DNA from: a virus
IMG/VR virus record: IMGVR_UViG_3300009128_000086
Coordinates: 1-31,469 of that record
Length of the DNA stretch: 31,469 nt
Strand: one strand, 5' to 3'
A program made the position numbers and the translations under genes. Below, one piece after another: positions 1 to 31,469 of this stretch; the first letter of the stretch is position 1, and each line of letters begins with the position of its first letter. The notes below the pieces were generated by a model, which saw only the letters and a list, made by a program, of their open reading frames with translations, made no database searches and had not been told where the DNA came from.

Positions 1-119
1 CGGAGCAGGTCGACCGCGAAACCGCTCTGCTGGAGGCTCGGTTCATCACCAACCAGAAGAAATTCCTAATGAATCGGCTGGCGCGATACCATCGCGACAA
101 TATCAAGCAGCCGCTCGAA
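1..119. repeat. Contig-closing direct repeat, left copy
   Basis: These 119 bases are identical to the last 119 bases of the window (31351-31469). They lie inside the terminase small-subunit gene, whose reading frame continues without a break across the join. The simplest reading is an assembler overlap on a circular or circularly permuted genome, not a biological terminal repeat. The unique length is then 31,350 bp. Confidence 0.95.
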
Positions 120-230
120 AGTCGAACCGCCTACCTTGACATGGCCTACCTACTGAACCAACTGCGACGGCGTGAAGAGAAAGAGGTGCCGACTGAAATC
201 ACCGTCCTGTGCAACATTCCCGGTGAGTGA
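1..230 (+). CDS. terS: Terminase small subunit (C-terminal part, continues from 31104)
   Basis: This is the 3' part of a 158-residue gene that begins at ATG 31104 and crosses the circular join; base 1 is codon position 2. The rejoined protein has a basic, disordered start, then a helix-turn-helix-like segment (about residues 33-75, with SLGTLRNYSKDFHW) and a charged helical C-terminus. TerS recognises phage DNA and hands it to the large subunit for packaging. The stop (TGA 228-230) overlaps the start of TerL, and portal lies just upstream, so the three genes form one packaging cassette. The assignment rests on the HTH segment and this position; small terminases diverge widely. Confidence 0.8.
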   Translation, partial: EQVDRETALLEARFITNQKKFLMNRLARYHRDNIKQPLESRTAYLDMAYLLNQLRRREEKEVPTEITVLCNIPGE

Positions 231-1558
231 TGCGTCGCGTCGTCGACCTGTCCAAATACTACGAAAACCAACCTCGCCAGACTGAATTCCATCTATGCCC
301 GTCCAAATATCGTCTCTATGGTGGCGCTATGTCAGGCGGCAAGACCTTTGCCGGGTGTGCAGAGGCCATAAAGCAGTCACTCAAATACCCCGGCAACCGC
401 GGACTGATCGGTCGCGCGACACTCCGCGCACTCCGCCGCACCACGCTGGTTTCCTTCTTCCGAATTTGTCCCCCTGAACTGATCGCGAGCTACAACAAGA
501 CGGATATGGAGGTGACTCTGGTCAACGGCTCGGTGATCATTTTCTCCGAGCTGAACCGTAGTGCCGACCCCCGCCTCGAAAAGATCAGGTCGCTGGAATT
601 GGGTTGGTTCTTCATCGATGAAGCCTCCGAGGTCGATGGTGAATACTTCGCCGCCCTGACCACCCGCCTCCGCTGGATGCTTCCGAACGGTCGCCGCCCC
701 CGGTATACTGGCTTCATGGGAACCAATCCAGAAATTGGCTGGTGCTATGAGGGATTTGTGGTCAGGGGCAACGATGCGCAGCGGGCGTTCATTCCTGCCC
801 TGCCAGAGGACAACCGTTTCAACACCGAGGAATATTTGGAGGATATGAAGCGGAACCTCACCGATCAAGACCTCCAGCGATTCTTCTACGGTAATTGGAT
901 GGCGATTGACGACCCGGCACAGCTCATCAGTTATCAGTGGGTGAAGCTGGCACACGATAGCGAAATCCTGCTGGCAACCGATCTGGCGTTGGGGGTAGAT
1001 GTCGCCCGTTTCGGTTCCGATAACACGGCACTAACCCTGCTGACGCGAACCGACGACGAGTACATGGCAGAGGTGAAAACCACAGTTCTACCGAGCACCC
1101 GTACAACGGAAGTCGCGGACCACGTGGCCGGCCTGATGATGGAATTCCATATTCCGCCTCACAAGATCGTGGTGGATGCGGTCGGGTTGGGGGCTGGAGT
1201 GGTTGATTCGCTGCATGAGAAGGGAATCGAATGCCTCGAATTCATCGGCGGGGCAAAACCGCTGTGGGATGATACCACCTACACTTACAAGAACCTCCGT
1301 TCACAGGGATATTGGTATCTACGAAACGCCTTCCGTGATAACAATATCGCGCTGCAGTTGGACAGTCGGCGGCTGCGCGAGCTGACAACAATCCGCTACA
1401 GCACGAGCGGCGAGCGTATGATAGAGGTGGAACAGAAAGACAAGATCAAAAGCAGGCTGGAGGGACGGTCGCCTGACCTCGCGGACAGTCTGATGATGGC
1501 GGTCATGGCCTATTACATGGAGGAAACGGTGGAGGCAACCGGGGCGGTGTTCGGATAG
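230..1558 (+). CDS. terL: Terminase large subunit (packaging ATPase/nuclease)
   Basis: TerL is the motor that pumps DNA through the portal and the nuclease that cuts concatemers. Counted from ATG 230, the protein has 442 residues, a usual length. A Walker A-type loop GGAMSGGKT is near residues 31-39 and a Walker B segment WFFIDEA near 126-132. The RNase H-like nuclease domain shows GVDVARFGSD (about 255-264), VDAVGLG (about 315-321) and SPDLADS (about 414-420), giving the expected acidic residues. GTG 227 is an alternative start; ATG 230 overlaps the TerS stop by one base, which fits translational coupling. It converges on the minus-strand head-morphogenesis gene after a 68-base gap in which I see no clear terminator. 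Confidence 0.96.
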   Translation: MRRVVDLSKYYENQPRQTEFHLCPSKYRLYGGAMSGGKTFAGCAEAIKQSLKYPGNRGLIGRATLRALRRTTLVSFFRICPPELIASYNKTDMEVTLVNGSVIIFSELNRSADPRLEKIRSLELGWFFIDEASEVDGEYFAALTTRLRWMLPNGRRPRYTGFMGTNPEIGWCYEGFVVRGNDAQRAFIPALPEDNRFNTEEYLEDMKRNLTDQDLQRFFYGNWMAIDDPAQLISYQWVKLAHDSEILLATDLALGVDVARFGSDNTALTLLTRTDDEYMAEVKTTVLPSTRTTEVADHVAGLMMEFHIPPHKIVVDAVGLGAGVVDSLHEKGIECLEFIGGAKPLWDDTTYTYKNLRSQGYWYLRNAFRDNNIALQLDSRRLRELTTIRYSTSGERMIEVEQKDKIKSRLEGRSPDLADSLMMAVMAYYMEETVEATGAVFG

Positions 1559-1626
1559 CTCGCGGTTCGAGAACGGTACACGGTGGGTTCCCTGCGTGTG
1601 CAAATCGCGTGTTTATCGAACCAACC

Positions 1627-2529
1627 TCACACCACCGCCAAAGCCGATGTCCTACAAAACCAGTGATAGGGAGGCAGCCGCATTCCCTGAGGCAATTTGG
1701 ATCCGTCGTTGCCGATTTTCTTCCGATCAGGTAGCTCCTCCGGCTCCCGCCACGGAGCCAAATCCTTTACCGCTTCTGGATCGTCGGTATTGATAAGCGT
1801 GTTGGCAAAATCCAGACCGGAGGCAACCGTGATAACCACTCCATCCATGTACTTGCAGATTTCAGTCGTGCGATCGTCCATGACGGCGCTGATTTTGTAC
1901 CGCTCTATCCCCGCATCGTCCATTCCTGACAGTAGGCCAAAGCCAAAAGTTCGTGTGACGATGTGATTTGCCAACCCCTCATAGTAGAATTTTGAGCGGC
2001 CATGATGTGCATTCATCTCTTCATACAGGATATCAGCCAGTTGGAATCTGTCTGCGCCATCGGTGAACGCTGGCATGATGGCATTTCGCAGCCGTTCGGA
2101 AAGCTCTTCGGTATCTGCGGAGCTGACGTCACGGGTATAGCTCTTGCCGATCCAATATGTAGCGTCCTCTTGGTTCCATACCTGTGCCTGTGTATCCCAC
2201 GGATTGAAGGCCGCCTCCACCGTTCCGAAACCGTCCACCTTGCCGCTCAGGTGTACAGCCTCAACATAGATGAGGATGTTATCGTGCAGTTGTTGGTTGA
2301 CGGGTTGACCGAGTGCGGTGGTGATGGTGCGGATTTGTGACTCAAGAAAGCGGCTGGTGATCTGCTCCTCACCCTTGATGGCGTTGATAGCCTCGATAAC
2401 TACGTCCCGCTGGCGGTCGTCCAACGAGGTGAGGAACAGGTCGCTCAGGTCATTTATTGCCTGTTCCCGCGTGCCTTTTTGCAGCGGTAGAATTTCCGCC
2501 AGCAGTTGGGTTTTCCAATGGGGATTCAT
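1627..2529 (-). CDS. Head morphogenesis protein (SPP1 gp7 / Mu gpF type)
   Basis: This 300-residue protein resembles the minor head proteins of the SPP1 gp7 / Mu gpF family, which sit at the portal vertex. The family signature is at the C-terminus: MDDRTTEICKYMDG (about 217-230, with Cys225), then PPYHWFCRT (about 286-294). The N-terminal half is helical and charged. The start is ATG 2529, eight bases after GGAG; GTG 2532 is the alternative. Its place is odd: the gene is the last of the long minus-strand series and converges on TerL, whereas in most relatives it directly follows portal on the same strand. It overlaps the upstream zinc-ribbon gene by about 80 bases. Confidence 0.85.
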   Translation of the reverse strand: MNPHWKTQLLAEILPLQKGTREQAINDLSDLFLTSLDDRQRDVVIEAINAIKGEEQITSRFLESQIRTITTALGQPVNQQLHDNILIYVEAVHLSGKVDGFGTVEAAFNPWDTQAQVWNQEDATYWIGKSYTRDVSSADTEELSERLRNAIMPAFTDGADRFQLADILYEEMNAHHGRSKFYYEGLANHIVTRTFGFGLLSGMDDAGIERYKISAVMDDRTTEICKYMDGVVITVASGLDFANTLINTDDPEAVKDLAPWREPEELPDRKKIGNDGSKLPQGMRLPPYHWFCRTSALAVV

Positions 2530-2656
2530 CACATTTCTCCGTGGTTTGGAATCTGTGTCCGCAGTTGAGACAGATGCGAGTCCTCCAGATATTATCGGTC
2601 AGGCGGCGAGTCTCGAGTACGGATGACTTGGGGTGTTGGCATGATGGACATTTCAT
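2450..2656 (-). CDS. Small zinc-ribbon protein resembling the NrdR N-terminus
   Basis: A 68-residue protein with four cysteines in two CxxC pairs (Cys3, Cys6, Cys29, Cys32). The layout MKCPSCQ...SSVLETRR...RTRICLNCGHRFQTTE closely follows the N-terminal zinc ribbon of the repressor NrdR, and more loosely the Ogr/Delta phage activators. NrdR's ATP-cone domain is absent, so it cannot be a full NrdR. A DNA-binding transcription regulator is the likely role; this is inference from the fold. The C-terminal 27 codons overlap the head-morphogenesis gene in another frame, an unusually long overlap. The zinc ribbon itself lies outside the overlap. Confidence 0.7.
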   Translation of the reverse strand: MKCPSCQHPKSSVLETRRLTDNIWRTRICLNCGHRFQTTEKCDESPLENPTAGGNSTAAKRHAGTGNK

Positions 2657-2705
2657 ATTGGCAAACTAGGTTTATACTACGAATGATGCAAAAGGTTTCT
2701 ACCTG

Positions 2706-3245
2706 TCAGGCGTCCGATGTTCCACGTAGAACATTGTCGGGAACCGCTTCCAGAATTGCCTTCAGCTCGCCTACCGTATTCACCCCGTGATGGATCAGGG
2801 TCTTTCCGCAGTCGATTAGATCGGTGGAAAAGGCGTGACCGAGGAAATTCAGGTGCTTACCGGCGGCCAAAATCTGTGTTCCGAGCGGTGGGAGTTCGGA
2901 TCGTTTCGCAGTCATCGGCGTGGATCGCCAGCGTTCAATCGCCCAAAACTTTTCGCGGAGCGGCATATCCTGTTTGTCTTGGTTATAGAATTTCCAGCCC
3001 GCGCCGGAGCCTCGTTTTATGAATTCGTAACCGTCAGGCACACGGTAGTCTATCACCCTGAGCAGATGTCCGTCAGGGCCGACGGCTATGAAATACTCGC
3101 TCGGATGCAACATTAGAAAATGCCGGTCTCCGATCTGTTCGGTTTTCGCTTCATCGGGCATCTGTGCCATTGGGTTCCTTTCAGGCGGCCCATAGATCAG
3201 GCACGCCATTGTTTCTGCTTCTTCGGTTGTAAGTAGGACTCGCAT
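2706..3245 (-). CDS. Hypothetical protein, 179 aa
   Basis: I do not recognise this protein. Its start is set at ATG 3245, which follows GGAG with a five-base gap; a longer frame upstream lacks such a site. The sequence is soluble, rich in charged and aromatic residues, with no membrane segment, signal peptide or cysteine cluster. The C-terminal part (residues ~130-170, LIHHGVNTVGELKAILEAV) resembles a short helix-hairpin-helix-like segment, a weak clue to nucleic-acid or partner binding. It lies among small accessory genes at the distal end of the minus-strand series. The parS-like palindrome overlaps its last codons. Confidence 0.65.
   Translation of the reverse strand: MRVLLTTEEAETMACLIYGPPERNPMAQMPDEAKTEQIGDRHFLMLHPSEYFIAVGPDGHLLRVIDYRVPDGYEFIKRGSGAGWKFYNQDKQDMPLREKFWAIERWRSTPMTAKRSELPPLGTQILAAGKHLNFLGHAFSTDLIDCGKTLIHHGVNTVGELKAILEAVPDNVLRGTSDA
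2718..2733. promoter_or_regulatory. parS-like palindrome
   Basis: TGTTCCACGTAGAACA is an almost perfect palindrome (one mismatched pair; symmetry extends to 2717-2734). It differs by one base from the parS form TGTTCCACGTGGAACA and by three from the classical TGTTTCACGTGAAACA bound by chromosomal ParB proteins. It lies in the last codons of the gene 2706-3245, just upstream of the NrdR-like gene. I found no second copy by eye. Binding by host or phage ParB is inference. Confidence 0.55.
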
Positions 3246-3325
3246 CGCGGCTCCTTCAGTAAAAATCCGGGAGCAGGCCACAGGGTTCGCCACCTTCCTC
3301 CTGCCCCCGGCTGTGGTTGTGTTGG

Positions 3326-3589
3326 TCAATAGGTGTTGGCATCACCTCCTTTCGATTCACCTCGCAGCGGTCGCGGAAGCGGTTGCGGGTTACCTTTCAC
3401 CAACCCCCGCTCCCACGCCTTCCTCCGGCGGCGGTGTTTGTGTGATCCATAGGCGTAGAAATCAGCCATCCGCGCCTCGCCACAATTCGGACAGGTTGTG
3501 ACCTTCGTCAGCGCCAGCATCGCCTCGGTTATCATAGCATCACACTTCGGGCAGAACCGGCACTGGTAGATATTCACTGATTTCATCAT
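3326..3589 (-). CDS. Small zinc-ribbon protein
   Basis: An 87-residue protein with two cysteine knuckles, CRFCPKC (about 10-16) and CPNC (33-36), followed by a strongly basic run (HKHRRRRK) and a low-complexity tail. This is the look of a small nucleic-acid- or protein-binding zinc ribbon, but no named family can be assigned. Two ATG codons (3589 and 3586) are adjacent; either could be the start. It is one of four short zinc-ribbon genes on this genome and follows the gene at 3596-3781 after six bases. Confidence 0.6.
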   Translation of the reverse strand: MMKSVNIYQCRFCPKCDAMITEAMLALTKVTTCPNCGEARMADFYAYGSHKHRRRRKAWERGLVKGNPQPLPRPLRGESKGGDANTY

Positions 3590-3595
3590 GCTCTC

Positions 3596-3781
3596 TTACT
3601 CGGCCTTGTGGCCGGCCATCTTTAGCGGTTCATTCTGCCTCCGTTTTTCCGCCTTCATCAGACAACCGATGGTAGCCAGCATCTCATCACGGTTCACGTC
3701 CTTCACCCGCTTGCCCCACATCAGGCACTTGACCTCCGCGAATTCACGGTACCGCTTCAGTCGCTCCTTGTTATGCAGCAT
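3596..3781 (-). CDS. Small basic hypothetical protein, 61 aa
   Basis: A short helical, lysine/arginine-rich protein of unknown function. ATG 3781 was chosen because GAGGAGG lies seven bases before it; a longer frame extends upstream but has no such site and only overlaps the neighbouring gene. The start sits inside the last codons of the membrane protein gene 3771-4292 (11-base overlap), suggesting translational coupling. No motif is visible. Confidence 0.55.
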   Translation of the reverse strand: MLHNKERLKRYREFAEVKCLMWGKRVKDVNRDEMLATIGCLMKAEKRRQNEPLKMAGHKAE

Positions 3782-4292
3782 CAGCGCCCTCCTCTGCTGA
3801 AGAGATGGTCTTCCGATCAGTATCCGGGGCGTCGTCGGAATCGGATTCGTTCTCTGGTCTGTCAGCTTCGGGCGGCGGCTCCTTTCCCTTGTCGACATTC
3901 AACCCGGTTGTCTCCAGCAGCTCCAAACATTCCAGCGCCTTCTGTCGCCGGTAGAGATTCGCCAGCTTATAGGTGCCGAGTGTGCCGCTGACGTCCTCCC
4001 CCGGGTGTGCGATGTGGATGATGGAGCGAATTGCGATCGTGCCCCGCTGTCGCCATTTTTCCGCGTGCTTTATCAGGGTGTCCGCCTGTGCTTGCAGCAG
4101 ATCAACCCGCTTCCCCTCCCGTCGTTTGCCGAAAGAAAAGCCGATGGATGCTGCCAACCACAACAACGCTGTCGCTGCCGCCGTCACGATCATGATTTGC
4201 GGGGGCGTCCAAAACGCCGATTCCATTACAATCAGAGTGTCGGGGATTTCCTCAACCGCCTGTGCGATCGCTGGTCCGATTTCAAAGCTCAT
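3771..4292 (-). CDS. Single-span membrane protein with acidic tail
   Basis: A 173-residue protein with one clear membrane segment at about residues 32-53 (IMIVTAAATALLWLAASIGF), followed by a basic stretch (GKRREGKR) that would stay in the cytoplasm. A helical region comes next, then an acidic, low-complexity C-terminus rich in E, D and P. ATG 4292 follows GGAGGAACT, a strong ribosome binding site. It could be a holin or membrane-anchored accessory protein, but it lies far from the hydrolase genes at 14-15.6 kb, so a lysis role is only a guess. Confidence 0.6.
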   Translation of the reverse strand: MSFEIGPAIAQAVEEIPDTLIVMESAFWTPPQIMIVTAAATALLWLAASIGFSFGKRREGKRVDLLQAQADTLIKHAEKWRQRGTIAIRSIIHIAHPGEDVSGTLGTYKLANLYRRQKALECLELLETTGLNVDKGKEPPPEADRPENESDSDDAPDTDRKTISSAEEGADAA

Positions 4293-4309
4293 AGTTCCTC
4301 CATCGTTGG

Positions 4310-5209
4310 TTATTCTGGTAATTCACTGTGTACCGTGCCGTCCAGTTCACGGCCTGCTTCATTGTGTCGATAGTATTTCAGTTCCGATGCCCGACCGGTT
4401 CGCCCATAGGCAACCCAAGTCACTGTCTTTTTCTTCCCGGCACCTGACTCCCAATCCAGCAGCTCGCCAGCGGAATCTGGTCTGGCTACTCGTCGCTTGG
4501 ATGGATCAGGTTTATAGCACCCCCACTGTTTGAAGAAAAAGGGAATGCTTTTGCTGATACACTGGTCACGGATTTTCCTCGCCCAATCGGGGTGCATCGG
4601 TCGGGCGCCCGGTCCTGATTCCCCGCCGACGATAACATGGTCAAGTGATCCGTAGCCGGACAAATCAATCTCATCCAGCAGCGGCTCCAGTGAAACGCCT
4701 CGCTTGCCGACTGAGGGTATTTGCAGCAGAATACCGGCGCGGTGATCGAGCCAATACTGGTTCTCCGCCGATACATAGAGGTGTATGTTGGAAAGGTCTG
4801 GCTCCATGCCTATCTGCTGGCGTTCCGCCAACCATGTTTCGATAAATTCCAGCGCCCGCTCCGGTCGCTTCGTCAATATCTGGAAAATATGATCCTTCCG
4901 CTGGTACCGGCAGGCCTCTATCATCCAGAAAATGTGTTCCAGTATGTGGTGGGGTGTCTCTTCGTGAAACAGGTCACCCATGGAACAGACGAATATCCGC
5001 CGGGGTTTCCGCCAGCGCAGCGGTGCCGCCTGTTTCAACTTGTCGTGGTGAACCGTCAGACGAAACGGATCCTCTGCATGATATCCAAATCTCCCGGCGA
5101 GCCGGGTAGACATCCTCCGCGCCCAACAATTCTCACAACCGGGGGAGGCTGGCGAGCAGCCTGTCACCGGGTTCCAAGTCTGGTCAGTCCATTCAATCTT
5201 TGAGCCCAA
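4310..5209 (-). CDS. Phage Gp37/Gp68 family protein (DUF5131), three-Cys motif
   Basis: A 299-residue member of the phage Gp37/Gp68 (DUF5131) family. The hallmark is at the N-terminus: KIEWTDQTWNPVTGC, then SPGCENCWA, giving Cys18, Cys25 and Cys28, a cluster likened to radical-SAM iron-sulfur sites. Further family blocks are FVCSMGDLFHE, FQILTKRPER, LEPLLDEIDL and VIVGGESGPGARPM. TTG 5209 is chosen because it gives the usual family start and follows AGAGGAGG; GTG 5227 is possible. It overlaps the zinc-ribbon gene upstream by 17 bases. Family members often sit beside a partner called TcmP; I see no such gene here. The reaction is unknown. Confidence 0.85.
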   Translation of the reverse strand: MGSKIEWTDQTWNPVTGCSPASPGCENCWARRMSTRLAGRFGYHAEDPFRLTVHHDKLKQAAPLRWRKPRRIFVCSMGDLFHEETPHHILEHIFWMIEACRYQRKDHIFQILTKRPERALEFIETWLAERQQIGMEPDLSNIHLYVSAENQYWLDHRAGILLQIPSVGKRGVSLEPLLDEIDLSGYGSLDHVIVGGESGPGARPMHPDWARKIRDQCISKSIPFFFKQWGCYKPDPSKRRVARPDSAGELLDWESGAGKKKTVTWVAYGRTGRASELKYYRHNEAGRELDGTVHSELPE

Positions 5210-5447
5210 GTTTCCTCCTCTCTTCACGGCTACGCCGCTGTGCAGCCAGTTTGTCTTTCACCGCCTGAACAGCCATTTCCAGCGGCGGGTGGCCTTTCCC
5301 GGTTTCCGAGCGGTAACGGTCGCAGAGCTTCTCGAATTCGTGATCCACCTTTTGGTTACAGGTATGGCACATGATCTCATGCACCTGTGGCCGGCGGTAG
5401 CTCACCGTTTCGATTGGCTTCCCGCAGATCGAGCATTGTTTCGGCAT
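5193..5447 (-). CDS. Small zinc-finger protein
   Basis: An 84-residue protein with an N-terminal four-cysteine knuckle (CSIC at 5-8, CHTC at 27-30), then a charged helical C-terminus rich in K and R. The fold suggests a small nucleic-acid-binding or regulatory protein; no family name is supported. ATG 5447 follows an AGGAGG-type site (AAAAAGGAGGGACG). Its 5' end overlaps the C-terminus of the small gene 5402-5578, and its 3' end overlaps the DUF5131 gene. Confidence 0.65.
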   Translation of the reverse strand: MPKQCSICGKPIETVSYRRPQVHEIMCHTCNQKVDHEFEKLCDRYRSETGKGHPPLEMAVQAVKDKLAAQRRSREERRKLGLKD

Positions 5448-5578
5448 CGTCCCTCCTTTTTGATGTCAGGGCAGAGTCGTAGAAATTCCTCGTATGACCC
5501 GAAAGCCAGTATTGATATGGGTGGGTCTATTGTCCGCCCGTGACTTTGGTATCTGTTCCTCACTCTTTTCTTGGACAT
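5402..5578 (-). CDS. Small RuvC-linked protein, copy B (unknown family)
   Basis: A 58-residue protein clearly related to the one at 6543-6746. Both read RVR..Y..HG...DPP..I.AFG...F...PDIK.E..C. I recognise no named family. ATG 5578 follows GAGGAG with a seven-base gap and overlaps the end of the RuvC-like remnant by 19 bases, just as copy A overlaps the end of the intact RuvC. The pair RuvC plus small protein was therefore duplicated or acquired twice, and the small partner kept an intact frame even where its RuvC was destroyed. Confidence 0.65.
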   Translation of the reverse strand: MSKKRVRNRYQSHGRTIDPPISILAFGSYEEFLRLCPDIKKEGRCRNNARSAGSQSKR

Positions 5579-5902
5579 CTGATAGCTCCTCTCAACTGCT
5601 TTTGCGCGATCCAATGGTGTGCCATGGCGAAAGCGTCACGACAATGCTCACTGGTTCGCTTGCCTTCGAGAAACCGGCGGTAGAGCAACTTCACCCGTCG
5701 GCTGGTTTCCTTCTTGGTGGCCGTCGAACGTCGTAACGTCATCCCAAATGGGGAACGGTTCGAGGCATCCGTCAGCTTGTCTTGCGAGCAAGACCTTTCG
5801 TGCGTAGGAATCAATTTCAACAGCGCAGACGGTGCGCCATCCAAGGAGCTTCCCTCCCAGGATGCCGCCTCCTGCCCCTGCAAATAGTGCCAGCTCATTC
5901 AT
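5560..5902 (-). pseudogene. Chimeric remnant: C5-cytosine methyltransferase N-terminus joined to RuvC C-terminus
   Basis: From ATG 5902 the frame encodes the start of a DNA cytosine-C5 methyltransferase: LFAGAGGG (AdoMet motif I, residues 6-13), AVEID (motif II) and DDVTTFDG (54-61). The homology then stops; the frame runs on as unrelated residues to 5648, before the catalytic PC motif. In another frame, from about 5720 to 5560, the sequence encodes a RuvC C-terminus (RRVKLLYRRFLEG, SEHCRDAFAMAHHW) matching the intact RuvC at 6743. The junction lies near 5715-5725. The start overlaps the MT-A70 stop as ATGA. Neither half can be an active enzyme as seen. A chimeric assembly is the main alternative. 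Confidence 0.75.
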
Positions 5903-6546
5903 GCCCCCTTCTCCGTGCTATGGATTGCACAACGATCAGATTCAGCGGACGGAGTACCGCCGCTGATCTGTGCGTTGGCCTCTACCTCATTGCCCCACAC
6001 CGTCCAGCCTTCACGCGGGCGGCGGGCGAAAAGCTCAAGCCGTGGGCCCGGCGACACGGTTTCAACCATGTCCTGAAACGCTTCCGGTTTTGCGCTGTGC
6101 CTGCCGCGTTTCCACTCGAACACCGTCCCGATATGCCGTCGCTTTGCCGCCAGTGTCCCGCGCCTTGCGAAGATGCAAAACTCGGCAGAACACACCCACG
6201 TCCCGCAAACACCCTTCGGCGGCTTGCTCCACACCAGCACCGCGCCCTGCTTAAATCCCCACGCATCCAACACCGTGTAGGCGTCGCGCAAGAAGCGTTG
6301 CGTTGTCCACAGGTACAGATGGCATCCCTTTGCGGCAACATCCCGCACTGGCATAGCTGCAATGTCCGAAACCGTCATCGTCGGATAGTCAAGGTCAACC
6401 GTCTTCATCGGCGGCGTGTTGGTTGCTCCGGCGTACAGCGTGCCCTTGCGCCGTTCCATCGGCCACGGCGGGTCAGCGACAATGCACCGGAAGCCCCGGC
6501 CAACAAGAGCATCGAGGGTACAATCATTCCGCGCTTCGCTTATCAT
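5899..6546 (-). CDS. MT-A70 family adenine-N6 DNA methyltransferase
   Basis: A 215-residue AdoMet-dependent methyltransferase with the catalytic DPPW at residues 25-28 (FRCIVADPPWPM). Other MT-A70 features are HLYLWTTQRFLRDAYTVLDAWGF and the C-terminal region ending RPREGWTVWGNE, where the AdoMet site is completed. It probably methylates adenine in phage DNA as protection against restriction; the target is unknown. ATG 6546 follows GAGGG with a seven-base gap and overlaps the small gene upstream by four bases. It lies between the two copies of the RuvC/small-protein module, next to the broken C5 methyltransferase. Confidence 0.88.
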   Translation of the reverse strand: MISEARNDCTLDALVGRGFRCIVADPPWPMERRKGTLYAGATNTPPMKTVDLDYPTMTVSDIAAMPVRDVAAKGCHLYLWTTQRFLRDAYTVLDAWGFKQGAVLVWSKPPKGVCGTWVCSAEFCIFARRGTLAAKRRHIGTVFEWKRGRHSAKPEAFQDMVETVSPGPRLELFARRPREGWTVWGNEVEANAQISGGTPSAESDRCAIHSTEKGA

Positions 6547-6746
6547 GATTGACCCTCATGCTTGGCGTTGGCAGTAATAGCCTCTTCTCGTACACTCTCG
6601 CATGGCGCCTCCTGTTTAATGTCCGGGTACAGTTGTTTGATGAACAGCTCTGGCGGACCGAAAGCGATGATGGTCAGGGGTGGGTCCGTCACCTTTCCAT
6701 GTTGCAGATACTCCCGCCTGACGCGGGTGTTGCGTTTCGTCTTCAA
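6543..6746 (-). CDS. Small RuvC-linked protein, copy A (unknown family)
   Basis: A 67-residue protein, homologous along its length to copy B at 5402-5578 and with a longer tail. The shared core is RVR..Y..HG...DPPL.I.AFG..E.F....PDIK.E..C. The likely start is TTG 6746: it follows AGAGGAGG with six bases between and overlaps the RuvC stop in a TTGA arrangement. No ATG lies near the family start. Being coupled twice to RuvC suggests a functional partnership, perhaps an adaptor or junction-binding subunit; this is inference only. Confidence 0.65.
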   Translation of the reverse strand: MKTKRNTRVRREYLQHGKVTDPPLTIIAFGPPELFIKQLYPDIKQEAPCESVREEAITANAKHEGQS

Positions 6747-7195
6747 AGGATTCCTCCTCTTGCTTTGAGTTCCGACAACCAGTAATGAGCCATGCCGATT
6801 GCGTCCCGGCAGTGTTCGCTGGTCCGCTGGCCGTCCAGAAACCGCTTGTACAGCAGCTCGACCTTGCGCTGGGTGTCCTGTTTGGATTCCTTCTTTTTCC
6901 ATTGGACAAGAACCGCCGGCGGGGTGACGCCGATCAGGACCCCGATTGCCATTGCTTCCTTCAGCAAGGGTCCAACATTCTTTCCCTCCCTGGTCCACTC
7001 CGACAGCTCCTCGATGACCGTTTCCTCTACAGCCATATCATGCGCCAGCTTGCCAAAGTGCTGCTTGATCTGTTCCAGCCTGTCCACTAAAGACCCCGGC
7101 CGGGCGTTGAATGTCCCGAAGTGTCGCAGGTCGCCGGCATCGAACAGGGCCCAACCGCAGTGATTGATTGATGGGTCGATGAACAGCCTACGCAT
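6743..7195 (-). CDS. RuvC-like Holliday junction resolvase
   Basis: A 150-residue RNase H-fold nuclease of the RuvC type, which resolves branched DNA before packaging. The first catalytic Asp is D7 in LFIDPSINHCGWALF. A glutamate lies in AVEETVIEEL (about 55-64) and the last acidic site is in SEHCRDAIGMAHYW (about 126-139). Length fits small phage RuvC proteins. The start overlaps the upstream HTH gene by eight bases and no strong ribosome binding site is visible, so translation is probably coupled. The ERF annealase upstream suggests one recombination module. Confidence 0.85.
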   Translation of the reverse strand: MRRLFIDPSINHCGWALFDAGDLRHFGTFNARPGSLVDRLEQIKQHFGKLAHDMAVEETVIEELSEWTREGKNVGPLLKEAMAIGVLIGVTPPAVLVQWKKKESKQDTQRKVELLYKRFLDGQRTSEHCRDAIGMAHYWLSELKARGGIL

Positions 7196-7466
7196 CCGGC
7201 GCCCGCTTCCGTTGGTTCTCCCGGATTATGCCGTATGTTCGCGCCAGCTTTGGCGGGATGTAGTAGATGGAATGGAACCCCGCCTTTCCGCGGAGTGATT
7301 GGTCGGCACGATCATGGATAACATAGCCAGCGGATCGGAGGTCAAATATCACCCTGCCGAGTCGGGTCAGCCTCCACAATTCCACAGCTTTCAAATTGGT
7401 CAGGGTGTGTCCTTGTATTAGATAATTCAAAACCCTGACAGTGTACGGAAGTGATTGGTTAGACAT
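7188..7466 (-). CDS. Helix-turn-helix domain protein
   Basis: A 92-residue protein whose core, VLNYLIQGHTLTNLKAVELWRLTRLGRVIFDLRSAGYVI (residues ~12-50 across), has the pattern of the phage helix-turn-helix domain of the PF14090 kind: a helix, a TxxxA turn, an RLxxxIxDLR recognition helix, then the start of a wing. It probably binds DNA and regulates transcription or replication. ATG 7466 follows GGAG. It overlaps genes on both sides by eight bases and belongs to the tightly coupled early block. Confidence 0.75.
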   Translation of the reverse strand: MSNQSLPYTVRVLNYLIQGHTLTNLKAVELWRLTRLGRVIFDLRSAGYVIHDRADQSLRGKAGFHSIYYIPPKLARTYGIIRENQRKRAPDA

Positions 7467-7755
7467 AGGGAGTCTCCTTCATTACTGTCGGCACCACGCC
7501 CATGCTGGCGAGCTTCCGGTCTATTAATGCGATCAGAGTATTAGCTTGATTTTCTAGTGCAGCAGCCGCCCGTCTCTTCGCATCGTCCGCCGCTTTGTTC
7601 ATAATCGCACAGCAATTGATTCCAAAGGCGGTATCTTTTGCCTCTGGAATCCAGACCGTTTGAAAACTATATATGAATCCTTTCCGTTTCCCTTCCTCCA
7701 GCCGCTGTCGCTGTTTCAGCAGTCGCCCGACCGCCTCAAATTCTGAATGTGTCAT
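7459..7755 (-). CDS. Hypothetical protein, 98 aa
   Basis: A soluble, helical protein of unknown function. The N-terminus (GRLLKQRQRLEEGKRKG) and a second alanine-rich segment (DDAKRRAAAALENQANTL) would form amphipathic helices. ATG 7755 is favoured over ATG 7758 because it stands five bases from GAGGAG. It overlaps the end of the upstream gene and, by eight bases, the HTH gene downstream, so it belongs to the early transcript. Confidence 0.55.
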   Translation of the reverse strand: MTHSEFEAVGRLLKQRQRLEEGKRKGFIYSFQTVWIPEAKDTAFGINCCAIMNKAADDAKRRAAAALENQANTLIALIDRKLASMGVVPTVMKETPYV

Positions 7756-8087
7756 CATAGCTCCTCATCGGTTTCAAATTCCAATAGTGTACGGGAGTGG
7801 GTGGTTTGCCGTCCGCTGGATAGATGGAAATTCAGGTAGTAGATGTGGCGCCCGCCCAGCTTCTGATGTCGCGCCATTTTCTCCACGAATTCCACCGGGT
7901 CGGTGATCTCACAGCGGAATGGTTGGTGTCCCTCATCCTTGTTGGTTGGATGCTTTACGCCGAAAATCGCAAATCGCCCCACCCGTTCGTCCAGCAAATC
8001 ACAGGCCTTGCGGAATGCCTCGATCAGGATATTAATGCGGTCGACAACCAGCTCATGGCCGGCTTCGGTCAATGGTTCGTCTGTCAT
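7755..8087 (-). CDS. Hypothetical protein, 110 aa
   Basis: An acidic soluble protein with no recognised domain. The N-terminal part is helical (INILIEAFRKACDLLDERVG), then a mixed region carrying several histidines (HQPFRCEI, RHQKLGGRHIYYLNFHL). ATG 8087 follows GGAAGGA. Its start is one base from the stop of the replication-like gene, so the two are likely co-translated. Confidence 0.55.
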   Translation of the reverse strand: MTDEPLTEAGHELVVDRINILIEAFRKACDLLDERVGRFAIFGVKHPTNKDEGHQPFRCEITDPVEFVEKMARHQKLGGRHIYYLNFHLSSGRQTTHSRTLLEFETDEEL

Positions 8088-8088
8088 A

Positions 8089-8649
8089 TCAGTATCCTTC
8101 CTGTGGTGGTTCTGCCGGGAACGGATATTTCACGCCCGGCGCTTTCTTAGACTCACCACCCCCCCCTTCCGGAGGGGGGGGTGTGGTGTCTCGTACAGTA
8201 TTATTTCTTATCGTCAGGCGGTCTGGAGACCGTCCTGAGATGATCTTAAGACGGTCTGGATAGGGTATTGGAATATGCTCATAGTGGGTTAGCACCGCTT
8301 TGACTGCATCGGGTCGACTGCATTCCTGCAGCGCGTTTTTCATCCCGGTTAGAATATCCTTGGAATGGTAGTTTCTAATCTGGTCACGGATGAAATTCTT
8401 GACCCAAAACCACTCACCGAATTGCAGCACCTTACCCTCTGTGATCATATACCGCATCAGGTGTTCAGTCGCCTCGCGATCCTGAGCGATGTACTCGCCA
8501 ATCTTCTTGAGTGACATCTTCAGTAGCCCGACGGTATTAACTTTGGGACCAGTGAACAAGAACAGATAGAGCAATTTCACCCGCCCGTCCTGCTCTTCCA
8601 CCCAAGGATCGTCCCAAAACCCTGTGGATTGTACCGTGCGAAATGTCAC
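8089..8649 (-). CDS. Replication-organizer-like winged-helix protein
   Basis: A 186-residue protein. The N-terminal 95 residues (FWDDPWVEEQDGRVKLLYLF, then TVGLLKMSLKKIGEYIAQ) match the plan of phage replisome-organizer/DnaD-like winged-helix domains that bind the origin and recruit helicase. No helicase or polymerase gene is seen on this genome, so it would rely on the host's. The C-terminus is low complexity: two PDRL repeats, then TPPPPEGGGGES. GTG 8649 follows AGGAG. The DNA for the C-terminus contains a strong C8/G8 hairpin and inverted repeats, features often found where a phage origin lies inside the initiator gene. Confidence 0.55.
   Translation of the reverse strand: MTFRTVQSTGFWDDPWVEEQDGRVKLLYLFLFTGPKVNTVGLLKMSLKKIGEYIAQDREATEHLMRYMITEGKVLQFGEWFWVKNFIRDQIRNYHSKDILTGMKNALQECSRPDAVKAVLTHYEHIPIPYPDRLKIISGRSPDRLTIRNNTVRDTTPPPPEGGGGESKKAPGVKYPFPAEPPQEGY
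8154..8188. other. Strong C8/G8 hairpin inside the replication gene
   Basis: Eight C, the loop TTCCGGA, then eight G form a near-perfect inverted repeat, with CACCA/TGGTG arms outside it broken by two extra bases. It encodes PPPPEGGGG in the minus frame. It may be an origin structure or a replication-slippage site; long C and G runs are also error-prone in sequencing. Confidence 0.5.
8219..8260. repeat. Short iteron-like repeats (CGGTCTGGA) with inverted arms
   Basis: CGGTCTGGA occurs directly repeated at 8219-8227 and 8252-8260. The 8-base arms AGACCGTC (8227-8234) and GACGGTCT (8250-8257) form a perfect inverted repeat. Part of this reflects a repeated PDRL peptide, so the DNA signal may be secondary. 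Together with the adjacent hairpin it is a candidate replication origin. Confidence 0.35.
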
Positions 8650-8661
8650 GAGCGCTCCTGT

Positions 8662-9675
8662 TCATTCTTTGTTCTCACGAATCCACTGGAATACCGCGTT
8701 CTCCGCGTTGCTGATTTCATTCTGAGGAATATCCTCGATGCGAGATACTTTCAGCTTTTCCAGTACGAATGTCAGCAGGTCGGTTGCCAGCTCGGTTTGC
8801 ATGTCAGGGGTTGCATCTGGGAACGAATCTGTCAGATGGTTGGTATAGAACGTCCGGAACCGCTCCTGCTGGTCATCCGTTAACCCCGGCACTTTTTGCT
8901 TCTCAGGCTCAGGCTTGGTTTTCTTGGTCTGCTTCGTCACGAATTTCGGCGTGTCTATCGCCTTGAGTAGTCGGTTAACTTCGTCCGGGGAAAGGTCGTT
9001 CAGGTCGCGGAGGTCGAATTTGTCGCAGAGCTGGTGCATCGCGCCGATCATGGCATCTTTGGCGGCAGGGGTGCCCTCCTTGTATCCGGCTGCATATACC
9101 GCGTCACGAATGGCAGCCTTGACAGTATCCCGGCGGGTGGCGGGGGTTTCCTCTGGCTTGTTGGTGTCAAGTGCGGTGGTTTCCGGTTCGATGGAATCAC
9201 CTCCGATCGCAAAGGTCTGTTTGGCCCAATACTTGTATGCGCCTGACAGTGCTTTGTAAAGCGCTTTGTCGCCGTAGTCAGAGCCGTGACCATAGGCGGT
9301 GGTGGTTAACTGTTCGCCGGAATCAACATCGATCAGGGTGTATTTCATCGTCACCTCGACGAAACGCTCCTTGCCATCTTTGGTGGTGGCGACGACGCCG
9401 GTCTCTGGATGGACATTCAGCCCAAGCTCCGTCAGCAGGAGTTTCAGGTGATCCATTATGTCGTCAATGGGTGTGAAATGGTACTTGTGATGGTCATTCC
9501 AGCCGGTCTTGCCGACGTTAATCCGAGCGGTTATCTCGTTGATTTTCGCCTGCAATCCCTTCGGTTTGTTGCCGTCAGTATACCGGGGCGGCAGGTTCTC
9601 CAGCATCGTCTCCGCTGGCGGCTGCTGCTGATCGGCTGGCGGTTTCTTCGCGGCGTACTCCTTAGATCGTGCCAT
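8662..9675 (-). CDS. erf: ERF-family single-strand annealing recombinase
   Basis: A 337-residue protein whose N-terminal domain (about 41-155) fits the ERF family: LQAKINEITARI, YHFTPIDDIMDHLKLLLTELG, then TTTAYGHGSDYGDKALYKAL and GAYKYWAKQTF. ERF proteins form rings that anneal complementary single strands, supporting recombination-dependent replication and circularisation. The C-terminal half is a linker rich in T, P and K with a terminal helical domain. It overlaps the upstream coiled-coil gene by 14 bases and is followed by the replication-like gene. RuvC lies further downstream in the same block. Confidence 0.88.
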   Translation of the reverse strand: MARSKEYAAKKPPADQQQPPAETMLENLPPRYTDGNKPKGLQAKINEITARINVGKTGWNDHHKYHFTPIDDIMDHLKLLLTELGLNVHPETGVVATTKDGKERFVEVTMKYTLIDVDSGEQLTTTAYGHGSDYGDKALYKALSGAYKYWAKQTFAIGGDSIEPETTALDTNKPEETPATRRDTVKAAIRDAVYAAGYKEGTPAAKDAMIGAMHQLCDKFDLRDLNDLSPDEVNRLLKAIDTPKFVTKQTKKTKPEPEKQKVPGLTDDQQERFRTFYTNHLTDSFPDATPDMQTELATDLLTFVLEKLKVSRIEDIPQNEISNAENAVFQWIRENKE

Positions 9676-10606
9676 GGATTTCCTCCCATTCTACAGGCGG
9701 CAGACTGCCGGTTGAGCGGAATTCGCTGTCAATGTCATTACAGAGTTCGATGTCGTCGGAGTTGTGCAGATATCCGGCGAGCCACGAAACGAAGTCAGCG
9801 GCGGTCGCGCGAGGCACATCACCGGTCAAAGGTGGGGCGGTTGGTGTATCATCCTTCGGCGGTATCGGAAGCGGTTCTTTCAGCGCCCGTTCCTTGCGAG
9901 CGAGTTCTTCTTCCCGCCGTTTCAATTCGGTCTCCCGCTCTCGCTGGCGGCGTTCCTGTGCCTGCAATTCCGCTTCCTTCGCTTTTTGCTTTGTGATCTT
10001 CCGTTCTTTTTCCTCCTCACGCTTGATTCCCTCCTCGATGGAGTGTTTGGCGAGGATCAGGTCTTGGGTGACGGTTGTCGCACGGTCAGGATCACCGAAG
10101 TACTCGGCAATAGCATCCTCGCCCCCACTGAGTACGGCGTGCTCGGCAAGTTGCCGTTGCCACGATTTCAGAGTTGCCATGTTGGCTTCCAGGGCCTTCC
10201 GGGGAATATCAATCAGCCAGTCGGCGAGCGCCTCGCGTTCGGTGTTGCGCAGTTCGAGGACTTCATCGTAGACGTTCAGCTTGTTCGCCAGCGGCTTCTC
10301 AAGTTTCACGACCATGCCGTGTAGACGATTGTACTCGCCGTCGATGGCTTTGCAGACCTTCCAATAGGGGTCTTTCACCTCCTTCTTGGTCTTTTCGAGT
10401 GTGGTGCGGGATTTCACGACGAGCTTGAGTACGCCTCGCGCCTCGTTGTAATTGGTCAGGGTGTCGGGCTGGTCAGGGTGCATTTCCAGCGCCAGCACCC
10501 GGTCGACTTCAGCGGCCATATCCTGCAGCACCTTGTCCTCGATGCTGAGTTTGGCGACTTCGGAACGGATTTGATCGTCGACCGCTTGCTTGGTGGTCTC
10601 TGTCAT
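9662..10606 (-). CDS. Coiled-coil protein upstream of the annealase
   Basis: A 314-residue, highly charged helical protein. Residues ~1-180 are helical, with KTKKEVKDPYWKVCKAIDGE reminiscent of phage DUF1351-like proteins that lie beside recombination genes. From about 190 to 245 there is a continuous coiled coil of E, K, R and Q (EEEKERKITKQKAKEAELQ and on). The tail is acidic after a proline-rich linker. ATG 10606 follows AGGAGAC. An accessory role in recombination, such as annealase partner or nuclease modulator, fits the neighbourhood but is inference. Confidence 0.65.
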   Translation of the reverse strand: MTETTKQAVDDQIRSEVAKLSIEDKVLQDMAAEVDRVLALEMHPDQPDTLTNYNEARGVLKLVVKSRTTLEKTKKEVKDPYWKVCKAIDGEYNRLHGMVVKLEKPLANKLNVYDEVLELRNTEREALADWLIDIPRKALEANMATLKSWQRQLAEHAVLSGGEDAIAEYFGDPDRATTVTQDLILAKHSIEEGIKREEEKERKITKQKAKEAELQAQERRQRERETELKRREEELARKERALKEPLPIPPKDDTPTAPPLTGDVPRATAADFVSWLAGYLHNSDDIELCNDIDSEFRSTGSLPPVEWEEIHGTI

Positions 10607-10639
10607 GTAGTCTCCTTTTGCTTGTGTTTCTGTCGCGGT

Positions 10640-10674
10640 CGGCTATTTTGAGGATGTACGGGTAACAATAGCCG
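10640..10674. other. Inverted repeat in the early leader
   Basis: CGGCTATT (10640-10647) and AATAGCCG (10667-10674) are perfect 8-base arms around a 19-base loop. They lie in the gap before the coiled-coil gene, beside a terminator-like hairpin. They could be an operator or an RNA hairpin in the leader transcript. Confidence 0.4.
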
Positions 10675-10700
10675 GTTTCGCGGCTCCTTTTGTTGGAATG

Positions 10701-10728
10701 ACCCCGGTCGTGGTGGCCGGGGTTTTTT
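10701..10728 (+). terminator. Plus-strand terminator-like hairpin inside a minus-strand operon
   Basis: ACCCCGG ... CCGGGGT forms a compact stem directly followed on the plus strand by a run of six T. In the minus-strand direction the T run comes before the stem as A, so it would not end the early operon's own transcript. It could stop antisense or read-through transcription from the plus strand, or end a short plus-strand RNA. Its T run reaches the stop codon of the gene at 10727. Confidence 0.5.
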
Positions 10729-10939
10729 ATTTGCCTCCCTCATACTGCTTCAGCAAGGCTTTGAACCCCCTCTGGATCATAGAGCTGATGGTGCCGCGTT
10801 CCGCCGCCATAATCTTTTCGATCTGACGAAATACGTCGGCATCTACATACCCCTGAACATAGCGGGTGACATCCTTGCGTCGTGTCAGCTTTCGCGGCCT
10901 TCCGACTGGTCGTAAGGTGCGGCCGGTAGCTCTTGTCAT
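10727..10939 (-). CDS. Small DNA-binding protein, ribbon-helix-helix-like
   Basis: A 70-residue basic protein. The N-terminus carries an AT-hook-like GRPRK within RTLRPVGRPRKLTRRK. The rest (VTRYVQGYVDADVFRQIEKI, then TISSMIQRGFKALLKQY) follows a strand-helix-helix pattern like small RHH repressors such as Arc. ATG 10939 follows GGAGG; a longer upstream frame includes the promoter and is not used. It is the first gene after a TTGACA promoter, a fitting place for an early autoregulator. Confidence 0.65.
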   Translation of the reverse strand: MTRATGRTLRPVGRPRKLTRRKDVTRYVQGYVDADVFRQIEKIMAAERGTISSMIQRGFKALLKQYEGGK

Positions 10940-10976
10940 AAAACCTCCGTTGTTAGTGCCTGTGAACTGATGTAAC

Positions 10977-11005
10977 AATCTACGGTATTTATATTGCATT
11001 GTCAA
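10977..11005 (-). promoter_or_regulatory. Early promoter (sigma70-like)
   Basis: On the minus strand TTGACA (11005-11000), a 17-base spacer and TAGATT (10982-10977) precede the gene at 10939. The sequence TTGACAATGCAA is repeated exactly at the 12228 promoter, followed in both by an ATAA-containing AT-rich stretch. Confidence 0.6.
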
Positions 11006-11040
11006 GAAATTAATAACGGCGGGGACGAGGTCAGCCAACA

Positions 11041-11079
11041 TAAAAGAGGGGAAGCTGCCCGATGACAGGCAGCCTCCCC
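11041..11079 (-). terminator. Intrinsic terminator after the DUF932 gene
   Basis: On the minus strand a 12-base-pair stem (GGGGAGGCTGCC with GGCAGCTTCCCC, one G-U pair) is followed by TCTTTTA. It lies 24 bases after the DUF932 stop and ahead of the early promoter, so it closes the zinc-ribbon/DUF932 unit. Confidence 0.7.
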
Positions 11080-11102
11080 CGGTAGATGTGATCACCTCCC
11101 TC

Positions 11103-11897
11103 CTATGCAGCTTCGTAGTAGCGGTTACCGGCGGCAACCATCTGGAGAAATATGCTGGTCAGCTGCGCGTTTCGCTGGCGGTCGCCGAAGGTGCTGCTGA
11201 CGGTTAGCAGGTTCGTGATACTGTTGTAAATGTCCCACATCGAATTCCCTTCGAGGTTGCGGACGATCTTACCGGCGAGGTTGTCGGTGATTGGCAGGCT
11301 CTTCAGCAGGATACCGGCCTCCTCTGGCGAGTAAGAAACTTCCGCCATGTGCTCGAATTGTGCGACGACTTCGCGGAAACGGGTGTTGGAGAGGATGGCT
11401 ATGAGGTTGGCGCTGGCCTCTTCTAGTTCTCGCAGCGAATCGCCGAGGTGGCGGAAGGTGAAACTACCGACGATGTTGGAAACGCACATTCCGTTCCAAC
11501 ACTGGATGCGGCAGGCGTTGACAGCGAACCCGTGACGCAGATCGAGGTTGTAACTGTTCTGGAAGTCCACGGTGGGAACGATCGTGCCGAGGACAGGGGT
11601 TTCGACTTCGCGCCCGCCGTTGACGATGTATGATGCCATGAACCGTTTACCGTCGAAAGTGGTTTTCCACGGCTCGCTGGAAAGGACATCGGCTCCCTCC
11701 AGAATCTTGTAGGCGGTTTGGATCACCTCCTCGTTGGTCACGAGATTGTAGTCGGCGGAAACGGTGCCGACTTGTACCAATCCATCTTCGGGGTCGTTGA
11801 TACGAATGCTATACTTGTCGGCGGGTGTGCCGTCAGGATGGCTCAACCTGTCGCGCTGGACAGGGAGGTAAGGGTCGTAGAACTTCTTGGTTGCCAT
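11103..11897 (-). CDS. DUF932 family protein
   Basis: A 264-residue protein of the DUF932 family, found on phages and plasmids; its function is not established. Visible family features are the beta-rich N-terminus (KYSIRINDPEDGLVQVGTVS, then NLVTNEEVIQTAYKIL), a central SYNLDLRHGFAVNACRIQCW with NGMC, and the helical HLGDSLRELEEASANL. It is near usual length. ATG 11897 follows AAAGGAGCC. With the zinc-ribbon gene upstream it forms a unit with its own promoter and terminator, so it is probably expressed separately from the early and late blocks. Confidence 0.82.
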   Translation of the reverse strand: MATKKFYDPYLPVQRDRLSHPDGTPADKYSIRINDPEDGLVQVGTVSADYNLVTNEEVIQTAYKILEGADVLSSEPWKTTFDGKRFMASYIVNGGREVETPVLGTIVPTVDFQNSYNLDLRHGFAVNACRIQCWNGMCVSNIVGSFTFRHLGDSLRELEEASANLIAILSNTRFREVVAQFEHMAEVSYSPEEAGILLKSLPITDNLAGKIVRNLEGNSMWDIYNSITNLLTVSSTFGDRQRNAQLTSIFLQMVAAGNRYYEAA

Positions 11898-11921
11898 GAT
11901 AGGCTCCTTTCGTTGGGGTGG

Positions 11922-12149
11922 TTATTCGTCGTCGGGGATGGTCACGAATCCGAGGCGGTTGGAATAGTAGGTCGGGATTTCGCTCGGTACGGTTGGGTCG
12001 GTTTCTGCTTCGTGATCTTCGGGCAGAAATTCCTCGCCGCAGCAGTCGCAGCGGTCGGCGTCAGGCGCGACTTCGACGAGGCACTCGCTGCAGTAGCAGC
12101 GAGTGGCTTGGTCGGTGACGGGGTCGAAGCGGTTGATTTTCTGTGCCAT
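11922..12149 (-). CDS. Small zinc-ribbon protein
   Basis: A 75-residue acidic protein with six cysteines in two clusters (C18, C20, C23 and C34, C36, C37; CYCSEC and CDCCGEE), a likely zinc-binding knuckle. The C-terminus is acidic and disordered. ATG 12149 follows AAAGGAGCC, the same leader sequence used by DUF932. It is first in its transcription unit, which suits a regulator or DUF932 partner, but no family can be named. Confidence 0.65.
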   Translation of the reverse strand: MAQKINRFDPVTDQATRCYCSECLVEVAPDADRCDCCGEEFLPEDHEAETDPTVPSEIPTYYSNRLGFVTIPDDE

Positions 12150-12199
12150 GGTTAGCGGCTCCTTTGGTGGTGTGTTAGAGTGTCGTTTATTGTAGTAAG

Positions 12200-12228
12200 A
12201 AGATGCAAATATTATCTTGCATTGTCAA
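12200..12228 (-). promoter_or_regulatory. Promoter/operator for the zinc-ribbon-DUF932 unit
   Basis: TTGACAATGCAA (minus strand, 12228-12217) repeats the early promoter's motif exactly. A 17-base spacer gives only a weak -10 (CATCTT); TACAAT at 12194-12189 looks better but lies too far from the TTGACA box. The shared sequence may therefore be an operator as well as a -35 box. Confidence 0.45.
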
Positions 12229-12287
12229 GCAAATAATGAGATATATTTATCGTGGGGGAATCTTTTTTCGCGGGTGGAAATCAGCTT

Positions 12288-12578
12288 CTAACCGGTCGGA
12301 AACTCCCGATCCAGCAGCAGCAGAAAAGCCACGAAGAAATCTCGATTGCAGGAGGAAAGTTGCACGTAGGCGGTTTCCTCTTCGGGGAAGGTGTGGATGG
12401 CGAGATGTGATTCAGCTATCAGCCAGAGCGCACTCCACCCTTGCGGTTTGAAATGGTGTTCCATCAGCCGCAGGATACCGAACCCCGCCTCCTCCAGTAT
12501 CGCGGTGAAGGAATCGCGCAGGATTCTCGGATCAATCTCCCGCAGCCAGATGGAATGTTCCCAGATAGCAGCTCTCAT
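12288..12578 (-). CDS. S-adenosylmethionine decarboxylase-like proenzyme (short, SpeH/SpeD type)
   Basis: A 96-residue protein with the core of prokaryotic class 1B AdoMet decarboxylases: LIAESHLAIHTFPEEETA, then YVQLSSCN. By family analogy the chain would self-cleave before Ser57 to make the pyruvoyl group, with His62 and Cys77 as processing/catalytic residues; their spacing matches Ser63, His68 and Cys83 of the Thermotoga enzyme. Known enzymes make decarboxylated AdoMet for spermidine. It is shorter than the usual ~120 residues, mostly at the C-terminus. Its start overlaps the DNA methyltransferase stop as ATGA. Phage homologues can use other substrates, so activity is not certain. Confidence 0.85.
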   Translation of the reverse strand: MRAAIWEHSIWLREIDPRILRDSFTAILEEAGFGILRLMEHHFKPQGWSALWLIAESHLAIHTFPEEETAYVQLSSCNRDFFVAFLLLLDREFPTG

Positions 12579-13504
12579 TTTTTGAACACCATAGCGTATT
12601 CATGTACCTTGGGGGCGGTCCTTGTCATGTTATGACGAACGGCGAATACCTTTGGGAGCTGACCAACCAGCCCGTCGATGATCCACATATCCGTCATTTC
12701 CCAACCGGCCTCTTGGTACAGGGTTATCGTGTCAGCGTGATATGGATAGAAGCGGCGGTCGATTCTCATATCGTTGGTGTTGATCACCGCCACCCCGCCC
12801 GGTTTCATCACCCGGTGAAGCTCCGCCGCCACCTGTTTCATATCAGCCAGAAATGCGGGGTAGGTATTATTGCCGAGCTGCTCCGGTTCATCGCCGTAAT
12901 ATTCGATGTTCCAGTAGGGCGGTGAGGTGAAACAGAAATCCGCCACCCCGTCGGCAACCGCGCTCAGGTCGCGTGCGTCGTGACAATGCAGCTCGATCTT
13001 GGTCTTGCCGTTGTCGATTTTGCCAGCCACCAGCTCAATGTATTTGAAGAATTCGCGTGAGATATCATACCCGATGTAATTCAGTCCTCGCAGATGTGCC
13101 ACCTGCAGCTGTATACCCTGACCCATGAACGGATCGATGTAAGTATCACCCGGTTTGCAATAGTATTTGACGAAGAAATCCACCAGCTCGGCAGGCATTA
13201 TTGACGACACCATGTAGCCGCCGCCTTTGCTCTTCGCCTGTGATACCGGAATAGTCTTGAAATTCGAGTATCCGGCATCCTTGAGCAGGGTGCGGCGTTT
13301 CTTCTTCTTCGGGTCTTTCGCGCCGTGGCGAGCAGGGTTTTCATACTGGTAGATATACATCTGCCCGCTCAGCCGGCCACGTGCCAGCTTGAGTATGGAC
13401 ATGGGTATAAATCCAAATCGCTCCAGCATGCGCTTCCGGTTGACGATACTCTCTTTGAGTCCCTTCTTGATCTTGTCGACCTGTTTGTCGGTTGAGGCTG
13501 GCAT
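12575..13504 (-). CDS. DNA methyltransferase (N4-cytosine/N6-adenine type, TSPPYW)
   Basis: A 309-residue AdoMet-dependent DNA methyltransferase. Motif I DPFMGQG is at 124-130 with GYDISREF following, and the catalytic TSPPYW at 193-198. SPPY is common in N4-cytosine enzymes but N6-adenine is possible. The N-terminal 100 residues are basic and may recognise the target. ATG 13504 overlaps the ParB-like gene's stop by one base (GTG 13507 is possible), and the AdoMet decarboxylase follows. ParB-like proteins are often paired with such methyltransferases in phages. With no restriction enzyme nearby, it is probably a protective phage methylase. Confidence 0.88.
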   Translation of the reverse strand: MPASTDKQVDKIKKGLKESIVNRKRMLERFGFIPMSILKLARGRLSGQMYIYQYENPARHGAKDPKKKKRRTLLKDAGYSNFKTIPVSQAKSKGGGYMVSSIMPAELVDFFVKYYCKPGDTYIDPFMGQGIQLQVAHLRGLNYIGYDISREFFKYIELVAGKIDNGKTKIELHCHDARDLSAVADGVADFCFTSPPYWNIEYYGDEPEQLGNNTYPAFLADMKQVAAELHRVMKPGGVAVINTNDMRIDRRFYPYHADTITLYQEAGWEMTDMWIIDGLVGQLPKVFAVRHNMTRTAPKVHEYAMVFKK

Positions 13505-14142
13505 CACTTACCCCGTCCGACGATTTCAGCCAGAATATCCTCCAGCATCATAGCGCTGTCACCTTTGATGGCGTTGTAAAGGTCGCGGAACTGATCGTAT
13601 ACCTCCCGTGACGCCCGACCGCGGATGTCACCGAATTCAAACCCGACGAGGTTCAATTCGGCTCCGTCACCACCACCACCGCCGCCGCCATAGTCATCAT
13701 CATCACCATCCCAACCACCGTCACCGACATCATAGTTGACCATCAGCTCGGTTTCACTGAATCCGAATTCATGCAGGTCATCGACCTCGAATTCCTTTGA
13801 CAGAATATCCCAATCCCACTCGCCGGTGTTCCGATTGAGACGAATATTCAGTTCCCGCTCCCGCGCCTCTGTCAGTTTCAAATACACACACGGCACGGTA
13901 TCCTTGGCGGTCGCGCCGTTTTCCTGTGCAGCGATCAGCCGTTTGTGGCCGCCGATGATGATATTTTTGCGCTTGGGGTGGCTATTCACGACCAGCGGAT
14001 CGACGAAACCGAACCGCTTAAGGGATGCTTTCAACTGTTCAAGGTCGTGGGGTGATATCTTCCGGGGGTTGTATTCGCTGGCGATTAAGTCGCCGATCTT
14101 CACTTGGACAATTTTCAGCTCTGGAGCCTTTGCACTCGGCAT
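13504..14142 (-). CDS. ParB/sulfiredoxin-fold protein
   Basis: A 212-residue protein with an N-terminal ParB-like nuclease (ParB/Srx) domain: LIASEYNPRKIS (about 19-30), LKRFGFVDPLVVN, IIIGGHKRLIAA (61-72) and a glutamate/arginine-rich helix (LTEARERELNIRLNRNTG). It lacks an evident parS-binding HTH and has a D/G-rich linker (about 136-163). Such proteins usually sit beside DNA methyltransferases, as here, and are thought to be nucleases or NTP-binding adaptors. ATG 14142 follows AGGAGGAACAG. It is not a classical plasmid ParB, and no ParA gene is seen. Confidence 0.85.
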   Translation of the reverse strand: MPSAKAPELKIVQVKIGDLIASEYNPRKISPHDLEQLKASLKRFGFVDPLVVNSHPKRKNIIIGGHKRLIAAQENGATAKDTVPCVYLKLTEARERELNIRLNRNTGEWDWDILSKEFEVDDLHEFGFSETELMVNYDVGDGGWDGDDDDYGGGGGGGDGAELNLVGFEFGDIRGRASREVYDQFRDLYNAIKGDSAMMLEDILAEIVGRGK

Positions 14143-14248
14143 CTGTTCCTCCTGATCTACACCTAATGTAGCGCCGTAACTGTGACCGCTGGCACTCGAT
14201 TTGCGCCAGCCGCTCCTCCACGGTGCCGGTTATCATGTCATTGTTCAC
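14039..14248 (-). CDS. Possible small protein upstream of ParB-like gene
   Basis: GTG 14248 is preceded by GGAGGAAGC, a strong ribosome binding site, and opens a 69-codon frame (VEERLAQIECQRSQLRRYIR near the start). The last 34 codons overlap the ParB-like gene in another frame, which makes the C-terminus doubtful. It may be a short leader peptide that couples translation to ParB. No family is recognised. Confidence 0.4.
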   Translation of the reverse strand: MNNDMITGTVEERLAQIECQRSQLRRYIRCRSGGTDAECKGSRAENCPSEDRRLNRQRIQPPEDITPRP

Positions 14249-14380
14249 GCTTCCTCCGAAACGATAATTCCAATGCACGCTGGTTGGATCCGTTCGCGCG
14301 AAAATGAATTTCCCTTTGCACCCACCCCCGCCTCGGCGTCCCGAGTGCCGCCGGAGGAAGGACGACCAAGAGGGTGAGTC

Positions 14381-14806
14381 TCAATCCCCGAAAGGATTGA
14401 CCAGACAGATCAAATCCCGCCGGTATCCCAGCGGATATATGTGACAGCGGGCGTCTTGACGACGAGCTTTCCTCCAGCTTGTCGTGCTACTATTGCCACC
14501 CGCGAAGGAAATGAAATGCCGACCGGTTTCGATAACCGCGCCGACGTGAGAGGCTACCCCGCTCAAACCATAGAACACCAGATTGCCCGGCAGCGACTCC
14601 CGCGTGACGCGACCAGCAAACAGCTTTAGCAATCCATTGGAATTGTAATCGTCTTTGTAGCTGATAATTCCGACCGATCGCAGCGGTACCACCATACCGC
14701 CGGAACAATCCAATCCAACCAACGGTGACTGCCCGCCGTAGATATACGGGAGGTTCATTCGGTAGAGTTCCCACACGATCCTCAGAAACAGCTCGCGGTC
14801 ATTCAT
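14381..14806 (-). CDS. NlpC/P60 peptidoglycan endopeptidase
   Basis: A 141-residue papain-like hydrolase. The catalytic cysteine is Cys34 in PYIYGGQSPLVGLDCSGG and the histidine is His87 in ASHVGAVIE, with PGNLVFYG between them, the usual NlpC/P60 order. Such enzymes cut peptide bonds in the cell-wall stem peptide. It has no signal peptide or wall-binding domain, so it is either an endolysin helped by a holin or a virion-associated hydrolase. ATG 14806 is used; GTG codons at 14830/14827 would add eight or seven residues. A second papain-like enzyme precedes it. Confidence 0.85.
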   Translation of the reverse strand: MNDRELFLRIVWELYRMNLPYIYGGQSPLVGLDCSGGMVVPLRSVGIISYKDDYNSNGLLKLFAGRVTRESLPGNLVFYGLSGVASHVGAVIETGRHFISFAGGNSSTTSWRKARRQDARCHIYPLGYRRDLICLVNPFGD

Positions 14807-14928
14807 CGGAACCCCGTCTATTTTCACCACAGATTAGTGGATACCGGGGCAGCTGCGACGATATCCGCTCCAATGCCCCATGGGCAAGGGTCAAAAATAT
14901 CGCCCCGTCAGCGCCCTCTTTTTCAGAA

Positions 14929-15019
14929 GGCCACCCCCTCCCGGTTATCGGGTCAGGGGTGGCCACGCCATCCGCTACACCATTTCGCCCGACCTCCTGT
15001 TTATCAGGTCAGAGGGGCG
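14929..15019. other. Two tandem hairpins in the gap between the two hydrolase genes
   Basis: Hairpin one (14929-14964) has 9-bp arms GGCCACCCC/GGGGTGGCC and an inner CCCG/CGGG stem. Hairpin two (14986-15019) has CGCCC/GGGCG and GACCT/AGGTC arms. On the minus strand both contain the pattern TGACC(T/C)GATAA, then C(A/C)GG, so they look like diverged copies of one structured element. No T run follows, so they are not simple terminators. Confidence 0.55.
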
Positions 15020-15034
15020 GTGGCGGTTGGCGCT

Positions 15035-15601
15035 TCACACAATGTACCGGCGGAGAGGTTTTTTGCCCGACACCTTCGCCATTTTCGTTGCCGCCCTGCC
15101 GATGTGGTCGGGTTTCAGCCGGTCAAGGTCGTACAGAATGGTCTCCAGCTTGCGGCTGATCCAGCCCTTGCCGACCGCCTTTGCAAAGAACGGATGCTTC
15201 AGAATGTGGAAGCCGATCGTTTCGGCACACTGGCGACCTCTGCGATAGAGCAAACACTGCCACCCGGTCAGTATCACCAAACCCTGAGTGATCACTTGCA
15301 GCTCGGCATAGTCATCACCCAAAGTCTCCCGCTTCATGTATTGGAATGCAGATTCATCCCACGGTAGCGGAATGATAACAGGACGGCGGCGCCATTCGAT
15401 AGGCGATTGAACCACCCCGCCGTGTTGCTGTGAGGCATGGTATTGGTACTGACGATCCAACGCCAGCGCCACATGGCTGAATTTGGAGAAATGACCGATG
15501 AGCCAGCCGAACAATCCGGATGGTCGGTAGAGCAGAATGTCGCCTTTAATCTGGTCGGTAATGACTGGCGGCGGCTTCCGTTTCAGCGTGTTAATTGTCA
15601 T
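15035..15601 (-). CDS. Permuted papain-like (NlpC/P60-fold) hydrolase
   Basis: A 188-residue protein with the layout of circularly permuted NlpC/P60 proteins: GDILLYRPSG (20-29), a histidine in FSHVALAL (His43), and a later cysteine in RQCAETI (Cys125) followed by hydrophobic helix. In this permuted group histidine comes before cysteine, as seen. Substrates can be peptide or acyl bonds in cell wall or lipids. It overlaps the 79-residue gene upstream by 11 bases and is followed by the NlpC/P60 enzyme, so a joint role in lysis or wall penetration is likely. The precise bond cut is unknown. Confidence 0.65.
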   Translation of the reverse strand: MTINTLKRKPPPVITDQIKGDILLYRPSGLFGWLIGHFSKFSHVALALDRQYQYHASQQHGGVVQSPIEWRRRPVIIPLPWDESAFQYMKRETLGDDYAELQVITQGLVILTGWQCLLYRRGRQCAETIGFHILKHPFFAKAVGKGWISRKLETILYDLDRLKPDHIGRAATKMAKVSGKKPLRRYIV

Positions 15602-15830
15602 CCGTCAGTGGAATGAGGAGCTTTTCGGTGACGGCGGCCAGCAACGCCTCAATGAAAATGACCTCTTCCTCCTCCGTCAGATCACCGGGCAAATCAAATT
15701 TCCCCGCGAGCGTGACCGCCGCCTTGTGTCGTTCCTCGGCTGTGTCCAGCGATCGCAGGAAAGCCTTCAATGCAAGCCGCACGAATAGCGGAAATACCGC
15801 CTTGCCGAGGCTCAGTAACATCTTCTTCAT
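15591..15830 (-). CDS. Small protein with hydrophobic N-terminus, lysis-region
   Basis: A 79-residue protein. The N-terminal 27 residues (MLLSLGKAVFPLFVRLALKA) are hydrophobic or amphipathic, and the rest is acidic and helical. It lies between a membrane/coiled-coil gene and two cell-wall hydrolases. That position would suit a holin or pinholin partner, but there is no clean transmembrane span, so the role is unproven. ATG 15830 follows GGAGGAACC. Confidence 0.5.
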   Translation of the reverse strand: MKKMLLSLGKAVFPLFVRLALKAFLRSLDTAEERHKAAVTLAGKFDLPGDLTEEEEVIFIEALLAAVTEKLLIPLTDDN

Positions 15831-15843
15831 GGTTCCTCCGTCG

Positions 15844-16206
15844 TTATGGTTGATTAATCAGAAACTGGTAAATATCATCGACCCGCTCCAGAGTGGTATT
15901 CTGCTGGTTCTTCAGCGTCTCCAGTTCACTCCCGAATTCTCGACGGAGCGAAGTTTCCAGGTCTTCGTCAGCAGCCCGCAGCGCCCCGACATCTTCATCA
16001 TGAACGGCTTGAAGCGCCCCGATGTTTTCTGTGTTCGCTTCGACCGTCATCGTCAGCTGACCGGCTGTGGTTGCTCTGGCAATCACCCTATCATAGACCG
16101 TTATCGCCAGCAAGACGAGTGCGACCACCGTACTAACTAACGCTGTTGGGAATCGGCGGCGAACTTTGTTACCGTTGTCCGCTGATCTTGTACCGGTTTT
16201 CGGCAT
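15844..16206 (-). CDS. Membrane-anchored coiled-coil protein (spanin- or holin-like)
   Basis: A 120-residue protein with a basic start (KVRRRF), one membrane span at about 22-38 (ALVSTVVALVLLAITVY) and then a long charged helix likely to form a coiled coil (LETSLRREFGSELETLKNQQ). The topology, N-terminus inside and coiled coil outside, is that of an inner-membrane spanin such as Rz, but no outer-membrane lipoprotein partner is visible. ATG 16206 follows GGAGCC. It starts the lysis-type group directly after the secreted-protein genes. Confidence 0.6.
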   Translation of the reverse strand: MPKTGTRSADNGNKVRRRFPTALVSTVVALVLLAITVYDRVIARATTAGQLTMTVEANTENIGALQAVHDEDVGALRAADEDLETSLRREFGSELETLKNQQNTTLERVDDIYQFLINQP

Positions 16207-16220
16207 GATGGGCTCCTAGT

Positions 16221-18074
16221 TTATTCCCAGTGTCCTTCCGTTCCGCCCTCCCACTCTGATCCCTCGAAGCTACCCTCCCATCGTGTGGCGTTGCCATACC
16301 AGGGCCAGGGTCCAATGTAATCGCCACTGACCCCGCCTGTGGTTAGCGTCAGGTTAATGAACCAAGGCAGCTCGACCGGATAGATTTCATAGTCACTTGC
16401 CAGCCAGTTGCTCTCCTCGTCGAATACGCTGTTCTCATCATCGACATTCGCCAGCCAGTGCTCGACGGTGTGGCCGCTTCCGTCGTGCCAGAAGTTCACG
16501 CCACCGAAGCCGCCCTCCATATCGTAGAAGTTGTTGCGGAAGATGTCATCAGCGTCAGGGAATTCAGCGACGGAGTTGTCCCTTATGAGGTAGCCGGACC
16601 CGCTTGTATAAGCTATCTGTACCCAGCTTTCCGACACATCCAGGGCGAAGGTTGATAGCGGCATGCCGGAAAATCGCATCGCGTAGGATATGCCAGCCGT
16701 TACGATGAGGCAATGGTTCAGCGTGATAGAAGTGGACGCGCCCGATGAGAGTGTGATACTTAGTGCGGCGTCCCACCCGTTCCCCTCCCCAGCAATGATG
16801 CAATCGGTCAGAGTGTAATCGTGTCCACCGAGCTTCAGTAGCCAATCGCAATTCAGGTCCGCGCCCAGGTCCCCCCACGAGCTGAGTATCCGGCAGTTGG
16901 TTAGGGTAGCCTCGGTCCCCGCAGCAAGCGGTAGCCAGAGACCCCTGTAGGTTGCAGTGTTATGATACTCGTCGATATCGCGCAGGAAAAGAGTGAAGTC
17001 ATTTATATCAACATCCTTCAGACAGTACAGGCTCCCGCTGCTGGTTGGGTTGTGAATCATGGCGGTTGTTCCGTTTCCGTTTAGCTGAAAGTCCTGCGTA
17101 GCGACAATGTAGGACAGCATAACAGAATCGGATAGCACTTCGATTGTACTCCCGGAAGTCAAGTTTTGAACCGCTGCAGTAAGCGTTTGGTGGAAGTTAT
17201 CGTGTTCGTCCCAGAATCCCACTGACCCCTCGGCTCTCGGTGTGACCTCCTGCTCCTGTCGAAACCGTTGCGCGTGGAAGCCCAGGTAGTCGACAATCCT
17301 AGTGGAAGTCAGGATGTTGTGTCCGACATCGAACGAGTAGAATTCATCGGCCGGAGTTGCAAACCCCGTGAAGCCGCTAAAGGTAAACTGGTCAGCCAAC
17401 ACCCCCCCGACAGGCTCATACAGAAAAGCGTCAAACAGATTTCCCGTCTCCTTGTAGGTCAGCGCAAAATAGTAGTCAACATCCTTTTCGATCACCCAGT
17501 TAGTTTTCGCTCCAGTCTCGAAGGTGTGCGCCAGCGTTTGACCGCTGATGCCGTTCATCTGACAAGCCAGGTTGCAATCGTCAGCGTCGATTCTGAGGAA
17601 TTGCATGAAGTGATTTCCGTCCCAGCGGTCGCCGTCATCATCACCCCAGGCGCGGATAAACGATGTGGGATCAGCCGCCCCGTTCCCGGTGATCCGAAAG
17701 ATACACTCGAAAGTCCAGTTGGCGTTGAGGTCGATTCCGTCACTCCATTCGTAGCGATAGTATTCACCATCGGCAAATTGAAGCCCGCCATGCCCTTCAT
17801 AATCCTCGTGCTGGTAGTAGCTGATCCGGTTGAATTCTGTCGCGATGGTCGTCTCGGAGCTGGTCTCGGCCGCTACGGCAACGCTGTTCGCGCTGTGATC
17901 GGTGTCGTCGAATATCTTGGTGCTGGTTCCGACATTATAGCCGGACACTTTGAAGTCCACCCAGAAGTCGGTGACCGCCAGTTTCGCCGGCGTCAGGTCT
18001 TCATTGTAAACAGAAAGAGTTATCGGCGCCGATAGCGCCACGCAGGGCAGCAGGACCAGTAAAATCAGCTTCAT
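16221..18074 (-). CDS. Secreted protein with lectin-like and beta-helix regions, 617 aa
   Basis: The N-terminus (MKLILLVLLPCVALSA) is a typical Sec signal peptide with cleavage near ALSA-P. Residues ~85-280 look like a concanavalin A/LamG-type jelly roll (YYRYEWSDGIDLNANWTFE and many aromatic beta strands). Residues ~290-520 show repeated short strands with N, T, S and D turns (TLTNCRILSSWG, TLTDCIIAGEG, TLNHCLIVTAG) like a right-handed beta-helix. The tail is rich in W, G and E. ATG 18074 follows GGAGAGGG and overlaps the upstream gene as ATGA. Phage fibres and spikes do not normally carry signal peptides, so this is probably exported from the infected cell. Binding of glycans is inferred from the folds. 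Confidence 0.7.
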   Translation of the reverse strand: MKLILLVLLPCVALSAPITLSVYNEDLTPAKLAVTDFWVDFKVSGYNVGTSTKIFDDTDHSANSVAVAAETSSETTIATEFNRISYYQHEDYEGHGGLQFADGEYYRYEWSDGIDLNANWTFECIFRITGNGAADPTSFIRAWGDDDGDRWDGNHFMQFLRIDADDCNLACQMNGISGQTLAHTFETGAKTNWVIEKDVDYYFALTYKETGNLFDAFLYEPVGGVLADQFTFSGFTGFATPADEFYSFDVGHNILTSTRIVDYLGFHAQRFRQEQEVTPRAEGSVGFWDEHDNFHQTLTAAVQNLTSGSTIEVLSDSVMLSYIVATQDFQLNGNGTTAMIHNPTSSGSLYCLKDVDINDFTLFLRDIDEYHNTATYRGLWLPLAAGTEATLTNCRILSSWGDLGADLNCDWLLKLGGHDYTLTDCIIAGEGNGWDAALSITLSSGASTSITLNHCLIVTAGISYAMRFSGMPLSTFALDVSESWVQIAYTSGSGYLIRDNSVAEFPDADDIFRNNFYDMEGGFGGVNFWHDGSGHTVEHWLANVDDENSVFDEESNWLASDYEIYPVELPWFINLTLTTGGVSGDYIGPWPWYGNATRWEGSFEGSEWEGGTEGHWE

Positions 18075-18547
18075 TTTTCCCTCTCCTTTCCGTAACCGAT
18101 CCGAAGCAGGAGACCTCCCAGGCTGTCCTGTTCGATCGTTCCGACGCCCACTGTTTTCAGGTATTCAGCCACATAAGGTTTCAGCCGGCGCTCGAAAAAG
18201 TAACCAATCCAGAAGCTGTCTGCAACAATCTCCTGGGTGACGAGCGGCATCCCCGGTTCGTACAGGGCGGCAAATTGAGCGGAGTCGCAATACAGATACC
18301 AGCGTCGGCCACGGAGAGTGTCTTCCGGGTACTGGTACAGCCAGACGCTATCCCTTTCAGCGGACACCTCTACGAAACTAGAATCATCCGGCGTTTCCCA
18401 ATAAGGTCTGGGAGTCTTCAGGGTTCCGTAAATGTGGCTCTCCACATACAGGTCCCAGTAGCGATAGCTTGGATTTTGCTCCTGGTCTATTGACGGGTGA
18501 GCCGCCAACAGACACAGGGCCGCCAGCGTAAGCAACAGCGGTTTCAT
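18071..18547 (-). CDS. Secreted protein, 158 aa, unknown family
   Basis: The start MKPLLLTLAALCLLAAHPS is a Sec signal peptide; the cysteine is not in a proper lipobox because the residue before it is Leu. The mature part is rich in Y, W, D and E with no recognised motif. ATG 18547 follows AGGAGG. It lies between two other signal-peptide genes and overlaps the large beta-helix gene by four bases, so the three are likely made together. Confidence 0.65.
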   Translation of the reverse strand: MKPLLLTLAALCLLAAHPSIDQEQNPSYRYWDLYVESHIYGTLKTPRPYWETPDDSSFVEVSAERDSVWLYQYPEDTLRGRRWYLYCDSAQFAALYEPGMPLVTQEIVADSFWIGYFFERRLKPYVAEYLKTVGVGTIEQDSLGGLLLRIGYGKEREK

Positions 18548-18555
18548 GACCCCTC

Positions 18556-19020
18556 CTACCGGGTGTCCCGGATTAAGCGAATCACTGCCGAGTTGTTTCC
18601 TGTGACCGTCATCGTCACAGTCAATTCCAGGCCGAAGCAGCGCGGCAATACGCCTACTGCATTGGCCAGGTCGATTCCATTTTCAGTATCAATGTTGGCC
18701 AGATTCGCTCCCTCAAAAAGAGTCACTTGCTCTTCAGTTCCGTAGGGAACGGTCCCCCAACCGGAGATGATTTTGGCGGTCATAGTCATAGTACCAGTTG
18801 GCTGCGAGGTGCCTTCCGTCGGATCGGTTACCCACACGGACCATCCCGATTGGGAGGGAGCGCTCTTTCCTTCCTCGGCGTTGTAGCCGAAGTATTCCGT
18901 GTAAGTTTGATCGTCGCCGGAAGTGCAGTCGATAGTGCCGACTTTATACCATTCAGTTTCGGCAAGGGCGGAGAAGCCAGTAAACAGTGACAGCGCGGCG
19001 ATGAGAATAAATTTCTTCAT
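18556..19020 (-). CDS. Secreted protein, 154 aa, unknown family
   Basis: The N-terminus MKKFILIAALSLFTGFSALA followed by ETEW is a textbook Sec signal peptide with an ALA-E cleavage site. The mature part is T-, S- and G-rich with beta-strand character (TGTMTMTAKIISGWG; LELTVTMTVTGNNSAVIRLI), like a small beta sandwich. Two cysteines (CTSGDD, RCFGLEL) could form a disulfide after export. ATG 19020 follows AAAGGAA. It is the first of three consecutive signal-peptide genes after the fibre-like genes. Confidence 0.7.
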   Translation of the reverse strand: MKKFILIAALSLFTGFSALAETEWYKVGTIDCTSGDDQTYTEYFGYNAEEGKSAPSQSGWSVWVTDPTEGTSQPTGTMTMTAKIISGWGTVPYGTEEQVTLFEGANLANIDTENGIDLANAVGVLPRCFGLELTVTMTVTGNNSAVIRLIRDTR

Positions 19021-19035
19021 GATAGTTCCTTTCCG

Positions 19036-19596
19036 TTAGCTCAAATCCCAAGAGTGGAGTTCCTTTACTTCTGTTGCCTCGAATGCTGTGCCGTTGTAGT
19101 CTGTCCGGTTGATAAAATACAGCGACACATTCCCCACCAGCGCCGATCCTTCGAGGATGTAGTAGAGCCGCCCCTCGTTGTCGGAGTTCACCGTCGGGTG
19201 GCTCGTCAAGAGCGGCAAGTGAAGTCCGCTGTCCTCGTCACCGGGAGCGAATCTGTCATCCGCTTCCGACTCGGTATAGTAGCGGTCATCATGATCGCCG
19301 CCGCTGGAGTGGATGGTGAACTTTGTATCCACCTCTGACTTCGAGTAGATGGAGTTGGCGTGCGGACTTGCGTCGTCCTCATGTTCGAGGAGGTCCTGAT
19401 CCGCGAAGGGAACCTCCGTCAAGCCGTCGACGGCAACTCCGCTCACCTTCACCGTATAGACACCGCTCGACAGCCCCGTGGTGTAGTAGGTGCCGTCGCC
19501 GTTGTCGATGATCGACACCGATTGCAGAACCCCGCCCTTGTAGATCGTAACGCTGAGGCCAGCGTCCGATAGTTTGAAGCTGAAACGAGCCGCCAT
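19036..19596 (-). CDS. Fibre-like tail protein, copy 2
   Basis: A 186-residue paralogue of the next gene upstream (19605-20156). Shared blocks are YY...L.SGVY.VKV near residue 40-50, then GDHDDRYYTESEADDRF and a CPGDED/APGDED-like motif. DHDDRYYTE-type segments are common in trimeric phage tail fibres. The N-terminal ~60 residues look like a small beta domain. ATG 19596 follows GGAGGAATC. It likely forms part of the tail tip or fibre; receptor binding is inference. Confidence 0.65.
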   Translation of the reverse strand: MAARFSFKLSDAGLSVTIYKGGVLQSVSIIDNGDGTYYTTGLSSGVYTVKVSGVAVDGLTEVPFADQDLLEHEDDASPHANSIYSKSEVDTKFTIHSSGGDHDDRYYTESEADDRFAPGDEDSGLHLPLLTSHPTVNSDNEGRLYYILEGSALVGNVSLYFINRTDYNGTAFEATEVKELHSWDLS

Positions 19597-19604
19597 GATT
19601 CCTC

Positions 19605-20156
19605 CTATCCGCCGATGTAGGTTTCCAACTCAATTATGGTGCTAATGGAAAGAGTGTCCCCATCGAAGCCTCGACGGTACCGGAACGCCAGTCTGCAAAG
19701 GAAGGCGTGGTTGTGGTACCAAAGCGCGCCTTCCTCTGTTTGGTTCGCAGTCACAGGCGGCAGGGCGGCGGCATCTTCATCGCCCGGGCATAGCCTGTTC
19801 CCCATCTCTGTTTCCGTGTAGTAGCGGTCGTCGTGGTCATCCCCAGTCGTTGCATGATGGTGCTCATTCAGCAGCGAACTGAAAGCCGTTTCCGTATAGG
19901 CGAAGTCTGGGTGCGGGTCTGCCGCCGTTTCATGATCGACGAAGTCCTCGCGCATATGGGGAAGGTCGACAAGACCATTCACGAAGTTCGACCCCACCTT
20001 CACGCTGTAAACGCCGCTCGGCAAGTCCTCGACATAGTAGACTCCAGCCCCATCGTCCGTGACGCTTGCTCCGGCGTTCTTCCCGTTCTGCCAGATCGTC
20101 GGATTCTGGCCTGCGCCAGCGCCGAGGATAAATGTGAAGCGTGACTCGTAAGCCAT
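19605..20156 (-). CDS. Fibre-like tail protein, copy 1
   Basis: A 183-residue protein paralogous to 19036-19596: VYYVEDLPSGVYSVKVGSNF, then TGDDHDDRYYTETEMGNRL and CPGDED. A beta-rich N-terminal domain is followed by the fibre-like DDRYYTE segment and a divergent C-terminus, the part expected to contact receptor. ATG 20156 overlaps the upstream stop by one base (TGATG) and a GGGGTGG site precedes it. Tandem divergent copies may give two tip specificities. Confidence 0.65.
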   Translation of the reverse strand: MAYESRFTFILGAGAGQNPTIWQNGKNAGASVTDDGAGVYYVEDLPSGVYSVKVGSNFVNGLVDLPHMREDFVDHETAADPHPDFAYTETAFSSLLNEHHHATTGDDHDDRYYTETEMGNRLCPGDEDAAALPPVTANQTEEGALWYHNHAFLCRLAFRYRRGFDGDTLSISTIIELETYIGG

Positions 20157-20605
20157 CAGTCCACCCCGTACATTGTAAGCTGCCAGCCGCTCCGGTCGAC
20201 ACCAGGCCAAGGCAGCGTGTCGAACTTGTGCCTTCCCTCCACAGTCAACTCTAATATCCGCCGGCTGCTGTCGAGCGGTCGGGCTGACTTCAGCGCCACA
20301 TTCTGGATCAACAGATACATTACCAGCTCGTTGAAATCATCGTAAGGCCAGAACAGCACATTGGTTGAAGGGTCCGTGAAGAAATCCAGGATATATCCGG
20401 CTTCATCTCTATCCGAAAGAATACAGGTGTAGCTGGCCTCGAAACGGAAGCCGCGCCGGGTTCGTGTCATATCACCCGATTGAACCGCGTGATGTCCGTC
20501 ACCGATCGGATTGAAACGCTCCCGCCGGCCGTTCTTCACTACCTGCAGGTTGATGTAACCACTAGGCACCGAGTACAGTCTTGGATTTCCAGTTGGCTTG
20601 CTCAT
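20156..20605 (-). CDS. Tail-tip protein, 149 aa
   Basis: A soluble beta-rich protein between the tail hub and fibre genes, so a tail-tip or baseplate component by position. Its middle (RGFRFEASYTCILSDRDEAG, then FFTDPSTNVLFWPYDD) follows the same plan as the next gene upstream (REFRFEGEYLFDDLGDGD, then WWEGGTAFTFKP), suggesting two diverged copies of one fold. ATG 20605 overlaps the upstream stop by four bases. The family name is unknown to me. Confidence 0.6.
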   Translation of the reverse strand: MSKPTGNPRLYSVPSGYINLQVVKNGRRERFNPIGDGHHAVQSGDMTRTRRGFRFEASYTCILSDRDEAGYILDFFTDPSTNVLFWPYDDFNELVMYLLIQNVALKSARPLDSSRRILELTVEGRHKFDTLPWPGVDRSGWQLTMYGVD

Positions 20606-21000
20606 GTCACGAAAATCGTTGTTTGAAGTTCAACAGATTTAATCACCAGCCGGGTCGATCGCCGCGTCACGCCGGCGTCCTCCACATTGTAGAAGTCGGC
20701 AATGAAAGCACTGACGGAGTCCGCCTCGCCGGCGTGCGGTTTGAAGGTGAATGCGGTACCCCCTTCCCACCAGTTCTGAAGCAGCTGCGTATCGCCATCC
20801 CCCAGGTCGTCAAATAGGTATTCCCCCTCGAAGCGGAATTCGCGCGGGTTGGCTACATCAGCTATTACATGGTCCCCGTCACGGTTCTCGAATACATGGT
20901 TCACCTCCGGGACCCACTCTTCACTGCGCGAAACCGGCGCTGTGAACTCTATATTGCCTTCAGCGTGTTCGATTTCCGGGGGTCCTACCGGGAAGCTCAC
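20602..21000 (-). CDS. Tail-tip protein, 132 aa
   Basis: A 132-residue beta-rich protein following the large tail-hub gene. The central R(E)FRFE...Y...D...L...WW...F.F.P pattern resembles gene 20156-20605, so the pair may be an old tandem duplication. GTG 21000 overlaps the hub stop as GTGA. A distal-tail or tube-end adaptor role fits its place; no motif gives a definite function. Confidence 0.6.
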   Translation of the reverse strand: MSFPVGPPEIEHAEGNIEFTAPVSRSEEWVPEVNHVFENRDGDHVIADVANPREFRFEGEYLFDDLGDGDTQLLQNWWEGGTAFTFKPHAGEADSVSAFIADFYNVEDAGVTRRSTRLVIKSVELQTTIFVT

Positions 21001-22469
21001 TCTACCCTCCGCCGTGCTCTGATCCTCACCCTGAATCCGTCCATATGATAGGCCATCTCGAATATCTGCCCATAGGTATCGTTTCCTGCGAGCAGCTGGA
21101 GGTCGGTGCAGTCGTCCGCCAGCGCCACGATTTCATATTCCTCCCACTCGCCAGCCGTCCGCAAGTCATACATATCTTCCAGAGAGTCGTAGAGTTCCCA
21201 CGGGATAACGAGGCCTTCCTCAGTTCCCGGAACCTTCGATTTCTTCAGCTCCAAGTCCACTTGCCCGGAATATGTAACGCCAATTTTCTTCTTGAGTTGC
21301 AGTATGCCAGCGCCGGTGACGCTCCAAGTATCCGTCGGAGTTTCTTCCTGCCCTCGGAAGTAGATCGTATCGCCATCCACGAAGTAGTACGAATCGGAAG
21401 CCATTGCCACAATCTTCAGAATTTTCGACCAAGGCGGAGAGCCTCCGTGATTCCCTGCGGGGAGCTGGAACCCGTTCGTGCGGTAGAAAACGGCGCAGAA
21501 ATACTGGTAGGTCGGTTCCTCATCGTCGTTCTCTCCGACAACGCCAGCCAGTGGCCGTCGGAGGGTCAAGTAGTACACTGGAACCTCGCTGTCCAGAGCG
21601 ACGATACTTTGACAAAGCGCAATCTCCCAAGAGCCTTCTCGGTTGTCGCTCTTCGGCAGGCTGTTGATGATTTCCTGATACCAAGGAAAGTCCGCGGTCT
21701 GGTAGACATCACCAACCTCCGCCCAGACAAAGGACCAGCCCACATTCTCGTGGAGAAGCAAAAACTGGAACAGTGGCGCGGAACCAATTGTGTAGACATT
21801 GTAGGAGAACTCGCTGTAGGAATCCCCACCCTCATTCCGCACCACGAAATACAGGTTGCCTTTTTCTGGATCGTCCGCATCATCACTGACAATATGCCAG
21901 CGGCTGTGAATGGTGTGGTCGCGCCAGTCTTCGAGAACAGCTTCTCCAGAGAATGCAATTCGGACAATCCCCCAGAAGCCATCATAGAGGTCATCGCGGA
22001 TTGCGTCTGCGTCGCTACTGAAACTGAAGCCCGGTATCAGCTCGTCCACATCATCGTTGATTTCGTAGACAATGTCGTCCAAGATGTCAGAGAAGGATTC
22101 CACTCCCGCTCTTGCGTCCGGGTATCCAGATTCGCTCTCCATTCCATATTCGCTATATCGACCGAAGCAGTCCTTCAGAAGCAGCGAGTATGGATGGAAG
22201 TTGATTGTGTAGGCCCATTCGGACTCCCACTCCACCCGGTCGATGTAGCCCTCGAAGACAGCAGTTCCTCCCCGTTTCACTCGGAGTTGAGTATAGCGGT
22301 CCGGCTTGTCGTAGTTTTCCAAGATGAAGCTGGCGCCCTTCGCCTCGAAGTCGAAGTTCCCCGCGCCCTTGAACCCAATCACAAACCACTCGGGAAACGA
22401 GTCTCGGACGATGTTGTCCGAGATGTCTGTCCAAGAGGAGTCGATGTAGAGTTCCACAGTCAGGCTCAC
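20997..22469 (-). CDS. Tail hub / tail-tip protein, 490 aa
   Basis: The gene directly after the tape measure in siphoviruses usually encodes the distal tail or hub protein, and this one fits. It begins with LTVELYIDSSWTDISDNIV and GAGNFDFEAKGASFILENY, then VKRGGTAVFEGYIDRVEWE, the beta-barrel pattern of baseplate hub proteins. The middle is acidic and aromatic; the end is basic (RVRIRARRRVE). GTG 22469 overlaps the tape-measure stop by four bases. I could not assign a named hub family, so the label rests on position and N-terminal pattern. A long open frame on the opposite strand is an antisense shadow. Confidence 0.7.
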   Translation of the reverse strand: MSLTVELYIDSSWTDISDNIVRDSFPEWFVIGFKGAGNFDFEAKGASFILENYDKPDRYTQLRVKRGGTAVFEGYIDRVEWESEWAYTINFHPYSLLLKDCFGRYSEYGMESESGYPDARAGVESFSDILDDIVYEINDDVDELIPGFSFSSDADAIRDDLYDGFWGIVRIAFSGEAVLEDWRDHTIHSRWHIVSDDADDPEKGNLYFVVRNEGGDSYSEFSYNVYTIGSAPLFQFLLLHENVGWSFVWAEVGDVYQTADFPWYQEIINSLPKSDNREGSWEIALCQSIVALDSEVPVYYLTLRRPLAGVVGENDDEEPTYQYFCAVFYRTNGFQLPAGNHGGSPPWSKILKIVAMASDSYYFVDGDTIYFRGQEETPTDTWSVTGAGILQLKKKIGVTYSGQVDLELKKSKVPGTEEGLVIPWELYDSLEDMYDLRTAGEWEEYEIVALADDCTDLQLLAGNDTYGQIFEMAYHMDGFRVRIRARRRVE

Positions 22470-24790
22470 AATGCCGCCCTCATCTTATCGGCCGCTATTC
22501 CGTCGTAGACTTCCACCAGAGCGCCATTGCTGGCGATCGTGCGCCGTGCTTTCAGGATGGTGGCGATTGTACGCAGTTCCGTCAGGACAGCCGGATCACC
22601 GCCGGCGCCACCTCCTAGATACTTCTGGAACGCCGCATCCAGAACCTTCATCGGTGCGATCACCTCCGGCTTGTCGCCAACTACCGCCAACTGCGGGGTG
22701 TTGACGAAACCGCCTTCACCAAAGAACTTGATCGACTTCGCAGCGCTCATGAATCCCTTCAGCACGAGCAGCACGCCGGCGATCGCGGCCGGGATGGCCA
22801 GCAGAGCCCACGGACCGAGCGAAGCAAACCCCTTGCCGATCGCCACGATCATGCCCCACATATCGGCCATGATCTCCTTCGATTTCAGCGCCAGCCGAGT
22901 GGTGGTACCCTTCGCCGTCAGTAAGGTTTTGGTTTTCTCGACACCGGCATAGATAGCCAACTCTTGCATGGCGGCTTTCAGGGTCCCTGCAATAAGGCTA
23001 TCGCGGACACCGCCCCAAATGTCCTTCAGGGAGTCGCCGTGAACCGCCATTCCGATGACCATGTCTTCCAGCGTGTTCCGGTAGAAGTCGCGGAGCTGCG
23101 CGGTCCGGGCTTCCGCTCCGTCCAGATAGTCACTCCACATCTGCCACATATTGTCAGCGGTGATCTGCTGCTCGGTCTGAAGCAGCTGCGTGTACTCAAA
23201 GTAGGAATCCAGGGAATCGTCAAGCTCTTCCTGTATCACATCCGCTGGCGGAATCGGCATTGCGGGAGCGCCGTCCTCAACCTCCCGGCCGCCTTTCTTT
23301 TCAGCGGGGGCGTTCTCCGGTACTACCATTAACGACATCATGTCCTGGAGCTTCTGCCAACGCTCCCTGATGGCATCTACAGCCGCCACTTGCCGGTCAG
23401 CTTCCGTCTCCGCCCTCTCCGCAATCGTGGTCATCTGGATTCCGTAGTCATCCAGCATCTTGTTAACTTCAGCCGTGGTCAGCGTCACCCGGCCCATCCC
23501 ATCTTCATAGGCGTCGACATGGAACGCCAGCGCACCCATTGAAGACAGGTATTCGAGAGCAGCTCGTTTCTGACTGTCCGCGACGGAAGCGCCCATGAAC
23601 TCCGCAGCGCCGGCAACTTTCAGCGCGGCCGCTTCTTCAGCGAAAGCGCGAGCGTCCAGCGCGTCCATTCGCAGGTCTTCTGCGGCCGTCATGCCAGCCA
23701 TCATCTCTTTGTACTTTTCCCCCGCCAGCTCCTGCATGGCGTGGAAACGAATGCGCTGATCGAATTGGAAGTTGGCCGCCTTCAGCGCCTCCGCCAGCTC
23801 CTGAGTGGAAGATTTCTCCAGGTCGATGTTCGTCAGGTAGTCCGAGTATTTGTCCTGAAGCTCCTTCACCAGCCCATTCCGATGCTCCTGCTGAACATTG
23901 GTGTCCATGATGCCGCGCATCAGCCGGTTGAATTCTGCCTTTTCTTCACGCAGCTTTTCCGAAACCGGAACCTCAATCCAACTTATCAGCGTCTCAGATA
24001 GTGCTTTCACAAAGCGAGCGGCCGCCTTAAACACTGGGCCGAAGCGGTCCGCAATAACTTCGATCAGATCACCGACAGCGTTCTCGGCTTGCTGGATCGC
24101 TCCCCACCAGTTATCAATGGCTTCGGAGCTGCCGCCAAACTGTGACTCCAGCTCTTCAAGAATGATCGTCTGAGCGCCGGCGATGTCGTTGACTTCAACC
24201 ATCGCCCTGATCTGCGCTTCCTGCTGTTCGGTGAAAGTGATTCCCGTCCGGCGCAGGTTGGTCAACCCTTCGATCGGATCATTCAGCGCTTTGCCTACCT
24301 GAAGGGATGTTTCCTTCAGCCCCTGGTCCATCGCATAAGCAGTATCCAGGACGACCTGGGTGGTGCGGGGGAGGGTGTCGCCGGAGATTTTCTTGAAGGT
24401 GAGGAGAAGATTTTCGGCAACCTGGATTTCCTCGTTGCCGTAAACAGTGGACTGTTGAAGCGCGTCCGCCAGGCCGCGCATTTCCTGGGAGGTGGTTCCG
24501 GCCGCGTTGCCGGTGGACTTGAGGACCCGTTCGAGCTGCTCGTTGACCTTGACCTGAGCGCTGCCGTATCGGACCAGGACCCGGATTGGAGCAGCCAGTA
24601 TCGACGCGGCTTGCTTGACCCCGCTGATAGCCAGGCCAAACTTCGACATGGCAGCCTGAGCGCCACCAAAGAACTTCTTGAAGGCGCTGCCGGTGGATTG
24701 CGCTTCTGCGCGGACCGCCTTCAGATTGGCTTTAATGTCCCTGACATCGAGGAGAATCTCTGTCAGGATTTTCCCGTCACGACCCGCCAT
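22466..24790 (-). CDS. Tail tape measure protein
   Basis: At 774 residues this is the longest gene, as expected for the ruler of tail length, here a fairly short siphovirus tail. The N-terminal half is helical and carries tape-measure features (ILLDVRDIKANLKAVRAEAQ, QVKVNEQLERVLKSTGNAAG, and the block around TTQVVLDTAYAMDQGLKETS). A hydrophobic region near 665-705 (GPWALLAIPAAIAGVLLVLK) would span a membrane during DNA ejection. Residues 496-507 (AEKKGGREVEDG) are encoded by a 38-bp sequence also present in the tail tube gene. It overlaps the GT frameshift product by 14 bases. Confidence 0.92.
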   Translation of the reverse strand: MAGRDGKILTEILLDVRDIKANLKAVRAEAQSTGSAFKKFFGGAQAAMSKFGLAISGVKQAASILAAPIRVLVRYGSAQVKVNEQLERVLKSTGNAAGTTSQEMRGLADALQQSTVYGNEEIQVAENLLLTFKKISGDTLPRTTQVVLDTAYAMDQGLKETSLQVGKALNDPIEGLTNLRRTGITFTEQQEAQIRAMVEVNDIAGAQTIILEELESQFGGSSEAIDNWWGAIQQAENAVGDLIEVIADRFGPVFKAAARFVKALSETLISWIEVPVSEKLREEKAEFNRLMRGIMDTNVQQEHRNGLVKELQDKYSDYLTNIDLEKSSTQELAEALKAANFQFDQRIRFHAMQELAGEKYKEMMAGMTAAEDLRMDALDARAFAEEAAALKVAGAAEFMGASVADSQKRAALEYLSSMGALAFHVDAYEDGMGRVTLTTAEVNKMLDDYGIQMTTIAERAETEADRQVAAVDAIRERWQKLQDMMSLMVVPENAPAEKKGGREVEDGAPAMPIPPADVIQEELDDSLDSYFEYTQLLQTEQQITADNMWQMWSDYLDGAEARTAQLRDFYRNTLEDMVIGMAVHGDSLKDIWGGVRDSLIAGTLKAAMQELAIYAGVEKTKTLLTAKGTTTRLALKSKEIMADMWGMIVAIGKGFASLGPWALLAIPAAIAGVLLVLKGFMSAAKSIKFFGEGGFVNTPQLAVVGDKPEVIAPMKVLDAAFQKYLGGGAGGDPAVLTELRTIATILKARRTIASNGALVEVYDGIAADKMRAAL
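23269..23306 (-). repeat. 38-bp in-frame repeat, copy in tape measure gene
   Basis: These 38 bases are identical to 25732-25769 and encode the same 12 residues, AEKKGGREVEDG (residues 496-507 of the tape measure), in the same frame. Flanking DNA and the two host proteins are unrelated. It lies in a flexible P/E/A-rich linker. Confidence 0.9.
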
Positions 24791-25237
24791 CTATCAGCCT
24801 CCTTGTCCTGAGCCAGTCCGCCGCTTCGCTTAGGGTGACGCTGTCCAACACCTGCTTTGATTTGGTGATGTCGCCGTCGCACAGTGCGTAGACCAGCTTC
24901 TGTATCAGGACCCTGGCTTGCTGGGGCTGGTCGATCGAATTCCAGAAGTCAGCCCCTTGGCGAGTCGAGCCATCTGCGCGACCCGCTCGGAATTCGCTGC
25001 GAAAAAATTCAGCAGTTCCTCCATCAGCTCCAAAACCGGCAGGGTCCGGTATTCCTCGTCAGACAGCGATTGATCCAGGATGATCTCGAAAAACCGCTTG
25101 TCGCGGATAGCTGCCATCAACAGCTTCCGGTTGTCGTTTATGGGGAGTTGCTCTGCTTCGATCCAATCGACCAGATCGAGAACAGCCTGTAATACGAGCG
25201 GCCGGATTGCATACCGGCGCTCTGTTGCGTCAGACAT
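24777..25237 (-). CDS. Tail assembly chaperone GT, made by -1 frameshift
   Basis: Reading starts at ATG 25237. At the heptamer T TTT TTC (25007-25001) a -1 slip after residue 79 moves ribosomes into a frame that stays open for 74 more codons, to TGA 24779-24777, inside the start of the tape-measure gene. The extension looks like real protein (GADFWNSIDQPQQARVLIQK, then ITKSKQVLDSVTLSEAADWL). The full product would have 153 residues. This matches the lambda G/GT arrangement, where GT links the tape measure to tail tube subunits during assembly. The frameshift is predicted, not shown. Confidence 0.8.
24905..25237 (-). CDS. Tail assembly chaperone G
   Basis: The unshifted product has 110 residues, is helical and acidic (LQAVLDLVDWIEAEQLPIND, LPVLELMEELLNFFAANSER), and sits between the tail tube and tape-measure genes, where lambda gpG and its relatives lie. 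ATG 25237 follows AGGAGGAATC. The last 31 codons after the slip site (from AANSERV) may be only the default ending of the frame. gpG-type proteins coat the tape measure and are absent from the finished tail. Confidence 0.8.
   Translation of the reverse strand: MSDATERRYAIRPLVLQAVLDLVDWIEAEQLPINDNRKLLMAAIRDKRFFEIILDQSLSDEEYRTLPVLELMEELLNFFAANSERVAQMARLAKGLTSGIRSTSPSKPGS
25001..25007 (-). other. Slippery heptamer T_TTT_TTC
   Basis: On the minus strand the last T of AAT, then TTT and TTC form a canonical X_XXY_YYZ slippery site in the chaperone frame. The -1 frame after it is open to 24777. An alternative slip at AAG GGG (minus strand, about 24956-24951) would also reach that frame but fits the rule less well. 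Confidence 0.75.
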
Positions 25238-25255
25238 GATTCCTCCTGACGGGGA

Positions 25256-25453
25256 TCACTCTCCCGCCTCATGTTTATCGGTTGGCTTTGCGGTGGTCGA
25301 TCGCTTCCGAGCCGGCTTCTCACTGGCTGCCGGCTTGTCCGCCGGCGGGGTTTCCTCCGTGAAGCCGAGTTTCTTCAGCGCCGCCACCTTTGAATTGCGA
25401 TACCATCGAGGCGCCATCCCGCTCGGCGGCCGCAAAAGTGTCCGTCCTTTCAT
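25256..25453 (-). CDS. Small basic protein between tail tube and chaperone
   Basis: A 65-residue basic protein with a short structured start (MAPRWYRNSKVAALKKLGFT) and a disordered K/P/A/T-rich tail. I know no family. ATG 25453 follows TAGGAGGCG, so it is clearly a gene, and its place in the tail cluster suggests a minor tail or assembly role. Confidence 0.6.
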   Translation of the reverse strand: MKGRTLLRPPSGMAPRWYRNSKVAALKKLGFTEETPPADKPAASEKPARKRSTTAKPTDKHEAGE

Positions 25454-25462
25454 GGTCGCCTC

Positions 25463-25882
25463 CTACGCGATTTCAAACATATCGTCCAGGTTGGAACCGA
25501 CACCGTAACTGACCCAGAAGATCACCTTGGTGGACAGGCCGTCGATACCTACCTCGACATCGTACTCGAACACTGCGGCATCGGTGCCGTCAATGGTAAG
25601 CGTCTTGGTCAGGTTGGTGAAATCCACTGTGACCTTGTTGGCGTCCTTTACATCCGCCAGATCGGTTGGATCCAGCTCGGAGAAAGTGATCTCCAGTTGC
25701 AGGGTTCCGCCGGCGTCCCACTTCAGCTCGCCGCCGTCCTCAACCTCCCGGCCGCCTTTCTTTTCAGCGCCGGACAGCTTGAAAACATCATCCTTGACCG
25801 CAGTCAGGGTGAGCTTTTCTACTGCGTCCGCCAGAAAGGTTACAGTAGCCGGACCATACATGATTTTCGTTTTGTCAAGCAT
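25463..25882 (-). CDS. Major tail tube protein
   Basis: A 139-residue beta-rich protein (TLQLEITFSELDPTDLADVK, TVDFTNLTKTLTIDGTDAAV) just before the chaperone and tape-measure genes, the standard place for the siphovirus tube subunit. Its length suits the simple tube fold. Residues 39-50 are the AEKKGGREVEDG peptide shared with the tape measure; this piece looks like an insertion in a loop between the first strands. ATG 25882 overlaps the upstream stop and follows AAGGAGCG. Confidence 0.75.
   Translation of the reverse strand: MLDKTKIMYGPATVTFLADAVEKLTLTAVKDDVFKLSGAEKKGGREVEDGGELKWDAGGTLQLEITFSELDPTDLADVKDANKVTVDFTNLTKTLTIDGTDAAVFEYDVEVGIDGLSTKVIFWVSYGVGSNLDDMFEIA
25732..25769 (-). repeat. 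38-bp in-frame repeat, copy in tail tube gene
   Basis: Identical to 23269-23306 over all 38 bases and read in the same frame as AEKKGGREVEDG, here residues 39-50 of the tail tube protein. The sequence is not palindromic overall. I saw no third copy. Confidence 0.9.
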
Positions 25883-26298
25883 TATTCGCTCCTTGCCCAG
25901 TTAAATGTGGCTTTCAATAGTCCAAAGTAGAGGGGGGTCGTCCCTTCCTCAAGGTAGCCAAATTCCGTGACGACCTCCTTCGGGTCAGGCCAATCAGGTA
26001 TGGCGTCGATTGCTTCATCAATCGCTTCCACGATCGCATCGCAGGTTGCCCGCGCAATCTCGATTGGCGTTAATTCACCCCCCTCGATTTCGACGCACAC
26101 AAGAATATCAAAGGTGTACCACCAGGACATATTGTCCGTGCTGCGCTCCCGCTTGTTGAATTCGATCGCCACCAGCGGGTAGCTTACATCCGTGTCGCTG
26201 AAGTCGTGATGCTTGACGAGCGTGTTGTATGGGATGCTGCCCGATAGGCCATACAGCTTCAGATAGATCGCGTCCGCCAGGTCTTTCATGTCGCTCAT
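25882..26298 (-). CDS. Tail terminator / tail completion protein
   Basis: A 138-residue protein: a helical start (LADAIYLKLYGLSGSI), central strands (YPLVAIEFNKRER, WWYTFDILVCVEI) and a helix (IARATCDAIVEAIDEAIDAI), the plan of tail terminator proteins that cap the tube and join it to the head. Its place, after the HK97 gp10-like gene and before the tube gene, supports this. ATG 26298 overlaps the upstream stop by one base and has an AAGGTG site. Confidence 0.65.
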   Translation of the reverse strand: MSDMKDLADAIYLKLYGLSGSIPYNTLVKHHDFSDTDVSYPLVAIEFNKRERSTDNMSWWYTFDILVCVEIEGGELTPIEIARATCDAIVEAIDEAIDAIPDWPDPKEVVTEFGYLEEGTTPLYFGLLKATFNWARSE

Positions 26299-26810
26299 CA
26301 GATCACCTTTTTGATCTCTCGACGGATCACCTGAACAACCTCGTTTCCGTGGCGGTCCTCCGCTATTCTGAAGAATGGGAACGCGTCAGTTCCCCGTTGC
26401 CCGATCGCGTATTGAATGGACCTCGCTACTCTCGTGATTTTCTTTTCTCCTTTCACCTTCAGTTTCCGTCGCACCCAGACTTCCAATGGCGCCAGGGGTG
26501 GGAAGTGCGGCCGGGTTCCCTCATGAACAAATACTGCGTAGAACACACCTGGCTTCACCTGAACAGCCGGGACTCCCGCCCGGCTACCCTGCTCGACATG
26601 AATGCGCTTCCTCAGCTCCCCGCTGGACCCTACGGCTCCGCGAAACCGTCCGCGTGGCTCGGTGCGGATGATGTCCATAACGCGGTTCCGATACTTGTGA
26701 CCAGCCTTCCAGACCGCCCGGCGTGCGCCGTCGACAATGACGACAGCTTTCTGAGCCAGCGCCTTTTGGAATTCCTGATCGTCAAACCTTATGACGAGGC
26801 CGGCGCCCAC
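26298..26810 (-). CDS. HK97 gp10-like head-tail/tail completion protein
   Basis: A 170-residue protein matching the HK97 gp10 pattern: an N-terminal helix with FDDQEFQKALAQKAVVIVDG, then YAVFVHEGTRPHFPPLAPLE (91-110) and VWVRRKLKVKG. The family takes part in closing and joining the head-tail interface. GTG 26810 follows GGAGG with a six-base gap. It overlaps the upstream connector-like gene by 22 bases. Confidence 0.8.
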   Translation of the reverse strand: MGAGLVIRFDDQEFQKALAQKAVVIVDGARRAVWKAGHKYRNRVMDIIRTEPRGRFRGAVGSSGELRKRIHVEQGSRAGVPAVQVKPGVFYAVFVHEGTRPHFPPLAPLEVWVRRKLKVKGEKKITRVARSIQYAIGQRGTDAFPFFRIAEDRHGNEVVQVIRREIKKVI

Positions 26811-27256
26811 ATTGAACCTCCGGGAAGTCGTACAGTGCTGTCGTCATCGGAGTCCTCGTCAGCGTCATCCGGGTCGTACAGGTATGGGGCCAGGATTTCG
26901 GACGCCTCTCGCATCAGATCGTCATGCCGGCTTTTGATGTCGGAATAGGAGAGGAAATTCGAGTGCCCTTCGCCAAGTATATTGGACCCCACGATGCCTT
27001 TGCCGGAGCTGTCGTGCGCGATCACCAGCAAGGTCTTGGCAACTCCGATCAGGCTCTCCGCCTGGGTGCAGGCAATCTTAGCCGCTTCGGTGCCCTCCAT
27101 CGCCAGCAGCTCGGTGTAGTAGTCATCACCAACCTGCATCTTGACGATTCGAGACGCCATTGTAACACGCGGATCAACCAGAGAGTCGGGAACCTTTTCC
27201 AGGTTCCCGATCTCCTGAATACCGGCTACCGTTGAGAGTTCGGTTGGGTCTGCCAC
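26789..27256 (-). CDS. Probable head-tail connector protein, 155 aa
   Basis: A helical protein (YTELLAMEGTEAAKIACTQA, DIKSRHDDLMREASEILAPY) with an acidic, disordered C-terminus. It lies between capsid and gp10-like genes, where head-completion/adaptor proteins are usual. No signature is strong enough to name the family. GTG 27256 is used; the ribosome binding site is weak, so translation may be coupled to the gene before. Confidence 0.55.
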   Translation of the reverse strand: MADPTELSTVAGIQEIGNLEKVPDSLVDPRVTMASRIVKMQVGDDYYTELLAMEGTEAAKIACTQAESLIGVAKTLLVIAHDSSGKGIVGSNILGEGHSNFLSYSDIKSRHDDLMREASEILAPYLYDPDDADEDSDDDSTVRLPGGSMWAPASS

Positions 27257-27264
27257 TGGTCAGC

Positions 27265-27531
27265 CTACAGCAGCCGCTTGATATTCTTGTGACCCAGCTC
27301 GAACGGCGATTTCAGCTTGAGAGGTCTGCCCCTCTTCTCATGTTTGGTGAATTCCTCCGGTGAGAGGAATCGCTGCTGGTAATACTTCGGGAGTTTGGCT
27401 ACCTCTGCCGCCGTCGCGGAATCGCCGTACTGGTACTTCTTGCCTTTGTGGGTAACTGACCCACGAGCAGCAAACACCAGCCCGGTTGCTTTCTTCTCAC
27501 CGCCCTCAGCGGATGCGTTAGTTGATGTCAT
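27265..27531 (-). CDS. Small protein after the capsid gene, 88 aa
   Basis: A basic 88-residue protein with a short beta segment (ARGSVTHKGKKYQYGDSATA) and LPKYYQQRFLSPEEF. Its position between capsid and connector suggests a head-decoration or completion role, but there is no family evidence. ATG 27531 follows GGAGGAATC. Confidence 0.6.
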   Translation of the reverse strand: MTSTNASAEGGEKKATGLVFAARGSVTHKGKKYQYGDSATAAEVAKLPKYYQQRFLSPEEFTKHEKRGRPLKLKSPFELGHKNIKRLL

Positions 27532-27559
27532 TGATTCCTCCGTTTATTAGTGCCTCAGT

Positions 27560-28489
27560 TTAGGTGAGATCCTGTGACAGTACGACCGCATCACCGATGG
27601 CATACTCGAAGTCAACCTTGGCGGTGATTGTGTACTCGGTCAACCGCTTCCGTGCCTGACGCTGTAGCTCCCACGTGATGTCACGACCGAAACCGATGTA
27701 AAGGTTCGCGGTCGGAGTGAGAATCTGAGTGCCTTCCGGTACGTAGGGATGCTCGCGAACCGGGATACCCTTGAACCGGATATCCACAGCATTCAACAGC
27801 GCATTGTCGCCAGCAGGAGTTGCCCGTGCGGCTACCTCATCGAGATAGTCCTCATAGTCCTCCGGCGAAACGATGAACGCGAGAGCCGCGCGATTTCGTT
27901 TCCATTTGGAGGGCAGGGCTGCCAGCATACCGGGGAATACGGTGCCGATGAAATCGGTGCTGCCCGCGTTGTCAAAGTCGTGGACATCGGCATCGGAGAG
28001 GAACAGGTCGATGTAACCGTTGTTGATGGCGAGGAAGGCGGTACCAGAATCTTCATCACCGTTGACGGACATATCACACAGATCGTTGGAAAACGCCTGT
28101 GCGAATGCGGTGTTGAGAGTCGCCTGAACATCCTCACCCTCGATATTCTCCTCCATGAAGTTGTCGGTGACATCGTAGGGCAGGATCACCTCGACAAGTG
28201 TCATGGTACGCCGGGAAATGGATGTTTCGACCGTGGAGCCGGGGGCGGTGGCCTCGGTGGCTGCCAGTAGAACACGGCTGGCGAGTCCGATGGTGTCGAT
28301 GTTGGCGGTGCCCGCGCGAATGCCTCGCCGGATGGTCTGAAGCTGCATGAATTCAGACTGGTCGACCACCTCACTGATGAAGGCGGTAGCGTCCTCTGCT
28401 GACAGCTGTCCGCCGGTTGCGGTGTCAATGGCGTCTTTCTGGACCAGCTCCAGATATTCCGCCACGCTCATTTTCTCAAGGTTCTTCAT
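27560..28489 (-). CDS. Major capsid protein (HK97 fold)
   Basis: A 309-residue protein in capsid position. The start is helical (MSVAEYLELVQKDAID), and the body shows typical HK97-fold features: VDQSEFMQLQTIRRGI, VEVILPYDVTDNFMEENIEG, FAQAFSNDLCDMSVNGDEDS, the spine region ALPSKWKRNRAALAFIVSPE and IRFKGIPVREHPYVPEGTQI. It resembles the P2 gpN/XkdG-like group, which agrees with the XkdF-like protease upstream. ATG 28489 follows GGAGGCAGATT. Confidence 0.88.
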   Translation of the reverse strand: MKNLEKMSVAEYLELVQKDAIDTATGGQLSAEDATAFISEVVDQSEFMQLQTIRRGIRAGTANIDTIGLASRVLLAATEATAPGSTVETSISRRTMTLVEVILPYDVTDNFMEENIEGEDVQATLNTAFAQAFSNDLCDMSVNGDEDSGTAFLAINNGYIDLFLSDADVHDFDNAGSTDFIGTVFPGMLAALPSKWKRNRAALAFIVSPEDYEDYLDEVAARATPAGDNALLNAVDIRFKGIPVREHPYVPEGTQILTPTANLYIGFGRDITWELQRQARKRLTEYTITAKVDFEYAIGDAVVLSQDLT

Positions 28490-28501
28490 AATCTGCCTCC
28501 G

Positions 28502-29194
28502 TTACTGGGAGCCGCGTGCTTTGGGTAGCCACGCTCCGCTCTGCTTCTGAGTTCCTTCGTCGTCGTTGTCGTCGATGTGTTGGCTGCCCGTCGGCTGATC
28601 TTCCAGCGCTTTCAGGCGTTCCGTTACCGGTCGCAGGCTGTCAGTTACCAGTTGTTTGATCGCGCCGACGACCTCCAGCTTGAAGTCGTGCAGCTCTTTC
28701 TTGGTGGCGATAGCCTCTAGCGCCGGGGCTTCCGGCGGGTCGGTGGGTTCGGGATCGGGTTCAGGCGGCGGGTCGGATTTGTCGACCTCCTCCGCCAGAA
28801 AATCGGTGATGTAGTGGTCACCCAACCACTTGACTGCCGTATCAGTGGTGAAGGTGTCACCGTCGAATTTGTAGGCAACGATAACCTCCGCCTCCTTGCC
28901 AACAGGAGTTCGCATGATGGCATGGACGCCCTCTGAAATCTGCTTGCGTGCCTCACCCTCCTCGAATTCCACCGGGTCGGCGGTTTCCCATGCGAAGCTG
29001 ATTTCATTATCGAACGGCTCACCCTTTTCCAGCGGATGATCCTCAATGAATTCTTTCAGCTCCCGCTCGATGGCAATGATGCCCTCTCGGGGGTTGTCGG
29101 CTGCCCGCGCCTTGTCCACGATGATGTGTGCCAGCGCACCGACCTCGTCGGCCTGCTGGTCACCTTTGATAAACTTCCACAGTGAGCGGATCAT
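28502..29194 (-). CDS. Probable scaffold protein, 230 aa
   Basis: It lies between protease and capsid genes, the classic scaffold position. The sequence is acidic, with a DPPPEPDPEPTDPPEAP linker near 142-158 and a C-terminal helical part (LHDFKLEVVGAIKQLVTDSL, RPVTERLKALED) likely to bind capsid subunits. The N-terminal ~135 residues look like a folded domain (FDNEISFAWETADPVEFEEG), so it may do more than scaffold. ATG 29194 overlaps the protease stop as ATGA. Confidence 0.6.
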   Translation of the reverse strand: MIRSLWKFIKGDQQADEVGALAHIIVDKARAADNPREGIIAIERELKEFIEDHPLEKGEPFDNEISFAWETADPVEFEEGEARKQISEGVHAIMRTPVGKEAEVIVAYKFDGDTFTTDTAVKWLGDHYITDFLAEEVDKSDPPPEPDPEPTDPPEAPALEAIATKKELHDFKLEVVGAIKQLVTDSLRPVTERLKALEDQPTGSQHIDDNDDEGTQKQSGAWLPKARGSQ

Positions 29195-29838
29195 TTTGCC
29201 TCCCGCAGTTGATTGAACTCCCGAATGGCACCAGCGACCCGTTCCACCAGCCCGTCAGTATCTTCCATCAGGGCGGCGTCCACGGTCAGCTCCCAGATGT
29301 AATTGGCGAGCATGAAGGGCAGCTCCATCTGAGTTTCAGCCTGAACCATATCCGAGAAGGATTCGTACTGCTTGCTATACTGTTCCTTGCGTGCAGTACC
29401 CGCGAAGGACAGCCCGGCCAGCTCACCCGCTTTGACTTTCTCCCAAGTGTCGTCGTTCGCAACCTTGATAACCACTACCCATGTGCCGACCTTCTCGTCG
29501 GGGAACACAGGGTCCTCGCCCCGAATGATCCATGACTCAGCCACAAAACCGTCGTCGGGTTTGTAGTCGTGCTGAGTATCGACATTGTGGAGTAGGAGTT
29601 GTCGTTGGAATTCGTGAGCGGCGCGCTCGATGGTATCGGCATCCGCCCAGTCGCCTTGAGAGTCCATTTCATCGGGGGTATAGACGACGCCCATAACAAG
29701 GCGCTTTTCCTCGTCCACCTTCCGAATTTTCACGACTCCCTCCATGCGATCGTCTGCTTTCCAGATGAATTCTCGGTGGTTGGCTGCTTTATCGACAAGC
29801 GAAATGAACTGGACGGAAATGTCTTTTAGCTTTGCCAT
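29191..29838 (-). CDS. XkdF-like prohead protease
   Basis: A 215-residue protein with the family blocks of the phage XkdF group: VVYTPDEMDSQGDWADADTI (51-70), ERAAHEFQRQLLLHNVDTQH (71-90), VAESWII (99-105) and KAGELAGLSFAGTARK (136-151). These are taken to be serine proteases that mature the head; the His in DTQH and Ser in GLSF suit this. ATG 29838 is preferred over a longer frame because GGAGGG precedes it and the family starts here. It opens the whole minus-strand series. Confidence 0.82.
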   Translation of the reverse strand: MAKLKDISVQFISLVDKAANHREFIWKADDRMEGVVKIRKVDEEKRLVMGVVYTPDEMDSQGDWADADTIERAAHEFQRQLLLHNVDTQHDYKPDDGFVAESWIIRGEDPVFPDEKVGTWVVVIKVANDDTWEKVKAGELAGLSFAGTARKEQYSKQYESFSDMVQAETQMELPFMLANYIWELTVDAALMEDTDGLVERVAGAIREFNQLREAK

Positions 29839-29860
29839 ATACCCTCCAGTTGTTAACTTC

Positions 29861-29888
29861 AGCATAATTGCCGCCGGGGGATAGTCAA
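29861..29888 (-). promoter_or_regulatory. Promoter for the minus-strand structural genes
   Basis: In the 88-base gap between the divergent portal and protease genes, TTGACT (29888-29883), a 16-base spacer and TATGCT (29866-29861) face the protease gene. No comparably good plus-strand promoter for portal was seen. Confidence 0.5.
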
Positions 29889-29926
29889 GGGAAACCGATC
29901 CACATTTAGATTTAGGAGACAAAGTC

Positions 29927-31153
29927 ATGTCTAAGCCCAAGCGCAAATCGAGCGGTACCCGTGCTGTCGCTAAGGTGTTCCGCGCCCCCGCACTACCCCT
30001 CATGAAAACCTCGACACAGATTCAAACCGAAACCGATTCGGGCGGGTTTATTGCCTATCCGTACACCCTCGCCACGTTGAAGGATATCCGCGAGCCGTTT
30101 CACGATCGCTGTATTGCCCTGAAAGCAACAACCGCCGTGGGACTTGGATATTACTTCACCCGACCGGGAACCGATACGGTGGTGGAAAACTACACGCCAC
30201 CGGGAAACGCCGACGAGACTTTTGAGGAGGTGATACTGTCATGTGCAATTGACTTCGAGCAGACGGGCAACATCTACCTTGAGGTGGTCAGGACACGCGG
30301 CGGCAAGATCGGCGAGCTGTATTGGTTGCCAGCGGAGACGATGTGGAAGAAGAAAATTCGCGGTCGCAAAAACCAAGGCTATGTCCAGCGAATCACCGGC
30401 AAGGTACAGCCGTTCGTTCCATTCGGCTCCGAGAAGAAAGAGAAGGGCATAACCGAGGTGTTACACATCAGACAGCCGAATGCTTACAGCCGCCACTACG
30501 GGCTGCCGGATTGGCTGGGAGCCGCTGGCACTATTATCATGGCAAACAATGCCACCGCCTACAATGTGAATTTCTTCGCCAACAACGCCACGCCCGACTG
30601 GGCGCTGATCATCAGCGGGCAGAAGGTATCCACGGCGCTCGAGCAGAAAATCCGTGACTTCATCGAAACCAACTACAAGGGCATCGACAACGCGCGGAAG
30701 ATGCTGTACCTGAACCTGCCGAAATCAGAGAACGTGAATATCGAATTCAAGCAGCTCTCCAACTACTGGACGAAGGAGGGCGATTTCATGAGGCTGTTGT
30801 CCACCTCCCGTGACACCATACTTTCCAACCACGGCGTACCGCCGCGCCTCGTCGGTGTTGTCGTCTCTGGTCACCTCGGCGGCGGTAGCGAGGCACATGA
30901 ACAGCTTAAGATATTCAAATTCGTAACCGTCAATCCGCGCCAGCGCTACTATGAGAAGATTTTGAATGCTACGATTTTCGCGGAGGACGAGGTAGAAATC
31001 CACTTCAATGAACTGCAGATATTTGACGACGAGGAAGAGGGGGAGGTTGAATTGCTCCCACTTCGGCTCGGAGGAACTCTGGTAAACAGGGGAGCCGTCT
31101 ACAATGGTCTCCAAGTCCTCAAAGGCGCGATCCTCGGCCAAGAAGATCAGTAA
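29927..31153 (+). CDS. Portal protein
   Basis: A 408-residue protein of the P2 gpQ/PBSX-type portal family. It shows FHDRCIALKATTAVGLGYYF, the FEQTGNIYLEVVRTRGGKIG core, ELYWLPAETM, and the C-terminal DTILSNHGVPPRLVG followed by GSEAHEQLKIFKFVTVNPRQ. The dodecamer forms the DNA entry gate at one capsid vertex and the packaging motor's dock. ATG 29927 follows TTAGGAGAC. It lies on the plus strand, facing away from the protease and capsid genes; TerS overlaps its 3' end by 50 bases. Confidence 0.92.
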   Translation: MSKPKRKSSGTRAVAKVFRAPALPLMKTSTQIQTETDSGGFIAYPYTLATLKDIREPFHDRCIALKATTAVGLGYYFTRPGTDTVVENYTPPGNADETFEEVILSCAIDFEQTGNIYLEVVRTRGGKIGELYWLPAETMWKKKIRGRKNQGYVQRITGKVQPFVPFGSEKKEKGITEVLHIRQPNAYSRHYGLPDWLGAAGTIIMANNATAYNVNFFANNATPDWALIISGQKVSTALEQKIRDFIETNYKGIDNARKMLYLNLPKSENVNIEFKQLSNYWTKEGDFMRLLSTSRDTILSNHGVPPRLVGVVVSGHLGGGSEAHEQLKIFKFVTVNPRQRYYEKILNATIFAEDEVEIHFNELQIFDDEEEGEVELLPLRLGGTLVNRGAVYNGLQVLKGAILGQEDQ

Positions 31154-31469
31154 GCCACGAGACAGCAAGCCGCGCGGAACCCGTCAGCAGCGGGCGGATA
31201 CGGCTTTCGAGGCATATTGGAAACTGGGTGAGGATCGTTCACTTGATCGGCTGGCACGCGAACCAAAAATGCCATCACTGGGAACCCTTCGCAACTACTC
31301 GAAGGATTTTCACTGGCAGGATCGCCTACTCGAACGGCAGGAGAAAATCGCGGAGCAGGTCGACCGCGAAACCGCTCTGCTGGAGGCTCGGTTCATCACC
31401 AACCAGAAGAAATTCCTAATGAATCGGCTGGCGCGATACCATCGCGACAATATCAAGCAGCCGCTCGAA
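31104..31469 (+). CDS. terS: Terminase small subunit (N-terminal part, continues at 1)
   Basis: This is the 5' part of the 158-residue TerS gene; the rest is at 1-230 after closing the circle (31350 joins 1). ATG 31104 lies 50 bases inside the portal gene, in another frame. The first ~30 residues are basic and disordered (KSSKARSSAKKISKPR), followed by the HTH-like DRSLDRLAREPKMPSLGTL. The last 119 bases repeat the window's first 119. Confidence 0.8.
   Translation, partial: MVSKSSKARSSAKKISKPRDSKPRGTRQQRADTAFEAYWKLGEDRSLDRLAREPKMPSLGTLRNYSKDFHWQDRLLERQEKIAEQVDRETALLEARFITNQKKFLMNRLARYHRDNIKQPLE
31351..31469. repeat. Contig-closing direct repeat, right copy
   Basis: Exact copy of 1-119. An overlap of this size with a continuous gene across it is what a de Bruijn assembler leaves when a circular genome is closed at a k-mer of that length. 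Confidence 0.95.

Follow-up and report, generated by a model that had tools for sequence, protein, structure and literature searches.

The tail module of this virus raises the question of how one and the same sequence of 38 bp came to lie, in frame, in two unrelated genes, namely those of the tape-measure protein and of the presumed tail-tube protein. We addressed this question in the window, that is, in the whole stretch of 31,469 nucleotides that was analysed, which represents a complete circular virus contig of 31,350 bp with an additional end overlap of 119 bp.

Results

The first-pass annotation had reported an identical 38-bp sequence in frame in both genes, and we were able to confirm this over the whole window. 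The two copies agree at 38 of 38 positions and lie in direct orientation with a spacing of 2,463 bp, which is divisible by three. On the minus strand they share one reading frame and encode the same peptide (Table 1). From the composition, about 2e-14 exact 38-mer pairs are expected by chance; the repeat is real and lies far beyond this expectation. If the peptide is taken as given, the agreement of all codons (12/12) would occur by chance with a probability of 8.6e-6 under the codon usage of this genome. This excludes convergence at the codon level and shows that the DNA itself was copied, as the annotation had argued. No third or decayed copy was found in the window, where the runner-up 38-bp match has 23/38 identities and the runner-up peptide window scores 26, compared to 62 for the repeat (BLOSUM62). 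Similarity stops sharply at both ends of the repeat, and a comparison of the flanks of the two copies over 200 bp on each side revealed no similarity.

Table 1. Position of the two repeat copies and of the features discussed in the text
Feature	Position	Strand	Remarks
Copy 1 of the 38-bp exact repeat	23269..23306	(-)	Tape-measure residues 496-507, AEKKGGREVEDG, within Pro/Ala-rich linker
Copy 2 of the 38-bp exact repeat	25732..25769	(-)	Presumed tail-tube residues 39-50, AEKKGGREVEDG
Tail tape-measure protein gene, 774 aa	22466..24790	(-)	phrog_27166 4.5e-30; Pfam TMP_2 3e-9
Tail assembly chaperone	24777..25237	(-)	110-aa ORF 24905-25237 plus open -1 extension to 24777
Presumed tail-tube (major tail) protein gene, 139 aa	25463..25882	(-)	Gene order only
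Neck1 / tail completion protein	26301..26810	(-)	phrog_5 5.3e-15; anchors lambda-like tail gene order
Erf-like single-strand annealing protein	8662..9675	(-)	phrog_155 1.4e-28
Exact end overlap, 119 bp	1-119 and 31351-31469		Circular contig; second contig spans junction

The tail genes follow a lambda-like order, with the neck protein (phrog_5), a possible terminator, the tube, a 65-aa protein, the chaperone and the tape measure. The 139-aa protein, for which no PHROG or Pfam family was found above chance, is presumed to be the tail tube from its place between the tail terminator/neck genes and the chaperone. Translation in the 0 and -1 frames showed that the -1 extension of the chaperone overlaps the start of the tape-measure gene. 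A -1 frameshift may therefore take place in the chaperone gene, with AAGGGGC at 24958-24952 as a possible slippery site. The same order of tube, G/GT with a -1 extension and tape measure is known from gpV, gpG/gpGT and gpH of lambda, whereas the lambda slippery site is of the GGGAAAG type and the candidate found here is not. In lambda gpV, an extended loop (residues 45-58) is located between beta strands 2 and 3 (PMC10721106), and the copy in the tube gene (residues 39-50) is close to this position. The structure model of the presumed tube protein, with a pLDDT of 35, is too poor to prove a loop at the copy. Two adjacent paralogous genes, which probably encode tail or fibre proteins, are located after the tail module (19039-20336, minus strand; 36% identity over 192 aa).

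The repeat can be divided into 36 bp and 2 bp (CG) of ambiguous junction, the latter not being significant. Removal of 36 bp from the tape-measure gene keeps the frame and leaves a seamless Pro/Ala-rich linker (PENAPAPAMPIPPADV); the tape measure then reads VVPENAPAPAMPIPPADV. The tube gene stays in frame as well when 36 bp are removed and then reads KLSGGELKW. When the 36-mer is inserted at either site in all six orientations and frames, the gene remains open in five of them, so that the shared frame is a coincidence of about one in five and gives weak evidence for function.

The annotation had proposed to search for the 38-mer in phage and host genomes. This search led to a second contig, IMGVR_UViG_3300013120_000425, and, besides this contig and the window, to no other contig in IMG/VR; the near copies in phage and plasmid records were partial matches that did not exceed chance (E of 0.4 or worse). 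The 20-bp core of the 38-mer is likewise found in no other IMG/VR contig, and a degenerate KKGGREVEDG pattern was detected neither in another IMG/VR contig nor in a GTDB species genome. This absence of the repeat elsewhere in these collections indicates that it is not a dispersed element. The IMG/VR record is a stand-alone virus contig and gives no link to a host. The second contig has a length of 19,267 bp, over the whole of which it is 100% identical to the window, and it contains both 38-bp copies as well as the circular junction.

Using 134 related phage loci with a total of about 1.5 Mb, we found one other dispersed exact pair of at least 30 bp. The count excludes tandem arrays and repeats within a gene, as well as L018, a case of low complexity. 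This pair has a length of 30 bp and is located in L070 (7976-8005 and 14419-14448), with one copy in the tape-measure gene and the other elsewhere, within or next to a small gene. Dispersed short exact copies in such phages are rare, but not unique. The low-complexity case is a single contig with scattered stretches of an 8-bp-unit repeat of the CAAGAACC type (4611-4690, 5753-5815, 8450-8472 and 9387-9431).

A relative with an empty site was not found in IMG/VR, GTDB or the phage records, and the presumed tube protein has no relative at all in these collections. For the tape measure, relatives from 80 loci align over roughly the N-terminal third only, while the C-terminal part finds only itself in the collections searched. 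A forced full-length alignment was gap-ridden at the repeat site and was left out of the analysis. A further scan seeded with the capsid protein, comprising 52 new loci, yielded one homologue for the tape measure and none for the tube. Neither flank of the repeat thus has an alignable relative in these collections.

Apart from the repeat, the genome contains another region with probable traces of rearrangement. This region comprises 5405-5902 and 6546-7225 on the minus strand and includes an N-terminal fragment of a cytosine methyltransferase with a weak match to Pfam DNA_methylase (E 0.003). A frame overlapping this fragment repeats the product of 6746-7195 over its last 46 residues with 59% identity. 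Moreover, the small gene after each copy of the region is also duplicated (43%), and the DNA identity of the duplication amounts to 75% over 73 bp. The region probably represents a partial duplication of greater age that carries the scar of a recombination. A further gene on the minus strand (12288-12578), adjoining those of an N6/N4 DNA methyltransferase and a ParB-like protein, encodes an S-adenosylmethionine decarboxylase-like protein (Pfam AdoMet_dc 1.7e-15; NCBIfam below the cut-off).

Discussion

Overall, our data point to a single templated in-frame insertion of 36 bp by illegitimate recombination or template switching as the origin of the repeat, and we assign to this reading a probability of about 0.78. 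During phage DNA replication or break repair, a strand of one tail gene would have served as a brief template at a distance of 2.4 kb, from which 36 bp would have been copied into the recipient gene, with 2 further bp matching at the junction. As 36 is divisible by three, the reading frame of the recipient would survive. The hydrophilic insert of 12 residues may have been tolerated because it landed in a flexible stretch, and the copies may still be identical because the event was fairly recent. The copy is exact, has sharp ends, keeps the frame and is present in two contigs; the mechanism, the direction and the neutrality of the insertion we infer.

Tolerated copying is supported by the identity of 38/38 positions including the codons, by the abrupt ends, by the lack of decayed copies and by the linker that is restored on removal. 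In addition, we count in its favour that no other copies exist in IMG/VR, nor of the peptide in GTDB, that five of six insertion ways are open, and that a comparable pair occurs in L070. The same applies to the Erf-like annealase and to the second probable rearrangement scar of the genome. The annealase could possibly have helped in such an illegitimate event at short homology. Low-frequency recombination between sequences of 5-13 bp is cited for RecET in PMC2327257. The first-pass annotation had considered a gene-conversion tract made by the ERF protein, and the annealase is indeed present. Conversion between homologous tracts, however, would not be expected to leave a stretch of 38 bp with abrupt ends and without flanking similarity.

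With regard to the direction, it is more likely that the tail-tube gene was the donor and the tape-measure linker the recipient (about 60:40, a judgement), since the linker is uniformly Pro/Ala except where the charged insert interrupts it. Against this, the copy in the tube gene could equally be the insert. By the rule of three, the lack of mismatches in 38 bp limits the divergence only to less than about 8% per site, which makes "recent" a weak statement. A further point against a random event is that it would not be expected to hit, of all genes, two whose proteins work together in tail assembly. Recombination between the two direct copies would remove 2,463 bp from the tail module, so that such repeats should be short-lived unless they are useful.

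Short copies from a nearby donor are known from the templated insertions of MMBIR (PMC8421209) and from the illegitimate recombination in phage mosaicism (PMC2327257), and the repeat shares with them the sharp ends and the lack of element-specific ends; the 2 bp that match at its junction are too few to be significant. In contrast to a usual templated insertion, an empty site was not observed here, and the exact in-frame length and the choice of two partner tail genes look more designed.

Alternatively, the same 12 residues could be bound in both proteins by one partner, for example the G/GT chaperone or a protease, or could bind each other, and selection would then keep the copied peptide. 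The binding would then act in tail assembly or DNA ejection. The identical strand and frame fit to this idea, as do the joint action of tube protein and tape measure in tail assembly and the G/GT-like chaperone encoded between both genes. To our knowledge, a shared chaperone tag has not been described in the lambda tail system. Within lambda gpGT, binding is divided between a G part for the tape measure and a T part for the major tail protein (PMC5009743; PMC4493119). Thus, different chaperone domains serve the two proteins, and no common tag would be expected. Furthermore, selection on the peptide leaves the identical codons unexplained, and the shared frame is one of five open ways. The degenerate peptide pattern occurs in no other virus of IMG/VR and in no GTDB genome, although these include no close relative. 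A binding tag for the GT chaperone, as proposed in the first-pass annotation, therefore fits poorly with the separate domains in lambda and with a peptide found in no other phage, and we regard a shared functional peptide as unlikely.

A signal at the level of DNA or RNA, for instance a site bound by a protein or an RNA structure that is needed twice, would agree with the complete nucleotide identity. The RNA in the context of the tube gene folds somewhat better than shuffled sequences (z = -2.3). However, neither the 38-mer alone (z = -1.3) nor the context of the tape-measure gene (z = +0.4) does better than the shuffles, and the scans of the repeat region for RNA structure, Rfam families and promoters gave nothing consistent, with no Rfam match and no promoter-like site. 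The 38-mer is also not palindromic, and a DNA signal would not need the shared peptide frame. Taken together, such a signal appears very unlikely.

The presence of two in-frame copies with sharp ends in unrelated genes recalls small mobile elements that enter reading frames. Rickettsia palindromic elements (RPE) also form peptide-coding in-frame inserts in unrelated genes, but they have a length of about 150 bp, are palindromic and occur in tens of copies and several families (PMC10969869). The repeat described here has 38 bp and two copies in one virus, and it is not palindromic, in agreement with the annotation (in the symmetric register, 14/38 positions match its reverse complement). Short, non-autonomous repeats at more than one place are also formed by MITEs and other small insertion elements. 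In contrast to these, the 38-mer lacks terminal inverted repeats (3 bp at most, CGC) and a constant target duplication. The short direct repeats beside the copies differ, with CGCT (4 bp) in the tape-measure gene and CGGCG (5 bp) in the tube gene; they imply different unit ends and delimit no common unit. Given also the absence of the repeat elsewhere in IMG/VR and of the peptide pattern from GTDB, a very small RPE- or MITE-type element is highly improbable, and with it the mobile peptide-coding element that the annotation had brought up.

An assembly or amplification chimera, in which one of the two copies would be an artefact, is just as improbable: the window is a metagenomic contig and both contigs could derive from the same or sister samples, but these contigs of unequal lengths, one spanning the circular junction, carry both copies without mismatch, the reading frame is kept in both genes, and the end overlap of 119 bp hints at k-mers of about this length in the assembly, three times the repeat length, with which each copy should be resolved with its own flanks.

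The repeat is thus best read as a one-off copying accident that is tolerated in two flexible protein stretches. It shows cleanly how a phage can provide an unrelated essential protein with a ready-made peptide in a single step and, if neutral, adds a minor but well-documented case to the known plasticity of phage genomes. If it is functional, it would be a rare case in which cooperating virion proteins gained the same docking motif by DNA copying, and matching docking sites for one assembly or ejection factor would then constitute an undescribed route of acquisition.
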